The notes beneath the pieces were generated by a model. That model was given only the letters and a program-made list of their open reading frames with translations. It made no database searches and was not told the origin of the DNA. The position numbers and the translations under genes are program-made. Below are positions 1 through 64,000 of a stretch of 64,000 bases of DNA, one piece after another. Each line of letters begins with the position of its first letter. The first letter of the stretch is position 1. The stretch is from a bacterium. GTDB taxonomy: Bacteria; SAR324; XYD2-FULL-50-16. The stretch lies in assembly GCA_024275165.1 (NCBI GenBank), contig JAJRZQ010000015.1, positions 1 to 64,000 of the forward strand, read 5' to 3'.

Positions 1-252
1 GACCCCAGTGATTTTTTAAAATCAGGAACTACCTACACGCCGAATCAACAGCTAAGGTTACCAGGCGGGCAGGGCTCGCCCGAATAGAAACCCAATGCCT
101 CCGGCAGGCTGGGGCTGAGAGCCCCAGACCCCAGTGATTTTTTAAAATCAGGAACTACCTACACGCCGAATCAACAGCTAAGGTTACCAGGCGGGCAGGG
201 CCTGCCCGAATAGAAACCCAATGCCTCCGGCAGGCTGGGGCCGAAGTCCCCA
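1..252. repeat. 126-bp tandem repeat, about two copies, with hairpin
   Basis: The unit beginning GACCCCAGTGATTTTTTAAA at base 1 starts again at base 127, so the period is 126 bp. The copies are almost identical apart from two adjacent substitutions in the GGGCAGGG..GCCC stretch, then diverge near 240. Copy 1 ends in a hairpin at 109-127 with an 8-bp perfect stem, CTGGGGCT/AGCCCCAG, and loop GAG. The matching place in copy 2 (235-252) is decayed. A related hairpin block recurs at 13661-13711. The element starts at the window edge, so it may extend further left. It lies downstream of the minus-strand lipoprotein gene, so a terminator or REP-like role is possible. This is inference. Confidence 0.85.
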
Positions 253-297
253 TATCCCGAAAGATTTTGATTTATCAAGAACAATTTATGCGCCGGG

Positions 298-1506
298 TTA
301 ATACCTTTTCGCTAAAGCCTTCAGCTTTTTGATCGCCAAAAGGGCATCGGCCCCGGAAACCTCACCCATGGGATCAAAGGCCCCGGTTCGGGCGCTTTTG
401 ACCTCCATCATCCCCCGATTGACCACCGTGCGCACGGCGTTATAATACCAGCGGTCACCCGGTACATCGGGGTGAGGGCTGGCTTGCCCTAAAAAACGGG
501 TCGAAATCCCCTCATCCCCGGTAAGCTTGACTAAAATATCTTGTAATACCAAAGCGAACTCGGCGCGGGTCAAGGGCTCAGAGGGGTGAAATCGGTGCTG
601 CGCGTCGGCCTCCAAGCCCTTTAAACCCAACTTGAGCAATAAATTAATGCTGTCTGCCAAAGGGTTGCCCCGCAAATCGGTTGCCGGGGGCAGAGTTTGG
701 GCCGGGCTTCGTTGAAAGGCCCGTTGAGTTTCTGGAGGGGCAAAAGCAGAGGAATACTGCTTTTGCTGCCCAACATATAAACGGTCCAATCGCAATTCAG
801 CCAGCAACAAAGCCGCCGCGTCAGCGCGGGTCAACTGCCCTACATTCGCCACCTGAGCGCCAAACTTGCTCGAAGGCAAGGAACGCTCAATTTTCTGAAT
901 CCGCTTCATCTCTTGATCCGCTTCATCGGCAAAATCCCGATACAATTTCATCACTTTAGCGTAAAGGGACTTGGCCTTGGCGTAATTGAGTTGGGTCGCC
1001 TCGGCACTGGCCATATAAAAATAGGTGGCCGGGTTTTCAGGGGCCAACTGGACCGCCTTTTTAAAGTATTTCCTTGTCGCCTTATACCATCCGCCTTGGG
1101 GCATTTCCATCACCACATGAAAACGCACCCCCGCCAAGTAGGCATGGGCCTTTTCCTGGTCATTTTTCGCCTTGTCAACGGCTTTTTCAATTAAGTCCAA
1201 ACCTTCTGCGAAAATTCGCTTCTTGGTCTTTCGCGATACCTCCGGACGATTGGTCTGGTGCGCCCGGGCAACGGCCAAGCCGGCCAAGGCGGGAGAATTG
1301 TTTCGGTCCAGGTCCACCGCCTTTTGAAAAGATTTTTTCGCTCCGTTGTAGTCCCCTTCTTGTAATTTGCGCTCGCCAATCAGGTTGTGATATTGCGGCT
1401 GATCCATTTTCGATTGGCTCCCCCTGGCATTGGGCTCGCTTTTAGAACAACCGACGCCCAGGCTCAAAATCAAACCGGCTAGGCCGTAAATCAGGAATTT
1501 CTTCAT
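298..1506 (-). CDS. TPR lipoprotein with C-terminal SLH-like repeats
   Basis: A 402-aa secreted lipoprotein. Residues 1-20 form a signal peptide ending in the lipobox LGVGC, so Cys20 would be lipidated. Residues about 38-200 contain TPR-type helix pairs (GERKLQEGDYNGAKKSFQKA is the clearest). The C-terminal half carries S-layer-homology-like segments, including PLTRAEFALVLQDIL and DVPGDRWYYNAVRTVVNRGM. SLH domains in Gram-negatives usually bind secondary cell-wall or outer-membrane-linked polymers, so a structural or scaffolding role in the envelope is likely. It lies 24 bp after the LPP20-like gene on the same strand and is probably co-transcribed with it. The substrate or partner is unknown. 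Confidence 0.75.
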   Translation of the reverse strand: MKKFLIYGLAGLILSLGVGCSKSEPNARGSQSKMDQPQYHNLIGERKLQEGDYNGAKKSFQKAVDLDRNNSPALAGLAVARAHQTNRPEVSRKTKKRIFAEGLDLIEKAVDKAKNDQEKAHAYLAGVRFHVVMEMPQGGWYKATRKYFKKAVQLAPENPATYFYMASAEATQLNYAKAKSLYAKVMKLYRDFADEADQEMKRIQKIERSLPSSKFGAQVANVGQLTRADAAALLLAELRLDRLYVGQQKQYSSAFAPPETQRAFQRSPAQTLPPATDLRGNPLADSINLLLKLGLKGLEADAQHRFHPSEPLTRAEFALVLQDILVKLTGDEGISTRFLGQASPHPDVPGDRWYYNAVRTVVNRGMMEVKSARTGAFDPMGEVSGADALLAIKKLKALAKRY

Positions 1507-1530
1507 TCTATCGCTCCATTTTTCGACTAC

Positions 1531-2430
1531 TTAGAGTAAAATAATGACCCTTGCCTCTCGCAAGAAGGTCTGACTTTTATTGAGTTCCTTTAAGAGTTTC
1601 GCGTCCCCTTCATTCAATTGCAAATCCGCTCCCGTGGCGGAACCTCGCACTTTCGCCTTGAGCAGCAAGGGGTTGCCCCGAACCCGCTCATTGGCCTTTG
1701 CTTTTTCCAAGTCCTTGACATAACCCGCGACTCCAAATTCTAAAGCGTATTTCCGGCTGATCATAAAGGAGCCGTAAAGCTCTTCCCCCTGCGCGCCATA
1801 CACTTTCGGGCTCATGGCGGGTTTAACCCCAGAGCCTCTGGCATCTAAAATCAACCCCGTATAAATGCTATTGACATCCCCGCCGGGACTCAATTTTTTA
1901 TTTTTTGTTTTAGGGGCTTGGTCTACGGTGGATTTAAAGGAAGCGTCCTCTGCCAAGGCAAAACCTTCATTTTTAGACAAGGCGTTCATGATGTCTCGCA
2001 TATACATCTTCACCGTCACCCAGGTGGTTCCGTCGCTGCTGAGCCTCGGTTTTCCCTCTTCCATCACCTGCCTTAAGCTGCCGTGGATTTCGGTTTTAAT
2101 GACATCGCTTTCCAGCATGCCCTCTTTCACCGTTTGACTCGAAGAGATTTGCACATCCTCAACCATCTGCAAAAGATTTCGTTTCGCCACCACTAAAGCC
2201 GCTTGATAGGCACCGTATTTTTTTTGCTGCGGCGACTTGTGCGCGGGATTGGGTATCCCCATCCCCGTTGCGTAAATGATCCCCTTCTCCCAATCAATGC
2301 ACCCGTTCGGTGAGGACTGAAGACAGCTTTGCCGCACTTTTTTAGGCAAGCAGTCCGCGCCCGTGCAAGCGGCCCACAGGTTCGGCGCGAAGGTAAAAAA
2401 TATCGCTAAGGTAAAAATCAATCCTCTCAT
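1531..2430 (-). CDS. Secreted LPP20/FlgP-like protein
   Basis: A 299-aa exported protein. The N-terminus is a signal peptide (MRGLIFTLAIFFTFAPNLWA). I chose the ATG at 2430 because a GAGG ribosome site sits 7 nt upstream; the ATG two codons earlier is too close to it. The segment YATGMGIPN followed by AYQAALVVAKRNLLQMVEDV resembles the N-terminal fold of LPP20/FlgP/FlgT-type proteins, where a short strand precedes a long helix rich in Ala and Arg. Four Cys occur in the first 30 mature residues. FlgP-like proteins build basal-disk or H-ring structures around some sheathed or high-torque flagella. That role here is inferred from flagellar genes elsewhere in the window. Confidence 0.5.
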   Translation of the reverse strand: MRGLIFTLAIFFTFAPNLWAACTGADCLPKKVRQSCLQSSPNGCIDWEKGIIYATGMGIPNPAHKSPQQKKYGAYQAALVVAKRNLLQMVEDVQISSSQTVKEGMLESDVIKTEIHGSLRQVMEEGKPRLSSDGTTWVTVKMYMRDIMNALSKNEGFALAEDASFKSTVDQAPKTKNKKLSPGGDVNSIYTGLILDARGSGVKPAMSPKVYGAQGEELYGSFMISRKYALEFGVAGYVKDLEKAKANERVRGNPLLLKAKVRGSATGADLQLNEGDAKLLKELNKSQTFLREARVIILL

Positions 2431-2436
2431 GGTCAT

Positions 2437-2641
2437 ACCTCTCTAGGGTTGGGGGGGTTGCCTTGGGCCCTGGCTTTTTAAGCAAACCCCTGTTGCGCTA
2501 TAGCAAAGAATACTTCACACAATAACCATGCAAGTTCAAAGCCACGCCAGGCGAGCTGCAAAAAAGGGCCTCGGCAAACAATAACGCTCTTTAAAACCTA
2601 TTTGTTGGGTAACATGAAACCAGGGAAATTTCATGCCTTAT
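2437..2641. other. Intergenic region with short inverted repeat
   Basis: This gap lies between the end of uppP and the start of the LPP20-like gene, both on the minus strand. It contains an inverted repeat CATGAAA/TTTCATG at 2612-2634. No T-run follows it on the minus strand, so it is not a convincing intrinsic terminator. The promoter for the LPP20-like gene should be here, but I cannot identify clear -35 and -10 boxes. Confidence 0.3.
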
Positions 2642-3460
2642 TTAAGGCGCAAAAACTAAGGTGGCCCCCCCGACCAACAGGCGATAAACCCCAAAAGGCA
2701 ACAGACCCAACCGCCCTAAAACCCTTAAAAACCAACGAATGGAAAGCAAAGCGACAAAAAAGGCGGTCACAAAGCCCAACAAAAAAAGAGGAATGTCGCC
2801 GAGGCTGAGGAACTTCCAAGACTTCAACAGGTCATAGCCTACCGCGGCGGTCATCACGGGGATGGCGATTATAAACGAAAAATCCGCAGCCGCCTTATGT
2901 TTCATCCCGCCAAAAATCCCGGCAATCATACAAGACCCAGAGCGACTCATTCCCGGCCAGAGAGCCAAACATTGCCCCAAACCAATGATCCCCGCCTGAA
3001 CCTGGGTCATTTCCTCAACCTTTTCCGTGGTGACCTTTGGAGCCAAAAGATCAAACAAGATCATCAAAACTCCTCCGACAACCAGACCAAGCGCTACGGT
3101 ATGGCTGGAAAAAAGTTCGCTTTTAATGGTTTTATGGAACAAAAAACCGCCGATTAAAATCGGCACAATCCCCAAGGCAATGTGCAGCCCCGTTGGCCCC
3201 TTACTGCCAAAAAACAAGCTGTGCAATAGACTTTCCCCTTTTTTGGGCAGCAAGTTTAAATATTGTTCCTTATAAACCCACAGCGCCGCGAGAATCGCCC
3301 CCAATTGGATAAAAATCTCATAACTATGGGCCACCTCCCCTTGAAACTCAATCAAATCCCCTAAAAGGATCATGTGCCCCGTGCTGGAAACGGGAATAAA
3401 CTCGGTCAAGCCTTCGATCAAAGCGATGGCAAAGGCTTTTAAATATAACTCGATGCTCAT
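2642..3460 (-). CDS. uppP: Undecaprenyl-diphosphatase UppP/BacA
   Basis: An integral membrane phosphatase of 272 aa, the normal family length. It removes a phosphate from undecaprenyl pyrophosphate, regenerating the lipid carrier for peptidoglycan and O-antigen synthesis. Both family signatures are present: EGLTEFIPVSSTGH near residues 15-28, and PGMSRSGS near residues 168-175 with the conserved Arg-Ser-Gly. Several hydrophobic segments follow. The start codon overlaps the stop of the upstream GGDEF gene (ATGA), so the two are likely translationally coupled. Confidence 0.95.
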   Translation of the reverse strand: MSIELYLKAFAIALIEGLTEFIPVSSTGHMILLGDLIEFQGEVAHSYEIFIQLGAILAALWVYKEQYLNLLPKKGESLLHSLFFGSKGPTGLHIALGIVPILIGGFLFHKTIKSELFSSHTVALGLVVGGVLMILFDLLAPKVTTEKVEEMTQVQAGIIGLGQCLALWPGMSRSGSCMIAGIFGGMKHKAAADFSFIIAIPVMTAAVGYDLLKSWKFLSLGDIPLFLLGFVTAFFVALLSIRWFLRVLGRLGLLPFGVYRLLVGGATLVFAP

Positions 3461-5433
3461 TTGATTCTTTGTCGGTCCGCAAAATCAACGACCCTGTTCC
3501 GCCCCGTTTCTTTAGCTTGGTATAGGGCCGTATCGGCATTTTTAATGCAAATCCAAAAATGTTGAGAGTCTCTAGGGTATTCGGCGCAACCAATACTGGC
3601 TGTTTTGTGAAAATTTTGCCGAGCGTAGCGAAACTCAATGGCTTCAATATTTGTCCGAACTTTTTCAGCCAAGTGTTGTGCCGTACCCGGTTGGATGTTG
3701 TTGGCCAAAATCAAAATTTCTTCTCCCCCAAAGCGGATGACCAAATCGGTTTCTCGCACCGTTTCCTTGATGACTTTGGATATCTTTTTCAACACCATAT
3801 CACCAGCGTCATGGCCCAATTCATCGTTGACCTTTTTAAAGAAGTCCACATCGACCATTAAAAACCCCATGGGCAGGGTTTTTTTAATATTGTGTTCTAA
3901 AAAGAAGGTCGAACATTCCTCTAAGTATCGACGATTATAAAGGCCGGTCAATTCATCACTTAAGGATTGATCCCGAATAAAAGAGAGGGAATTGTTGACT
4001 TCAAGCCGATTGATCGACTCATAAAAATAACGCTTCACCAGGGGAAGCAACCTCTGGGTTTCTGCGCTGCTTTCTTGATTGAACAAAATTTGCCCGATCA
4101 CCACTAAGTTTTCCCCCACCAAGGGAACGCAAACATGCCCAACGGGCTCCAGGCTTTGCAACCTCAAAAGGCGACAAAAATGCCCCTCCACATCCGAGTT
4201 GTACCCTTTTCCATCTCGAATAACGGGGCATTGGCGGGGATTTTTCCCCACCAAGAGATGGCAATGGGGATTATCAATGACTTGAGGTTCGGAAAGTTGC
4301 AAGTTGTTGTGAAAATCATCGACCCGTTTTGCGAAGCTGTGAGGGTCGGTGATGAGGCGAAAACTATTTTTGCGTCGATCAAATTCATAGATGGCAAAAT
4401 TCCCCAACCCCATCCCTAAAACAATGGACTGAATTCGCAGATAGATATCATGGTTGTCCGCGTCTTTTTCCAGTTCTCGCTTAAATTGATAGGCATTGAT
4501 CAAAAGATCAATATTATATGAAGTATCTTGAATCGCGTGACCCGATTTTTGCAATTCAAACCCAACTAAATAATAGATTTTATTGCTGATTTCATTAAAG
4601 AGTCCCGAGAGCGTTTTCAACATGTGATTGAACTTAACCCCGACCTCCCCCGCTTCATCGTCCAACAACTCATTCACATAAGCATGCAAATGCCCTTTTT
4701 CCAATTCATCAAAACCGTGATGAAGCTGGGCAAAAAGTCTGCCGTAAGGCTTCACAAAGCTGTCGATCATCCAAAAAATAGCTAAAATGGCCAAAATAGC
4801 CAGTAGGGAAACGAGGATAATAATATTAATTCCCGTCGAGCGTTGCTGGGACAAATCAAACTGAATGCTAATGGCGCCTAAAACATCGCCTTCTTCGGCT
4901 TGGTGACATTGCAGGCAATTCACCCTCCCCTTGGAACTGGCCTTGTAAGGAATCACCAACTCATACACCGGGTTCGTGTGAAACTCATCGAGTCGTTCGG
5001 CCATTTTGCCCGTTTTCAGCACCTGAAACTCAATTTCTTGATCGGGCACTTCAAACACTCGGGGCTGACCGAATTGCTTAATGACCTTTTCCCCGCGCAA
5101 GACCTTGATTTTTTTTATATTTCCGTCTTCTTGCGTCTCTTTAATGCGCTCTAAATAGATGTCTCTCTGCCCAATCACCCCAAGATACATCAAAGAAGTA
5201 ATCCCATCGCGAATGGTTTTGGCTAAAATAAGCGCGCTGTTTTTAGAGCTGGCAATGGAGAGGTGGCGAAAGCTGAAAAAAAGAGTCCCCACCACCAAGG
5301 CAAAAAGCAGCATAAAAATAAAGGAAAAGCGCACTAAAAGTTTTGTGCGAATGCTGCGGTAGGGTAGAAACATGAAAAGGGTAGAATAATTTTTATCTAA
5401 TTCTAGCAAAAGGAATGTAAAAATGGAATCCAT
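3457..5433 (-). CDS. Membrane diguanylate cyclase with periplasmic CxxCH sensor
   Basis: A 658-aa inner-membrane signalling protein predicted to make cyclic di-GMP. Order: N-terminal membrane helix (about 35-60), a periplasmic domain with a heme-attachment motif CLQCH at 173-177, a second membrane helix near 210-230, a HAMP-like linker, a GAF-like middle region, and a C-terminal GGDEF domain. The cyclase signature reads FGGEEI, a functional variant of GGDEF, and is preceded by DELTGLYNRR. The CxxCH places the sensor in the Tll0287/DUF3365-like heme family, so a redox or gas signal is plausible. An alternative start at 5373 (MFLPYRS) gives a shorter cytoplasmic N-terminus; neither start has a clear ribosome site. 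The stop overlaps uppP. Confidence 0.85.
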   Translation of the reverse strand: MDSIFTFLLLELDKNYSTLFMFLPYRSIRTKLLVRFSFIFMLLFALVVGTLFFSFRHLSIASSKNSALILAKTIRDGITSLMYLGVIGQRDIYLERIKETQEDGNIKKIKVLRGEKVIKQFGQPRVFEVPDQEIEFQVLKTGKMAERLDEFHTNPVYELVIPYKASSKGRVNCLQCHQAEEGDVLGAISIQFDLSQQRSTGINIIILVSLLAILAILAIFWMIDSFVKPYGRLFAQLHHGFDELEKGHLHAYVNELLDDEAGEVGVKFNHMLKTLSGLFNEISNKIYYLVGFELQKSGHAIQDTSYNIDLLINAYQFKRELEKDADNHDIYLRIQSIVLGMGLGNFAIYEFDRRKNSFRLITDPHSFAKRVDDFHNNLQLSEPQVIDNPHCHLLVGKNPRQCPVIRDGKGYNSDVEGHFCRLLRLQSLEPVGHVCVPLVGENLVVIGQILFNQESSAETQRLLPLVKRYFYESINRLEVNNSLSFIRDQSLSDELTGLYNRRYLEECSTFFLEHNIKKTLPMGFLMVDVDFFKKVNDELGHDAGDMVLKKISKVIKETVRETDLVIRFGGEEILILANNIQPGTAQHLAEKVRTNIEAIEFRYARQNFHKTASIGCAEYPRDSQHFWICIKNADTALYQAKETGRNRVVDFADRQRIK

Positions 5434-5488
5434 CTTGCTTACTTTCTATAACCCAAATATTCAAGCCTGTCCAAAGTATAAAGTTCAT

Positions 5489-5517
5489 TTGCAATGGACG
5501 GGCGAATAGCCTATACT
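5489..5517 (+). promoter_or_regulatory. Sigma-70-type promoter for the fliN-like gene
   Basis: TTGCAA at 5489-5494 and TATACT at 5512-5517 are separated by exactly 17 bp. The start codon at 5547 lies about 30 bp downstream, with a TGAGGAG ribosome site. Spacing and boxes match a housekeeping promoter and not a sigma-28 or sigma-54 flagellar one. Confidence 0.6.
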
Positions 5518-5546
5518 TGAGCAACATTTAATCTTGAGGAGTCATC

Positions 5547-5906
5547 ATGGAGCACGACGAGGATCTATTCGGCGGCAAGGTCACGGCCCGTTCCTTAAAA
5601 GAAGCCCTGATGCAGCAGGAAGAAGAGGAACTGGAGATCCCCAAAACAGAGGTCGAATACCTGCACGATGTCCCCCTAAAGATGATCGCCCAGATCGGGC
5701 GCGTCAGCAAATCCATGAAAGAAGTTTTAGAGTTGAAAACGGGCATGGTCGTTGAATTCGATAAAGTGGTGGGCGAGCCCATGGATATTTTAATCGGGGG
5801 CCGCCTCATGTGCCGCGGCGAGATCGTGGTGGTCAACGAAAGGTACGGAATCCGCATCAGCGAGGTGGTGCGCGCCGATGACTCGTCCCAGCATTCTTCC
5901 TTTTAG
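5547..5906 (+). CDS. fliN: FliN-family (SpoA domain) motor switch protein, solitary copy
   Basis: A 119-aa protein whose residues about 40-110 form a SpoA/FliN C-ring domain (VPLKMIAQIGRVSKSMKEVL, then MDILIGGRLMCRGEIVVVNE). FliN forms the lower part of the flagellar switch complex and binds FliM and FliH. The short acidic N-terminus differs from the longer FliN at 41600. It has its own promoter and GAGGA ribosome site, and stands apart from other flagellar genes, 30 bp ahead of an ABC exporter. It may be a second FliN paralogue or a type III secretion C-ring protein; the lack of neighbouring secretion genes argues for a flagellar role. Confidence 0.8.
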   Translation: MEHDEDLFGGKVTARSLKEALMQQEEEELEIPKTEVEYLHDVPLKMIAQIGRVSKSMKEVLELKTGMVVEFDKVVGEPMDILIGGRLMCRGEIVVVNERYGIRISEVVRADDSSQHSSF

Positions 5907-5936
5907 CTTGGTGTCTTTTTTAGGGCTCCCCTGCCA

Positions 5937-6926
5937 ATGATACATGCCCAAGGCGTTTTTAAGGAATTCCGCCTCTACAAAAAAGAAGCGGGGTTTAAAG
6001 GGAGTCTCAAGGCCTTCTTTTCTCGTCAGTTTGAAATCAAACGAGCCATCGCCCCTTTGGATTTAGAGATTCAAAGAGGAGAAATCATCGGTCTCTTAGG
6101 CCCCAACGGGGCCGGCAAAACCACCTTGATGAAAATGCTTACGGGAATTATAGTGCCCAGCGGGGGGCGATTATCGGTACTCGGCTGCGAACCGGCTCAA
6201 AGGCTGAAATATTTTCGCCAGCGCATTGCCTTGGTAATGGGGCAAAAATCTCAACTCTGGTGGGATCTCCCTGCCATGGACTCCTTTCTTTTAATCCAAA
6301 AATACTACGAGATTCCCCCCAAGGCCTTTAAGGATCGGGTCGAAGAATTAAGCGACCTCTTAAGGGTAAGCGCCTACCTCAATGTGCATGTCCGCAAACT
6401 CAGCTTAGGAGAACGCATGAAGGTCGAGCTCATGGCGAGCCTCCTCCATGAACCGGAAGTTCTTTTTTTAGATGAACCCACCATTGGCTTAGACCTCTTG
6501 AGTCAAAAAAATATTCGCGATTTTCTCTTTCAATATCACCAAAAAAGAAATCCCACTCTCATCCTCACCAGCCATTATATGGCCGATATCGAGGCCTTGG
6601 CCCAACGGGTCGTCTTGATTATTGAGGGGCATAAACGCTTTGACGGGAGCATCAACAAGTTTGAAAACCTGTTGGGGCACAACAAAACCCTGAACTTCAC
6701 CTTTGCCCAACAAATCAAGGAATTCAATTTTTTCAGCCCCTACTCCCCCCGCTGGAACGCAGGGGGTAAGGCCGTTGAAATCACGGTGCCTGAAGGAGAA
6801 CTCCGGCAGGTGGCCTCGCATATTCTTGCCCAATACCCGGTAACCGACTTTTCCACCCAAAAAACCCCCATTGAACGGGTTTTGGAAACCTTGCTCAACA
6901 GCCCCGAGTTGCTGAAGGAAACTTAA
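5937..6926 (+). CDS. ABC-2 exporter ATP-binding protein (COG4586 type)
   Basis: A 329-aa cytoplasmic ATPase driving an exporter. Walker A GPNGAGKT lies near residue 56, the signature LSLGE near 155 and Walker B VLFLDEPT near 175, followed by a switch His in LTSHYMADIEAL. The C-terminal 100 residues resemble the extra domain found in ABC-2 export ATPases. Together with the next two genes it makes the three-gene COG4586/COG4587/COG3694 arrangement. The substrate is unknown. The stop is immediately followed by the ATG of the permease. Confidence 0.9.
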   Translation: MIHAQGVFKEFRLYKKEAGFKGSLKAFFSRQFEIKRAIAPLDLEIQRGEIIGLLGPNGAGKTTLMKMLTGIIVPSGGRLSVLGCEPAQRLKYFRQRIALVMGQKSQLWWDLPAMDSFLLIQKYYEIPPKAFKDRVEELSDLLRVSAYLNVHVRKLSLGERMKVELMASLLHEPEVLFLDEPTIGLDLLSQKNIRDFLFQYHQKRNPTLILTSHYMADIEALAQRVVLIIEGHKRFDGSINKFENLLGHNKTLNFTFAQQIKEFNFFSPYSPRWNAGGKAVEITVPEGELRQVASHILAQYPVTDFSTQKTPIERVLETLLNSPELLKET

Positions 6927-7712
6927 ATGGCCAAGTGGTTTCAATGCATGAAGGTGGTTTGGTCCAATCTGATGGTCTATAAAACCAACTTTATTTTGCA
7001 ATCCATCTCCCCCCTCTTTGTTTTTTTATTCATTAAGGCCAGTTTATGGACCGCGATCTACAAAGGGGCCGAGCGGGTGGAGATTGGCGGGTACGACTTA
7101 AACCAAATGCTGACCTATCACCTTTGGATCATGGTGGTCACCCTGATCAGCATTGGGGCGATCAGCCAAGACTTGAGCCAAGATATCCGCTTAGGCCGCA
7201 TCACCGCCTATCTGATTTACCCCTTCAGCCTTTTTGAGTTCCACTTCTCCGGCTTTCTGGCCCGGCAAAGCGTAAAGCTCGCCATTGCTTTATTCACCCT
7301 CTTTGGAGTGGTCCTCGCCTTAAAATTGCCCCTGAGCGTCACCTCGGGGGGGTGGGCCATTCTCTTAGCCCTCTGGGCCGGTCTCTTTTGGTTTTTCTTA
7401 AACTATTTCTTTGGCCTCTTAGGCTTTTGGTTGGAAGAAACCTGGACCTTAGGAGTCATGTCCCAGGTGATCACCTACTTCCTCTCTGGGGCAATCATCC
7501 CCCTAGAGCTTTACCCTCTTTGGATGCAAAAGATTTTATTCTTTACCCCCTTCCCCTATATCGGTTTTGTGCCCGTTAAATTGATCATGGGCAGCGAAGT
7601 CGCCTTAGCCCAGGCTTTTGCCGTTTTAACCCTGTGGATCGCCTTCATCGCCCTGTGCGGTTATGGGTTGTATAAACGAGGGTTGCGCCTCTACACCGCG
7701 GCGGGGATGTAA
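6927..7712 (+). CDS. ABC-2 type permease (COG4587-like)
   Basis: A 261-aa inner-membrane protein with about six hydrophobic segments and no ATPase motifs. It directly abuts the ATPase gene (no gap) and shares its last base with the next permease (TAATG), indicating tight translational coupling. The ABC-2 fold, with an amphipathic N-terminal helix and a conserved hydrophobic bundle, is typical of exporters with no periplasmic binding protein. It probably heterodimerises with the product of the following gene. Confidence 0.85.
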   Translation: MAKWFQCMKVVWSNLMVYKTNFILQSISPLFVFLFIKASLWTAIYKGAERVEIGGYDLNQMLTYHLWIMVVTLISIGAISQDLSQDIRLGRITAYLIYPFSLFEFHFSGFLARQSVKLAIALFTLFGVVLALKLPLSVTSGGWAILLALWAGLFWFFLNYFFGLLGFWLEETWTLGVMSQVITYFLSGAIIPLELYPLWMQKILFFTPFPYIGFVPVKLIMGSEVALAQAFAVLTLWIAFIALCGYGLYKRGLRLYTAAGM

Positions 7713-8506
7713 TGCTAAAGCAAATCCAGCAATATTTGAGCGTCTACCAAAGCTTTGTATCCACCAGCTTTGCCGAATCCATGAACTTCCGCCTCCATTT
7801 TGTTTTATTGATCGTCATGGATCTCTTTTTTTACGGCTCCGCCTTTTTTACCATTGAGATCATCTACAATCAGGTGACGGTGATTGGAACCTGGAACAAA
7901 CATCAGGTAATGTTCTTTTTGGCGTTCATGCTCTCCATCAATCAATTGGTCATGACCATGACCAGCGAGGCCTACTGGCGGTTTCCTGAATTACTCAAAT
8001 CCGGGGAACTGGATTTTATCCTCCTCAAGCCCGTGAACTCTCTATTTTTGACTTTTTTCCGTTATATCCGCCCCGGTAGCGCCTTCAACATTTTTTTCAC
8101 CTTCCCCGCCTTGATCTATTTCGGGGTCAAAGTCGACCTCACCCCCCTCGCCTGGGGCCTGCTGCCCTTTTTTTTGCTCTTCGCCTTTTTGCTGCAAAGC
8201 GCCATTGACTTGCTGATAGCCACTTCCATGTTTTGGATGCTCGAAGGCACGGGAATGAACTTTTTGCGCATGGAATTTCAACAGATGAGCCGCTGGCCCG
8301 ATTTTATTTATCCCGGGCTGTTTCGCAATCTCTTTAGTTTCGGCGTTCCCATTTTACTCATCGGCAGCGGCCCCATCCGTTTTTTATTCAACCCCAACGA
8401 CTTTATTCCCTTTGTCGCCATGCTGGGGGCTTGCTTTCTGCTCTGGGTTCTCGTCGCCTTATTTTGGAAAAAGGGGTTGCGGGCCTATGAATCCGCCTCC
8501 AGTTAA
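7712..8506 (+). CDS. ABC-2 type permease (COG3694-like)
   Basis: A 264-aa second permease of the exporter, with six predicted membrane segments. Its start overlaps the previous gene's stop by one base. The pair with an ATPase of the COG4586 type is a recognised gene arrangement in many bacteria, but no substrate is established for most of them. No secretion or resistance gene nearby narrows the function. Confidence 0.85.
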   Translation: MLKQIQQYLSVYQSFVSTSFAESMNFRLHFVLLIVMDLFFYGSAFFTIEIIYNQVTVIGTWNKHQVMFFLAFMLSINQLVMTMTSEAYWRFPELLKSGELDFILLKPVNSLFLTFFRYIRPGSAFNIFFTFPALIYFGVKVDLTPLAWGLLPFFLLFAFLLQSAIDLLIATSMFWMLEGTGMNFLRMEFQQMSRWPDFIYPGLFRNLFSFGVPILLIGSGPIRFLFNPNDFIPFVAMLGACFLLWVLVALFWKKGLRAYESASS

Positions 8507-8652
8507 GAAAACCCAAAAAACTCAGAAGTTCCATAAACGAAACTCACAGTCTTTAGGGGCTTTTAGAATATAAAATCTCTTTTATTCTCTAGCCATTTGC
8601 GGCGAGGTGAGATATTTTTATTCTTAAACCTAGACTATACTTCAGCAAACCC

Positions 8653-9198
8653 ATGTCAAATGATCGCCTGATCTGGATGGACCTCGAAATGACGGGGCTC
8701 AACCCACAAAAAGACCGTATTATTGAAATCGCCACCTTGGTCACCGACAACAACCTCAATCTATTGCAAAAAGGCCCCGTGTTGGTCATCCAAACCCCTC
8801 TAAGCCTGCTCAACAGCATGGATGAATGGTGTACCCAACACCATGGGCAATCGGGCCTCACAAAAAAGGCCTTGGAATCGACCATCACCATGAAAGAGGC
8901 GGCAAGCCAAACCCTAGACTTTTTAAAACAATGGGTGAAACCGGAACAAGCCCCCCTTTGCGGGAACTCCATCCATCAAGATCGCCGCTTTTTGGAGGTT
9001 TATATGCCGAAAATCAACAGCTACCTCCATTACCGCAATATTGATGTCAGCACCCTCAAAGAACTGGCCAAACGCTGGCGGCCCGACTTGGCCCCCATGC
9101 TCAAAAAGGGTGCCCACACCGCCTTAGAAGACATCTTGGAATCCATTGAGGAATTAAAACACTACCGCCAACACCTTTTTGTTCCGCCCTCTGCTTAA
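8653..9198 (+). CDS. orn: Oligoribonuclease
   Basis: A 181-aa 3'-to-5' exonuclease of the DEDDh family that degrades 2-5 nt RNAs, including pGpG from cyclic di-GMP turnover. The first catalytic acids are in WMDLEMTGL (residues 8-16). A second acidic motif is at NSIHQDRRF and the DEDDh His-Asp pair at AHTALEDI near the C-terminus. Length is the family norm. Its product is relevant to the diguanylate cyclase and kinase signalling encoded nearby. A TATACT box at about 8634 could serve as its -10. Confidence 0.95.
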   Translation: MSNDRLIWMDLEMTGLNPQKDRIIEIATLVTDNNLNLLQKGPVLVIQTPLSLLNSMDEWCTQHHGQSGLTKKALESTITMKEAASQTLDFLKQWVKPEQAPLCGNSIHQDRRFLEVYMPKINSYLHYRNIDVSTLKELAKRWRPDLAPMLKKGAHTALEDILESIEELKHYRQHLFVPPSA

Positions 9199-9212
9199 GC
9201 CATAAAAAAACC

Positions 9213-10517
9213 ATGCTGCAAAACATCACCCAAGCAGATACCCGCACCAAAAACCTTGGTCCCTGTAAAATCAAGAGTCCTTTACACCTCAACCACAATC
9301 ACCAAGGCCGCGAAGTCCTCTATTACCCCTATATACAAGATCAAGAGGCAACTTTCGGCGGGGTTAGCTTTGAAGCAAGCCTACCTGAAAAACAAATCTA
9401 CTTCGACCCCAACAAGGTGCATGCCGCCATTGTGACCTGCGGGGGGATCTGCCCGGGATTGAACAATGTCATCCGCAGCATCGTGCTGCGCCTCTGGTAC
9501 GGTTACGGAGTGCGCAATATTTGGGGAATTCGTTACGGGCTGCAGGGTTTTATTCCGACATTCAACTTAGACTTTCTTCCCTTCAACCCCAGGGTGGTCA
9601 GCAACATCCATGAATTGGGCGGCACCCTCTTAGGGAGCAGCCGCGGGGATCAATCCCCAGAAGAGATCGTCGATTGCCTGGAGCGGCAAAACATCAACCA
9701 AATCTATCTGATCGGGGGCGACGGCACCCTCAACGCGGCACAGTTGATTGAAAACGAGATTGAAAAACGGGGCTTGAAAATCGCTCTTATCGGCATCCCT
9801 AAAACCATCGACAACGACATTGCCTTTGTTTCCCGCTCTTTTGGCTTTGAAACCGCGGTGGAAGCGGCCACCGAAGCCATTAAGTGCGCCCACGCCGAGG
9901 CGACCAGCTTTCCCAACGGAATCGGCTTAGTCAAGCTCATGGGGCGCCATTCCGGCTTTATCGCCGCCTCGGCCGCCTTGAGCCAACGAGATGTCAATTT
10001 CGTACTCATTCCTGAGGTGAATTTTGATTTAGAGGGGGAACACGGTTTTTTAGAGGTGTTGAAACAACGGATTCTGGATCGAGGTCACGCCGTCCTCGTC
10101 ATCGCTGAAGGGGCGGGGCAAAACTACCTCAACCCAGACCCTACCGAAAAAGATCAGTCCGGCAATGTGAAACTCAAAGACATCGGGCTGTTTATGCGCA
10201 ACTCGATCTCAGCCTACTTCAAAACCCAAGAAATCGCGATCAATTTAAAATATATCGACCCCAGTTACATGATCCGTTCGATTCCCGCCAACACGGCAGA
10301 TGGCCTCTACTGCGCCACCTTGGGGCAAAACGCGGTGCATGCCGCCATGGCGGGTAAGACCGGCTTAGTCGTCTCCATGTGGCACGGGGTCTATTGCCAA
10401 CTTCCGATTCCCTTGGCGATTTCCCAACGCAAACGAATCGACCCCCAAGAGGGCTTGTGGAAAAATGTGTTGGAATCCACCGGGCAACCGAGCTTTCTAC
10501 CCCATTGCGAACTCTAA
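9213..10517 (+). CDS. pfkA: ATP-dependent 6-phosphofructokinase, PKTIDND type
   Basis: A 434-aa glycolytic kinase that phosphorylates fructose 6-phosphate. The N-terminal nucleotide loop is GGICPGLNN (about 76-84). The GGDGT motif near 168 has Gly at the position that is Asp in pyrophosphate-dependent enzymes, favouring ATP as donor. The PKTIDNDI motif near 196 has the Lys typical of the long 'group X' ATP-PFKs of trypanosomatids, plants and some bacteria. About 100 residues precede and follow the core compared with the E. coli enzyme. Donor specificity is inferred from these residues. It starts 14 bp after orn. Confidence 0.9.
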   Translation: MLQNITQADTRTKNLGPCKIKSPLHLNHNHQGREVLYYPYIQDQEATFGGVSFEASLPEKQIYFDPNKVHAAIVTCGGICPGLNNVIRSIVLRLWYGYGVRNIWGIRYGLQGFIPTFNLDFLPFNPRVVSNIHELGGTLLGSSRGDQSPEEIVDCLERQNINQIYLIGGDGTLNAAQLIENEIEKRGLKIALIGIPKTIDNDIAFVSRSFGFETAVEAATEAIKCAHAEATSFPNGIGLVKLMGRHSGFIAASAALSQRDVNFVLIPEVNFDLEGEHGFLEVLKQRILDRGHAVLVIAEGAGQNYLNPDPTEKDQSGNVKLKDIGLFMRNSISAYFKTQEIAINLKYIDPSYMIRSIPANTADGLYCATLGQNAVHAAMAGKTGLVVSMWHGVYCQLPIPLAISQRKRIDPQEGLWKNVLESTGQPSFLPHCEL

Positions 10518-10555
10518 GGCTCTTCAACTGAAAAAACCAACATGCGGAGGTTCCC

Positions 10556-11992
10556 ATGAAACGAGATTACAACTTAATCGTCATCGGCGCGGGCTCCGGG
10601 GGCTTGGTCAGCGCTTATATGGCCGCCAACCTAGGGGCGAAGGTCTTATTGATTGAAAAGCACCGCATGGGGGGCGACTGCCTCAATACGGGCTGTGTTC
10701 CCTCCAAGGCCCTCATCCATTCCGCCAAGGTTTTATCCGATATTCCTAAGCTTCCAGATTACAAACTACCCCCAAGTTTTTACCAGGAAAACTATTTGCG
10801 GGTTAAAAAACGCATCGCCGAGGTGATTCAAAAAATCGAGCCCCATGACTCCGTGAGCCGCTACCGGTCCCTGGGCGTAGAGGTCATTCAAGGGGAAGCG
10901 TCCCTCACCGGCCTGCATCAGGTTACCGTCGCGGGCAAGCAATACAGCGCCAAAAACCTCATTTTGGCGACCGGAGCCAGCCCCTTGGTCCCCAAACTGC
11001 CGGGCTTGGATCAAGTCCCCTATCAAACCAGCGATAGCCTGTGGGACTTAGAACAACTCCCCGGCAAGCTTTTGGTTTTAGGCGGAGGCCCGATTGGCTG
11101 CGAGCTGGCCCAAGCCTTTTCTCGACTCGGCTCCCAAGTCACTCTTGTCAGCCTCGACAATCGACTCCTCCCCCGTGAAGATGAATCCGCGTCTCAACTT
11201 TTGGAAAAAATCTTTACCGCCCAGGGGATTCAACTGCGGTTAGGGGCCAAAGCCAAAGCCTGCGGCAAAGACGACCAAGGTTTTTACCTAGAAAGCCTTG
11301 GCCCTCAAGGCACGCATAAAAGCTATTTCGATCAGCTTTTAATGGCTGTGGGGCGCAAACCCCAAAGCAACATCCCGGGCTTGAAAGAACTCCATATTCC
11401 TCTGGGGCCCCGAGGTGAAATCATTGTCGATGCCTACCAACGCACGAAGTTTAAACACATCTACGCGGTCGGAGATGTCTCCAGTGCCTACCAATTTACC
11501 CACGCCGCCTCGGAACAAGCCATCAAGGCAAGCCTCAACGCCCTGTTTCGCCCCCTGTTTAAAAGCCCTTTTTCAGCAAAAACCCTTCCCTGGGTCACCT
11601 TTACAGACCCGGAAATCGCGAGAGTCGGGCTCAACCTCCAAGAAGCGGAACAAGCAAAGGTCAACTACGACTTAACCCATTTCCCCTTGGACGAATTTGA
11701 CCGCGCCTTGTGTGAAGACGCGGCCCAGGGATTTGTCCAGATCCTAACCCAAAAAGGGAGTGACCAAATCTTAGGGGTCACCCTCATGGCCAGCCGAGCG
11801 GGAGAAATGATCGGCGAATTCGTGCTTGCCATGAACAACGGCTTAGGGCTAAACAAGATCCTAAGCAGTATTCACCCCTACCCCACTTGGTCCGAGGCAA
11901 ATCGACAAGCGGCGGGGATGCGGCGATCCAAAGAACTGACAGCAAAAAAGAAACACTGGCTCGCGGCCTTCCACCAATTTAAGCGCTCATGA
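10556..11992 (+). CDS. Flavin disulfide reductase, mercuric-reductase-like
   Basis: A 478-aa FAD/NAD(P) pyridine nucleotide-disulfide oxidoreductase. The FAD loop IGAGSGG is at 11-17 and the redox-active pair is Cys42/Cys47 in GDCLNTGC. The NAD(P) loop GGGPIGCE is near 179, and the dimerisation domain ends with IHPYPTWSE. In lipoamide dehydrogenase the residue before P-T is a catalytic His; here it is Tyr, as in MerA-type enzymes. There is no N-terminal metal-binding domain or C-terminal Cys pair, so true mercury reduction is doubtful. GGAGG lies 5 nt before the ATG. It overlaps the DUF547 gene by 4 bp. Confidence 0.85.
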   Translation: MKRDYNLIVIGAGSGGLVSAYMAANLGAKVLLIEKHRMGGDCLNTGCVPSKALIHSAKVLSDIPKLPDYKLPPSFYQENYLRVKKRIAEVIQKIEPHDSVSRYRSLGVEVIQGEASLTGLHQVTVAGKQYSAKNLILATGASPLVPKLPGLDQVPYQTSDSLWDLEQLPGKLLVLGGGPIGCELAQAFSRLGSQVTLVSLDNRLLPREDESASQLLEKIFTAQGIQLRLGAKAKACGKDDQGFYLESLGPQGTHKSYFDQLLMAVGRKPQSNIPGLKELHIPLGPRGEIIVDAYQRTKFKHIYAVGDVSSAYQFTHAASEQAIKASLNALFRPLFKSPFSAKTLPWVTFTDPEIARVGLNLQEAEQAKVNYDLTHFPLDEFDRALCEDAAQGFVQILTQKGSDQILGVTLMASRAGEMIGEFVLAMNNGLGLNKILSSIHPYPTWSEANRQAAGMRRSKELTAKKKHWLAAFHQFKRS

Positions 11993-12771
11993 AAGCTCAA
12001 ATCTTAGTTCTCTTTCTTTTTCTCCTCCCCACCGGTTTGCTTGCCTTTGACCACCAATACGGCAACTACGCCGCGGTACTGAAAGATCATCTGGTGGTGC
12101 AAAAAACCCATACCTCCGTACGCTACCACGCGTTGCGCAAGCATCCCACCAAACTCGATGCCTTTATCCAAGAAATCGAAGGGGTAAGCGCTGAAGACTT
12201 TGCCCAATGGACGCCCAACCAGCAACTCGCTTTTTTGCTCAACGCCTACAATGGATTGGTCTTAAAACTCATCTCCGAGCGCTCCTTGGAAATCGACTCC
12301 ATCAATCAAATTGGGGGCATTTTCGTTTCCGCCTTTTACATCGACTTCTTCAACCTCTTAGGGCAATATCACGACCTCGATGACCTGGAAACAAAAGCGA
12401 TCGGCGAAAACTTCAAGGAGGCAAGAGTGCATTTTGCCTTGGTCTGCGGCGCGCGCAGTTGCCCTCCCCTACGGGCCGAGCCTTACCTCGCTCCGCGTTT
12501 AAACGACCAATTGGAAGACCAAGCCATGATTTTTCTCAACAACCCAAAAGAAAACCTCTTATCTTCCGCATACCCCGCGCATTTGTATTTGAGTGAGATT
12601 ATAAAGCTCCATAAAGAGGACTTTAAAGCCCAATACGGCAGCCTCCGCCAAATGTTGGCCCACTTCATGGGCCAGGGGAACCCAGAAGACATCGCCGTAA
12701 TCCTAAACAAGCAAACCCACCTCACCTACCATAACTACATCTGGGACTTAAACCGATACGGAAACGAATGA
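11989..12771 (+). CDS. Exported DUF547 protein
   Basis: A 260-aa protein with a cleavable signal peptide (ending GLLAF near residue 20). The DUF547 core is recognisable by FLLNAYNGLVLKLI near 86 and by the Cys-containing HFALVCGARSCPPL near 150. The family has no established biochemical activity but its fold resembles papain-like or transglutaminase proteins. The combination with a MerA-like reductase is recurrent in bacteria and suggests a shared redox or envelope function. It overlaps both neighbours by 4 bp (ATGA), so the three genes form a tight operon. Confidence 0.85.
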   Translation: MKAQILVLFLFLLPTGLLAFDHQYGNYAAVLKDHLVVQKTHTSVRYHALRKHPTKLDAFIQEIEGVSAEDFAQWTPNQQLAFLLNAYNGLVLKLISERSLEIDSINQIGGIFVSAFYIDFFNLLGQYHDLDDLETKAIGENFKEARVHFALVCGARSCPPLRAEPYLAPRLNDQLEDQAMIFLNNPKENLLSSAYPAHLYLSEIIKLHKEDFKAQYGSLRQMLAHFMGQGNPEDIAVILNKQTHLTYHNYIWDLNRYGNE

Positions 12772-13208
12772 ATTGGTGGGAACAACCTTTAGAGGACTTA
12801 ACCCCCAAAGAGTGGGAAGGCCTCTGCGACTTTTGCGGGCTCTGTTGCCTGCATAAATTGGTGGATGAAGATACCGAAGATATCGAATACACCACCATCT
12901 TTTGTGGCTATCTCAACACCCAAAGCTGCCAATGCAGCGTCTATAACGAACGCGATAAATTCCGCCCCGACTGCATCCCCGTAACGATTGAAACCTTGAT
13001 GACCCGGGGCATGATGCCTAAAAGCTGCGCCTACCGCCTGCGTTATGAGGGCAAACCCCTCCCCCCCTGGCACCCTCTTTTATCCAAAAATCAACAAGGG
13101 GCGATGCAGGCCGGGGTTGCGGTGGCGCAAGTGGGGATTTGCCAAAAAAGCCTACCCCAAGAAGGGGTGGATTATGAGGACTACCTATTTGAGGATCCCA
13201 TCAATTAA
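12768..13208 (+). CDS. YcgN-family cysteine cluster protein
   Basis: A 146-aa protein of the UPF0260 family. Metal-ligand candidates are the CDFCGLCCL cluster near residue 24, plus further Cys in FCGYLNTQSCQCSVY and at DCIP and SCAYRL. These match the CxxCxxCC zinc or iron-sulfur pattern of the family. No enzymatic role has been established. It is the last gene of the reductase/DUF547 operon and is followed by the repeat-rich gap. Confidence 0.9.
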   Translation: MNWWEQPLEDLTPKEWEGLCDFCGLCCLHKLVDEDTEDIEYTTIFCGYLNTQSCQCSVYNERDKFRPDCIPVTIETLMTRGMMPKSCAYRLRYEGKPLPPWHPLLSKNQQGAMQAGVAVAQVGICQKSLPQEGVDYEDYLFEDPIN

Positions 13209-13291
13209 AAGACCTCCGCAAACTTCAGAGGCGACTTGCAAGCCGGGAACTTCACGCTTCAGCGACTATAGGAACCTCTGAAAAACTCCTT

Positions 13292-13317
13292 GCCTACCGC
13301 TTGTTCAAGCGGTAGGC
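13292..13317. repeat. Perfect 12-bp inverted repeat
   Basis: GCCTACCGCTTG, a 2-nt TT centre, then CAAGCGGTAGGC. The stem is perfect over 12 bp, with a minimal hairpin loop. There is no T-run after either arm, so it is not a standard intrinsic terminator. It lies about 85 bp after the ycgN-like stop. Confidence 0.8.
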
Positions 13318-13660
13318 CCATGCCCTTCGGGCTGATTATAGCCCTTGGGGCGCGTCGAGTTTTTCGGTCTTTTCGGTTGTGAATGAAATCCACAACCTCA
13401 ACGCGAATCAATAAGTACCGCTTTTTGATTTAGCAAAGCGTCCCTGCCTTGCGGGGAAACTCCGCGTTTTTCAGAGTTTCCTATATTGCTCCTCTGTCAA
13501 CTGGCCCGACCTAGGCGCAGCCTACCGACTGCTCCCTTTGCTTTCGCAGAGTTCGCTTGAAAGCGGATCGCCTCGATAATGCTCTACCCGAAACCGCCGG
13601 GGCGGCTCGCGCGAGCGCTCGCTGGGCGTAAGCGCCCCGCTATTTAAATATGCTCCGCGG

Positions 13661-13711
13661 GCTGGGGCTGAAAGCCCCAGACCCCCGTGGTATTTTAACA
13701 TCAGAACCTAG
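13661..13711. repeat. REP-like hairpin block shared with window start
   Basis: The hairpin at 13662-13680 has the same stem CTGGGGCT/AGCCCCAG as 109-127, with loop GAA instead of GAG. The downstream bases, through ATTTTAACATCAGAAC, match those of the 126-bp unit with a few changes. Stem conservation with a changed loop suggests that the structure, or the element itself, is maintained. Confidence 0.75.
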
Positions 13712-13755
13712 TATTAGAAACCTCCGCGTTTTTCAGAATTTCCTATATACGCGGA

Positions 13756-14370
13756 TTAATAAGAAAGGCGTTGCGCCTTTTTCATCCAGCTAAGGGTTTG
13801 TAAATCCTCCGGCGTACCCCGTTGTTCCAAGGTCTCAATCACCGCCTGAAATTGTTCCGGCTTCAGGTTTTGCCCCAGCTTAAACTTCGCGGTGATCTGC
13901 GAAGGAACAATACAAACCACTGCCGTGGCTTTGACCTGCTTGACATAGCGCTGGTCTTGCAGCGAGATCGGCTGGTAGCCCCCTTGGGGCTGAAGCCGTT
14001 GCATCAAGGCGGTGAGTATTTCTATTTTTTCCTCCATGGATTCAACGACTCTCGCGACCCCCTGCAAACTCACCGACAAAAAATATTGGCTGGCATTGCA
14101 GGCTAAATCGGGATCAGTGGCATAAGAAGGAATGAGACTCAAAGGCTCAACCAGAGAAAAATGCACTTGCTGGTTTTTGGTTAAAACCGTCATTTTTTTC
14201 CCTGCCAAACTGGAATGAAACCACAGGGCTCCATCCAGCCAAAGGGGGTTGATTGGAACTTGATAGGGCCTTTGTCACTCATCCAACATCGCCAAAACCC
14301 CCCATTTCGCGCGCTTTAATATCCCTTCAATCTCCGTGGGATCGGTCAGGGCAAACTCCTTTCTTCTCAT
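13756..14370 (-). pseudogene. PNPOx-like FMN-binding protein gene with in-frame TGA
   Basis: Read from the ATG at 14370 (AAGG ribosome site), the product begins MRRKEFALTDPTEIEGILKR and continues to LAMLDE, then TGA at 14275-14277 (codon 32), then QRPYQVPINPLWLDG without a frame change to the stop at 13756. Both sides match the pyridoxamine 5'-phosphate oxidase-like (NimA/PaiB-type) split-barrel family; the stop replaces the variable residue in the 'DE-x-G-R-P-Y' turn. The C-terminus has the family-like FKLGQNLKPEQ and RGTPEDL. Either a recent nonsense mutation, a sequencing error, or recoding. TGA is an ordinary stop elsewhere here. Translation could restart only downstream, for example at 14208, losing strand one of the barrel. 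Confidence 0.8.
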
Positions 14371-14420
14371 TTGAACCTTATTTTGTTATTCTCAAAACAG
14401 CCTTTCATGATGGAGACAGT

Positions 14421-15443
14421 TTGCCCCCCCTTACCCGTTCTTGCCAAGTCGCTTTTTTACTGCTTGCGCTTGCTCTTTATCCCTTTGTTCTTTGGGCTCA
14501 GGTGGACTTTAAGGGGGAATTGAGCATGAATCTCTATCACGCCCGGCAGTCCGGAGCGTTTTTGCGCTATCTGCCTCAAATCAGTTATACTGAAACTTTC
14601 ATGGGTACAGAGAATAGGGCGCAAGCGGTCTGGGCGGGCTATGGGGCCTTGAACGCGACCCAAGAGGCGCAAAGCAGCCAAACCAAGCCCTATCGGGGTT
14701 ACCTCAGGCTTTACGACAACCAATGGGATCTGCGCGCGGGCCTGCAGCAAATTCGCTTTGGCCCGGCAAAAATGCTGCGCTTGCTCGATTGGTTCGACAC
14801 CTGGGACTATTTAGACCCTACCGAATTTTCTTCCCCCCTCAAAGCCCTACTCTTGCGTTATGACTCCATCAACAACTGGGGCGGGTGGGTGTGGGCTCTG
14901 CCGCCGGGAGAACGCCTGCCCGCTGAAAACGCCCTCAACCCGGCGACCCATGGCCAAAGCGGGGGCAGATTGCAATTGATGCTGGGCTCAACCGAAGTCG
15001 GTTTTTCTCGTCACGAAATGAAAGAACAGGAGGAAAAACAAACCCTGGCCGCCTTTGACTTTCATTATTCTGGAATGATCGGCCTTTGGGGAGAATTTTT
15101 GCAAAGCCGCCTCGCGACCCGGGCCTCTAAGCCCCAAGCTTTATTGGGGATGGATTACAGCCTCAACTTGGGCGAGCGCGCCTTGTATTTTTTAGCGGAA
15201 GTCCAAACCCCAAAAAATCTAAATTCTGGCGAGACCTCGAATATAGCCACGCAAATCAGGCTCCCCTTGAGTCTCTTAGACCATCTAAACTTTTACCTCT
15301 GGGGGAGTTTGCGCGAACAACAAAAAGTGCTAGATTGGATTCATACAGAGGATGATTGGCTTTTCCAATTTTTAGTGGCAACGGGGCAACAGGAAAACCA
15401 AACCGAACTCAGCTATCTGGCAAACTTTGTCTGGTATCATTAA
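14421..15443 (+). CDS. Putative outer-membrane beta-barrel protein
   Basis: A 340-aa exported protein. I chose the TTG at 14421 because GGAG lies 5 nt upstream and a good signal peptide follows (hydrophobic AFLLLALALYPFVL, cleavage after LWA). An upstream ATG at 14253 would add a tail without secretion features and overlap the divergent gene. The mature part alternates polar and aromatic residues, with many Trp/Tyr, as in porin-like barrels. No family recognised with certainty. It directly abuts the LolD-like ATPase gene, so it is probably the outer-membrane partner of the following ABC cassette. Confidence 0.6.
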   Translation: MPPLTRSCQVAFLLLALALYPFVLWAQVDFKGELSMNLYHARQSGAFLRYLPQISYTETFMGTENRAQAVWAGYGALNATQEAQSSQTKPYRGYLRLYDNQWDLRAGLQQIRFGPAKMLRLLDWFDTWDYLDPTEFSSPLKALLLRYDSINNWGGWVWALPPGERLPAENALNPATHGQSGGRLQLMLGSTEVGFSRHEMKEQEEKQTLAAFDFHYSGMIGLWGEFLQSRLATRASKPQALLGMDYSLNLGERALYFLAEVQTPKNLNSGETSNIATQIRLPLSLLDHLNFYLWGSLREQQKVLDWIHTEDDWLFQFLVATGQQENQTELSYLANFVWYH

Positions 15444-16157
15444 ATGCGACAAGAACCCCTGCTCCAAGCCAAAGAAGTCGATAAAATCTACCCCGTTGGG
15501 GGCCACGACTTTTACGCCTTGAAAAACCTAAGCTTTACCTTAAACCGAGGGGAGTTCGCGGGCCTCATCGGCCCCAGCGGCTCCGGCAAGACCACCTTAC
15601 TCAATCTGTTGGGGGCTCTAGATACCCCCAACCGAGGTACAATCGAGTTGTTGGGCGAAAAGCTAAGCCACCTCAGCGCCAACAAACAGGCCCTCTTTCG
15701 CCGTTTGCACATAAGCTTTATCTTTCAAACCTACAACCTCCTCCCCCTATACTCTGTTTTTGAAAATGTCGAGCTCCCTCTCATCTTGCTTAAGCTTGAG
15801 CCAAAGGAAAGAAAAAAAAGGGTCCACGAGGCCTTAGAATGGCTTAGTTTGATGGACAAGGCCCAAGCCAAGCCGAGCCAGCTCTCGGGGGGCCAAGCCC
15901 AACGAGTCGCCATTGCCCGCGCGATGGTGAAAAATCCGGAAATCATTTTAGCGGATGAGCCCACCGCGAACCTAGATAGCGAAGCGAGCCACGGTATTTT
16001 AAAAACCCTGCGCCAAATCAATGAAGAAAAGGGGGCAACCTTCTTATTCAGCACTCACGATGACAAGGTCATTGGGTATTTAAAGCGAAAAATCACCCTC
16101 ACCGACGGGCAAATCGTCCATGACCTCTCCCTGCCGGAACCTCTAAAAAAGAGGTAA
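15444..16157 (+). CDS. LolD/MacB-type ABC transporter ATPase
   Basis: A 237-aa ATPase of the LolD/FtsE/MacB group. Walker A GPSGSGKT near 42-49, Q-loop in FIFQTYNLLP, signature LSGGQ near 147 and Walker B IILADEPT near 168 are all intact. These ATPases drive mechanotransmission, in which the membrane partner moves lipoproteins or hydrophobic compounds out of the inner membrane without transmembrane transport. Context with two FtsX-like permeases and a LolA-like carrier supports lipoprotein or lipid trafficking. The start immediately follows the previous stop. Confidence 0.9.
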   Translation: MRQEPLLQAKEVDKIYPVGGHDFYALKNLSFTLNRGEFAGLIGPSGSGKTTLLNLLGALDTPNRGTIELLGEKLSHLSANKQALFRRLHISFIFQTYNLLPLYSVFENVELPLILLKLEPKERKKRVHEALEWLSLMDKAQAKPSQLSGGQAQRVAIARAMVKNPEIILADEPTANLDSEASHGILKTLRQINEEKGATFLFSTHDDKVIGYLKRKITLTDGQIVHDLSLPEPLKKR

Positions 16158-16159
16158 AC

Positions 16160-17335
16160 TTGCTTTTTAAATTAGCCTTAAGAAACCTACTCGCCGGTAA
16201 AACACGGACGATCTTGACCCTGCTGGTATTTACCTTAACCCTGCTCGTCACCCTCTTCCTCCGCTCCCTTTATGACGGAATGGAGGCCCAAATGACCACC
16301 CTACGGCTGCAAGAAGAAATCGCCGGAGGGCAATATTGGACCCAAGGCTTTGACCCCTTCGACCCCTTTAGCTTGGAAGAAGCCCAAGCTACAACCCCGG
16401 CCCCCTGGCATCCCCTGCTCCAACAGGGAAAACTCTACGAACTGTTGATCCAAAACGGGACCGCCTACCCTAAGGGAAGGCTGAAAAATGTCCAGGTCAG
16501 GGGGGTCAACCCCCAGCAAACCGCAATAACCCTTAATTTTACGCCCTTGCAGGCGAAGCTCCCCCCAGGGGTAACCCCAACGATGTTGGGGGCGCGCGCC
16601 GCTCAAGCTTGGGGCTTAAAGGTGGGGGATCATTTTACCCTCCGCCTGCGCAGTCAAACAGGCTCCTTTACCGCCTTGGAACTGGTTTTAACGCGGCGCT
16701 TCCACAGCTCCGTACCGCAAATGGATCTAAACCAAGTCTGGCTGCCTCTAAAAGACCTACGCCAAGCCGTGGGCCGCCCCGGGCAAGCGACTCTATTGAT
16801 GCTCAAAAAAGGAGCCGTTGCCCCGCCTGCCTTAGCCCCCTGGGTATGGATGAGCCCCGATCAATTACTCGAAGACACAAGGCAATTGGCCGAAAGCAAA
16901 AGGGGTGGCGGTTTGGTCTTGTACAGCCTGCTCTTTTTTTTAAGCCTTTTGGCTCTTTTTGACAGCCAAGCCTTGGCCATCTTTCGCCGAAAACAAGAAA
17001 TCGGCACCTTAATGGCCTTAGGCTTAACCCAACAGCGGGTGACCTGGCTATTTACCTTAGAAGGCTGCCTCTATGGGCTTTTTGCCTGTGGTTTTTCCCT
17101 GCTGATCGGTCTGCCCCTTTTTGCCTATGTCGCCGCTACGGGATTGGATTTAGGCATCAGCGGCGAAACCTACGGCATCCCCCTACAACAGGTCTTATAC
17201 CCTCTTTTTACGGTGAGGATGGTTTTAGAGACCTATGCTTCGGTCTTGCCGCTGGTCTTCTTGGTCAGCTATTGGCCCGCGGCCCAAATCAGCCGACTCA
17301 AGCCCGCTGAGGCCTTGCGCGAGGGGATGCGATGA
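16160..17335 (+). CDS. FtsX/LolC-like ABC permease
   Basis: A 391-aa MacB/LolC-type permease: one N-terminal membrane helix (about 17-33), a large periplasmic domain (about 40-250), and three C-terminal helices with the FtsX-domain sequence RRKQEIGTLMALGLTQQRV near 275. It starts at TTG (16160) with an AGAGG ribosome site. It overlaps the next permease by 4 bp. The two permeases probably form a heterodimer, as LolC and LolE do. Confidence 0.85.
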   Translation: MLFKLALRNLLAGKTRTILTLLVFTLTLLVTLFLRSLYDGMEAQMTTLRLQEEIAGGQYWTQGFDPFDPFSLEEAQATTPAPWHPLLQQGKLYELLIQNGTAYPKGRLKNVQVRGVNPQQTAITLNFTPLQAKLPPGVTPTMLGARAAQAWGLKVGDHFTLRLRSQTGSFTALELVLTRRFHSSVPQMDLNQVWLPLKDLRQAVGRPGQATLLMLKKGAVAPPALAPWVWMSPDQLLEDTRQLAESKRGGGLVLYSLLFFLSLLALFDSQALAIFRRKQEIGTLMALGLTQQRVTWLFTLEGCLYGLFACGFSLLIGLPLFAYVAATGLDLGISGETYGIPLQQVLYPLFTVRMVLETYASVLPLVFLVSYWPAAQISRLKPAEALREGMR

Positions 17336-18603
17336 TTCGCTTTCTTTTAAAGGGGTTACTGAGAGACCGGCACCGGAGCTTGTTCCCCCTCTTGGTGATC
17401 TCCTTGGGGGTCGCCCTCTTGGTGTTGTTCCAGGCTTGGCTGCAAGGGGCTTTATACGGTACTTTGTCCAATCAGGCTCACTTTCGTACCGGTCATGTCA
17501 AGCTGCTGACCAGAGGGGCTTGGGCGGAAAATCAATCCTCCTCGCTTGATCTCGCCTTAAGCCAAGTTGAAACCTTAAAAAATGAACTGGCAACCAGCTA
17601 CCCCGATTTGAACTTTTTTCCCCGCTTGCGTTTTGGGGGACTATTAGATGTCCCCGACGCAAAGGGAGAAACCCGCTCCCAAAGCCCCATCTTAGGTTTT
17701 GGGTTGGAACTCTTCAACCACAAGCAAGAGATACAAGCCTTTCACCTCCAAGAAGGCTTGGCCCAAGGCCGCCTGCCTCAAGGGCCCGGCGAAATTCTCC
17801 TCACCCTGGACCTGGCAGAAAAACTCCAACTTACCTTAGGGGAAAAGGCTACCTTAATCAGCAACGACCCCAATGGGGGAATGGTGATTCATAATTTCAC
17901 CCTGGTCGGCATGGTGCGCTTTGGGATCAAACCCCTTGACCGAGCCAGTCTAATCGGAGACCTCAAGGACTTGCAACGCGCCTTGGGCATGCGGAAAGGG
18001 GCCACCGAAATCGTCGGTTTCTTTAAGGAAAAGGGGCTCAACCGCCCCCGAGCCTTAGAAATCAAACGCCATTTCAACCAAAATCATCCCTTGAGCGAGC
18101 TTTCCCCCCAGATGATCACTCTCAGCGATCAAGACGGCTTGGATACTTATCTAGATCAGATCGAGAGCTGGATGAGCTGGATCCTGATCTTTTTTATCGG
18201 ACTTTTAGGCTTTATCCTATGGAACTTAGGACTGATCAACGGCCTTCGCCGTTACCGTGAAATGGGTCTACGCCTCGCTTTGGGGGAAGAAAAAAAACAA
18301 ATCTACCAAAGCCTCTTGCTGGAGGCCCTGGTTTTGGGCTTGGTGGGCACCTTCTTAGGAACCTCAATCGGCCTTCTTCCCGCCTATTACCTGCAAGAAG
18401 TGGGACTCGATACCACAAAAATTCTTACCGGCAACCAAAACTTTATGATCCAAAATCAAGTTCACGCCAAAATTATTTTTTCCAACCTGTGGGTGGGTTT
18501 TTTCCCCGGACTGTTTGCCCCCTTCTTAGGCACCCTGATCAGCGGGCTGGGGGTATTTCGCAAAAATACGGCTCAAATCCTAAACCAACTGGAATCAATC
18601 TAA
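17332..18603 (+). CDS. FtsX/LolE-like ABC permease
   Basis: A 423-aa partner permease: membrane helix near 15-35, periplasmic domain (40-280), then three helices in a C-terminal FtsX domain (RRYREMGLRLALGEEKKQIY near 305). It is longer than its neighbour and only distantly similar. The ATGA overlap with the previous stop implies coupled translation. A LolA-like gene follows after one base. The transported molecule is not evident. Confidence 0.85.
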   Translation: MIRFLLKGLLRDRHRSLFPLLVISLGVALLVLFQAWLQGALYGTLSNQAHFRTGHVKLLTRGAWAENQSSSLDLALSQVETLKNELATSYPDLNFFPRLRFGGLLDVPDAKGETRSQSPILGFGLELFNHKQEIQAFHLQEGLAQGRLPQGPGEILLTLDLAEKLQLTLGEKATLISNDPNGGMVIHNFTLVGMVRFGIKPLDRASLIGDLKDLQRALGMRKGATEIVGFFKEKGLNRPRALEIKRHFNQNHPLSELSPQMITLSDQDGLDTYLDQIESWMSWILIFFIGLLGFILWNLGLINGLRRYREMGLRLALGEEKKQIYQSLLLEALVLGLVGTFLGTSIGLLPAYYLQEVGLDTTKILTGNQNFMIQNQVHAKIIFSNLWVGFFPGLFAPFLGTLISGLGVFRKNTAQILNQLESI

Positions 18604-18604
18604 A

Positions 18605-19252
18605 ATGAGACTCTGGGCCCTCTTGTTTTTTTTCTGCCTTACAGGCCTCCCCCTCGCAGCGGAGCCAACGGCCGCGGAAATCTTACGCCGTTTAGATCAA
18701 AACCAACTCTACCCAACCCTTTTTATTGAATCCACCATGATCATTCAGGGGCGGAAGGGGCAACGAAGACTGCGCTCACAAAGTTGGAGCCAAGGCCGGG
18801 AGAAATCCTTTATCCGCTACCTCTCCCCCCCTAGGGAAAGGGGAACCAGCATGCTGAAACTCAAAGACCAGCTCTGGCTCTACTCCCCCCAGGCAGACCG
18901 CACCATCGCCATTGCGGGCCATATGCTCCGCCAACCCATCATGGGCTCGGACTTGAGTTATGAAGACATGATGGAGCGAACCAGCTTGGTAAAAAACTAC
19001 CAGGCCACAAAGCTTGACAATGAGGTCATCCAGGGGGCCGGCTCATGGGTTTTAGAATTAAAGGCCAAACAAGCAGGCCTCGCCTACCCAAAACAACGGA
19101 TTTGGGTTGACCCCAAAAAAATCGCGGCCACCAAAGTCGAGCTTTACGGCAGCAGGGGTAAACTGCTCAAGCGCGTTACCATACAAAGTTTCATCCAAAC
19201 CCCTACAGGGTGGTACCCCTCGGACCTCACCTATAAAGATATGTTGAAATAG
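18605..19252 (+). CDS. LolA-like periplasmic carrier protein
   Basis: A 215-aa secreted protein with a signal peptide ending LPLAA (near residue 19). The body matches the LolA-like fold annotated as 'outer membrane lipoprotein-sorting protein' (PF17131-type): GRKGQRRLRSQSW, SFIRYLSPPRERGTSMLKL, and PIMGSDLSYEDMM. These proteins have an open hydrophobic half-barrel that could carry a lipid or lipoprotein. This supports a dedicated inner-to-outer membrane relay with the preceding barrel, ATPase and permeases. Confidence 0.85.
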   Translation: MRLWALLFFFCLTGLPLAAEPTAAEILRRLDQNQLYPTLFIESTMIIQGRKGQRRLRSQSWSQGREKSFIRYLSPPRERGTSMLKLKDQLWLYSPQADRTIAIAGHMLRQPIMGSDLSYEDMMERTSLVKNYQATKLDNEVIQGAGSWVLELKAKQAGLAYPKQRIWVDPKKIAATKVELYGSRGKLLKRVTIQSFIQTPTGWYPSDLTYKDMLK

Positions 19253-19437
19253 GGAAAGGGCACCCGGTTTATCCTTCACAAACTCAAGAGCGGTCTCCCT
19301 ATTCCAGCTTATCGTTTTACAAAGGGAGCCTTAAGAAAATAAAAAAATTCAATATATTTGAATAAATATATTTTACTGAAATTATAGATACCTAAAATCA
19401 ACACCCCGAATTCTTTTTTCAATCCCGTTAAAATTGG

Positions 19438-19465
19438 TTGAATTTTTACAAGCCCTTAGTATAGA
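19438..19465 (+). promoter_or_regulatory. Promoter for cytochrome c4 gene
   Basis: TTGAAT (19438-19443) and TATAGA (19460-19465) are spaced by 16 bp. A start near 19472 would leave the ATG at 19475 almost leaderless, so this site supports use of the ATG at 19538. Upstream sequence from 19320 to 19430 is A/T-rich. Confidence 0.5.
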
Positions 19466-19537
19466 ATTTTTTTCATGCAACAACTCGTAGTTTTAGCGTC
19501 TAAATTGGGCCACGAGATTACCGCCATTGAGGAAGAT

Positions 19538-20164
19538 ATGAATAAATTTTGGACTTTGCTCTGCCTAAGCCTGCTCTGTGTCATTCCAGCAAGCTTATTC
19601 GCCACCGATGGAAAGGCACTCTATCATGAAAAAACCTGTGTAACCTGTCATGGGGAAGATGGCAAATCAAAAAGCCCCCAATACCCCTACCTAGCCGGGC
19701 AAAACCAGCAGTATTTGATCAACCAATTCAAATCCATTACCGAAGGTCGCCGTACCCTCGGCAGTGCCGCGATGATGGCCAAGCACCCTTCTTTAAAAGG
19801 GTTTACGGAAAAACAAATCCTTGCCGTTACGGGCTACCTAGCCAGCTTACCCCGCCCTGCCGAGGCAATTTCAACCAACTCCAAACTCATCGCCCAGGGA
19901 AAGTCAATCTTTCGCTCCATTGGGTGCAAGCAGTGCCATGGAGAAGAGGGAAAGGGAATGCCCCCCGGCAGCCCCAAAAAATACGAGGCCTACCCCAAAC
20001 TGAATGGGCAGCATGCCACTTACATCTACAACCAACTTCAAAGTATTCTGTCTCACAAGAGAACCAACGATAACACAAAAATCATGCAAAAGCAGCTTGC
20101 CAAGGCCAAGCTGAGCGATCATGATTTAAAGGCCTTAGCCGCTTACCTAAGTCAGGTTCACTAA
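19538..20164 (+). CDS. Diheme cytochrome c4-like protein
   Basis: A 208-aa periplasmic electron carrier with two heme c sites, CVTCH at 34-38 and CKQCH at 130-134, in two similar cytochrome domains. Distal Met ligands are likely in the MMAKHP and KIMQKQ segments. I chose the ATG at 19538 (MNKFWTLLC) since it gives a clean signal peptide ending LFA and has GAGGA upstream; the in-frame ATG at 19475 would add 21 residues before it. Cytochromes c4 pass electrons to terminal oxidases. It is followed by an intrinsic terminator. Confidence 0.9.
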   Translation: MNKFWTLLCLSLLCVIPASLFATDGKALYHEKTCVTCHGEDGKSKSPQYPYLAGQNQQYLINQFKSITEGRRTLGSAAMMAKHPSLKGFTEKQILAVTGYLASLPRPAEAISTNSKLIAQGKSIFRSIGCKQCHGEEGKGMPPGSPKKYEAYPKLNGQHATYIYNQLQSILSHKRTNDNTKIMQKQLAKAKLSDHDLKALAAYLSQVH

Positions 20165-20188
20165 AAGCTGAAAAACTTCACTCTCTTC

Positions 20189-20213
20189 GGGGCCTTTAAG
20201 CCCCTTTTTTTTT
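20189..20213 (+). terminator. Intrinsic terminator after cytochrome gene
   Basis: GGGGC, loop CTTTAA, GCCCC, then nine T. The 5-bp GC stem and T-run end at 20213, just before the ATG of yhbY at 20223, leaving no room for a separate promoter between them. Confidence 0.8.
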
Positions 20214-20222
20214 ATTTGAACC

Positions 20223-20549
20223 ATGAACGATTCCACAACGCAACCCCCTCCCTTAACCCCCCTCACAGGCAAGCAACGCGCCCATTTGCGCAGCCTGGGC
20301 CACAACCTAAAGCCCCTGTTGCAAGTAGGAAAGGGCGGCTTGACGGAAAGTTTTTTCAAACAGCTTCGCCAAGCTTTAAGTCAGCATGAATTGATGAAGG
20401 TCAAACTGATTCAAAACGCGGCTCTCAGTTTGCCCGAGGCGGCAATGGAGATTGAACGGGCAACCCCCTGCCAGGTGGCGCAACAAATCGGTAAGACCTT
20501 GCTGCTCTACCTCCCCCACCCCAAAGACCCAAAAATAACTCTCCCTTGA
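20223..20549 (+). CDS. yhbY: CRS1/YhbY-family RNA-binding protein
   Basis: A 108-aa protein with a single CRM (YhbY) domain at about 15-105. The family begins with LTGKQRAHLRSLGHNLKPLL and has the conserved GKGGLTE loop. YhbY associates with pre-50S ribosomes. The reading begins 10 bp after a terminator, so read-through or a promoter within the upstream gene is required. Confidence 0.9.
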   Translation: MNDSTTQPPPLTPLTGKQRAHLRSLGHNLKPLLQVGKGGLTESFFKQLRQALSQHELMKVKLIQNAALSLPEAAMEIERATPCQVAQQIGKTLLLYLPHPKDPKITLP

Positions 20550-20597
20550 GTTGAGCCCTCTGCCTAGCCGTAAAAGCTCCGCTAAACCTGCCCTCAA

Positions 20598-21392
20598 GTG
20601 AAACCACAATGTCAGCAAATCCAGGGGAGAAAGCATTGTTGGTATGAAGGCGGCGCGGGCAAGCCCTTAATCCTGTTTCCCGGGTTTGGAGAAAGCAATA
20701 AAACTCTGCTCCAACTAGGGCGACAGCTCGCCGCAAAATACCGGGTTTTTCTTCCTGAAACCCCCGGTTTTGGGGATGAAGCCCCCCTCCCTCTGCCCGA
20801 ATACGCCTATTCAGCGCAAGTTCAACGGCTCCAGGGGTTGTTTCGCCATTGGGGGCTCCAGCGTTTTAGTTTGGGAGGGAGCTCCGCGGGCGGGCACCTG
20901 GCCTGCCTTTACGCTCTGGCCCAACCCCAGCAAATCGAGTCTTTAATCCTGCTGGCCCCGCAAGGACTAAAGACCCCCGACTCCCTGCCCTATGCCGACA
21001 AAACAGAACCAACCAACGACCTCGCCGACTTTGAGCGACTCTTGACCCAACTCTATCATCAGCCTCCAAAGCTCTCCCCTGAAGTCAAGCTGCGACAAAT
21101 CAAAAAAATTCAAGCGCGCTTTGAGCGGCTCAACCAAATTCGTAAGGTCATCCGCTCAGAAGACTTTATTGAACTCAACTCACGGTTGCCCAAGCTAGCC
21201 CAACCCACGCTCTTGCTTTGGGGCAGGCAAGATCAACGCATCCCCATTGGCCAAGCCCCCCTATGGCAAAAACAACTCCCCCATTGTACATTCCAAAGCC
21301 TAGAAAACTGCGGGCATGTACCGCAGATCGAAAAAACAACAGGAACAGCGGAACTGATTTTACGCTTCTTATCCTCTCCCCCCTCCCTCTAG
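20598..21392 (+). CDS. Alpha/beta hydrolase
   Basis: A 264-aa hydrolase. The nucleophile elbow is GGSSAGG near residue 95 (GxSxG with Ser), the acid is probably Asp in LLWGRQDQRIP near 215, and His in ENCGHVPQIE near 237 completes the triad. The oxyanion loop is FPGFGESN near 28. The start is GTG with no strong ribosome site, so the N-terminus is uncertain. Substrate unknown. Its TAG stop lies in a CTAG shared with the convergent trxC. Confidence 0.8.
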   Translation: MKPQCQQIQGRKHCWYEGGAGKPLILFPGFGESNKTLLQLGRQLAAKYRVFLPETPGFGDEAPLPLPEYAYSAQVQRLQGLFRHWGLQRFSLGGSSAGGHLACLYALAQPQQIESLILLAPQGLKTPDSLPYADKTEPTNDLADFERLLTQLYHQPPKLSPEVKLRQIKKIQARFERLNQIRKVIRSEDFIELNSRLPKLAQPTLLLWGRQDQRIPIGQAPLWQKQLPHCTFQSLENCGHVPQIEKTTGTAELILRFLSSPPSL

Positions 21393-21844
21393 GGACTTTC
21401 GTAAAGGTTTACCCCCTGCTGTAACAACCATCCCGAAAGAGAACCAAGATCAAGCACCCCGCTCATTCTCGCTTTTTCCTGACCCTGTTGAAATAAAACC
21501 AGGGTGGGAATGGACATGATGCCATATTGCCGAGCCAGTTCAGGGTCTTGCTCTGTATCAAGCTTCACAAAACGAACTTGATATTTTAATTTTTCATTGG
21601 CCTGGGCAAAAATCGGGGCCATCCTTTTACAGGGGGCGCACCAAGAAGCCCAAAAATCCACCAAAACCGGCAAATCCGTTGCTCGCAAATGGCGTTGGAA
21701 GCGATCTCCCTTTAATTCAAGCGGGTGATTGGGAAAAAGCGAGGCCTTGCATTTGCCGCATTGGGCTGCTGTACCCACTTTTTCTTTGGGCAGGCGGTTT
21801 TTCGCGTCGCAATGGGGGCAAACCAGCAAAAGGGGTTTACTCAT
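21389..21844 (-). CDS. trxC: Thioredoxin 2 (zinc-binding)
   Basis: A 151-aa thioredoxin with an N-terminal zinc ribbon (CPHC at 9-12, CGKC near 29-32) and the redox site WCAPCK near 69-74. TrxC-type proteins usually have WCGPC; here Ala replaces Gly. A cis-Pro (SIPTLVLFQQG) is present. It acts in the cytoplasm to reduce disulfides under oxidative stress. It converges on and shares the CTAG stop with the hydrolase. Confidence 0.9.
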   Translation of the reverse strand: MSKPLLLVCPHCDAKNRLPKEKVGTAAQCGKCKASLFPNHPLELKGDRFQRHLRATDLPVLVDFWASWCAPCKRMAPIFAQANEKLKYQVRFVKLDTEQDPELARQYGIMSIPTLVLFQQGQEKARMSGVLDLGSLSGWLLQQGVNLYESP

Positions 21845-21983
21845 ACAACCTCATTTAAGTTTATTCATATATTTATATCTTACTTCTTTTTTTCTAATGG
21901 GGTCAAGGTAGAACACCCTCACCTTGCTTCCATACCCCTAGGGCTATGGCCATATTGGTAAAAAATCCGGTTCGGAGTCTTTC

Positions 21984-24900
21984 TTGTCAAGGGCTTCAAC
22001 TTACTCTATTATTAAGGAACCCACGCAATACTCAGTGGCTCCCGATCTTACACCTCGAATTCAGCAACTCGTGATTTTTCGCATCCTTCCCTCTGCTTTC
22101 CGATTCCACCTGCTTTTCGGCTTGCTCTGCTGTGGATTTATTTTTTTTTCCAGCCCCGGCGAAGCCAAAGAATCAAGAAAAAACATCTTGCTGGTGCATT
22201 CTTATAACCTCGATGATCCTTGGACGGAAAAACTCCACCAAGGCACGATCACCGCTCTTAGTGAACTCGCAGAAGCGAATGTATTTATTGAGTTTCTCGA
22301 CTTCCAACATACCAAGGGAGAGGATTACCTCCAGCTTTTACAAAATCAATTTCTTCTCAAGTACGGCCACCGCAAAATCGACCTGATTATCGTCAGCGAC
22401 GATGAAGCCTTGCAATTCATTCAGGGAATCAAATCCAAGGGGGAGCCGAGTCCCGTGATTTTTATCGGGATCAATTCCCCCATCCTACCCCTGGGCCAAG
22501 AAGAAAGAAACCTCTACGACCTCACTTCCAGGCTTGATTTAAGGAGCAACCTCGAATTGGCTCTCCTGCTTTGGCCCAAAGCCAAAAATATCTCCATTTT
22601 TAGTGATCGTTCCCTGACGGGCAATCAACTGTTTTTTCAAATGCAGAGTTTGGTACCTAGCTTTAGCAAGCAAATCCATTTTGACTTTCACCGGGGGTTG
22701 AGTTTAGAGCAACTCCAGCTTGAGGTTTCCAAATTAGGGCCCGAGAGCCTGATTTACTTCCTACATCAAATTCACAATGAAGAGGGAGAACGAATCGCCA
22801 GTTTCGCGGCGATCAAATCCTTGCTCTTATCCACCAAGGCCCCCGCGGTGGCTACCTTCGACTACAGCATGGGATTGGGTTTTATTGGGGGCAAGGTCGT
22901 CAGCGCCGAAAAACTCGGGTTTGCAGGCGGAAAATTGGGTATTCAGCTGTTGCAACATCCACAAATAGCGCAACCCCATCATATCTTTATAGATCGAGAA
23001 TTAATCTTTGACCAACAGGCCCTAGATCGCTTTGCCATTGCTCCAAAACTCATCCCCAAAGGGGCGAAGTTCATTCACACAACCCCCTCCTTTTTCGAAC
23101 TCTACCCCAACGCGATCTACTGGCTCATCAGCTCAGCGGGGTTCACCCTTTTTTTTCTCTTTGCCATCTGGGCAAATTACGAACTCAAGCGACGCACAGC
23201 CAAGCAGCTCGAAGAGGCAAACGAGGAGATGTCAAAATCCATCCGGGCGCAGCAATTAGCCTGGGAAGACGCCAATCAAAGACTCGAGGTTGAACTGCGA
23301 GACCGAATCGAGGCGGAAACCGCTCTGTTTTCCAATGAAATCAAACTGAGAGGCTTTTTAGAAAGCGCCCCCGTGGGCATTGCCGTTGTCGATGAACAGG
23401 GGCAACTCGAATTTGCCAACAGCAGCCTAGAACAGCTTTTTAACTTAGATATCCATGAATCCATGGGGAAGCCCATCAACCAGCTCTTTGCCACTCCACC
23501 CGCGGCGTTTAGCCTGCAATTGGATCAGCACAATTCCCGTTCGATTTTAGAAGAGGTCTATCAACCCCACAAAGAAGGGGTTTTAACCCTCTTAACCCAC
23601 AGCAGCTTTTTACAACTCAAAGATGGCGCCCGCTCCATTCATTTTATTATTGATATTACAAAACGAAAAGAAATTGAAGACAACCTAAGGCAAGCAACGG
23701 AAAAATCCAAAGCGGCAATCGTTGCCAAGGAACAGTTTTTAGCCATGGTCAGCCATGAGATTCGCACCCCCATGAACTTGGTTTTAGGGATGACGAACCT
23801 ACTGCGGCAAACCCAAATTGATGAAGAGCAGGCCTCTTTATTAGAGGTGATTCAGCGGAGTGGAGAGAGTTTAATGATGATCATCAACGACATCTTAGAC
23901 CTCTCTAAGTTCAGCGCGGAAAACATGAAATTGGAGATTGAGCCCCTTGAGATTTCCTCCTTGATTGAAGAATGTATCCGCCTTTTTTATCACCAAGCGC
24001 AAGAAAAAGGTCTTTTTTTATTTTACCGCATTGGCGGCGGGGTACCTTTTTATGTTTTGAGCGACAAAACCCGCTTGCGCCAAATCTTGCTCAACCTGAT
24101 CGGAAACGCCATCAAATTCACCCAAAAAGGATGGGTAAAAATCTTGGTGGAAGCGCAACGAGACAAAAATCAATTCAATTTGCGAATCAAGGTGATTGAT
24201 ACGGGTATTGGCATCAGCAAGGTCGATAATGACTTGATTTTTCAAGCCTTTAATCAAGTCGATAGCTCCTCGACCCGGGAATACGGAGGAACCGGACTCG
24301 GCCTGGCGATCTGCCAAAAATTAGTCAAGCTTCTAGGGGGCGAAATTTCGGTTTCCAGCAACCCCCAACAGGGCAGCACCTTTACCTTCAGCATCCAAAG
24401 CCAGCAGGTCAGCGGCCCTCTATTGCCCCATCACCAAGTCTCTGCCGGTTACCTGCAGCAAAAAAGGGTTTTGCTCTTGACCGATAACCCAGGCTATGAA
24501 GAAATGGCCACCCAAATGCTGAAAAACTGGGGAATGCAGCCCTTAGCCTTTTGCCCTGAAGATTTATCCCAACCCCAGAGTTTAGAGCATGACTTTCACC
24601 TGCTCTTTACCCTGCCAAGTCAATCGGGAAGCAGCCTGCTCAACACTGCCCTGCAATTGCGGCAGAAAACAAAACTGGCAAAGCTGCCCCTGCTGGTATT
24701 GGAAGAGGGGTTAAAGGCCCGCTCTCTCCCCGAGAATACGGTGAGCCTGCGCCCCCCCTTAAATTGCCCGGATTTATTCCAAGCCTTGCGGCAAATTTTC
24801 AATACCAGCCTCGCAGAGGCCAAGGCCCCGGGGCAAAAAAACGCTCCCATCCTTTGGGGGGTGCGCTATCCCTGTAAGATTCTCGCGATTGATGACCACC

Positions 24901-25625
24901 CCTTAAACCTCGAACTGATCAAAAAGGTTTTGGTCAACCTCGGCTATACGCCCGTTACGGCCTCTAGCGGCATAGAAGCTTTAGAGATATTGGAACAAGA
25001 AAGCTTTGATCTGGTCTTAACGGATATTCAGATGCCGGGCATGGATGGGGTTGTTTTTGCCGAAAAGCTACGCGAGCAACTCGACCATCCCCCAGTCATT
25101 GTGGCCCTCACGGCTCGAGCCATGAAGGGAGATAAGGAAAGCTTTTTAGACTTGGGGTTTGACGATTATCTCTCCAAGCCCGTTTTACCCGGTCAACTCA
25201 AGGCGCTCTTTGAAAAATGGTATCGCCACCTCCACCCCGATAAACCGATAGTTGAACTCGATGAAACTTCCCCCTTCTGGATCGATTTAGAGGTTTTCAA
25301 CAGCCGGAAAGACCTAGGGGAGGATTTTTTCCAAAAAATCCTAGATCAATTCAATAAAGAAGCACCTGAAATTATTGATCAAATAAATGACTTCGACCCC
25401 TTGAGTCAAAGCAAAAAATTGGCAGAAATACTGCATAGCCTTGCAGGACTATGCTTTAACCTCGGTTGTCAAAAAATGGGCGAAGCAACCAGAGAGTGGG
25501 AATCCACTTGTTTGGCAGGCGAACTCACAGAGACAGCCACCTGCTCCGCTCAGCTCAACGAACTCTACCAAGGGAGCCAGCAGGCAATCAAAAAACACTT
25601 CAAAAAATCACCCCAACCCCAATGA
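21984..25625 (+). CDS. Hybrid sensor histidine kinase with periplasmic ABC-binding-like sensor, REC and HPt
   Basis: A 1213-aa inner-membrane kinase. Order: hydrophobic N-terminal segment (about 42-58), a periplasmic domain (about 65-370) resembling ABC substrate-binding proteins, a membrane helix (about 378-398), coiled coil, PAS (about 455-560), HisKA with His591 in VSHEIRTP, HATPase with DTGIGIS and GGTGLGLA, a receiver-like stretch without the phospho-acceptor (about 820-950), a good REC with Asp1014 in TDIQMP, and a C-terminal HPt with His1151 in HSLAG. The TTG at 21984 has GGAG 6 nt upstream; a GTG at 22071 is an alternative. No response regulator with an output domain is adjacent. Confidence 0.85.
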   Translation: MSRASTYSIIKEPTQYSVAPDLTPRIQQLVIFRILPSAFRFHLLFGLLCCGFIFFSSPGEAKESRKNILLVHSYNLDDPWTEKLHQGTITALSELAEANVFIEFLDFQHTKGEDYLQLLQNQFLLKYGHRKIDLIIVSDDEALQFIQGIKSKGEPSPVIFIGINSPILPLGQEERNLYDLTSRLDLRSNLELALLLWPKAKNISIFSDRSLTGNQLFFQMQSLVPSFSKQIHFDFHRGLSLEQLQLEVSKLGPESLIYFLHQIHNEEGERIASFAAIKSLLLSTKAPAVATFDYSMGLGFIGGKVVSAEKLGFAGGKLGIQLLQHPQIAQPHHIFIDRELIFDQQALDRFAIAPKLIPKGAKFIHTTPSFFELYPNAIYWLISSAGFTLFFLFAIWANYELKRRTAKQLEEANEEMSKSIRAQQLAWEDANQRLEVELRDRIEAETALFSNEIKLRGFLESAPVGIAVVDEQGQLEFANSSLEQLFNLDIHESMGKPINQLFATPPAAFSLQLDQHNSRSILEEVYQPHKEGVLTLLTHSSFLQLKDGARSIHFIIDITKRKEIEDNLRQATEKSKAAIVAKEQFLAMVSHEIRTPMNLVLGMTNLLRQTQIDEEQASLLEVIQRSGESLMMIINDILDLSKFSAENMKLEIEPLEISSLIEECIRLFYHQAQEKGLFLFYRIGGGVPFYVLSDKTRLRQILLNLIGNAIKFTQKGWVKILVEAQRDKNQFNLRIKVIDTGIGISKVDNDLIFQAFNQVDSSSTREYGGTGLGLAICQKLVKLLGGEISVSSNPQQGSTFTFSIQSQQVSGPLLPHHQVSAGYLQQKRVLLLTDNPGYEEMATQMLKNWGMQPLAFCPEDLSQPQSLEHDFHLLFTLPSQSGSSLLNTALQLRQKTKLAKLPLLVLEEGLKARSLPENTVSLRPPLNCPDLFQALRQIFNTSLAEAKAPGQKNAPILWGVRYPCKILAIDDHPLNLELIKKVLVNLGYTPVTASSGIEALEILEQESFDLVLTDIQMPGMDGVVFAEKLREQLDHPPVIVALTARAMKGDKESFLDLGFDDYLSKPVLPGQLKALFEKWYRHLHPDKPIVELDETSPFWIDLEVFNSRKDLGEDFFQKILDQFNKEAPEIIDQINDFDPLSQSKKLAEILHSLAGLCFNLGCQKMGEATREWESTCLAGELTETATCSAQLNELYQGSQQAIKKHFKKSPQPQ

Positions 25626-26086
25626 ACCTCTCTACCAAACCCAAAGTACTCGCCTTAGATATGGAGGGCACCCTGGTCAGCACTTCCAAGGGAATACAGG
25701 TCCGCCCTTACCTTTGGGAACTCTTGAGTTTTGCCTACGCCGAGTTTGAGCGGGTCGTGCTCTACACGAGGCTCTCTAAACCCGCGGCGCGCCAAATCGT
25801 AGCCTCCCTGGTACAAAACCACTTTGCCCCGCCTGTTTTTTTGCAACGATTTGAATATATTGAGGGACCGACTGAGTATAAGGATTTACTCGCTATTTCG
25901 GAAGTCGATTGGACCGAAGTCCTCATTGTAGACGACAACCCAACCAACGCGGTACCAGAACAGCAAAGTCAATGGCTTACCCTGCCCAGCTTCACCCCCT
26001 ATGCAGGGGCTCTAGGTCAGGCAGAACCAGATACCGCTTTATTAAAAATGATCGAGTTATTGAAAAATAAACTCAAGCAAGCCTAG
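25622..26086 (+). CDS. FCP/NLI-type HAD phosphatase-like protein
   Basis: A 154-aa protein starting at the ATG that overlaps the kinase stop (ATGA). Motif I is DMEGTL near residues 14-19, where the FCP family has DLDETL; the nucleophile Asp remains but the second acid is Glu. Motif II is near VVLYTRLSKP, and motif III/IV is VLIVDDNP near 100. Bacterial NIF/FCP-like HADs dephosphorylate proteins or small molecules. Coupling to the sensor kinase suggests a related function, which is inference. Confidence 0.7.
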   Translation: MNLSTKPKVLALDMEGTLVSTSKGIQVRPYLWELLSFAYAEFERVVLYTRLSKPAARQIVASLVQNHFAPPVFLQRFEYIEGPTEYKDLLAISEVDWTEVLIVDDNPTNAVPEQQSQWLTLPSFTPYAGALGQAEPDTALLKMIELLKNKLKQA

Positions 26087-26143
26087 GCATTTCACCCTAA
26101 TTTGCAAGTTACTGTTTTTTAGCGTGCTTTTTACAAAAACTGC

Positions 26144-26152
26144 TGTTATAAT
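26144..26152 (+). promoter_or_regulatory. Extended -10 promoter for TPR gene
   Basis: TGTTATAAT forms an extended -10 element (TGnTATAAT). No good -35 lies 16-18 bp upstream, as expected for this promoter type. The ATG of the TPR gene is 86 bp downstream. Confidence 0.5.
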
Positions 26153-26237
26153 TCGTCCAATATGATAAGAGGCATGCCTACGCCTTCAAACAGGCTAGAG
26201 CATCCCCTCAGCATAATGACCCTTCACCGCTAATGAT

Positions 26238-28025
26238 ATGCTAAACGCGATCACTAAAACTTTCGATGGCTCCGGTGCCCAAAAAACCGCCGAAGCCCTG
26301 ATACAAAAAGGCTTAAGCAACCTTGCCGGGCGGATGTATCAGCAGGCGATGATCCAATTTCAAAAGGCCTACGAAGAATCCCCCACTTACGCGGCCAAGG
26401 TGATCAATACCGAATTCAATAACGCCATGCAAAATGGCGATCATGAATCCGCCTTGTCCATCGGTTTGGTTTTAATCAAATCCAGGCCCAATGATTATGA
26501 ATTGGCCAACACCTTAGGCAACTGCGCCCGTCGCCAAGAAAACTTCAAACAGGCAAACAACCTTTACCGCCATGCCTTAAAAATCAAACGAGGGTATCAG
26601 TTCGCCTTTTATAACCTCGCCGCCAGCATGGGCAAGGTACTGAAGTATGATGACGAGATCATTCAACTGATTAAAAAATTCGCTTCCCTGACGAATTTTA
26701 TCCTCCCCGATTACACCGAAGATGAGAATATTCAAAAAAATTATGAACAACTCATCCACGAATACAAAGAACAAGCCAAGGCAACAAAGCTTAGCGAACT
26801 CTCAGAACTCTATACCAAACTAGAAGAGAAGGATAAAATTTTAGAGATGCGTAAGGTCAAGGCCGACCTGCATCAAACCGAGGTGAGCAAAACCACCCCG
26901 AAAACCGAGGAAATTTTAGAGTACTTTGAAAAAAATGTAGCCCACAAACGCGCCGCCCCCCCCGAAGAAGGCGGTGACAAGTTACCCTTTGCCCTGTGCG
27001 ACTTGGGCCTCTTTTCCATCTCCATCCGTGATGGAGAAAGGGCCTTATCCTGTTTTAAGGAATTGCGAGAGCAAAAATGGGAGTTTGAATACCTCGACAT
27101 GTGTTACCAAATCGCTCGCTTTTTAAATGACGAACGAGAGCAAGCCATCGACTCCATGATTAGGTTACTAGGCCATGAAAGCTCCAACCGCTTTTTAAAC
27201 ATCAACTTAGGTTTGATGTACCAACAAGAAGGGGATCGACTTTTAGCCTATAAGTACCTGATTGTAGGGGCTTCTCTGCTGGAAAAATCCGAAGGGTTGT
27301 ATAAACTCTCCGACTTGATTCGCCTAGCCAAGGAAAGTTATGAAGCGGGCAACAGCAAGCGAGCCTTAAACCTCTATGAAGTCATTGCCGGTGAAATCAA
27401 AACCGCCGACCCCTGGATGGCCATGGGAGAAATCTACCTCTCCATGGATAAACTTGAAGAATCGGCGCTTCGCTATCGCAAGGCTTTAGAAATCGAGCCC
27501 AATAAATCCGAAGCGAACCAAAAACTGAAAGAAATCCATGATATTTATTATGAGCGCGGTGAAGCCTTTTTCCGCGAGTCCAAATATAAAGCCGCCGCGA
27601 GCATCTTTGAAAAAGCTTTAGGGATTCTGCGCCTCTCCGATACCATCAAACGCACCGCGGGAATCTACAAACTGATGAAGAATTCAGCGAAGTATGAAGA
27701 CTTGATGGAAGAGTACGAACAGCGCAAGGAGGAAGAAAAACTCTTAGAGCAAGAAAAACTCCGCCAGGGCTATATTTTAAAAGGCCGTGCTTTTATGGCG
27801 AGAAAGCAGTTCCATCGCGCGATTGAGCAATTTGAGTTGGCCTTTCGCATGAAGCTGGATAAAGATGTTTTTATGTTCTTAGCCACGCTTTATAAAAACA
27901 TGAAAATGAAAGAAGAGATGGAAGACCTCTTAAAACGCTGGAACAAAATGGTTGAATACGAAGACCGGATGAAAAAATTCAGGAAGGAAGAGGCGGAACG
28001 CCGCCGCCGCGGGCTGCCTGTCTAG
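26238..28025 (+). CDS. Cytoplasmic TPR protein
   Basis: A 595-aa soluble protein with no signal peptide, built almost wholly of TPR-like repeats. Clear units include GLSNLAGRMYQQAMIQFQKA (about 28-47), NTLGNCARRQENFKQANNLY, AMGEIYLSMDKLEESALRYR and GRAFMARKQFHRAIEQFELA near 516. A highly charged stretch near 490-510 is likely coiled coil. TPR arrays act as interaction scaffolds; nothing here names the partner. The last 47 bases overlap the comEC-like gene on the opposite strand. Confidence 0.8.
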   Translation: MLNAITKTFDGSGAQKTAEALIQKGLSNLAGRMYQQAMIQFQKAYEESPTYAAKVINTEFNNAMQNGDHESALSIGLVLIKSRPNDYELANTLGNCARRQENFKQANNLYRHALKIKRGYQFAFYNLAASMGKVLKYDDEIIQLIKKFASLTNFILPDYTEDENIQKNYEQLIHEYKEQAKATKLSELSELYTKLEEKDKILEMRKVKADLHQTEVSKTTPKTEEILEYFEKNVAHKRAAPPEEGGDKLPFALCDLGLFSISIRDGERALSCFKELREQKWEFEYLDMCYQIARFLNDEREQAIDSMIRLLGHESSNRFLNINLGLMYQQEGDRLLAYKYLIVGASLLEKSEGLYKLSDLIRLAKESYEAGNSKRALNLYEVIAGEIKTADPWMAMGEIYLSMDKLEESALRYRKALEIEPNKSEANQKLKEIHDIYYERGEAFFRESKYKAAASIFEKALGILRLSDTIKRTAGIYKLMKNSAKYEDLMEEYEQRKEEEKLLEQEKLRQGYILKGRAFMARKQFHRAIEQFELAFRMKLDKDVFMFLATLYKNMKMKEEMEDLLKRWNKMVEYEDRMKKFRKEEAERRRRGLPV

Positions 28026-29484
28026 CCTTCTTCTCCCTCCCTTTGCCCCAAGCCCACATGCCCCAGCATAAAACGATCCAATAAAGGGCCAACTTACCCC
28101 AACCCCAAGCTTGAATTTCCGGCAACAACCCCCAAGGGGCTAGTTCCGCGTTTTTCTTCAACACTTCGTGCCACAGCGTCCCCATAAACTGCACGGGGGC
28201 ATAGAGCAACCAAGCCCAAGACCAGCCCCCCAACAACAACCCGACTCCGCTTAAAGCGAGAATGAAAAGGGAGAGAGGTAAAAAGGCAAAGGCCAGGAAA
28301 AAAATATGCAACGGGTTGCTGGGAATCGACCAAAGTGAGATCGGCCCAAAAATACCTAAAATCACCGGCAGGGTAAACACAAAGAGCCATCCGCTGATGG
28401 CCAAACTACTCCCGACCCAGGCTTTGATCCTTTTCCACCTCCCTTGCCCCGGCTTCGGCAAGAGGGGCAAAAGAAAAAACAAGGCGGTTACGGAGAGAAA
28501 ACTCAACTGAAAAGAAAGGTTGGCGACCAGCCAAGGGTGAGCGAGCAGGGTTAGGTTGGCGGCAAAAAGCAAGGCCATCCACAAAGGTTGCCAGGGCATA
28601 AAGTGACGAAGGATCACCCAATAGCTGAGCATCTCAAAACTACGCAGGGCGCTGATGGGGTACCCGAGCAAATCAATATAGATATAAACCAATAAAAGCG
28701 CTGAAAAATCAAAAAGAAAGAGAAATTTACCCGAGGCCAATCCATGAGGAAACAAAAGAGCGCAGCGGCGCAAAAGCCAGCGAATCCATAAAAACAAGAT
28801 GCCGATGTGCATCCCGCTAATGGCGAACAAATGACTTAAACCCAAGAGGCGAACCGATTGCTTCAATGAAGGGCTCATTCCCTCCTTATGGCCTAGGGCC
28901 AAGGCAAGGTAAAGCTCTTGGGCCGTACCTCGCAAATAATATTGCCCCTGGGCGAGCAATTGGTAATAAACTCGACCCCGCTTTAGGGCCATTTCCCTGC
29001 GAGCCAAATTCAAGGCATAGTTTCTTTTTTTTCCCTTTAGTTTTAACCCCCACCCCTTTTGGCTGGCTTTGAACCCCTTTAACTCTATTCGCTCTCCCGC
29101 CAAGAACCAGCCCTTGAGGCCTTTTTTCTCCAGGCGAGCCCAGGGATAGAGATATTGCTTTCCTTGGCAAAATACCTTCACCTGACTAAGAGATAAAAAC
29201 TCCTCTTGGCTGAAACTGGCCGACTTAGGGACGCCCGTAAGCCGGTCAGGTCTGGCTAAGCATTCAGCCGGGCTCACCGCGGAGGGCAGAAAATAAGCGG
29301 CATGATTGAATAAAATCCACAACAAAGCGGCCAAGGCGTAAAGCCGCAAACTCGGCACCGACAAGGCCGAAAGGCTGACGATGAAAGAGGCCCCCAGCGC
29401 TACCCCGTACCAGGCAGGGTCACCCCAGAGATAAAACCCTTGACCCACCAGCAAAACAAAACAAAAAACCAATGGATTTAACAT
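27979..29484 (-). CDS. ComEC/Rec2-related membrane protein (no MBL domain)
   Basis: A 501-aa polytopic membrane protein. The competence-domain core is shown by LGLSHLFAISGMHIGILFLW near residue 215, matching the ISGLHxG signature of ComEC, and by later hydrophobic segments. An N-terminal periplasmic OB-like region (about 75-165) precedes it. The C-terminal metallo-beta-lactamase-like domain of full ComEC (about 750 aa) is absent. ComEC forms the inner-membrane channel for transformation. Its start overlaps the holA stop by 7 bp. Its end overlaps the TPR gene. Confidence 0.8.
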   Translation of the reverse strand: MLNPLVFCFVLLVGQGFYLWGDPAWYGVALGASFIVSLSALSVPSLRLYALAALLWILFNHAAYFLPSAVSPAECLARPDRLTGVPKSASFSQEEFLSLSQVKVFCQGKQYLYPWARLEKKGLKGWFLAGERIELKGFKASQKGWGLKLKGKKRNYALNLARREMALKRGRVYYQLLAQGQYYLRGTAQELYLALALGHKEGMSPSLKQSVRLLGLSHLFAISGMHIGILFLWIRWLLRRCALLFPHGLASGKFLFLFDFSALLLVYIYIDLLGYPISALRSFEMLSYWVILRHFMPWQPLWMALLFAANLTLLAHPWLVANLSFQLSFLSVTALFFLLPLLPKPGQGRWKRIKAWVGSSLAISGWLFVFTLPVILGIFGPISLWSIPSNPLHIFFLAFAFLPLSLFILALSGVGLLLGGWSWAWLLYAPVQFMGTLWHEVLKKNAELAPWGLLPEIQAWGWGKLALYWIVLCWGMWAWGKGREKKARQAARGGGVPPLPS

Positions 29485-30830
29485 GATCCAGCAAAAGCCC
29501 GACGGCAGAGCAAAAAGGCGAAATTTTCAAAAAAAATCAGGGCTTCCTTGGGGGCCTGTTTGATCGGCTGATCTTGTTGGGATAAAAAAACCAATAAAGC
29601 TTCCAATTCCAAGGTCGAGAAATTGCGGGTCAAGGCGATAACCTTTTCGGTGAGCCAAGGATGAAGCTTCAAGGCTTGGGCAATCTCTTTGGGGCTAGCG
29701 CCCGCTTGCAGCATCCAAGAAACACGCAGGAGCCGACGAAATTGCGCGGCGATTAAGGCCAAGAGCCCTGCGGGTTCCACCCGTTTTTCATCCAAGACCT
29801 GTTCTAAAGATTTCAGGCTCTGCGCCAAATCGCGGCGGGCCAGATGTTCCGCCACTAAAAAGACGCTGAATCTTGAACTCGGGCTCGCCCAAGCCAAAAC
29901 CTCGGCCTCGGTGATTTCTCCCCCTTGAGGGAGGCGCAAAGCGAGTTTTGCCAACTCCTGAGCCAAAACAGCCAATTCATTGCCTGCCACCTCAATCAAT
30001 AAACCCGCGACTCGTGGCCGCATGAGGTATCCTAAGGATTTTGCCTTATTCACCACCCAGCCCGTGGGGCGATAATCATCATAGGTCACCTCCCCCTTAA
30101 TCTCTTTCCCCTTTGATTTAAGTATCTTGGCTAAATCAGGATGAATTTCTCTTAAATTTTTTACCTGCGCCCAAAAAACCAAGCTCACCCCTGGGGCATT
30201 GTCCTCCATCAAGTGGATGAGAGTCGAGACCAGCTTATGATCCCCCAAGGCCGGGGGCTCAAGAATCTCTGAGGGAGGGTAAAAGCTTAGCCTGCGCTTG
30301 CTCCGGCTTTGTAAAAACTCTTCAATGGGAAAGCCTTCCCACCCCTGATCCTTTTGCCTCCAAACCTGCCTCCCCACCCAAGCGGGGTGCAGCTTGAGAT
30401 AAAAGTGCCTTGGCGCGAGCGGGTACACCTCTTCTATAATCTGAGACGCGCGAATGTGAAAATGACTCGCTTGGGCCACGGTTAGGCTATCTTGATCCAA
30501 CCAGGCCTCTTGCCCCTCATGCTCTCCCTTGACTAAATTAATGCGTTCCAATTCCATTTCAATCGCTTTGCCCGGGCTGCTTTTCTTTTGAATCTTTTCA
30601 ATCCCTTTGAGCAAAATCAGCACCTCCGAAGAGAAAAAACTCACTGTTTGAGCTGCCTGCACCAAGTCTTGCGTTCCTTTCCCGGCTTGATCTTTCAGCA
30701 AATCCGCCACTTCAAAGACATAAACAGCCTCTTGGGGCGGGTCGGCCCCCAACAAACTCGATTTCAACTCTTTAAATCGTTCTCTTAAGTCATATTCTTG
30801 ATTCCCCCACAGGGTCCAGATTCCAGGCAT
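29478..30830 (-). CDS. holA: DNA polymerase III delta subunit, enlarged
   Basis: A 450-aa clamp-loader subunit, about 100 residues longer than the E. coli protein (343). The N-terminus (IWTLWGNQEYDLRERFKEL) and the C-terminal delta region (ELAKLALRLPQGGEITEAEV; AEHLARRDLAQSLKSLEQVL; LLALIAAQFRRLLRVSWML) match HolA. The extra residues lie roughly at 100-200, where the sequence is charged and unlike the usual domain. It opens the beta clamp in the clamp-loader complex. Confidence 0.85.
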   Translation of the reverse strand: MPGIWTLWGNQEYDLRERFKELKSSLLGADPPQEAVYVFEVADLLKDQAGKGTQDLVQAAQTVSFFSSEVLILLKGIEKIQKKSSPGKAIEMELERINLVKGEHEGQEAWLDQDSLTVAQASHFHIRASQIIEEVYPLAPRHFYLKLHPAWVGRQVWRQKDQGWEGFPIEEFLQSRSKRRLSFYPPSEILEPPALGDHKLVSTLIHLMEDNAPGVSLVFWAQVKNLREIHPDLAKILKSKGKEIKGEVTYDDYRPTGWVVNKAKSLGYLMRPRVAGLLIEVAGNELAVLAQELAKLALRLPQGGEITEAEVLAWASPSSRFSVFLVAEHLARRDLAQSLKSLEQVLDEKRVEPAGLLALIAAQFRRLLRVSWMLQAGASPKEIAQALKLHPWLTEKVIALTRNFSTLELEALLVFLSQQDQPIKQAPKEALIFFENFAFLLCRRAFAGSC

Positions 30831-30934
30831 TGATTTTTTTGGGCTAGAAAAGGCGGCTAGACAGTAAAGCTCTTTTTCTATTACCCTTTAATCCTAAAAA
30901 GAGAAAGTGAAATAGCCCCCAAAAAGAGTTTGTC

Positions 30935-31255
30935 ATGGAAACGAACCGGTTCCAACAATTGAGCAAAGAAGTCTATGACCGGGTCTTTGCCGTCTTAGAT
31001 CAAATCGACCCCGACGACATCGAAGCGGATCACGCCCTAGACAACATTAAAATCACTTTTGCCAACGGGACGCAATTTATCCTCAATCGGCAAGGAGCCG
31101 TGTCTCAATTGTGGCTCGCTACCAAAACAAGAGGCTATCACTTCAATTACAATGAAGAAAAATCAGCCTGGATCTGCGACCATACCGGCCAAGAATTCTA
31201 TGGCCTCTTGAGCAAAGAAGTGAGTGCCCAGGCCCAGCAAAAGATCCAATTCTAG
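30935..31255 (+). CDS. cyaY: Frataxin-like iron donor CyaY
   Basis: A 106-aa protein of the frataxin family. The acidic helix DQIDPDDIEADHALDNI (about 22-38) binds iron, and the beta-sheet segment GTQFILNRQGAVSQLWLATK (about 45-64) is characteristic. It supplies iron to and tunes iron-sulfur cluster assembly. It stands divergent from holA across 104 bp and is followed by the unknown gene after 7 bp, likely in one transcript. Confidence 0.9.
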   Translation: METNRFQQLSKEVYDRVFAVLDQIDPDDIEADHALDNIKITFANGTQFILNRQGAVSQLWLATKTRGYHFNYNEEKSAWICDHTGQEFYGLLSKEVSAQAQQKIQF

Positions 31256-31262
31256 GAGCAAC

Positions 31263-33113
31263 ATGGCGGGTTTGACCGGTTCCGGCGGCGACTGGATCGA
31301 ATCGCGCTTTGGGGAGGCGCAAAAAAAAGCCTTCTTAGAGCAATTCGAAAATTTCTACGAAACAACAGAGCCTAAACACTACCCCATCCCTGTACGCTTC
31401 CAAGGGCAATTTGAGCCAAAGGCCCAAAAAGCGGTACAGTCTGTGGCCACCTATTGCTTTGAGGTCGCCCAAAAAGCGGGGTTTGAGGTGTACCACAAAA
31501 ACCCGGAGGTACTCTTTTACAGTACCGCTGAATGGATAAAAACAGGGGAACGAGAACCAGAAGAACTCCCAGCGGCACGACTCGTTGAAAGTGGTCGCTT
31601 TCCCTTGATTCAAGTGGTTTTACCCCCTCAAGTAAAAACCAGCGAAACGGTAATTAAAACAGCTCGTTTGCTCTGCGCCAAGCTCTTTGGGGAGGTCTAT
31701 TTCGACCTACACATCCCCTTTCGCCCCCCCTACCTGCTTTTAAAAAATCAAATTGAAGAAGTGGCCATCGATCCAATTTTAAAAGTTCATGTCCTGCGCT
31801 TTTTAAAACTCTCTTCCCCCCAGGTGGATGCCTTAGCCCAAGCCCAGGCCAAGAAATTAAACCTCCGCGGCCCCAAGAGCTTGGAAATAGGTCGCAAGGA
31901 ACTCTTTAAGGCGGTTCTGACTTCCCCAGAACAAAACACCACCGCCTTAGCCGCCTTGGAGGCGCCCTTTAGTCACTTAATCGAATCCGGAAAAAAAGAT
32001 CCCAAGGGCTTTTATCGCCACCTCACCGAGGCGATCTTCGCCCAGATTCATTTGAGTCAATTTATCCTCCCCCATGAGAGAGCGGGGTTTGAGGCGCAAA
32101 AAAGCAAAGAGGTTTGGAGCCTCTTTCACGCCTTGGAAGAACGACTAACCCTTATCGCCAACCTGATTGAAGAACTCTTATCCCTCTTTGACTATTTGGA
32201 AAAAACTCCCACCAAGGCATTGGATCCTCAATTTTTACTCTCCGCCAAGGCCGAACTGGGCGAGCGGATGCGCCAACTCCGCCGCCATCGTTGGGTTAAG
32301 CTCTTTCTTTTTGAAGGGGCTCGCTTGGGCAAAAAACAACAACGAGAATTAAACCAGTTCCCCCTCTGGTTATGGAAAGCGGGGCTCATTCAACCAACCA
32401 ACCTGAAACCGGAAAAACAGATCGAGCAATTCCTAAAGCAATACCGAAACTCGATCTTTCAAAAACTCTTTGAGTCCACCTTTCGCTTAAAACAGATTCT
32501 GGCAAAAGCTATCAACAACCAAGACTTCCATTATCCATCCCTGCCCGAGGCAACTCGCTTAAAAACCTTGGCAACGGGCTTGCGGATTCGCAAAGACGGG
32601 ATTTGGGATATGCTGTATACGGCTCGCTTAGGAAAGGACTTGCAAGGGGTACTCGCCTCTAAAATCAAAAACAAGGCGAAGTTAATGGAAGCTTTTTCTC
32701 AAGGCTGGTCTTATTTCATTTCCTTCGCCTTAATTCATCAATATTATCAAAATCTTGATCAGAAGAAAAAAGACAACAAAAACCGAGCCTCCGAGTTCTT
32801 TGCCTTAATCGAAAGCTACCTCAGCGAGCGCGTGGCCACGGAAGAAGAAGACCGTATTTCCGAACTCTTTTTAAAACTCTACCAACAATGGGGGTTTGAT
32901 TTAAAACAGATTCGCCCCCTCCTTACCGAGCCGAGCCAAACCCTCGATTTTTTTATTCTCAATCAAACAGAACTCTTTAAGAAACAAGCTCAAAATCAAA
33001 ACGAGTTGATCGACCGCTTCTCGGCTCGCTTAGAACAGTGGCAAAAAGAACGCTACGCCCAAAAAATCACCGCCGAAGAAAAAGCCCAATTTACTCGCCA
33101 ATTTACCCTTTAA
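31263..33113 (+). CDS. Unknown 616-aa soluble protein
   Basis: I do not recognise this protein. I chose the ATG at 31263, with AGGAG 5 nt upstream. It has no signal peptide, no clear membrane helix, and no P-loop, nuclease or methyltransferase motif. The first 190 residues look mixed alpha/beta; the remainder is strongly helical, with charged, Gln-rich heptad-like stretches. It lies 7 bp after cyaY and 6 bp before the dehydrogenase homologue, so the group is probably one operon. No function is proposed. Confidence 0.85.
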   Translation: MAGLTGSGGDWIESRFGEAQKKAFLEQFENFYETTEPKHYPIPVRFQGQFEPKAQKAVQSVATYCFEVAQKAGFEVYHKNPEVLFYSTAEWIKTGEREPEELPAARLVESGRFPLIQVVLPPQVKTSETVIKTARLLCAKLFGEVYFDLHIPFRPPYLLLKNQIEEVAIDPILKVHVLRFLKLSSPQVDALAQAQAKKLNLRGPKSLEIGRKELFKAVLTSPEQNTTALAALEAPFSHLIESGKKDPKGFYRHLTEAIFAQIHLSQFILPHERAGFEAQKSKEVWSLFHALEERLTLIANLIEELLSLFDYLEKTPTKALDPQFLLSAKAELGERMRQLRRHRWVKLFLFEGARLGKKQQRELNQFPLWLWKAGLIQPTNLKPEKQIEQFLKQYRNSIFQKLFESTFRLKQILAKAINNQDFHYPSLPEATRLKTLATGLRIRKDGIWDMLYTARLGKDLQGVLASKIKNKAKLMEAFSQGWSYFISFALIHQYYQNLDQKKKDNKNRASEFFALIESYLSERVATEEEDRISELFLKLYQQWGFDLKQIRPLLTEPSQTLDFFILNQTELFKKQAQNQNELIDRFSARLEQWQKERYAQKITAEEKAQFTRQFTL

Positions 33114-33119
33114 GGCCCC

Positions 33120-34400
33120 ATGGAACGCAAAATCTGTTTTTTTGGTCTCGGCTATATTGGGCTCATGCAAGCTCTCCGTTTTTCTCGCCACAAGCCCGCC
33201 TGGGGGTGGGACAAAGACGCGCTTCGCACCAAAGAGATAAAAGCAGGCACGGATCGGCATCAGCGTGTTTCTGCTGGCGAACTTGAAAGCTCATCCCTCC
33301 ACTTGGCAGAAAGCTTAAAGGAGGTTCGTCATTGCGACTTTTTTATTCTCATGATTTCCGCTCGTTTAAAAGAGCGACAAGAACCAGACCTCACCCCCTT
33401 AAAAGAAGCTTGCCGCAACCTCGGCCATCTCTTAAAAGAAGGGGATATCGTCGTTTTTGAAGCCGCTTTGTATCCCGGAGCCATACAAAAAGAGTTGGTT
33501 CCCATTTTAGAAGAGGTTTCCGGGCTGATTTGCGAAGTCGATTTTACCCTGGGCTATGCCCCCCAATCCATTGATCTCTGGAACCAAAGCAAAAAACTTG
33601 ACCCCCACCCAAGACTGCTCGCGGCCAGCGATGCCCTCACCTTAGCCCTGGTGCAAGAGGTCTACGGCTTGATCCATCCCACAGAGCCCATTCTCGCCCC
33701 CACGATTGAAGCGGCGGAAGCGGCCCAGATGTTTGAATATGTCCGACGCGATGTCAATTTAGGTTTAGTCAATGAATTCGCCCTCTTTTTAGACCGCATT
33801 CAACTCGATAGTCACCTGGTTTTAACCTTGGCAAAACAATTGGAACAAAATAAAAACTACTACCCCGGTCTGGTAGGGGGGCAACATGTGGGCCTCTCTC
33901 CCTACTTTTTAGACCAAGAGGCGCAAAAACAGGGCCTGCACCCCATCGCCTTTCAAATCGGTCGGCGCGTCAATGCTGAATTGCCCATGCGCATCAGCCA
34001 CAAAGCCGTACAACTCTGCTCTCAACGCGGTCTGGCTCTCTATGGCTTAACCGCGACCTTATTGGGTTTAGGCTATAAACCCAATGTCGGAGATGTGCGC
34101 CATTCCGCCGCGATCAGCTTGAGCCAAGAACTCAAATCCTTTGGTCTCGACCTGCAACTCAACGACCCCTTAGTCAACCGCTCCACTGCCTTTGCCCACT
34201 TTAACCAAAGCCCGCAACCCTTTGAGGGATTAAAAAAAGCTCATCTGCTCTTTTTGCTCACCGCGCACCAAGCCTATTTAGATTGGGATCAGGAGAAATG
34301 GCTTTCTCTCTTGGAACCGAAAAGCATCGTCATTGATTTAACGGGAAAACTAGACCTAAATCTTTTTTCCAGCCAAGGGCACCTTACCTGGAGACTGTAA
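33120..34400 (+). CDS. UDP-sugar dehydrogenase homologue without catalytic residues
   Basis: A 426-aa member of the UDP-glucose/UDP-ManNAc dehydrogenase family. The N-terminal NAD loop is intact (GLGYIGLMQALRFS, residues about 7-20). The middle helix keeps family residues (EAAEAAQMFEYVRRD, VNEFALF) and the C-terminal domain GLGYKPNVGDVRHSAA. However, alignment to family motifs places Gln203 at the catalytic Lys (AEAAK), Tyr207 at the Asn, His256 at the catalytic Cys (VGGxC), and Ser260 at the Asp. The usual GGHCIGVDPYY is GGQHVGLSPYF. The enzyme is probably not a standard dehydrogenase. It overlaps the glycosyltransferase gene by one base. Confidence 0.85.
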   Translation: MERKICFFGLGYIGLMQALRFSRHKPAWGWDKDALRTKEIKAGTDRHQRVSAGELESSSLHLAESLKEVRHCDFFILMISARLKERQEPDLTPLKEACRNLGHLLKEGDIVVFEAALYPGAIQKELVPILEEVSGLICEVDFTLGYAPQSIDLWNQSKKLDPHPRLLAASDALTLALVQEVYGLIHPTEPILAPTIEAAEAAQMFEYVRRDVNLGLVNEFALFLDRIQLDSHLVLTLAKQLEQNKNYYPGLVGGQHVGLSPYFLDQEAQKQGLHPIAFQIGRRVNAELPMRISHKAVQLCSQRGLALYGLTATLLGLGYKPNVGDVRHSAAISLSQELKSFGLDLQLNDPLVNRSTAFAHFNQSPQPFEGLKKAHLLFLLTAHQAYLDWDQEKWLSLLEPKSIVIDLTGKLDLNLFSSQGHLTWRL

Positions 34401-36775
34401 TGAATAGGCCCAACCTCGCCCCCCATCCCATTTATCTCGATTGCCGCCATTACGACGGTAGCGGAATCGGCACCTACATCGGAAATTTAATCCAACAATA
34501 CAGCACCTTAGCCCAACACTCCCCCATTGAGATACTCGCCCGCCGCGAGCACCTTGCAGGGATCAAAGCCATTACCAATTTCAATATCCAGGTCTACAAC
34601 GAACCCATTTATTCAGTCCGAGAACAATATAAATGGGTAACGAAAATTGATGCCACCGGGCTTTTGCATGTCCCCCACTATAACGCGCCGCTTTTTTACC
34701 CCGGGCAACTGATTACCACGGTACATGATGTCTGCCATATGGCCCAAAGGCAGTTTTTCCCCGGGGTTTTAAAACGAATCTATTCGGGGCAATTTTTACA
34801 ACAGGTTTTAAATAAATCCAATCATATCATTACGGTTTCCAACTTTTCCAAAGCAGAAATCACCAAGTATTTTAAGGTAGACGCAGAAAAAATTCATGTC
34901 ATTTACAATGGGGTAGACCCTCTGTTCCACCCCTTAAATAAAGAAGAATCCGACCCGGTATTGGCGAAACACAACTTTCCTGAAGAGTATTTGCTCTTTA
35001 TCGGGAATGTGAAACCCCACAAAAATATCTTAGGCCTCATCACCGCCTATAAAATTGCGTTGGAACAAGATTCCGACCTCCCCCCCTTGGTCATTTTAGG
35101 CCAATTCAAAAACTTGATCACAGGTATCCCCAACCTGCGTGAAATCATGCAGGAGCAAATCTTAGCCAAACGCATCCTTTTTACGGGCTACCTCCCCACA
35201 GAAGACCTCCCCGCGATTTATTCTCGAGCCATGCTCTTTTTATTTCCCAGTTTCTATGAGGGATTTGGTCTCCCCCCTTTAGAAGCGATGGCTTGCGGTG
35301 CCCCGGTCATTACCTCTAATGTAAGCAGCATTCCGGAAGTGGTTGGGGATGCCGCGATTCGAGTCGACCCCTATAATACGGAAGAAATCGCGGATGCCAT
35401 CATCAACCTGGTAGGGGACCAAGCCAAACAGCAAAACTTGCGTAAACGGGGCTTGGAACACATTCGCTTGTTTTCTTGGAAAAACTCAGCCCAGGCCCAT
35501 TTGGAAGTCTACCGCAAGGCTCAAGAATCCACCGGCATAAAAAAACATAAACTCCCCCCCAGCAGAGCGATTTCAGAAAGGGGGAAAAGGTCCATTCTCT
35601 TTTTGGATCAATTTGGGGACCGCATTGGCGGGGGGCAGGTTATTTTACTCGATATTATTGAAAAATTTAGGGAGACAGGGCTCTGGAATATCTTTATCTC
35701 CATCCCCTCTGAAGGCGCTTTTACCGAAGTATTAAAACAAAGGGGCTTTACCTTTTGGTGCATCCCCACTTGGCAACCCAAAGCCAAAGACTCCTTATTC
35801 AAATCCCTCTTCAGCTACCTCGCCAGCTCCATCAAAAGTACCTACCTTTTGAGTCAGTATGTTCGCGAAAATAATATTCGCGCCATCTATTGCAACGGAG
35901 GGCGCACCTTTTTATCGGGAAGTTTTTTAAGTCTCTTGTACCCCTTGGATATCTTCTGGCACTTGCACTTGATCCTCGATCGACAACAAAAGAGGGTGGT
36001 GACCACCTTTGGCCGTCTCCCAAGCGTTAAATCCATTATCGCCGTATCCAACACGCTGATGCGGCAGTACGCCAAGAATGCCATCAGTGATAAAATCTAC
36101 ACCATTGCCAACTGGGTTAGCCCGACGCTATTTTCTACCAAAAAGGTTCAACGACCGCCTCGCTTCCAGCGCCCTTTGCGTGTCGCCGTGGTCGGCTTGA
36201 TCTGCCAGGCCAAGGGGCAATGGACGATTTTAGACAGTTTATTCAAGCTCGACCAAGTTGAAGATTGGGAAATTTCTTTCTATGGCCGCCCTTTGGAAAC
36301 CGAACCCGCTCAATGGGCGACCTTCCAGACCAAGCTCTCTTTATTGACCCACAAAGGTTGGAAGATTACCCACGAGGGATTTGAGCAAGACCCCTTAAAA
36401 ATCTACGACCAGATTGATATCTTGGTGATTCCCTCTTTAGTGCCCGAGGCCTTTGGCCTGACGGCCATTGAGGCAATGAGCCGCGAGGTCTTGGTCATTG
36501 CCAACCGCTCCGGGGCTTTGGTCGAAATCATCAAGCACGGCTCCAATGGGTTTTTGTATAACAATCGGCAGCCTGACGAGCTCCCGCTCCTGCTAAAGAC
36601 GCTAGGGGAAAACCAAATCGACTTGCCCGCCATGCGCGTTAAAGGGGTTGAAACGGTTACCACCCACTATCACCCGCAAACCCAACTTAAAAAGATACAC
36701 GACTTGGTTTATGCTCGGGTGTTACCCCTCTTATCGCTGGACAATCAAGAGGCAAGGAGCGAGAGAAATCCTTAG
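34400..36775 (+). CDS. Tandem GT4 glycosyltransferase, two-domain fusion
   Basis: A 791-aa protein with two GT-B glycosyltransferase units. Unit 1 (about 1-385) ends in the GT4 nucleotide-sugar site [16 protein letters not shown] near 285. Unit 2 (about 397-785) starts at [18 protein letters not shown] and has [12 protein letters not shown] near 680. Acceptor-side sites include [11 protein letters not shown] in unit 1. No signal peptide or membrane span. Two sugars could be added in sequence during surface polysaccharide synthesis. The last 45 bases overlap thiN on the opposite strand. Confidence 0.85.
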
Positions 36776-37354
36776 GGTAAATTTTTCTCCCAGCGCTTGA
36801 TTGGAGACGCTGCACAGGTCCGTTAAAGCTAAATTTTGCTGTCGCAACTCATACTTTAGCCCCTTGCTGGTGACTCGGGTTAGACCATAGAGGGGCAATA
36901 AGGAAACCACCTGCCCCGGGTAGCTGTCCACCTCCTGGACTCCTTCAATGACCTGGCCCCATTGGCATTGTTCTTCCAAAAGAATCCGCATTCCACGATA
37001 AGCAGGGCGCGCCAAAAAAGCGAGATGATACAGCAGATGGTCTAGCCTCCCGCCCAAAGCCCCGAGCAGTACGACCTCCTTAAATCCCTGTTCTTTAAGG
37101 TAGATTAATCCCTTCTCCCCATCGGTTTGATCTTGGTTTGGGCGAGCGAGCAATGGAACTTGGGCAAAGCTTTGTTTTGCCTCGGCATTGAGGCTGTCAA
37201 AATCACCTAAAATCGCATCTGGAGCTATTTCCAGGGCAACCAGCTGATTGGCCGCCCCATCACAAGCGAGAAGAAAAGGATGAACTCGACGCAAACGCAA
37301 CAAAAATTCCGCCTCAGGCGGATCACCATGGAGCAAAAGAATCGCGCTGTTCAT
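36731..37354 (-). CDS. thiN: Thiamine pyrophosphokinase
   Basis: A 207-aa enzyme that converts thiamine to thiamine diphosphate with ATP. The N-terminal ACDGAANQLV (near 31-40) and the GDFDSL motif (near 51-56) are the family's hallmarks, as are RPNQDQTDGEKGL and the GALGGRLDH segment near 100. It is convergent with the glycosyltransferase gene and 7 bp after the DUF445 gene, which precedes it in transcription. Confidence 0.9.
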   Translation of the reverse strand: MNSAILLLHGDPPEAEFLLRLRRVHPFLLACDGAANQLVALEIAPDAILGDFDSLNAEAKQSFAQVPLLARPNQDQTDGEKGLIYLKEQGFKEVVLLGALGGRLDHLLYHLAFLARPAYRGMRILLEEQCQWGQVIEGVQEVDSYPGQVVSLLPLYGLTRVTSKGLKYELRQQNLALTDLCSVSNQALGEKFTLRISLAPCLLIVQR

Positions 37355-37360
37355 CTGAGT

Positions 37361-37978
37361 TTACATCCAATAAAGCAGGCCCAATTGAAACAGGCCGATA
37401 AAAAGCCCCAGTACCCCGCCCACATATTCAATCATCTTAAATTCGCTCTTCATGATTTGAAAAAGCAAGCTTTCTAATTGATTGACCTCAAAGGCTTCAA
37501 TCTTTTCCTTGATCACCTTTTTGATGTCAATCTGCTTTTGCAAGGCCTCACTGGCCCCTTCCATGATCTCGGGGAGAAAAATTTCAAACTCTTTTAAAAT
37601 CATCTCTTTAATCCCTTGAATCATGCTTTCTGGAATCATCGCCAACAGGGGATGCAACTTAACCAGTTTATTGGTGATCAAATCCTCTAAATGCACTCCA
37701 ATCAAAGGTAATATGGTTCCTAAAAACTCCGGCGAAGTTAATTTATCATGAATGTCTTGATGAGAAAACAGATTTTCTTCAACCGCGTCCGCTAATTTTT
37801 GTGCCAGCGCCTTTTGCCGCTTGATAAAAACACCTTGCAACACAAAAAAACCAAAGTTGAGGGGTTTTTTTGGATGAAAAAGCATCTTGATGGCAACCCA
37901 ATTGGTCAACCAACCAATGAGGCCCGAGATCAAGGGAATTAAAAGGTGAATCGGTTCAAGCCGAAAAGTCTCATTCAT
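37361..37978 (-). CDS. DUF445 membrane protein
   Basis: A 205-aa DUF445 (YheB-like) protein. I chose the ATG at 37978 (MNETFRLEPI), which overlaps the alr stop as ATGAATGA; the upstream in-frame start falls inside alr. The N-terminal membrane segment (LLIPLISGLIGWLTNWVAIK) and GVFIKRQKALAQKLADAVEE are diagnostic. A second hydrophobic segment lies at the C-terminus. The biochemical role is unknown. Confidence 0.85.
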   Translation of the reverse strand: MNETFRLEPIHLLIPLISGLIGWLTNWVAIKMLFHPKKPLNFGFFVLQGVFIKRQKALAQKLADAVEENLFSHQDIHDKLTSPEFLGTILPLIGVHLEDLITNKLVKLHPLLAMIPESMIQGIKEMILKEFEIFLPEIMEGASEALQKQIDIKKVIKEKIEAFEVNQLESLLFQIMKSEFKMIEYVGGVLGLFIGLFQLGLLYWM

Positions 37979-39083
37979 TTTTATATATCCTAGGTACGCG
38001 TTTGCTGAGCCCGCAAGTGATTTCATAATTGATGGTGCCGGCTTGTTGGGCCACTTCGCCGGCGGTGATCTCTTCGCTTCCCTCTGAACCGATCAAGGTT
38101 ACAACCTCAAAGACCTCCACCCCCTTGATGGCCGTAACATCAACCAGAGTAATATCCATGCTCACTCGACCCACAATAGGGCAGAATACCCCCCGCAGCA
38201 AAACCCTGCCCCGATTCGAAAGCAAACGGGGCAAGCCGTCGGCATAACCCACGCCCACCGCGGCGATCAAACTGCGTCGGCTGGTTTGAAAACTACCGCC
38301 ATAACCCAAACGAGCCCCGGCCGGATACCATTGGAGTTGCATGATGCTCGCTTTTAATGTCAAAGCGGGCTTTAAGTTTACAGGCTGTCGCGGTTCCGTT
38401 GAAGGTTGTTGCCCATAAAGGGCGATGCCCAAACGAAAAAGATTGGCCCCTTGGGGCTCCATCTCGCTGGTTCCCGCTGAATTGGCCAAATGAATCCACT
38501 GCGGGTTGATCTTTCCCTTCCCCAAGCCCCGCCATTGCGCGAAGCGCTGCGACTGCGCCAAGGCAGAGCCTTTATCCCTTTCCTCCGCGGCGGCAAAGTG
38601 GGTCATCAGGCCTTCTACCTCGAGCAACCCTTTAGGACCCTTTAAAAAATCCTGGTATTGTCGCAAGCTCAACCCCAAACGGCCCATACCCGTATCAAGC
38701 TTTAAATGAATTTTTAAGGGTTTGTTCTGTTTTTGGGCCAAGCCAAAAAGAAGAGACAAGCAACCTGGGGAATAGGCCACCGGAGTAATATCGTATTCCG
38801 GCAAATAAGGTAAGGCCTGGGGAAACAGCCCACTCAAAAGCAAAATAGGCAAGCTGAACCCTGCTTCCCTCAGTTGGATCGCTTCTTCCACCAAGGCCAC
38901 CCCGGCCCAAGTCACCCCCGCTTCCACCGCCTTGTTTAAAACAGGCACCGCCCCATGCCCATAGCCATCCGCCTTGACCACGGCCATCAAATGGCTTCCC
39001 TGAGGGGTTATTTTCTTAAATTCTTTTACATTATGCGCAATCGCAGAGAGGTCGATTTCCGCATAACAGGGACGCAGCATCAA
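37971..39083 (-). CDS. alr: Alanine racemase
   Basis: A 370-aa PLP enzyme that makes D-alanine for peptidoglycan. The PLP lysine is in AVVKADGYGHG (near residue 35), the phosphate-binding segment and catalytic Tyr are near YGGSFQTSRRS, with the second catalytic Tyr in VGYADGLPR. Normal length. It follows folB directly, with no gap, in an alr-DUF445-thiN run. Confidence 0.95.
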   Translation of the reverse strand: MMLRPCYAEIDLSAIAHNVKEFKKITPQGSHLMAVVKADGYGHGAVPVLNKAVEAGVTWAGVALVEEAIQLREAGFSLPILLLSGLFPQALPYLPEYDITPVAYSPGCLSLLFGLAQKQNKPLKIHLKLDTGMGRLGLSLRQYQDFLKGPKGLLEVEGLMTHFAAAEERDKGSALAQSQRFAQWRGLGKGKINPQWIHLANSAGTSEMEPQGANLFRLGIALYGQQPSTEPRQPVNLKPALTLKASIMQLQWYPAGARLGYGGSFQTSRRSLIAAVGVGYADGLPRLLSNRGRVLLRGVFCPIVGRVSMDITLVDVTAIKGVEVFEVVTLIGSEGSEEITAGEVAQQAGTINYEITCGLSKRVPRIYKNE

Positions 39084-39437
39084 TTAATATTCTCGTTCCA
39101 AGGTCACTGCCACAAACCCCAAGGGCAAAGGAATCGGCGGGTTTGGCTTGGCGATGCGCAATTTTGCTTTCCGCAAACCGGAAAAGGAGGCCAACCCCCC
39201 TAAAATATGCTGGGCCAGGCTTTCAATGAGTAAAAAGCGTTTTTCCAAAAACAATCGTTGCACCTCCAAAGCCACTGCGCCGTAATCCAGCATTTGCCGA
39301 GGGTCATCTGTAGAGGGCTCAATCGCCTCCATCTGCAGATCGAGTAGAAAAAACTGCCCCAGCTTTTCTTCTTCTTCCAGCGCCCCGTGACGCCCAAAAA
39401 GCTTTAAGGCCGCAATCTCGATCTGGTAGGGCCTCAT
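39084..39437 (-). CDS. folB: Dihydroneopterin aldolase
   Basis: A 117-aa folate-pathway enzyme cleaving 7,8-dihydroneopterin. Recognisable by ALKLFGRHGALEEEEKLGQ near the N-terminus, LDYGAVALEVQ near 50 and the LIESLAQHIL segment near 70. The C-terminus has the expected KPNPPIP. Start ATG shares a base with the argG stop (TAATG). Confidence 0.9.
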   Translation of the reverse strand: MRPYQIEIAALKLFGRHGALEEEEKLGQFFLLDLQMEAIEPSTDDPRQMLDYGAVALEVQRLFLEKRFLLIESLAQHILGGLASFSGLRKAKLRIAKPNPPIPLPLGFVAVTLEREY

Positions 39438-40648
39438 TATCCCCTAGCTTTTTTAAAGATACGATAGGGTAAGGCGTTGAGCTTAATAAATCCATCCGCG
39501 TCTTGGGGGTTATAATTCCCCTGGTCCTTTTCCATGCTGGCAATATCAGCGTCATAAAGGCTATAGGGAGATTTGCGGCCCGTCACCATGACCTGCCCCT
39601 TGTACAACTCCAAGCGCACCTGCCCGGTCACCTTTTCTTGACTTTCCTTGACCAGATTGAGCAAGAGCCTCATCTGAGGGGTCCACCAGTAGCCCGCGTA
39701 GACCAAGCCCGCAAAACGGGGCATGAGGGTGTCTTTTAAATCGATCACATCCCGAGTCAAGGTGATGGATTCAATCGCCCGATGGGCGTGCAGCAACAAG
39801 GTTCCCCCCGGGGTTTCATAAACGCCTCTCGACTTCATTCCCACAAAACGGGACTCCACCATATCCACCCGGCCCACGCCATGGCGCCCGCCGATCTCGT
39901 TGAGTCGCTCCAGCAAGGCGGCAGGAGCCAATTGCTCCCCCCCCACGGCAACAGGAACCCCATCCACAAAATCCAGCAGCACCTCTTCTGCTTGATCCGG
40001 CGCTTGCCTGGGGTCGCGAGTCAGTGCAAACATCTCGGGCAAAGGCTGCTGCCAGGGATCTTCCAACATGCCGGCCTCAAAGGAAATATGCAGTAAGTTT
40101 TCATCACTGCTCCAAGGTTGCGACTTGGTCGCCTTCACGGGAATCCCGTGCTTTTGGGCATAGTCAATCAATTCACTGCGGCCCGGGTAGGCCTGATAAA
40201 AGGATTCGATCTTCCAAGGAGCGATGACCTTTACCTCGGGCATTAAGGAGAGATACCCGAGCTCAAAACGAACCTGATCGTTCCCCTTCCCCGTTGCCCC
40301 ATGAGCAACCGCTGTGGCCCCGTATTTTTGGGCCACCTCGATTTGCTTTTGAGCGATCAAGGGGCGGGCTAGACTTGTTCCCAAAAGATAAGTCCCCTCA
40401 TAGAGGGCATTGAACTGCATGGAGGGGAAAACAAAATCAGCGACAAACTCTTCGGCCACATTCATTAAAATCACTTCCGACGCCCCGGCAAGAAGCCCTT
40501 TTTTACGAATCTCCTCTAAATCTTCGACCTTTTGCCCCAAATCGAGGCATAAAGCGATGACTTCATAACCTTGGTCTGCCAGCCAGCGGACGATAACCGA
40601 GGTATCCAGACCGCCGGAATAGGCTAAAACGACCTTTTCCTTACTCAT
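39437..40648 (-). CDS. argG: Argininosuccinate synthase
   Basis: A 403-aa enzyme joining citrulline and aspartate with ATP in arginine synthesis. The P-loop-like pyrophosphatase motif AYSGGLDTSV is at residues 9-18 and GATGKGNDQVRFE is near 118. Length is the family norm. It follows fliO after 28 bp on the same strand, an unusual neighbour, and feeds into folB and alr by overlaps. No ribosome site is evident upstream. Confidence 0.95.
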   Translation of the reverse strand: MSKEKVVLAYSGGLDTSVIVRWLADQGYEVIALCLDLGQKVEDLEEIRKKGLLAGASEVILMNVAEEFVADFVFPSMQFNALYEGTYLLGTSLARPLIAQKQIEVAQKYGATAVAHGATGKGNDQVRFELGYLSLMPEVKVIAPWKIESFYQAYPGRSELIDYAQKHGIPVKATKSQPWSSDENLLHISFEAGMLEDPWQQPLPEMFALTRDPRQAPDQAEEVLLDFVDGVPVAVGGEQLAPAALLERLNEIGGRHGVGRVDMVESRFVGMKSRGVYETPGGTLLLHAHRAIESITLTRDVIDLKDTLMPRFAGLVYAGYWWTPQMRLLLNLVKESQEKVTGQVRLELYKGQVMVTGRKSPYSLYDADIASMEKDQGNYNPQDADGFIKLNALPYRIFKKARG

Positions 40649-40676
40649 GATTGCTTATTGAAAAAAATGTATTGCC

Positions 40677-41603
40677 CTAGTCAATGGGCTTCAGGTTTTT
40701 CACCTTTTTGATGAACTCGTGGGTAAAGCTTTCTGGGGGTTTTTCCCTTTCCTCAGCCTTTCTCTGACTTGAATATTCTTCCCTCAGGCGAGCAAAGTCA
40801 ACGGTTTCCTGCCCCTTTAGGTTCAGTTTGGAAAGATGATTGACAAACCCATCATCGCTGACTTTTGAAATCACACTGATCTGGTTGGGGGTGACCCCCA
40901 CCGCGAAAGCCATGTCATTGACCTCGACAATCGAAATCTTCTGCTTGGCGCTGATATGGTAATTGCTGGTCACCCTTAAGCGATATTTGCCTCGATTTAG
41001 GTTGAGCCTGCGGACAAAGTACTTATTATACAACAACAACAAGATATAAAACAGCAAGAGAACAAAAAACAGCGCCAAAAGCATTTGAATGACGCTGTCA
41101 AAAGAGATGTCTTCTGCGGGGGGTTCGGGTTTTTTCTCCCCCCAAAAGAGTCGGGCCTTTTCTGCTGGTTTGGTTTGTTTCAGGTCCGTGGCGGTTGCCT
41201 CTTTGGGTAAGGCCGCCGCATTTTTATAAATCCAGAGGTGATAAGATTCAAATTCGGCTTGATCTTGAACCAGCCCCTCTGCGCGAAATTCAGGGTCAGA
41301 AAACTGAATCTCTAAAATCGTGTTCGGCCCTTCTTTTTTTAAGACTAAAGCCTTTAAAAAACCGTCGTTGACTCTTAAGTGAGAAACCTCTTTGGGGTAA
41401 TCCGCCTTGGGCAAAATAACCTGCATCCAGCCTGACTCAATCATGAAGCTCGTTTGCAGGTTGTAATCTTGGTCAAAGATCAAGTGAAGGTGCGCCCTCT
41501 CAGGCTGGTCATAGAGTTTAACGCTTTTTAAGGTCAGGCCTGCCTGGGCCGGCAGGGGGGCGAGGAAGAAAAAAACCAAACCCAGGGCAACCAGAAACCT
41601 CAT
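40677..41603 (-). CDS. fliO: FliO-like flagellar export assembly protein
   Basis: A 308-aa protein, longer than typical FliO. Order: signal peptide (ending PAQA), a periplasmic AMIN-like domain (about 25-130), a membrane helix near 168-190 (MLLALFFVLLLFYILLLLYN), and a cytoplasmic beta-rich domain matching FliO (ISAKQKISIVEVNDMAFAVGV near 215). FliO stabilises FliP in the export gate. The start overlaps the fliN stop by 4 bp. fliP does not follow; argG does. Confidence 0.8.
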   Translation of the reverse strand: MRFLVALGLVFFFLAPLPAQAGLTLKSVKLYDQPERAHLHLIFDQDYNLQTSFMIESGWMQVILPKADYPKEVSHLRVNDGFLKALVLKKEGPNTILEIQFSDPEFRAEGLVQDQAEFESYHLWIYKNAAALPKEATATDLKQTKPAEKARLFWGEKKPEPPAEDISFDSVIQMLLALFFVLLLFYILLLLYNKYFVRRLNLNRGKYRLRVTSNYHISAKQKISIVEVNDMAFAVGVTPNQISVISKVSDDGFVNHLSKLNLKGQETVDFARLREEYSSQRKAEEREKPPESFTHEFIKKVKNLKPID

Positions 41604-42043
41604 GCCTGTTTCAGGCTTGAAAGGCGTTTTTGTTTATCTAAAATTTCAAGGATTTTAATCCCGAACTTTTCATTTTGAATAATAATCTCGCCGCGAGCCA
41701 CGAGTTTATCATTGATCTTAATATCCATGGGATCGCCCACTTGTTTGCCCAATTCAAAGACGCTGTCGATATCCATGGCCAAAAGATCCTTAACCATCAT
41801 CAAGGTGCCCCCCACCTCCACCTGCAATTGCAGGGGAATATCCATCAAAAAATCGAGGCCCACTTCGGTTGACCCGGCAACCGCGGAGCTTTCTCCTCCG
41901 CCACCACTCGCTTCGTTCAAGTCGCCTCCGCTAGCGGCGGACTTGATCATCTCTTTGTTTTTTTCCAAATCAGCGGCAACATCCGACCAGTCGATGTCAT
42001 CCATGCCATCGAGACCGGAAAAATCCATATCTCCATCACCCAT
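41600..42043 (-). CDS. fliN: Flagellar motor switch protein FliN
   Basis: A 147-aa FliN: an acidic, Asp/Gly-rich N-terminus (1-65, including a GGGGE stretch) and a C-terminal SpoA domain (about 65-140; VEVGGTLMMVKDLLAMDIDSV, GDPMDIKINDKLVARGEIII). It is the cytoplasmic C-ring component. It lies 24 bp after fliL. No fliM is between them, unlike the usual fliL-fliM-fliN order. Confidence 0.9.
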   Translation of the reverse strand: MGDGDMDFSGLDGMDDIDWSDVAADLEKNKEMIKSAASGGDLNEASGGGGESSAVAGSTEVGLDFLMDIPLQLQVEVGGTLMMVKDLLAMDIDSVFELGKQVGDPMDIKINDKLVARGEIIIQNEKFGIKILEILDKQKRLSSLKQA

Positions 42044-42067
42044 GCGCCCTCCTTTGGTTGCGCCCGC

Positions 42068-42619
42068 TCAATTGAGTACGAACTTCGTAATCAAAATCCG
42101 CTTTACCGGCATGCGATCTTTTGTTTCTGAATTTTCGATAAACTCTTGATCAAAAACCCCGTTGATCTTTTTAAAGATTTCCTGCTTTAAAATCTCGACC
42201 CCGCCGCGCTGACGGAGGTCTTCTGTAGTCATGTCCTGCAACAAGGAGATAATCATATCGTCAATAATCGGTTCTCTGCTTGCAAGATACAAAAGAGCGT
42301 TTTCATCTTCTAAAGCAGCGGCAATGTCAATACTCAAAAAGTGTTTCCCGTCTCTCAAGTTGACCGTATATTTCTTCGAGGGCGTAAAAATCGGGTTTTT
42401 AAGCCGCACCTCTTCTTTTTGAGAAAGATTTTGAATCTCTTCTTCCAATTGCGAGGTTTGCTCTGGCCCATCGGCCCCGTCTGCGGGAGTTTCATCCCCT
42501 CCTAAAAACATCATCGCGCCCACCGCAATCCCCACCAATAAAAGCAGGCCAACGATAATCATGACCATAAGTTTGCCCTTACCGCCACCACCAGACTCGT
42601 CAATTTCCTCGTCAGACAT
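42068..42619 (-). CDS. fliL: Flagellar basal body-associated protein FliL
   Basis: A 183-aa single-pass membrane protein. Cytoplasmic basic N-terminus, one membrane helix (about 15-37: MVMIIVGLLLLVGIAVGAMM), acidic linker, and a periplasmic FliL domain (about 75-183) with KKYTVNLRDGKHFLSIDIA and the C-terminal KRILITKFVLN. FliL stabilises stators around the motor. It heads the fliL-fliN-fliO group. Confidence 0.9.
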   Translation of the reverse strand: MSDEEIDESGGGGKGKLMVMIIVGLLLLVGIAVGAMMFLGGDETPADGADGPEQTSQLEEEIQNLSQKEEVRLKNPIFTPSKKYTVNLRDGKHFLSIDIAAALEDENALLYLASREPIIDDMIISLLQDMTTEDLRQRGGVEILKQEIFKKINGVFDQEFIENSETKDRMPVKRILITKFVLN

Positions 42620-42767
42620 CTATTTTCCTATTCAAATGGGTTGATATCATGGACATTATTCACAGAATACTTGATTTACCCGCCTTTTGCAAGTCCAGAA
42701 CCTTTTTGCCACACCTCAGGGCATCACGCGACAACCTGCGACAACACGCAATTAATATGCAAAATTC

Positions 42768-43667
42768 TTACCAGGGCCAGAACAATGATTTGATCTTCTT
42801 TAGAAAAATCGCTTTGCGCAACTGGGGCAACAAGCGGTTGAGTTGCTTTTCCCCCTCTTCAACGCTACGATCCAATTGCAGAAAATCGGCCCAATGGACA
42901 TCACTCAAATTAGTGGTCACCACAAAATCCGCCTCTTTTAGGTTATGGGCTTTTAAGGCAAGGCGGGTGGCCTCCGCGGCTCTAATATTGACATTAAACC
43001 CGGTAAATTCTTGGTCGTCCGGGTCCATTTCCGGGGCCACATCCACGGCAATGACGAAGTCCGCCCCCATCTCGCGGGCCAACTTCACCGGTACGGGCTC
43101 CACCCAAGAGCCATCAATATAATAATCCCTGCCGATTTTCACCGGCGGGAAAATCCCCGGAATGGCGGCGCTGGCTAAAACATGATCAATCAAGTCGCCT
43201 TGGGTCAAGGAATAGATTTTCCCCGAACTCAGGTTCGCAATTGTTAGACCAAAGGGAATATCGCAGTCTTCGATGCGCACCTTGGGCAAAATATGCTCAA
43301 TGCTGTTGCGAAAGTCCGCCTCGGTGATAAAACTGGAAGAGGTAGCGCTAATGGCGAAAAAATAACTGTTGGTTAAAAATTTCTTAAATTGGGAGTAATA
43401 GGTTTTCTTGATCTCTTTATTCGACTCCTGGATAAAGTTGAGCCGCGCTTGATTGAAATGCTTGCTGTTGACATAACTGCGGAGTTGATCAATGGTTTCA
43501 GAGATCACAGGATGAAAGGCATAGGTGGCCCCGACCACCGCGCCAATACTGGTGCCGGTGATGATATCCACCGGAATTTCCGCCTCCTCCAGCCCCTTGA
43601 GTACACCTACATGGGCTAGGCCCTTGGCGGCCCCCCCTCCCAAAGCGACTGCGATCTTAAAGGCCAT
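42768..43667 (-). CDS. Patatin-like phospholipase (RssA type)
   Basis: A 299-aa serine lipase. I chose the ATG at 43667 (MAFKIAVALGG), 4 bp after the aspS stop; an upstream in-frame start would overlap aspS. The oxyanion loop is GGGAAKGLAH near 10, the nucleophile Ser is in GTSIGAVVG near 44, and the dyad Asp in DGSWVEPVP near 182. Two additional basic segments may help membrane binding. Confidence 0.85.
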   Translation of the reverse strand: MAFKIAVALGGGAAKGLAHVGVLKGLEEAEIPVDIITGTSIGAVVGATYAFHPVISETIDQLRSYVNSKHFNQARLNFIQESNKEIKKTYYSQFKKFLTNSYFFAISATSSSFITEADFRNSIEHILPKVRIEDCDIPFGLTIANLSSGKIYSLTQGDLIDHVLASAAIPGIFPPVKIGRDYYIDGSWVEPVPVKLAREMGADFVIAVDVAPEMDPDDQEFTGFNVNIRAAEATRLALKAHNLKEADFVVTTNLSDVHWADFLQLDRSVEEGEKQLNRLLPQLRKAIFLKKIKSLFWPW

Positions 43668-43671
43668 GAGT

Positions 43672-45456
43672 TTAGTGGGGCCTGAGCATAAGCCGTAACT
43701 CCCGTAATTGCTCGATTGCAACCTCAGAAGGCGCTTCGGTTAATAAACAGGTCGCCTGCTGAGTTTTGGGAAAGGCAATCACATCTCGAATGCTGTCGGC
43801 ATCGGTTAAAAACATGATCAAGCGATCCAACCCAAGAGCCAGACCCCCATGCGGCGGGGCTCCCCCCTCCAGAGCGTTGAGCAGGAAACCAAATTTCTCT
43901 TGCGCCTCTTCTTCACTTAAATTCAGCAGGGCAAAAATCTTTTCTTGTATTTCTTTGGTGTGGATACGAATACTCCCTCCGCCAAGTTCAACCCCGTTGA
44001 GTACAATATCATAGGCTCTGGATTTGATTTTACTCGGCTCCGCGGCCCCGTGGGTTTCTAAATCCTTTAAAACGGGCATGGTAAAGGGGTGGTGGCTGGG
44101 ACTGTAATTCTTTTCATCCTCGTCCATCTCAAAAAGAGGAAAATCGGTAATCCATACAAAGCGGTATGCTTGTTCCCTTAGCAGACCTAAGCGGTTTGCC
44201 AGTTCCCCTCTGAGGTTGCCTAAAGAGTCATGGACGATTTTTCGTTTGTCGGCCCCAAAGATCAAAAGATCGCCTACCTGCGCGCCGGTCGCCTCTGCCA
44301 TGGATTGAATCTCTTCAGGGGTAAAAAACTTGGCAATGGGGGATTGCCACCCCTCCGCATTGAGCTTTGCCCAGGCCATCCCCTTTGCCTTGTAGATTTT
44401 CACAAACTCGGTCAACTCGTCTAGGTCTTTGCGGCTAAAACGGGCTCCGCCGGGAACCCGAATGGCCTTGACCAAACCACCCCGCCGCGCTGCCTCGGCA
44501 AAAACCTTAAAGCCGGAGTGGCGTACGATTTCGGTCAAATCAACCAATTCCAGGCCAAAGCGCAAATCCGGCGCGTCAGAGCCAAATCGGTTCATGGCCT
44601 CGTCATAGGGCATCCGTTGGATCGGCAAAACCACCTCGACCCCTAAAATCTGCCGGAAAATTTCGGCCAGCATCCCCTCCACCAAAGCCATGACCGCTTC
44701 CTCATCCACAAAGCTCATCTCCAAGTCCACTTGCGTGAACTCCGGTTGGCGGTTGCCCCTTAAATCCTCGTCACGGAAACATTTAACAATTTGGAAATAG
44801 CGATCATAACCAGAAACCATCAAAATTTGCTTAAACAACTGAGGCGACTGCGGCAGGGCGTAAAAATGACCGGGGTTGACTCGGCTGGGAACCAGATAAT
44901 CCCTCGCCCCTTCCGGGGTTGATTTTGTCAAAACCGGAGTTTCGACCTCAATAAAACCGTGATCCACCATGTAATTGCGGATAACATGAGCCGCCTGGGA
45001 GCGAATTTTTAAAATCCGTTGCATCAAGGGGCGGCGTAGGTCTAAATGGCGGTGCTGCAAGCGCACCTTTTCGGTAATCTCTTCGTCGCTGAATTGAAAG
45101 GGAAGGGGCTTGGCGATATTGAGGATTTTTAAGGCCGAAACCTGAACCTCAATCTCTCCGGTTTGCATCTTTGGGTTGATGGTCGCCGCAGAACGGCGAG
45201 CCACCTTCCCCTTCACGGCGATGACCCATTCGCTGCGCAGAGCGTCAGCGCGCTGAAAGGAGGCCTCATCCATTTGGGGAGAAAAAACCACCTGGGTGAC
45301 CCCCTGATGATCGCGCAGATCCACGAAAATAACCCCCCCGTGGTCACGGCGTGATTGGACCCAGCCGACTAAAAGGCAATCAACGCCTTCATCGCCGGAG
45401 GTGATTTCGTGATTATAGTGAGTTCGTTTCCAATGATCGAGTTGGTCTAGGCGCAT
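43672..45456 (-). CDS. aspS: Aspartyl-tRNA synthetase
   Basis: A 594-aa class II synthetase. I chose the ATG at 45456 ([13 protein letters not shown]) with GGAA 7 nt upstream; the in-frame start 16 codons earlier lacks one. Order: anticodon OB domain (about 30-125), class II motif 2 ([18 protein letters not shown] near 215), bacterial GAD-type insertion (about 290-420), and motif 3 ([12 protein letters not shown] near 530). Length fits bacterial AspRS. Whether it also charges tRNA-Asn cannot be told from the sequence. Confidence 0.95.
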
Positions 45457-45594
45457 TTCGCAATTCCGTTGCAGGTTGGCGTCAAGTAATCCTAGAGCAG
45501 ACAACAGCTATGGATTTTCCGTCAAGCCCCAAGGATTAGAAAGCTGCTTCTACAAGCTGGCATTGCCGCCAACCAAAAACAAGTTGCCCGGCAT

Positions 45595-45641
45595 CTAAGC
45601 TTAACTTGACTTACGGTGAAGTAAAAAAAAGCAAAGCTTAG
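45595..45641. repeat. Inverted repeat upstream of aspS
   Basis: Arms CTAAGCTT (45595-45602) and AAGCTTAG (45634-45641) are perfect over 8 bp and flank an A-rich 31-nt centre with a small TTAC/GTAA stem. It lies in the 208-bp gap between the LOG gene and aspS, where the aspS promoter should be. No standard operator or terminator identity is clear. Confidence 0.4.
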
Positions 45642-45664
45642 GCGATAACAACCTCTTTCCAGAC

Positions 45665-46216
45665 CTAGAGCCCTTCTAAGATGGAAAAAACCTCTTCAAC
45701 GCTGGAAGCGGTATGAAAAAGTTTCTTATACTTTTCTTGGATAAAGCCTTGTTCCATCATGTGCTTGATCTGCAGCAATAGGGGGTCGAAAAAGCCTTGG
45801 GGATTAAATAAAATAATTGGCTTACTATGTTGCTTTAACTGCAAGAGGGCCACAAACTCAAAGAGTTCGTCCAAAGTCCCGAACCCACCGGGAAAAACAC
45901 AAAAGGCATCGGAGCGCTCTTCCATGACCCGCTTGCGTTCATACATGGCTTCAACCACCACCAGTTCATGCAGGTCGGGGTGGACCAGTTCCGCGTCATC
46001 CAAAAATTTAGGAATCACGCCTACGACCTTGCAACCGTGCGAGATACAAGACTTTGCCACCACTCCCATCAAACCCAAATCTCCCCCGCCATAAACCAAG
46101 CTCCAGCCCCGCTTGCCCATGCCTTGCCCTAAAAGCTGGGCAGCCTGGGCAAAGACCGGGTTCTTGCCGAACTGAGAACCGCAAAAAACGCAGACCGCTT
46201 TTGACCCCCTATTCAT
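45665..46216 (-). CDS. LOG-family cytokinin riboside 5'-monophosphate phosphoribohydrolase
   Basis: A 183-aa LOG-type (TIGR00730) protein. The family motif [12 protein letters not shown] is at about 108-119, and the N-terminal [14 protein letters not shown] is near 41. Members cleave nucleoside 5'-monophosphates at the N-glycosidic bond, and in plants and some bacteria release cytokinins. Bacterial function is often house-cleaning. It overlaps the rpoD 3' end by 8 bp, so it is the distal gene of the dnaG-rpoD operon. Confidence 0.9.
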
Positions 46217-48020
46217 AGAAACTTTTCAACATACGGCTGCGCGTTGGATGCCGCAGCTTGCGCAAGGCCTTGGCTTCAATCTGGCGAATCCGTTCCCGGG
46301 TGACATCAAAATCCTGTCCCACCTCTTCTAGGGTGTGGTCTTTCTTTTCATCAATCCCAAAGCGCATTTTCAATACCTTTTCCTCACGAGGGGTCAAGGT
46401 CGAAAGCACATTGCGGGTTACATCGGCCAAATAGGTATTGACCACGGATTCAGAAGGAAGCACCGCGGAAAGATCGGGGATGAAATCTCCTAAATGCGAA
46501 TCGTCCTCATCGCCAATGGGGGTTTCCAAACTAATCGGCTCCTTGGCGATCTTTAAGACCTTCCGCACCTTATCCACGGGCAGATCCATTTTTTCGGCGA
46601 TTTCTTCAGGACTCGGTTCCCGACCCAATTCCTGTACCAAATGGCGGCTGGTGCGAATCAATTTATTAATTGTTTCAATCATGTGCACGGGGATGCGAAT
46701 TGTTCTCGCCTGATCGGCAATGGCGCGGGTAATGGCTTGGCGAATCCACCAAGTGGCATAGGTGGAAAACTTATAACCCCTGCGGTACTCAAATTTATCC
46801 ACCGCCTTCATCAAGCCGATGTTCCCCTCTTGAATGAGGTCTAAGAACTGCAATCCTCGGTTGGTATACTTTTTCGCAATAGAAATGACCAATCGCAAAT
46901 TGGCTTCGACCAATTGACTTTTTGCCCGGCTGACCTTGCGCTCTGCGATTTTTAATTTTTTGATTTCCGCGCGAAAGCGATCCAGCCCCACATCGGTTTG
47001 AGCGATCATTTTATCAATGCGCCTTCCCCCGGCCTGCACCTTTTCTAAAATCCTGCGCGCCACGCGAAAGCTATGCCCCGTCAACTGCTTGATCTGCTGA
47101 TCCGTAGCTTGATTCGCCTCATCGGTTTCATTGAGCTTCCACTGACTCACCAAATCATCAACCTTGGCTACGGGAGCGCGCAAATCCCGCTGGTAGCGAG
47201 AGAGTTGGGTAAAGGTCAAGTCGATTTTGTCGTTGTGGTGCAGCATCACCCGAAACATGGTATCGATCTGCTTGGTGTTGAAATTGACAGAGCGCAAAAC
47301 CTGCAACATCTCATAGCTCGCTTCTTCAATCTCTTTATTGATCTCGATAAGTTTTTTTTCATCCTTGGTCGTTTCCAGCTTTTTCAACTGCTTTAGGCGC
47401 TCATCAAAGATTTTCTTCGCCGCGCGCAGTTTGGTCAAGACCTGCTCCGCTGCTTGAGACTCCTCTTCAATCACCTGATCGTCTTCATCAATGCCGCTCA
47501 CAATATCTCGGGCGCGAGCCTTCCCGTTTTTGAGTTTCTTGGCCAAGTCAAACAGGTAAATGACAATCAATTCGCTGCGCAAAAGGATATCCAGCATCTC
47601 ATGCTGCCCCTTTTCAATCTTTTTGGCGATTTTGACTTCCCCCTCCCGAGTCAAAAGCTTAATCGAGCCCATTTCACGCAAGTACATGCGCACCGGGTCA
47701 TCGCTATTTTGGTCTACGCTGGCCTGAGCGTCGGAATCGGTTTCTTCTTCCGACGATTCCCCATCATCTTCTTTCACCCCAAAAGCGTCGTTATCGAGAG
47801 GGGGCTTTTTGTGGGAATCCACAACCTCGATATTGCTGTTTTCCAAAAACTCGTAAATGCTGGTCAGCACCCGACTTTCTGGTTTAACAGGGAACATGTC
47901 GATGATCTCGTCTTCAGTCAAAAACCCCTTTTCCTTTCCCTTCGAGGTCAGGTTTTTGGTGATTTTTTGCAGTTCTTTTTCCGTTAAGCCTTTGGCTTTA
48001 CTTTCTTTCTTCTCTGCCAT
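46209..48020 (-). CDS. rpoD: Primary sigma factor RpoD
   Basis: A 603-aa sigma-70. Region 1.1 is near the N-terminus ([18 protein letters not shown]), followed by an acidic stretch (about 67-95), region 1.2 ([21 protein letters not shown] near 97), a non-conserved helical insert, regions 2.1-2.4 ([20 protein letters not shown] near 415), and region 4.2 ([18 protein letters not shown] near 560). It directs housekeeping transcription. The start overlaps the dnaG 3' end by 23 bp, which couples the two genes. Confidence 0.95.
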
Positions 48021-49818
48021 GAAGGACCTTCATTGATGGTTGGGGGGTTCTTGGATCCAAAGACCTTAAAAGTTTTTGCACCTCGTTTTTTCTCAAACTC
48101 GCTTTATCATAGGCGGCCTGGTCGGCCCGCTTTTCCGCGTTGCGAATCTCGTCTACCAGCCTGGTATATAGCTTTTTCTTCAAAGAGCGAAGGTATTGCC
48201 GTACCTTGCCCGGGGTATAGGTGTCGGCGGCATAGCCCTTAAAACCCTGCAATAGAGCCATTACCCAATCTTTTTGCTCGATGAACAAATCGGCGAATTC
48301 CGTTGCTCGGACCTCTCTCAAGTCCTCTTGCGGCAGACTGGCCAATCGCCGGTATAATATCCTCAGGTTCGGGTGCGCGAAATCTTCAAAAGTCAAATAA
48401 GGGGCCACGACCTCCAAGCCCTCTGGGTAACTCAACAAGTAAGCAAGCAGGTTTGCCTCTTCGGCGTGGCTGCGAAAAATTCCCGCAAAAGCGGTGGCTC
48501 CCTGACTGGGAAGGGCAATCAAAGGCCTTTGCGCCGGCTTTGGCAGGCTCTGCAAGGCGCGCTCTCCCAAATGAAACACCTCACCCAGCTTAGCCCGCAT
48601 CAAATCACGCTTTACCGGACTAGGCAACTTTTGCACCAAAGCAATTAAACCGTCAATCGCCTGTTTTTGCGCTTCCAGCCCTAAGCCACTGCTCTGGCGC
48701 TGCGTTACATCGAGCAGAAAATCAAAATCTTGCGGCGCCTCTCGCAAGAGTCGCTCAAAGTCCGTGGCGCCATAGCTTTTAAAGAAGTCATCTGGGTCTA
48801 ATCCGTCTGGAAGAATCAACACCTTTGAATCCAACCCTTGAGCCATCAAAAGAGCCGCTGACTTCTCCGCGGCCTTTTGCCCCGCCTTGTCCCCATCAAA
48901 CAGCAAAACCAACTCCGGAACCCCCAACCTCTTCAAGGCTCGAATATGATCTTCGTTCAAGGCGGTTCCGCAACTGGCAATCGCTTCGTTCCAACCCTTT
49001 TCGTGGAGGCGCAAGACATCGAGATAGCCCTCGACCAAGATTGCCCGTCTCGCCTTGCGAATCGCCCTATGCGCCTCAAAGACCCCGTAAAAGGTCGAGC
49101 TTTTTTTATACAGCTCCGTCTCTGGAGGGTTGAGATATTTCGGGGTGCCCTCTCCAATCACTCGCCCCGCGAAGCCAAGCAGCCGCCCTTGCAAATCGCG
49201 AATGGGAAAAATCAAGCGATCCCGCAAGCGGTCATAGTATCCGCCCTTTTCCCCCTGCTTGATCAGGCCGCAGGCCTCTAAAATCTCGGTGGCCACCCCC
49301 CGCTGAGTCAAGCGATCATAAATCTGGGTCCAGCCTGGGCCTACAAAACCCAATTGAAAGGCCTCTATGGAGGCATCCGAAAGCCGCCTCCGCTGGAGGT
49401 AGCCGCGAATCACGCTGTTGACCCCCGCCTGAACCAGATTTTGCCGAAAAAAGCTCTGAGCTTCTTCCAAACAGCGGCTCAATTCGTTTAAAATCGGCTT
49501 TTCTTCTGCTGGGGCTTCCAGCCCTAACGCAATACCTGTTTTACCGGCTAAGTCTTTTACCGCCTCGAGGAAGCTTAAATGCTCCATCTCCATCACAAAG
49601 CGAATCGGGTCGCCATGGGCCCCGCAACCAAAACAATGATAATTCTGCCGCCCCGGGGAGACATTAAAACTCGGTGTCCGCTCCGAGTGAAAGGGGCAAA
49701 GCCCTAAAAAATTCTTCCCGCTCGGTTTTAAGGTAACATAACCGCTCACCAACTGCACAATATCGGTAGCCTGCACAATACGCTCTAAGGTTTCTTTAGA
49801 AACCCTTGCCCCCTTCAT
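47998..49818 (-). CDS. dnaG: DNA primase
   Basis: A 606-aa primase. The N-terminal zinc-binding domain contains [11 protein letters not shown] and [10 protein letters not shown] (about 41-68). The catalytic TOPRIM region includes [10 protein letters not shown] near 263 and the acidic LLFDGDKAG near 307. The C-terminal domain (about 430-600) would bind DnaB helicase. It makes RNA primers at the fork. Gene order dnaG-rpoD is the classic macromolecular synthesis arrangement; rpsU is missing and mqnD precedes it. Confidence 0.95.
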
Positions 49819-49848
49819 GCTCTGCCCTTTTTCGTTATCTTAGGCAAC

Positions 49849-50676
49849 TCAGCCGAGCATAAAAGCCGATATGTCTTGCTCCAACCCCGGTAAAACGCCC
49901 TGGGCACGCCCTTGACGATAGAGTTCAACCAGAGCCTCTTGACCTTGTTTACCGAAGTGAAGGGAGAATTCATTCACATAAAGCCCAATATGGTTTTGTT
50001 GTACCGATGTGTCGATCTCTTGCGCGTATTCTTGGATAAAATCGAGAGGCGCCTCAGGGTGTTGGGTTGCGTACTGAATTGATTTTTGAATCCACAAAGC
50101 CAAAGTTTGAGCTTCATCTCGCAGGTCTTTTGCCAGCAAAATCCCCCCTAAGGGCAAGGGTAAATTGGTTTTTTCTTCCCACCACTCCCCTAAATCAAGC
50201 ACTTTTTTCAAACCCAATTGCTCATAGGTAAAACGAGATTCGTGGATAATGACCCCCCCGTTCACCTCTCCCTTCAGCAGAGCGGGCATAACCTGATCAA
50301 AGGGCATCTGCACCAATTCAAAATCACCGCTCAGGGCAAGCTGAAAAAGCAAGCTTGCCGTTGTCCACTTGCCGGGTAGGGCCACCTTTCCCGATTGGAT
50401 GGGGGTCCCCTCCCTAGAAATCAACAAGGGGCCGCAACCACGGCCCATGGCCCCGCCACTGGGCAGCAAGAAATATTCATCCAAAAGATGAAACCAAGCG
50501 TGAATCGAGGTCTTGGTGAGATCCAAGGCTCGTTTCGTCGCCCTTTGGTTTAATTCTTCAACATCTTCAATCACCAGATCGAAGCGGTAAGGCACGGGGA
50601 TTTTTTGGTGAACCAGGGCGTCGAAGATAAAGGTATCGTTCGGACAGGGAGAAAACCCCAGGCTCAAGTTTCGCAT
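49849..50676 (-). CDS. mqnD: 1,4-dihydroxy-6-naphthoate synthase (MqnD)
   Basis: A 275-aa enzyme of the futalosine menaquinone route that opens cyclic dehypoxanthine futalosine. The N-terminus has GFSPCPNDTFIFDAL (about 7-21), and GRGCGPLLISREG lies near 88. The fold is that of periplasmic-binding-like type II proteins without a signal peptide. Its presence indicates the alternative menaquinone pathway and not the classical Men genes. It sits 26 bp after rpsT and 30 bp before dnaG. Confidence 0.85.
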   Translation of the reverse strand: MRNLSLGFSPCPNDTFIFDALVHQKIPVPYRFDLVIEDVEELNQRATKRALDLTKTSIHAWFHLLDEYFLLPSGGAMGRGCGPLLISREGTPIQSGKVALPGKWTTASLLFQLALSGDFELVQMPFDQVMPALLKGEVNGGVIIHESRFTYEQLGLKKVLDLGEWWEEKTNLPLPLGGILLAKDLRDEAQTLALWIQKSIQYATQHPEAPLDFIQEYAQEIDTSVQQNHIGLYVNEFSLHFGKQGQEALVELYRQGRAQGVLPGLEQDISAFMLG

Positions 50677-50702
50677 GCCGCCGCGCCTAATGGTAAAACC
50701 CT

Positions 50703-50978
50703 TTAAACCGCGACGGCCTGGGCTTTATTGAGCATCAAGGTCACCCGAGATTTTTTGCGGCTGGCGGTATTTTTAGTCAGCACCCCTTTGGCGCAGGCCA
50801 TGTCAATAGATTTTTGCAGTGCCGGCAAGCTGGTTTGGGCTTCTTCTTGTTTGCCCTCTTGCACCAAAAGGCTGAACTTTTTTAGTTCCGTGCGTAAAGC
50901 GGACTTGATGCTGCGGTTTCTGGCGCGACGCTTTTCATTTTGGCGGGCGCGCTTTAAAGCGGATTTATGATTTGCCAC
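50703..50978 (-). CDS. rpsT: 30S ribosomal protein S20
   Basis: A 91-aa S20. I chose the GTG at 50978 (product (M)ANHKSALKRARQNEKR), with AAGGAG 6 nt upstream; it matches the conserved S20 N-terminus. Positively charged, helical. Binds 16S rRNA early in 30S assembly. It is inside the yraN-mqnD stretch. Confidence 0.95.
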   Translation of the reverse strand: MANHKSALKRARQNEKRRARNRSIKSALRTELKKFSLLVQEGKQEEAQTSLPALQKSIDMACAKGVLTKNTASRKKSRVTLMLNKAQAVAV

Positions 50979-50995
50979 TGATGACTCCTTCGTCG

Positions 50996-51364
50996 TTAAA
51001 AGGCGTTTTCGATATGCTCGATCTCCCAATGGCCTTCTCGTAAAAAAGAAAGCCCAAAAAAGTCGAAACGGGGTTGCAGGTTTTCAATCGAGTTTTCCTG
51101 CAAATACAACTCGGCCAGTTTTCTGACCTGAGCGAGTTTTTTGCGGGTCATTTGCAATTTAGGGCTCAAGGGGTTGGAATGCCCTGATTTAACCCTACGG
51201 CTTTTGACCTCCACAAAAACGATAAATTCACCCTGACGGGCAATCAGGTCAATCTCTCCCCCACCGATTCGATGGTTTTTTTCTAGAATTTGGTAGCCTT
51301 TGGCTTGAAGAATCTCTTCAGCCTTTGCCTCACCTTGTTTCCCTAAGAGTTGACCGGATTCCAC
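50996..51364 (-). CDS. YraN family endonuclease-like protein
   Basis: A 122-aa UPF0102 (YraN) protein. It has a restriction-endonuclease-like core: GEAKAEEILQAKGYQILEKN near 10, GGGEIDLIARQGEFIVFVEV near 34, with the D...E-x-K motif (EVKSR) near 52-56. Function unknown; likely nucleic-acid linked. It follows rplS by one base, a common neighbour. Confidence 0.85.
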   Translation of the reverse strand: MESGQLLGKQGEAKAEEILQAKGYQILEKNHRIGGGEIDLIARQGEFIVFVEVKSRRVKSGHSNPLSPKLQMTRKKLAQVRKLAELYLQENSIENLQPRFDFFGLSFLREGHWEIEHIENAF

Positions 51365-51365
51365 A

Positions 51366-51725
51366 TCACTTTGCGCCGTAATGCTTTTCTTTCAGGCGCG
51401 CTGATTTACCAAAGCGGTCACGCAAGAAATAAAGCTTAGCCCGGCGGATACGGCCTCTTTTAACGACCGAAATACTGTCAATCCGGGGGCTGTGCAGGGG
51501 AAAAACCCTCTCAATACCATAACCCTGGTTGACCCTTCTCACCGTAAAGGTCGCCTTTAGATTTTGGGGGCCGCCATGCTTGGCGATCACAACCCCTTCA
51601 TAGGGCTGAACCCGTTCTTTTTCACCCTCAACGATCTTAAAATTGACCCGGATGGTGGTTCCGATTTCAATTGCGGGCATTTCCCGCAATTGTCGTTTAT
51701 CTAAGGCTTCAATGATCTTGCTCAT
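51366..51725 (-). CDS. rplS: 50S ribosomal protein L19
   Basis: A 119-aa L19, located at the 30S/50S interface. Identified by IRVNFKIVEGEKERVQPYEG near 28 and RRVNQGYGIERVFPLHSP near 63. Normal length. It follows trmD by 23 bp, in the standard rpsP-rimM-trmD-rplS order. Confidence 0.95.
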   Translation of the reverse strand: MSKIIEALDKRQLREMPAIEIGTTIRVNFKIVEGEKERVQPYEGVVIAKHGGPQNLKATFTVRRVNQGYGIERVFPLHSPRIDSISVVKRGRIRRAKLYFLRDRFGKSARLKEKHYGAK

Positions 51726-51748
51726 GGAAATCGCTCCTCGCTTTAAAG

Positions 51749-52459
51749 CTAGCCTTTGGCTTGATTTTCTTTAATATAGGCCTGAAACAGATCAGGCCTT
51801 CGCTCTTTGGTTCTCTTTATTGCCTCGTTCAAGCGCCATTTTTCGATTTCTCCATGGTGGCCACTCAACAACACCGGGGGAACCGACCTCCCCTCAAAAT
51901 CCTGGGGTTTGGTATATTGGGGATATTCCAACAAAGAGCGCTGAAAGCTCTCTTCCTTTAAAGAATCCTCATTCCCAATCACCGCCTGCCCCAATCGGCC
52001 AACAGCCTCAATCAAGGCCATGGCTGGAACTTCACCACCTAGAAGAACAAAATCCCCTAGGCTGATCTCTTCATCGACAAAGTGCCGTATCCGTTCGTCA
52101 AACCCCTCATAGCGACCTGTAATCAAGCCCAAGGGCCGACTCAATCGGCTCAGCTCCTGGGCTTTTGCCTGGGTAAAGGGTTTGCCTTGGGGGCTCAATA
52201 AAACCCGATGCAACCTCCGACCCAACCGGCTTTCCGTAGCTCGCAAGGCTTCAATGATGGGCTCGGGCCGCAGTACCATGCCCGCGCCGCCCCCAAAGGG
52301 GGTATCGTCCACCTTTCGATGCGGCCCTAAGCCGTAATTCCTAAAATCAATCAGCTCAATTTTAAGCTTATTTTGTTCCACCGCCCTCCCCAGCAGGCCC
52401 TCTTTTAAAAAAGAGGTCAAGGCCTGGGGGAAAAGGGTAAAAACATAAAATTCAATCAC
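51749..52459 (-). CDS. trmD: tRNA (guanine-37-N1)-methyltransferase
   Basis: A 236-aa SPOUT-class enzyme. The trefoil knot is formed by GLITGRYEGFDERI near 113-126 and ISLGDFVLLGGEVPAMALIE near 132. It methylates G37 in several tRNAs to keep the reading frame. Normal length. One base follows rimM. Confidence 0.95.
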   Translation of the reverse strand: MIEFYVFTLFPQALTSFLKEGLLGRAVEQNKLKIELIDFRNYGLGPHRKVDDTPFGGGAGMVLRPEPIIEALRATESRLGRRLHRVLLSPQGKPFTQAKAQELSRLSRPLGLITGRYEGFDERIRHFVDEEISLGDFVLLGGEVPAMALIEAVGRLGQAVIGNEDSLKEESFQRSLLEYPQYTKPQDFEGRSVPPVLLSGHHGEIEKWRLNEAIKRTKERRPDLFQAYIKENQAKG

Positions 52460-52460
52460 G

Positions 52461-52985
52461 CTAGTCGTTCAACTCCAAAAGGCCTTCCGGCGGCTCAATG
52501 ACCACTCGCTTGTTCGCGCAATCCACCTCAAGGAGAATGCTCTTGGTAGCGGGGAACAAAAACTCTTTCTTTCCCTCTCCTTGGACCTGAAAAACCACCT
52601 GAGGGCCGTTTTCAAAGTAATCCACGATCTCGCCCAGTCGTTCCCCCTGCTGATTCCAGCAACTCGCCCCTAAGAGATCATGGATGAAAAACTCATCTTC
52701 CGCCAAAGGCAGCAGCCATTCATCGGGGACATAAACCCCTTTGCCTTTATAGGCCTCCCCTTGGGCGCGGTCCGCCACCCCAGCTAAAGTCAAAAGCCAA
52801 TGCTCTTTTTGCGGGCGTACCGTCAAAACCTCAAAAGCTTGCAAGCCCGCTTTGGTCGGCAGCATCACCTCTTGTAAAGAGGCGATCATTTCCCCGTCTT
52901 CGCTTAAAGGTCTCATCTTCAACTCCCCCTTTAAGCCGTGCAGGTTAAAGAACAAGCCGATTTGCGTAAAGCCCGGAAAATCCAC
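52461..52985 (-). CDS. rimM: Ribosome maturation factor RimM
   Basis: A 174-aa two-domain protein (N-terminal barrel, C-terminal PRC-type barrel) that helps assemble the 30S head. Identifiable by HGLKGELKMRPLSEDGE near 15 and the FFIHDLLGASC segment near 98. It follows rpsP by 2 bp. Confidence 0.9.
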   Translation of the reverse strand: MDFPGFTQIGLFFNLHGLKGELKMRPLSEDGEMIASLQEVMLPTKAGLQAFEVLTVRPQKEHWLLTLAGVADRAQGEAYKGKGVYVPDEWLLPLAEDEFFIHDLLGASCWNQQGERLGEIVDYFENGPQVVFQVQGEGKKEFLFPATKSILLEVDCANKRVVIEPPEGLLELND

Positions 52986-52987
52986 CT

Positions 52988-53329
52988 TTAGGCTTCGCCC
53001 GCTCCCTTAGTCGCTTCTTCAGCCGGAGCTGCTTCCGCTTTTTCTTCCTTTGCCGGCTCGGCCTTTTTCTTTTCAGGGTAAATAGGCGCGGTCAGGCTAA
53101 AGCCTTCTTTGATCAAGAGGCGCAACACGGTTTCTGTGGGTTGCGCCCCCGTATCCAGCCATTTTTGCGTTGCTTCTTTATCCAGCATGATGGCTTTGCT
53201 GTGCGGGTCATAGGTTCCTAGTTTTTCTAAAAAACGACCGTCACGGGCGCGGCGGGAATCAGCGGCAACAATGCGGTACAAGACTTTGCTTTTAGAGCCA
53301 GCTTTGGCAAGACGAATTTTTACAGACAC
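52988..53329 (-). CDS. rpsP: 30S ribosomal protein S16
   Basis: A 113-aa S16: core MSVKIRLAKAGSKSKVLYRI and DSRRARDGRFLEKLGTYDP. The C-terminal 30 residues are an Ala/Glu/Lys-rich tail beyond the usual 80-85 aa. Binds 16S rRNA in the 30S body. No KH-domain gene lies between it and rimM. Confidence 0.95.
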   Translation of the reverse strand: MSVKIRLAKAGSKSKVLYRIVAADSRRARDGRFLEKLGTYDPHSKAIMLDKEATQKWLDTGAQPTETVLRLLIKEGFSLTAPIYPEKKKAEPAKEEKAEAAPAEEATKGAGEA

Positions 53330-53373
53330 GGTTCTCCTAGTCTCTGTGGTTTGAAAATCAGGTTAGGTACAAC

Positions 53374-54729
53374 TCAGAAGGGAGACGCTCCGCCGCCCAT
53401 CATGCTCTTCATGGCTCTTACGGCCTCTTTCTTTCCACCCATTTGGCTGAATTTTTTCATCATTTTTTGCATCTGCGAAAACTGTTTCAGCAGACGATTG
53501 ATCTCATTGACCTCGGTTCCACTCCCTTTCGAGACCCGGATTTTTCTCGATCCGTTCATCAAGCTGGGGTTTTCCTTCTCCGCTAAAGTCATGGAAGAGA
53601 TAATCGCATCCAGGCGTTTGAGCTTTTTGTCATCGACCTCCGCGTTTTTCGGGAGCTTACTCCCCATACCGGGGATCATGCCCATCAAATCGGTGAGGCT
53701 CCCCATTTTTTGGATTTGCCGCAGTTGATCTTGAAAGTCGGTCAGAGAAAACTGATTCTTTCGCATCTTCTGCTGCATCTCTGCTGCCTTGGCAGCGTCA
53801 AAATGCTCCTGCGCCTTTTCAATCAGGCCGACCAAATCCCCCATGCCCAAGATCCGACTGGCGATCCGATCTGGATAAAAGGGTTCTAGGTCTTCAATCT
53901 TTTCCCCCACCCCGACAAATTTAACGGGTTGGCCCGTAATGGCGCGAATCGAAAGGGCCGCGCCCCCGCGCGCGTCGCCATCCATCTTGGTGAGCAAAAA
54001 TCCGGTTAAGCCCAATTGCTCGTTAAAGCTCTGCGCCACATTCACCGCCTCCTGGCCGGTCATGGCGTCGGCCACAAACAACACCTCATCGGTCGCGACT
54101 TGCTCGCGAATCTCCACCAGCTCGTTCATCAAGGTCTCATCAATTTGCAGTCGCCCCGCCGTGTCGATGATCAACACATCGGCAAGCTTCGCCTGGGCCT
54201 GCTTTTTTGCCTCCTTGACGATCTGCAACGGTTTTTGCTGGGGGTTGGAGTCATAACATTCCACCCCCATGTCGCCGGCTAATTTCTTGAGCTGCTCCAT
54301 TGCCGCGGGTCGGTACACATCGGCGCTCACCACATAAACCTTTTTGCCTTCCCTCTTCAGCCTTTGAGCCAACTTGGCCGCGCTGGTGGTCTTGCCCGAA
54401 CCCTGCAAGCCCACCATCATCACCAAGCTCAGCTCTCCATTTTTCAAAGCGAGCTTTTCATTATGCTCGCCCATCATGGAGGCGAGTTCATCGCTGACGA
54501 TCTTAATAAATTGTTGGGCCGGGCTGAGCGAGCCTTGTACCTCTTGCCCCAAGGCCCGCTTCTTAACGGCCTTTAAAAACGAATTGGTGACCCGATAGTT
54601 TACATCCGCCTCCAGCAAAGCCAATTTAACTTCTTTGAGTGCCTGAGAAATGTTCGCCTCGGTGAGCACACCCTTGTTGGCGAGCTTTTTAAAGGCTCGG
54701 TTGAACTTTTCTGAAAGGTTGTCAAACAC
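53374..54729 (-). CDS. ffh: Signal recognition particle protein Ffh
   Basis: A 451-aa SRP54. I chose the GTG at 54729 ((M)FDNLSEKFNRAFKKL), the family's usual N-terminus, with AAGG 6 nt upstream; an upstream ATG at 54768 adds a non-conserved tail. N domain (1-90), GTPase G domain with GLQGSGKTT near 103, DTAGR near 185 and TKMDGDARGG near 245, and a C-terminal methionine-rich M domain (about 325-450; SQMQKMMKKFSQMGGKK) for signal sequences and 4.5S RNA. Heads the ribosomal operon. Confidence 0.95.
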   Translation of the reverse strand: MFDNLSEKFNRAFKKLANKGVLTEANISQALKEVKLALLEADVNYRVTNSFLKAVKKRALGQEVQGSLSPAQQFIKIVSDELASMMGEHNEKLALKNGELSLVMMVGLQGSGKTTSAAKLAQRLKREGKKVYVVSADVYRPAAMEQLKKLAGDMGVECYDSNPQQKPLQIVKEAKKQAQAKLADVLIIDTAGRLQIDETLMNELVEIREQVATDEVLFVADAMTGQEAVNVAQSFNEQLGLTGFLLTKMDGDARGGAALSIRAITGQPVKFVGVGEKIEDLEPFYPDRIASRILGMGDLVGLIEKAQEHFDAAKAAEMQQKMRKNQFSLTDFQDQLRQIQKMGSLTDLMGMIPGMGSKLPKNAEVDDKKLKRLDAIISSMTLAEKENPSLMNGSRKIRVSKGSGTEVNEINRLLKQFSQMQKMMKKFSQMGGKKEAVRAMKSMMGGGASPF

Positions 54730-54797
54730 CAGTCGCCTTCTCGGTTGAAGCGGGCGATTCACCCCCAAAATAAATTCGGTTGGTTGCCCTAAGCTCT

Positions 54798-54822
54798 AAA
54801 AAAGAAGCCCAAAAGAGGCTTC
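54798..54822 (-). terminator. Terminator-like hairpin in ffh leader
   Basis: On the minus strand: GAAGCC, 7-nt loop, GGCTTC, then six T. It lies 69-93 bp upstream of the ffh start codon. The nearest gene upstream, lptE, is on the other strand, so this hairpin can act only on transcripts that started upstream of ffh itself, or as an attenuator. No competing anti-terminator was identified. Confidence 0.55.
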
Positions 54823-55086
54823 CGCAGGTTGGTTTCACGCGGGCTCTGCCAAACAAACTTCAAAAAAGGGCAAAACCATTGCCCCAAGGGCGAGTTAGCT
54901 TGATTTTTCACCCTGAAGAGAACTTCGACTTGCCCGGCCCATTGATTTCTGGCTAGATTAACGACAGCAGGTCAATTTTTCGACCTCAAAACCAACTCGC
55001 TTTAAAAATCTTCTCCCGCGCCAAGTAGAGCCGAGGCCGACCTTTCAACCCCTTCACTGCTTTTACCGCGCGGATTTAAACTACAA
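54823..55086. other. Divergent intergenic region ffh/lptE
   Basis: Region between the ffh leader and lptE. It contains an AGGTC/GACCT short inverted repeat near 54970-54987, and several A/T-rich stretches, but I cannot define promoter boxes for ffh or lptE with confidence. No ORF of interest. Confidence 0.3.
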
Positions 55087-55623
55087 ATGCTAACGATTCG
55101 ATTGATCCTTGTCAATCCCCGCTTTTGCCTTTTCTTGGCCCTTTTAGCCCTGGTTTCGGCAAGCTGCGGCTTCCAATTAAACCGCAATCGCGTTACCCTG
55201 CTCGACGGGGCCCAGAGCATCGCTTTGGAGGGGATCGAAAACCACAGCTACGCCCCCAGGCTGGATGTCGATTTGGCCCAAAGCCTAACCGAAGCCCTGA
55301 GCCGCGCGGGCATCCCCTTATCTCCCGTTGCGGGGGCTGATTTAACCTTTCGTTTTGTGATTGATGATTCGGGGATATCCAGAAACCAGCAGATTTTAGG
55401 CACCATCGTGCGCTATGATTACCGAAGTTTCATCCGGGGGCGGATCTGGCTTACCGACCAAAGAAACAAACGACAAGTCTTTGTCGGGGAAGTGGTCGAA
55501 GGCTTTTACCTGCGAGAAACCACCTTGGGCGTTTTATCCGAAACCGAAACCCGAGACGACCTCAACATCGCCTTAGGCGAACTCACCCGCAAACTGACCG
55601 ATAAACTCTCTTTAAGTTTTTAG
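55087..55623 (+). CDS. lptE: LPS-assembly lipoprotein LptE
   Basis: A 178-aa lipoprotein: signal peptide with lipobox VSASC (Cys27), then CGFQLNRN, the typical LptE start, and the later GTIVRYDYRSFIRGRIWLTD near 103. LptE plugs LptD in the outer membrane and helps insert LPS. Not next to leuS or holA here, unlike enterobacteria. The 3' end overlaps the Trm112-like gene by 12 bp. Confidence 0.8.
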   Translation: MLTIRLILVNPRFCLFLALLALVSASCGFQLNRNRVTLLDGAQSIALEGIENHSYAPRLDVDLAQSLTEALSRAGIPLSPVAGADLTFRFVIDDSGISRNQQILGTIVRYDYRSFIRGRIWLTDQRNKRQVFVGEVVEGFYLRETTLGVLSETETRDDLNIALGELTRKLTDKLSLSF

Positions 55624-55779
55624 AGCCTTCGCCTCTTCGGGCAAAAGCCTGGGGACTTGCCCCACAATCGGGTAAACAACTTGGCAAGCGGCGCAGGCCA
55701 AGCCCTCCGCATGCTCTTCCAGCGGCCCCTTGCAAGTGGGGCAACAGAGCAACTGGAGCAATTCTGATTTTTCATTCAT
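55612..55779 (-). CDS. Trm112-like small zinc-ribbon protein
   Basis: A 55-aa protein from the ATG at 55779 ([16 protein letters not shown]). CPTC near 13-16 and CAAC near 32-35 form a zinc ribbon typical of the Trm112/YcaR family, followed by [16 protein letters not shown]. Bacterial members are of uncertain function. The start overlaps the pgi stop by 8 bp (ATGAATGA), so it is coupled to pgi. Confidence 0.85.
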
Positions 55780-57397
55780 GGTTTTGTTTCTTGAAATAAT
55801 ATTCCAGCACTTCGGCCAAAGCGCTGTCGGAGGGAACCGATTCCTTGCCCCCAGCCAAAAGGGGTAAAATTTGCCCTGCCAACTCCTTCCCCAGTTCGAC
55901 CCCCCATTGGTCAAAAGAATCTAAGTTCCAGAGAATTCCTTGGCAAAAAATCTTGTGTTCGTAAAGGGCAATCAAGGCCCCTAAGCTTTCTGGGGTGAGT
56001 TGTTCTGCCAAAAGACAAGTGGTGGGGCGGCTTCCGGAAAAAACCCTGTAAGGCAGAACCTCTTCCTTAATTCCCATGGCTCTTGCCTCGGCCTCTGTAC
56101 GCCCAAAAGCCAAGGCTTGCTGTTGGGCAAAAAAGTTACTCATCAACTTTTTATGATGATCCCCCAAAGGGTTTAAGGGGCGGGCAAAACCGATAAAATC
56201 ACAGGGAATAAGCTTTGTGCCTTGATGGATCAATTGATAAAAAGCATGCTGCCCATTGGTACCCGGCTCCCCCCAGATAATCGGCCCGGTTTGATAGCGC
56301 ACGGGATTGCCCTGACGGTCAACAGCCTTCCCGTTCGACTCCATATCCCCCTGCTGTAGATAAGCGGGAAAGCGGTGCAAATATTGATCATAGGGTAAAA
56401 TAGCCAAGCTCTCGGCCCCAAAAAAATTATTATTCCAAAGCCCCACCAAAGCGAGGATCAAGGGTAAGTTTTCCTCTTCCTCGGCTTCTAAAAAATGGCG
56501 ATCCATTGCATAAAAACCCTTTCTCAAAGCATGGAAGTTTTCGACCCCCAAGCCAAGCATCAACGAAAGCCCAATGGCGCTGGTCAAGGAGTAGCGACCT
56601 CCCACCCAATCCCAGAAACCAAAGATATTCTCTTTTGCGATACCGAACTCCTCCACCTTTTCTAAGTTGGTAGAAAGAGCGCAAAAATGCTTGGCCACCG
56701 CCTCTTCCCCCGCCCTCAACCCCCTTAAGAGCCATTCTTTGGCACTCCTGGCGTTGGTTAGGGTTTCTTGGGTGGTAAAGGTCTTTGAGGCAATAATGAA
56801 TAGAGTTTCTTCCGGGTCTAAGCCCTTGAGGGTCTCCACCAAATGAGTGGCGTCAATATTGGAAACGAACTCCACCCGAATTCCCTCCAGCGCGTAATAC
56901 CTTAAGGCCTCATAGACCATCAGGGGGCCTAAATCCGAGCCTCCAATCCCGATATTAACCACACTGCGCAAGGGCTTGCCCGTATGCCCAACCAGTTCCC
57001 CCCCATGCACCTTGGCGCAAAAAACCTCCATCCGCCCCAAAACGGCTCGCACCTGGGCGGTGATGTTTTCCCCTTCTACAATCAGGTCTTCCCCCCCCAT
57101 TTGCCGCAAGGCGGTATGCAAAACCGCGCGGTTCTCCGTTTGGTTGATCCGTTCTCCTCGAAACATCGCCCGCGCCTCCGCCTGAACTCCCTGCTCTTTT
57201 GCCAGTCGCAAAAGCAGCTTTAAGGTCTCTTCGGTCAGGCGCTGTTTGGCAAGATTGACATGCCAATAGGGGGCGTCATAAGCAAACTGCTTGCCCCGAC
57301 TGGGGTCCAAAGCGAAAAGCTCCGCTATGGTGAGTTGTTTCAGCTCAATAAAATGGGCTTCCAGTTCAGCCCATACCTTTGTTTCTGTTGGATTCAT
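55772..57397 (-). CDS. pgi: Glucose-6-phosphate isomerase
   Basis: A 541-aa SIS-fold enzyme interconverting glucose 6-phosphate and fructose 6-phosphate. Signature [18 protein letters not shown] near 265, [12 protein letters not shown] near 153, and the catalytic Glu and His region ([15 protein letters not shown] near 382). AAGAGG ribosome site 8 nt upstream. It provides substrate to the phosphofructokinase at 9.2 kb. Confidence 0.95.
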
Positions 57398-57712
57398 CGC
57401 AAAACCTCTTTTTTTTCAGTCTATCTTTTTCCCCCTCCTTTGCCTAGTTCTTCTCGCCAAAGCTTTTTCTCAATCCATCACGCAAATAACGCCTCCCAAC
57501 AGATTTTTCTTTACCAGTAGACTCGAGGCTGACTAAAATTACAGAAAACTCTGAAAAACTCAGCGTTTCTGATGCGAACCAAGTAAGCGAATCAAAAACA
57601 AATTCAAGAACCCCGCAAGAGCAGCAAGGCAAACCGCAAGCTTGAAGACGCCCTCTCTTCGGCTCGTCCCTGTTTTAGCGCAAACACAACCTGCAAGGTT
57701 CTAAGAGGAAAC
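57398..57712. other. Divergent intergenic region pgi/CvpA-like
   Basis: A 315-bp gap with no reliable gene. It includes the short repeat copy at 57544-57561 (GAAAACTCTGAAAAACTC), which matches the motif at 13267-13289. Promoters for the two divergent genes must be here, but I cannot assign boxes. Confidence 0.5.
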
Positions 57713-58180
57713 ATGAACTTCTTTGACCTCCTTTTTCTTTTTTCCTTGGTTTTCTTTTATTATCGCTCCGTCAAAAGCAGTCTCATGGCCAACCTGCTGC
57801 AAACGGCGATCTGGTTATGCGCTCTATTGTCAGCTGAAATCCTCACCCCAAAAGTGACGCAATCCGCCATCACCTTAATGGGCAATGAAGAACGAGGATT
57901 TATATTGGCCTATCTCTCTTTTTTCTTTGTCCTCCCCCTTTTGCAAATCATTTTCCTCTCCCCCAAAAAACCGTCCAAACCCTTTCATCTCTTTTCCTTG
58001 GGCGCGCTTTTCAAGGCCTCTTTTGGTCTCACCAGACTGCTTTTTTTGTTCGTCGCCCTCCATCACCTCGTCCATCAGGGTCTCCCCTCCTTTCAAGACG
58101 ATTTAAACAACGCCTGGATTCACCCTTTTTTAGAAATAATCGCGGGGCAATTGCGCGGTTTCATGCTTGCCGTGGTTTAA
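57713..58180 (+). CDS. CvpA-like four-helix membrane protein
   Basis: A 155-aa inner-membrane protein. The N-terminus (MNFFDLLFLFSLVFFYYRS) and four hydrophobic helices (about 5-20, 30-48, 62-82, 100-118) resemble the CvpA (colicin V production) family, but sequence identity is low. AAGAGG lies 5 nt before the ATG. It faces a lipoprotein gene 140 bp downstream. Function unknown. Confidence 0.5.
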   Translation: MNFFDLLFLFSLVFFYYRSVKSSLMANLLQTAIWLCALLSAEILTPKVTQSAITLMGNEERGFILAYLSFFFVLPLLQIIFLSPKKPSKPFHLFSLGALFKASFGLTRLLFLFVALHHLVHQGLPSFQDDLNNAWIHPFLEIIAGQLRGFMLAVV

Positions 58181-58320
58181 TTCTTGCTTAAATTAACCAA
58201 CAAGAAGTTTAAACCATAAACCAGAAAAATATGAGAGAGATTCAACCAGCTTGCCCCGCACAACCTACTCGCTTCAATCATGGGGGCTGGTCCGCAAACT
58301 CAAACAACCCGCTGAACCGG

Positions 58321-59613
58321 ATGAAACGGCTTCCTCTCCAAAGCGTTTCAATCCTCTTTATCCCCTTGCTGCTTTGGCTTAGCGCTTGCGAAAGCTTAAA
58401 CCCCCTGACTTTTTGGCAGGCCCAACCCGTCAAAAAGCTGACCGAAAGTCAAATTCAAGAAAAAATTGCGGAGATCAAAACCATCTATATTCAATCTCTA
58501 ACAGGGAACAACCAAAAAGAAATCAAAAAGATGCTCTTCGGGCAACTCAGCAAACAAGGCTATCATTTAGTGGATATCTTGCCCGACAGTACAGAGGGGC
58601 TCGGTGTCTTGCGGATGAAGGTCGAAGATTTCACCCTCTGGGAAAACGAAGAATACCCCAAAGAAGCCTTATCCCTGCCCGAAGCCGAAAAAATCAAACA
58701 ACGCATTATTCGGCGCAATATTTTAGTGGGGCTCAGGCTCGACTTATTTGATGGCGAAACCGGTCTCCCCTTGATTCGAGATAAATTCAGCCAACCCTTC
58801 CAACAAATTTATGTCGGCTTAAGGCAAATTGAGGCCCGCCCAAAGAAAAACAAAGAACTCCTGCGCCTGACCCAAATTTTGACTCATAAAATTCTCTCTC
58901 GCTTTGCCGGCAATGGAGAAGAGGAAAAAAAATTGGAACTCGAGCGCGGCGAGGGCTATGGCTGGCTTGCCGAAGAGGTCCACGACACGGGCGATTACCG
59001 CTTGCTCAAAGGCAATGCCCTGGCTCAAAATGGGGAATATGAAAAAGCGATTATGCTGTACCGCATCGTTTTGTTCAGCCCCAGAGAAAAGGAGCCGGAA
59101 GAGGTTTACATTAAGAATCGAGGCGCCGCTTTTTTCAACCTCGGGCAAGTCTACCACCATCTAGGCGACTACCTCTACGCCGCTAAAATGTACAGTCAAG
59201 CCAATCGACTGCAACAAAAACTGACCTATGCCCAAAGTTGGGGCGATAACATGCACGCCTGGTTGGAGTCGCACAAACAAAAATCCAAGCCCAAAGCCCC
59301 GCAAAGAGCAAAAAAGAAAAAGCTCCCCCCTCCGCCGCCGCCACCGGAGTCGAAGCTTGTAAAAATTCAAAAAAATGAGGCCTTGCTTTTGGACCCCACC
59401 AAACTTTGGCCCCTAGAGCCTCTCATCAAAAGGGCCGAAAAATCAGACCTCAATGGAATCGACCCCCCTAAAGCCTCGTTGTACCCGCAAAACCAGGGCG
59501 CGAAAAAAGCTACCCCTCAGCCTCAGGCCGAGCCGCCCCCACCCCCGCCTCAACCGGAACCCAAGCCCAAGCCTAAGCTTGGAGGCGGCATGCAACTGAT
59601 TCAACCCAATTGA
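58321..59613 (+). CDS. TPR lipoprotein with Pro-rich C-terminus
   Basis: A 430-aa lipoprotein from the ATG at 58321 (MKRLPLQSVSILFIPLLLWL, lipobox LSAC); an in-frame ATG 90 bp earlier would put a charged tail ahead of the signal peptide. N-terminal alpha/beta domain (about 35-195, beginning IAEIKTIYIQSLTGNNQ) of a secreted NTF2/LpoB-like appearance. TPR units around 240-310 (GNALAQNGEYEKAIMLYRIV; GQVYHHLGDYLYAAKMYSQA). Then low-complexity Lys/Pro repeats (PPPPPPP near 336; later EPPPPPPQPEPKPKPK), likely extended through the envelope. A partner gene of FlgT-like type follows. Confidence 0.7.
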   Translation: MKRLPLQSVSILFIPLLLWLSACESLNPLTFWQAQPVKKLTESQIQEKIAEIKTIYIQSLTGNNQKEIKKMLFGQLSKQGYHLVDILPDSTEGLGVLRMKVEDFTLWENEEYPKEALSLPEAEKIKQRIIRRNILVGLRLDLFDGETGLPLIRDKFSQPFQQIYVGLRQIEARPKKNKELLRLTQILTHKILSRFAGNGEEEKKLELERGEGYGWLAEEVHDTGDYRLLKGNALAQNGEYEKAIMLYRIVLFSPREKEPEEVYIKNRGAAFFNLGQVYHHLGDYLYAAKMYSQANRLQQKLTYAQSWGDNMHAWLESHKQKSKPKAPQRAKKKKLPPPPPPPESKLVKIQKNEALLLDPTKLWPLEPLIKRAEKSDLNGIDPPKASLYPQNQGAKKATPQPQAEPPPPPPQPEPKPKPKLGGGMQLIQPN

Positions 59614-59684
59614 TCGGCCTTGAGTAATCCGCCTCTTTTGGCTATCCTTGAACCTAAAAGAACTCTATTTTTACAAGGCAGAGT

Positions 59685-60806
59685 ATGAAAACGCCCTTGA
59701 TCCTTTTTTTTCTTCTCCTCTTTTTCAGCGGCAGCCTTTTTGCGGAGGTCGCCGCTTCGGGACGAGCGGAAATCTTCAACGACAATGAAACCAGCGCGCG
59801 CAAGCAAGCTTTGCAAAACGCTCTGCGTGACGCCGTGGAAAAAGGTGTGGGTTTGCTGCTCGACGCCAAAACCCAAACCGAAAACTGGCAGGTGATCCGC
59901 GACGAGGTCTATTCCACTGCCCAAGGCTATATAACCGGCTATAAAACCACGAGAGACGAACGAGTCGGGAAGGTCTGGTTTATAGAAATCCAAGCCAAAG
60001 TGGCCCAAGGCAAGATCAAAGACAAGTTCGGGCAACTGAGGATTCTCCATAAAAAAATGGGCAACAAACGCTTTATGGTGATTTACCGGCCGGAACAAAA
60101 CCAAAGCCAAGAGGTGGACAGCCCCCCGACCCAAGCCGCGTTGCGAGGGCTCCAACGGGCGTTGAACAAAGCGGGGTTTCGCCTCTTTGATCAAAAAGCG
60201 ACCAATCGGCTGTATCCCCCCAATTCAGCTCGGGAGGACTGGTTAAAAATCGCTCAAGACGAGCAGGTGGATATCTTAATCGAATACGAAGTTCTGGCCT
60301 CCGGCGCCACTCGCCCCGGCCAGGCCTTCAATGCCGCTAAAACCACCGTGATCGCGCGGGTCTTTGATGTCAGTACGGGCCGAATGATTTCAAGCCAATC
60401 GGCAACCCAAAAACAAATCACCAACGCGAGAGTGGGAAGCTTCGACTGGAACAACGCCTTAAGCCGTGCCGGCGAAAAGGCGGGCCTTAGCGCCGCTGAT
60501 GGAGTAACCAACGAGGTAGTGCAATATTATCAAAGCATTGGAGACCAGGGGAAGGCCTTCTTCATCCGCTTTGAGGGCTTTACGACCGATGAGACAGACC
60601 AACTCTTAGACCTGCTCGAGGCCATGGAAGGCTACCAAAATCTTTCTGAATTAACCCAAGAAGACCTGATGTTGGAAATCGAATACTTCTCCAACCTCAA
60701 TAAAAGTCGGCTGCGCAGAAAACTGAGGTTGGAGGCGAAAAAGATCGGGATTCGCTTGGCCCAGGTTAAGATTAGCGGCAACCGGATGCACTTCATCAAG
60801 CAGTAG
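59685..60806 (+). CDS. FlgT-like secreted flagellar assembly protein
   Basis: A 373-aa exported protein with a signal peptide (ending LFA). The N-terminal domain ASGRAEIFNDNETSARKQAL (about 24-43) followed by QNALRDAVEKGVGLLLDA is the FlgT N-terminal domain seen in H-ring proteins of Vibrio flagella. The middle (about 125-270) resembles the CsgG/FlgT-M fold. FlgT stabilises the flagellar base in the outer membrane. It is grouped with a TPR lipoprotein, paralleling the pair at the left end of the window. Confidence 0.65.
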   Translation: MKTPLILFFLLLFFSGSLFAEVAASGRAEIFNDNETSARKQALQNALRDAVEKGVGLLLDAKTQTENWQVIRDEVYSTAQGYITGYKTTRDERVGKVWFIEIQAKVAQGKIKDKFGQLRILHKKMGNKRFMVIYRPEQNQSQEVDSPPTQAALRGLQRALNKAGFRLFDQKATNRLYPPNSAREDWLKIAQDEQVDILIEYEVLASGATRPGQAFNAAKTTVIARVFDVSTGRMISSQSATQKQITNARVGSFDWNNALSRAGEKAGLSAADGVTNEVVQYYQSIGDQGKAFFIRFEGFTTDETDQLLDLLEAMEGYQNLSELTQEDLMLEIEYFSNLNKSRLRRKLRLEAKKIGIRLAQVKISGNRMHFIKQ

Positions 60807-61449
60807 GGGGCTCTTCTTGCGCTGCCAAGGCCTCTAACATCGCGGTTCCCCGCTCAATCTCCAAAGCCAGTTCCCAGGCTTGGCGCTGCAAATCCAAATA
60901 GATTTTTGGATTTGCCGCCAACCGCGCCAGCAGGCCATGGAGCCGATTGTTTTTTTCCTGTAGCGAGGCAATCCACGCGCCCACCCCTCCAGGAGGCACC
61001 GAGAAGGCAGGGCGATGCTTGCCCAATTCGAGCCACAGCCCCGGCGCCGCTCCCCCTAAAGCGGCAAGATCGTATAGATACCCCCGCGCGCGGCCCCAAT
61101 CCGCTTTTTCCTTTTGCAGGTTGAGCCAAGCTAGATGCTCTAAAGCCCATAGGGATGCTTCTTGGTTCTCTTCAAAGGGGCGGCTGAGAATCTGCTTTGC
61201 CAAAGCCCTGGATCGCTCCGGGTTGGAACCCGCCAAACTGCTGCCCCACTGGCTCAAGCGCCAGGTTTCCGCTTCTGTTGCGGGTTCAACAACCTCACCG
61301 GCCCCGAACCAGCTGGGATAAAACCCCAGCCCTATCCCGAGGCACAAAGAAAGCCCCAGCGCCCAGCTCAATTGCTTTACATGCGGCGCCTGCAGCCGAT
61401 TAACCGCGATGGCGAATAAAGATTTCCAAGCCTTCACCTTTTCTGACAT
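60796..61449 (-). CDS. Membrane-anchored protein of unknown function
   Basis: A 217-aa protein with one membrane segment near 28-46 (LSWALGLSLCLGIGLGFYPS) and a helical periplasmic part. Start chosen at the ATG at 61449. It overlaps the upstream hypothetical gene by 50 bp. The 3' end overlaps the FlgT-like gene by 11 bp. Function not recognised. Confidence 0.55.
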   Translation of the reverse strand: MSEKVKAWKSLFAIAVNRLQAPHVKQLSWALGLSLCLGIGLGFYPSWFGAGEVVEPATEAETWRLSQWGSSLAGSNPERSRALAKQILSRPFEENQEASLWALEHLAWLNLQKEKADWGRARGYLYDLAALGGAAPGLWLELGKHRPAFSVPPGGVGAWIASLQEKNNRLHGLLARLAANPKIYLDLQRQAWELALEIERGTAMLEALAAQEEPPTA

Positions 61450-61846
61450 CAACAAAATTCCAATAGGTTAATAAAATGCGATAACCACTATGATCCCACC
61501 GCCAGCACCAATTGACCTTATTTTTATCCAGTCTTTTTTCCACCTCTTTCACCCGCAAGGCCTTCATCTTGAGGTTCACCTCCACAAAGGTGGTGCCAAA
61601 GTCATTGGCACTTCGTTTAGACCAGATCAACAGCCCTGCCGATTCCCGCACCCACTCCACCCCTTCTTGCAGAATGCGTAAGCCTACGGGCAAAGCGTCG
61701 ATGTCGTCTAAATCGCTCCAAGCAAGCGGGCCAATCCCCCGCAAGGTAAGCTTTTCCAAAAGCTCTGCCCCCGATGCCAGATAGAGCCCCTGGTAGCTGT
61801 TCGGTTTATCGGGCTTGAAAAATTGACGCCACCGTTTCGGGATCAT
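61400..61846 (-). CDS. Small hypothetical protein
   Basis: A 148-aa soluble protein with no signal or membrane span. It has a W-rich C-terminus (WCWRWDHSGYRILLTYWNF). I do not recognise the family. It follows the TerB-like gene by 6 bp and probably belongs to one transcript with it. An AGG triplet lies 6 nt before the ATG. Confidence 0.55.
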   Translation of the reverse strand: MIPKRWRQFFKPDKPNSYQGLYLASGAELLEKLTLRGIGPLAWSDLDDIDALPVGLRILQEGVEWVRESAGLLIWSKRSANDFGTTFVEVNLKMKALRVKEVEKRLDKNKVNWCWRWDHSGYRILLTYWNFVDVRKGEGLEIFIRHRG

Positions 61847-61852
61847 GCCAGC

Positions 61853-62233
61853 CTAATGCGGCTCCACAATAAGATAGAGAATTTTATAAAGACGATCTTC
61901 ATGGGGGTCGAGTCGGCCATCGGCCTTAATCACCCTTTGGATAAATTCCAAGGCCTCCCCTCGTTGGGGGCCTCTCAAGTTGTCATGCAACTCTTGAGCG
62001 ACCATGCGGACTTTCGCGTCCAGCTCCACCCCCTTGGAAAAAAGGTCCCGCAGGTCCGCGACCACCTCTTTCAAAAAGACCTTCGGGTCTCCATAAGAAT
62101 CAAGCCAATGGGACTGCACAAAAGCTTCACATTCCTTCCATTCTTTTTTATCGAAGTCCTGATCCGCCGCCAACATCAAAACCCCTGCCAGACTGACCAA
62201 CCGCAATTCATTTTTGTTCAGCAATTCACTCAT
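61853..62233 (-). CDS. TerB-like protein
   Basis: A 126-aa helical protein. The C-terminal acidic repeat IKADGRLDPHEDRLYKIL is the metal-binding helix pair of the tellurite-resistance TerB/DjlA-like fold, and LMLAADQDFDKKEWKECEAF is its N-terminal partner. Such proteins may sense metal or act as scaffolds. Role here unknown. Confidence 0.6.
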   Translation of the reverse strand: MSELLNKNELRLVSLAGVLMLAADQDFDKKEWKECEAFVQSHWLDSYGDPKVFLKEVVADLRDLFSKGVELDAKVRMVAQELHDNLRGPQRGEALEFIQRVIKADGRLDPHEDRLYKILYLIVEPH

Positions 62234-62305
62234 TTACTCCCCCATATTAGAATATGTTGGTTTCTTTTTAGCTGTTTTTTAAGTTAGTTTCAAGGAATCT
62301 TTAGC

Positions 62306-64000
62306 ATGGTCAGATTTGCGGCCTTCAGGCAAACTAGACCCATGCCAAAACAGCAAAAAAACAATCTATTCGCCTATAGCTTGCGTCAAAGGTCGCAAGA
62401 AGGGGCCCCTCTGGCGGATCGCATGCGCCCCCAAACCTTAGAAGACTTCATCGGGCAAGAGCATATTTTAGGCAAGGGCCGCCTGCTCTGGCGGGCAATT
62501 CAGGCGGATCGCCTCTCCAGCTTGATTTTTTACGGCCCCCCGGGCACCGGCAAAACCACCCTCGCCCGCATTATCGCCCGGCGCACAGCGGCAAATTTTT
62601 TATCACTCAACGCCGTATTGGCGGGGATTAAAGATATTCGAGAACAAATCGAAGAAGCCGAAACCTCCCTCGCCGAGCAGGGAACCCGCAGCATTCTTTT
62701 TATTGATGAAGTCCACCGTTTCAACAAATCCCAGCAAGACGCCTTGCTCCCCCATGTGGAAAAGGGCACCTTAACCTTAATCGGGGCCACCACCGAAAAC
62801 CCCTACTTTGAGGTCAACAAAGCCCTACTGAGCCGCTCTAGGATTTTTCAACTCAAACCCTTAGAAAAAAAAGACCTGCTGCAAACCCTAGAAGCCGCCT
62901 TAGTTGACCCAGAACGAGGTTTCGGCAAGTTAAACATCCGCCTTGAGCCCGAGGCCAAAGAGCATCTCGCCCAAGTGGCTAATGGGGATGCCCGCGCCCT
63001 GTTAAACGCCTTGGAATTGGCCGTCATCACCAGCGAACCCGATGAGCGGGGAGAAATCCACATCAATTTGTCGATTGCCGAAGAATCCATCCAGCAAAAA
63101 GCGGTACTCTACGATAAAGACGGGGATGCCCACTTCGATCACGCCAGCGCCTTGATTAAATCCCTGCGGGGTTCCGACCCCGATGCCGCCTTGTACTGGC
63201 TTGCCAAAATGGTTTACGCGGGCGAAGACCCTCGTTTTCTGTTGCGGCGCATGATGATTTTAGCCGCGGAGGATGTAGGACTTGCCGACCCTCAGGTTTT
63301 GCCCCAGGTCGTCGCTTGCGCTAAAGCCTTTGATTACATTGGGCTGCCTGAAGGTCGATTTCATTTAGCCCAGGCCTGCTTGATCTTAGCCAACGCGCCC
63401 AAATCCAACAGCGCCTTCGGCTTTTTCGAGGCCTTGTCCGCGGTGGCGCAAGAAAAAGAAGCAGACCCCCCCAATCATTTAAAGGACTCGAGCCGTGATA
63501 AAAAAGGCCTGGGCCACGGAGAGGGCTACCAATACCCCCATGCCTTTAAGGATCACTGGGTGGCCCAGCAATACCTGCCCCAAGAACTGCAAGGCAAGTT
63601 TTTCTATAAGCCGGGCAACCAGGGTTATGAGGGGAAGATTCGCCGGCAGGTGGCCCAACGCAAGCTGGAACAGCTTGCCCAGATGAATGCCCCTGGGGCG
63701 GCAGGCTGGAAGGAACGGGCTCTAGGCAGCGGCGGGCAAGAGTTGGCGCAACTCAAAGAGGTCGTTTTCAAACTGCTCTCCGCCCGCTCCGACAGCATGG
63801 TTTTAAACCTCAATGCTCAGTCGGGTTGGCTGGCCTATGATATCGCCGCCACCTGGATCAATCCGAGCCTCTATCTGCAAGTTTTTACCCCAAGAGATAA
63901 AGAAATCGCGGAAAGCCAATTTAAGGGGTTGGAAACCGTTATTTCTCAATCGGGCTCCGACCCCTTTGAGGAGTGGGAAGAAAAAGGCTACCGCTTCGAC
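62306..64000 (+). CDS. rarA: RarA/MgsA recombination ATPase fused to a methyltransferase-like domain (partial)
   Basis: Open at the window end, so the 3' part is missing; at least 565 aa are visible. Start chosen at 62306 (GGAA 8 nt upstream); the ATG at 62342 is an alternative. Residues about 75-82 are Walker A (GPPGTGKT), Walker B is [10 protein letters not shown] near 132, sensor GATTENPYF near 161, followed by the RarA-specific region through APKSNSA and HLKDS. RarA acts at stalled forks. After about residue 455 the sequence continues beyond normal RarA (about 440 aa) into GWKERAL, then [15 protein letters not shown], a degenerate SAM-binding loop. Such RarA fusions are known in cyanobacteria. 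The upstream TerB-like gene is divergent. Confidence 0.85.

Follow-up and report, generated by a model that had tools for sequence, protein, structure and literature searches.

A lone in-frame TGA in an otherwise intact NimA/PaiB-like gene, probably an ordinary premature stop, in a genome that carries selenocysteine machinery

The 64,000-nucleotide stretch of DNA analysed here (the window) carries a gene of the PNPOx split-barrel family whose reading frame is interrupted by a TGA, and the question is whether this codon is a premature stop, an error in the sequence, or a codon that is read through or recoded in the cell. The minus-strand frame opens at ATG 14370-14368 and ends at the stop codon TAA 13756-13758. 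Around the interruption the codons GAT GAG TGA (14277-14275) are followed by CAA AGG CCC. As described in the initial annotation, the gene is otherwise intact, the TGA after codon 31 being the only lesion in the frame of 204 codons (Table 1). The host assembly, most likely from a member of the Lambdaproteobacteria, is a draft metagenome-assembled genome of 2.69 Mb in 47 contigs, estimated as 98% complete, and a search of this genome for a second copy of the gene found none, so that the gene is single-copy.

Table 1. Features of the interrupted gene and its surroundings (positions in the window).
Feature	Position	Strand	Remarks
Interrupted gene, NimA/PaiB-like PNPOx split-barrel family (Pyridox_ox_2)	13756..14370	minus	204 codons, TGA read through
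Lone in-frame TGA, codon 32	14275..14277	minus	In the model, falls in the beta-hairpin turn connecting strands 24-29 and 35-40
31-aa peptide MRRKEFALTDPTEIEGILKRAKWGVLAMLDE	14278..14370	minus	Sole translated part if termination is normal
Inverted repeat CAAAGG/CCTTTG, 6 bp, 23-nt spacer	14240..14274	minus	Immediately 3' of the TGA; forms no stable fold and does not fit the bacterial SECIS model
MITE-like element of ~215 bp, terminal inverted repeats AGGAACCTCTGAAAAAC ... GTTTTTCAGAGTTTCCT	13268-13492		Intergenic, beyond the 3' end of the gene
Solo right-hand end of the MITE-like element	13719-13748		Ends 7 bases short of the stop codon of the PNPOx-like gene

Profile searches supported the earlier claim that family-like sequence runs across the TGA with no frameshift. 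The read-through protein of 204 amino acids matches Pfam PF12900 (Pyridox_ox_2) across the stop at 65.7 bits, for a cut-off of 27 (5.8e-18), PNPOx_N and FMN_bind_2 matching less strongly, and homologues align on either side of the TGA in one frame. Two compensating frameshifts around the TGA were considered and rejected, as the sequences on its two sides match the family without any change of frame or length. With the Nim equivalog models of NCBIfam (NimABCDEF and NimIJ), the score of 54 bits lies far under the cut-offs of 260-270; by this measure the gene does not belong to the Nim resistance genes.

A structure was predicted from the protein encoded in the window, with the stop read as Cys, together with 19 homologues (mean pLDDT 91.1). 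Foldseek comparison of this model retrieved split-barrel relatives at E-values of 1e-10 to 1e-13, including PaiB, NimA and heme-binding piperazate synthases; solved relatives are 2hti, 2fg9, 1w3o (NimA) and 9vyc (PaiB). The protein is thus predicted to have the split-barrel fold, and residue 32, encoded by the TGA, would lie in a hairpin turn. A downstream restart at TTG 14208 (codon 55) was also considered; it would lose the first four modelled strands, which makes a working product unlikely.

An ATG at 14282, likewise on the minus strand, overlaps the codons just 5' of the TGA and opens a short ORF in the +1 frame. This ORF ends at a run of seven A residues at 14193-14199 (GGA AAA AAA TGA), at which slipping by -1 would bring translation back into the family frame. 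The arrangement is probably due to chance, because the peptide encoded is not family-like.

The closest homologue found, locus L040 from a Spirochaetia metagenome-assembled genome, is 52% identical to the interrupted protein. Identity to the Lambdaproteobacteria copies of its own family is lower, at 42-45%. The greater closeness to the Spirochaetia protein hints at horizontal transfer, but its position in the tree is unsure on account of long branches. The gene is also patchily distributed: no match was obtained in 44 of the 58 genomes searched, none of which belongs to the same genus, and for this reason the gene seems to be dispensable in the clade. The neighbours of the gene in the window were sought at eight relative loci with no match.

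Beyond the 3' end of the gene lies a MITE-like element, of which at least 40 copies, 90-96% identical, are dispersed in the genome, while a search of ten related genomes gave no match. Its consensus is predicted to form a very stable, multi-hairpin fold; over 39 copies 92% of the pair cells stay paired, mostly via G-U changes and not double changes. An Rfam search with the element returned nothing above the gathering score. As far as can be seen, this MITE-like element is unrelated to the TGA.

The state of the remainder of the gene was assessed by comparison with its family. Among the other 83 family rows of the alignment, 52 columns show at least 90% conservation; the interrupted gene departs at six of these, while members outside the dominant Paenibacillus group mostly depart at 6-13. 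Its branch length in the tree is 0.94, compared with 1.09, 1.23 and 1.27 for the intact relatives L040, L072 and L103. Given these few departures and an unexceptional branch, there is no visible decay, and the lesion would therefore be young or nearly silent. No internal stop was found in the homologues examined, none of them congeneric and the nearest 52% identical as given above. The column of the TGA, judged from the alignment, appears variable and tolerant, with D in 55, Q in 10, N in 5 and E in 5 of 80 homologous loci and a few other residues in the remainder. The locus thus combines an inactivating lesion with a single-copy gene that is otherwise intact, the pattern expected of a recent pseudogene.

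The reading which we favour, and hold to be probable, is that of an ordinary premature stop: a recent nonsense substitution would have hit a NimA/PaiB-like oxidase gene that is present once and is dispensable, giving either a fixed, very young pseudogene or a strain polymorphism. Translation would initiate at 14370 and end after 31 codons; full-length protein would be made at most in slight amounts, via basal, unprogrammed misreading of UGA, with no dedicated recoding signal or suppressor acting at the TGA. This reading includes three inferences: a base that is real in the cell, a dispensable gene and a recent change, the last drawn from the intactness of the sequence alone. A nonsense mutation is given the most weight because the gene is patchy and seemingly dispensable. 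The absence of further damage would equally fit a functional read-through gene or a sequence error: the same undecayed sequence is expected from a young nonsense mutation or polymorphism, from an erroneous base call and from weak leakage in a functional gene. Bacterial genes that are normal but for one in-frame stop are common, and such stops are mostly short-lived, on the scale of population polymorphism (Belinky et al. 2021, PMC7918605).

The main rival to a nonsense mutation is an error of base calling or assembly in the metagenome bin; the gene of the living organism would then be normal, with a sense codon in place of the TGA. A lone lesion in an otherwise undecayed gene, a draft genome in 47 contigs and the intact homologues are all in line with such an error, but the site is not a homopolymer and shows no frameshift. 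In consensus contigs with good coverage, substitution errors are uncommon and a frameshift is the commoner error, which also counts against this explanation. It is considered possible but unlikely.

A functional leak-through is somewhat less likely again. A near-cognate tRNA, probably tRNA-Trp, would misread the UGA at a low but useful rate, and the gene would operate at reduced dose. The turn position tolerates many residues, the sequence 3' of the TGA is undecayed and the base after the stop is C; in E. coli the UGA-C context is leaky. For bacteria, both leakage at UGA and in-frame stops under purifying selection have been documented (PMC7918605), which counts for this possibility as well. 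Against it, the TGA is conserved in no homologue and no stimulatory structure accompanies it, and such a gene would look the same as one with a young mutation.

Insertion of selenocysteine had been ranked least likely in the initial annotation, partly on the ground that no sel genes are present. This is true of the window, whereas the genome does contain them. Profile searches identified selA (502 bits) and selB (308 bits with the full SelB model), and a tRNA-Sec scored 69.9 bits and was assigned the anticodon UCA by ARAGORN. The SelB-wing_2 profile had no match in the genome, and an absence of SelB that this first suggested was rejected, since both the full SelB model and the SelB-wing_3 domain matched. 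In addition, selD (343 bits; contig C41:41853-42773, genome G000, locus L033) itself carries an in-frame TGA (TCG-U-AAKLGP), which we take, by alignment to E. coli SelD, to be the catalytic Cys/Sec position. A hairpin CCGACA-GGTC-TGTCGG, with the loop GGTC 21 nt past the TGA, satisfies the bacterial SECIS model. With selA, selB and tRNA-Sec on contigs other than that of selD, the Sec-decoding trait is complete. Given this complete machinery and the TGA in selD with its model-satisfying hairpin, it is very probable that TGA is decoded as Sec in this organism, at least in selD. Molybdopterin-oxidoreductase genes were inspected as a further control, and the matched regions of the six hits contained no TGA. 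The literature searched contained no paper on selenocysteine in Lambdaproteobacteria.

The presence of selA, selB, tRNA-Sec (UCA) and a TGA-containing selD in one genome is what speaks for a new PNPOx-type selenoprotein, in which the TGA would be decoded by the organism's own SelA, SelB, SelC and SelD. The SECIS model applied, taken from PMC13188914, specifies a loop of 3-9 nt with an early G, a stem of 4-16 bp, a distance of 16-37 nt and a stability of -7.5 kcal/mol or lower. No hairpin 3' of the PNPOx TGA fits it, although selD passes the same test and so do 28% of 150 codon positions drawn at random from window genes. At the interrupted column neither Cys nor TGA occurs in any of 80 homologous loci, and no second sequence with an in-frame TGA was found among the homologues, a sample with no congeneric genome. 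The residue is moreover placed by the model in a turn. Accepted practice asks for both kinds of sequence: the Sargasso Sea selenoprotein survey demanded Cys homologues, plus a second TGA sequence to accept a new family (PMC1088965). With no SECIS element and no Cys or TGA at the homologues' column, selenocysteine is very unlikely. Even less credence is given to the idea that the organism's own machinery inserts Sec at this non-Cys turn position of a PNPOx/PaiB-type protein with an unrecognisable or non-canonical SECIS. The earlier ranking of selenocysteine thus survives on the missing SECIS, the missing Cys homologue and the turn position, but not on a lack of sel genes.

The inverted repeat CAAAGG/CCTTTG, with its arms 23 nt apart, is present as reported and is weakly notable. 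The hint that it matters was not borne out. In window genes, 13% of codons are followed within 45 nt by a 6-bp inverted repeat, and 1.3% by one whose 5' arm begins directly after the codon. The sequence past the TGA folds no better than shuffles (z -0.13, +1.43, -0.17), and the loop of 23 nt is beyond the 3-9 nt of the SECIS model. A genome-wide reassignment of TGA or a nonsense-suppressor tRNA, for which nothing but the in-frame TGA itself speaks, is excluded within the 98% complete assembly and keeps a negligible probability overall, because the only UCA anticodon among all 42 tRNA places, each of which was typed, is that of the separate tRNA-Sec and TGA is a normal stop, terminating 13 of the 47 window genes. 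The search for a suppressor tRNA proposed in the initial annotation therefore produced no candidate. Its list of mutation, error, read-through and recoding was sensible.

The locus can serve as a worked negative. As the organism decodes TGA as Sec elsewhere, a Sec-aware annotator could miscall the PNPOx-like gene as a selenoprotein gene; the tests for a SECIS and for Cys homologues, in which selD of the same genome acted as positive control, lead to leaving it annotated as an ordinary interrupted gene.

Compared with known bacterial selenoprotein genes, of which selD of the same genome is an example, the PNPOx-like gene has in common an in-frame TGA and a host with complete Sec machinery; it differs from them in having no SECIS and no Cys counterpart, and in that its TGA falls at a predicted turn and not at a redox site. 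The in-frame stops described by Belinky et al. 2021 (PMC7918605) resemble it in the single stop, the intact homologous flanks and the absence of decay, but a stop in at least two genomes was required in that study, whereas this TGA is known from one genome. With the known PNPOx split barrels (PF12900) the gene shares the sequence match across the stop and the predicted fold, and it differs from them by its one in-frame TGA.
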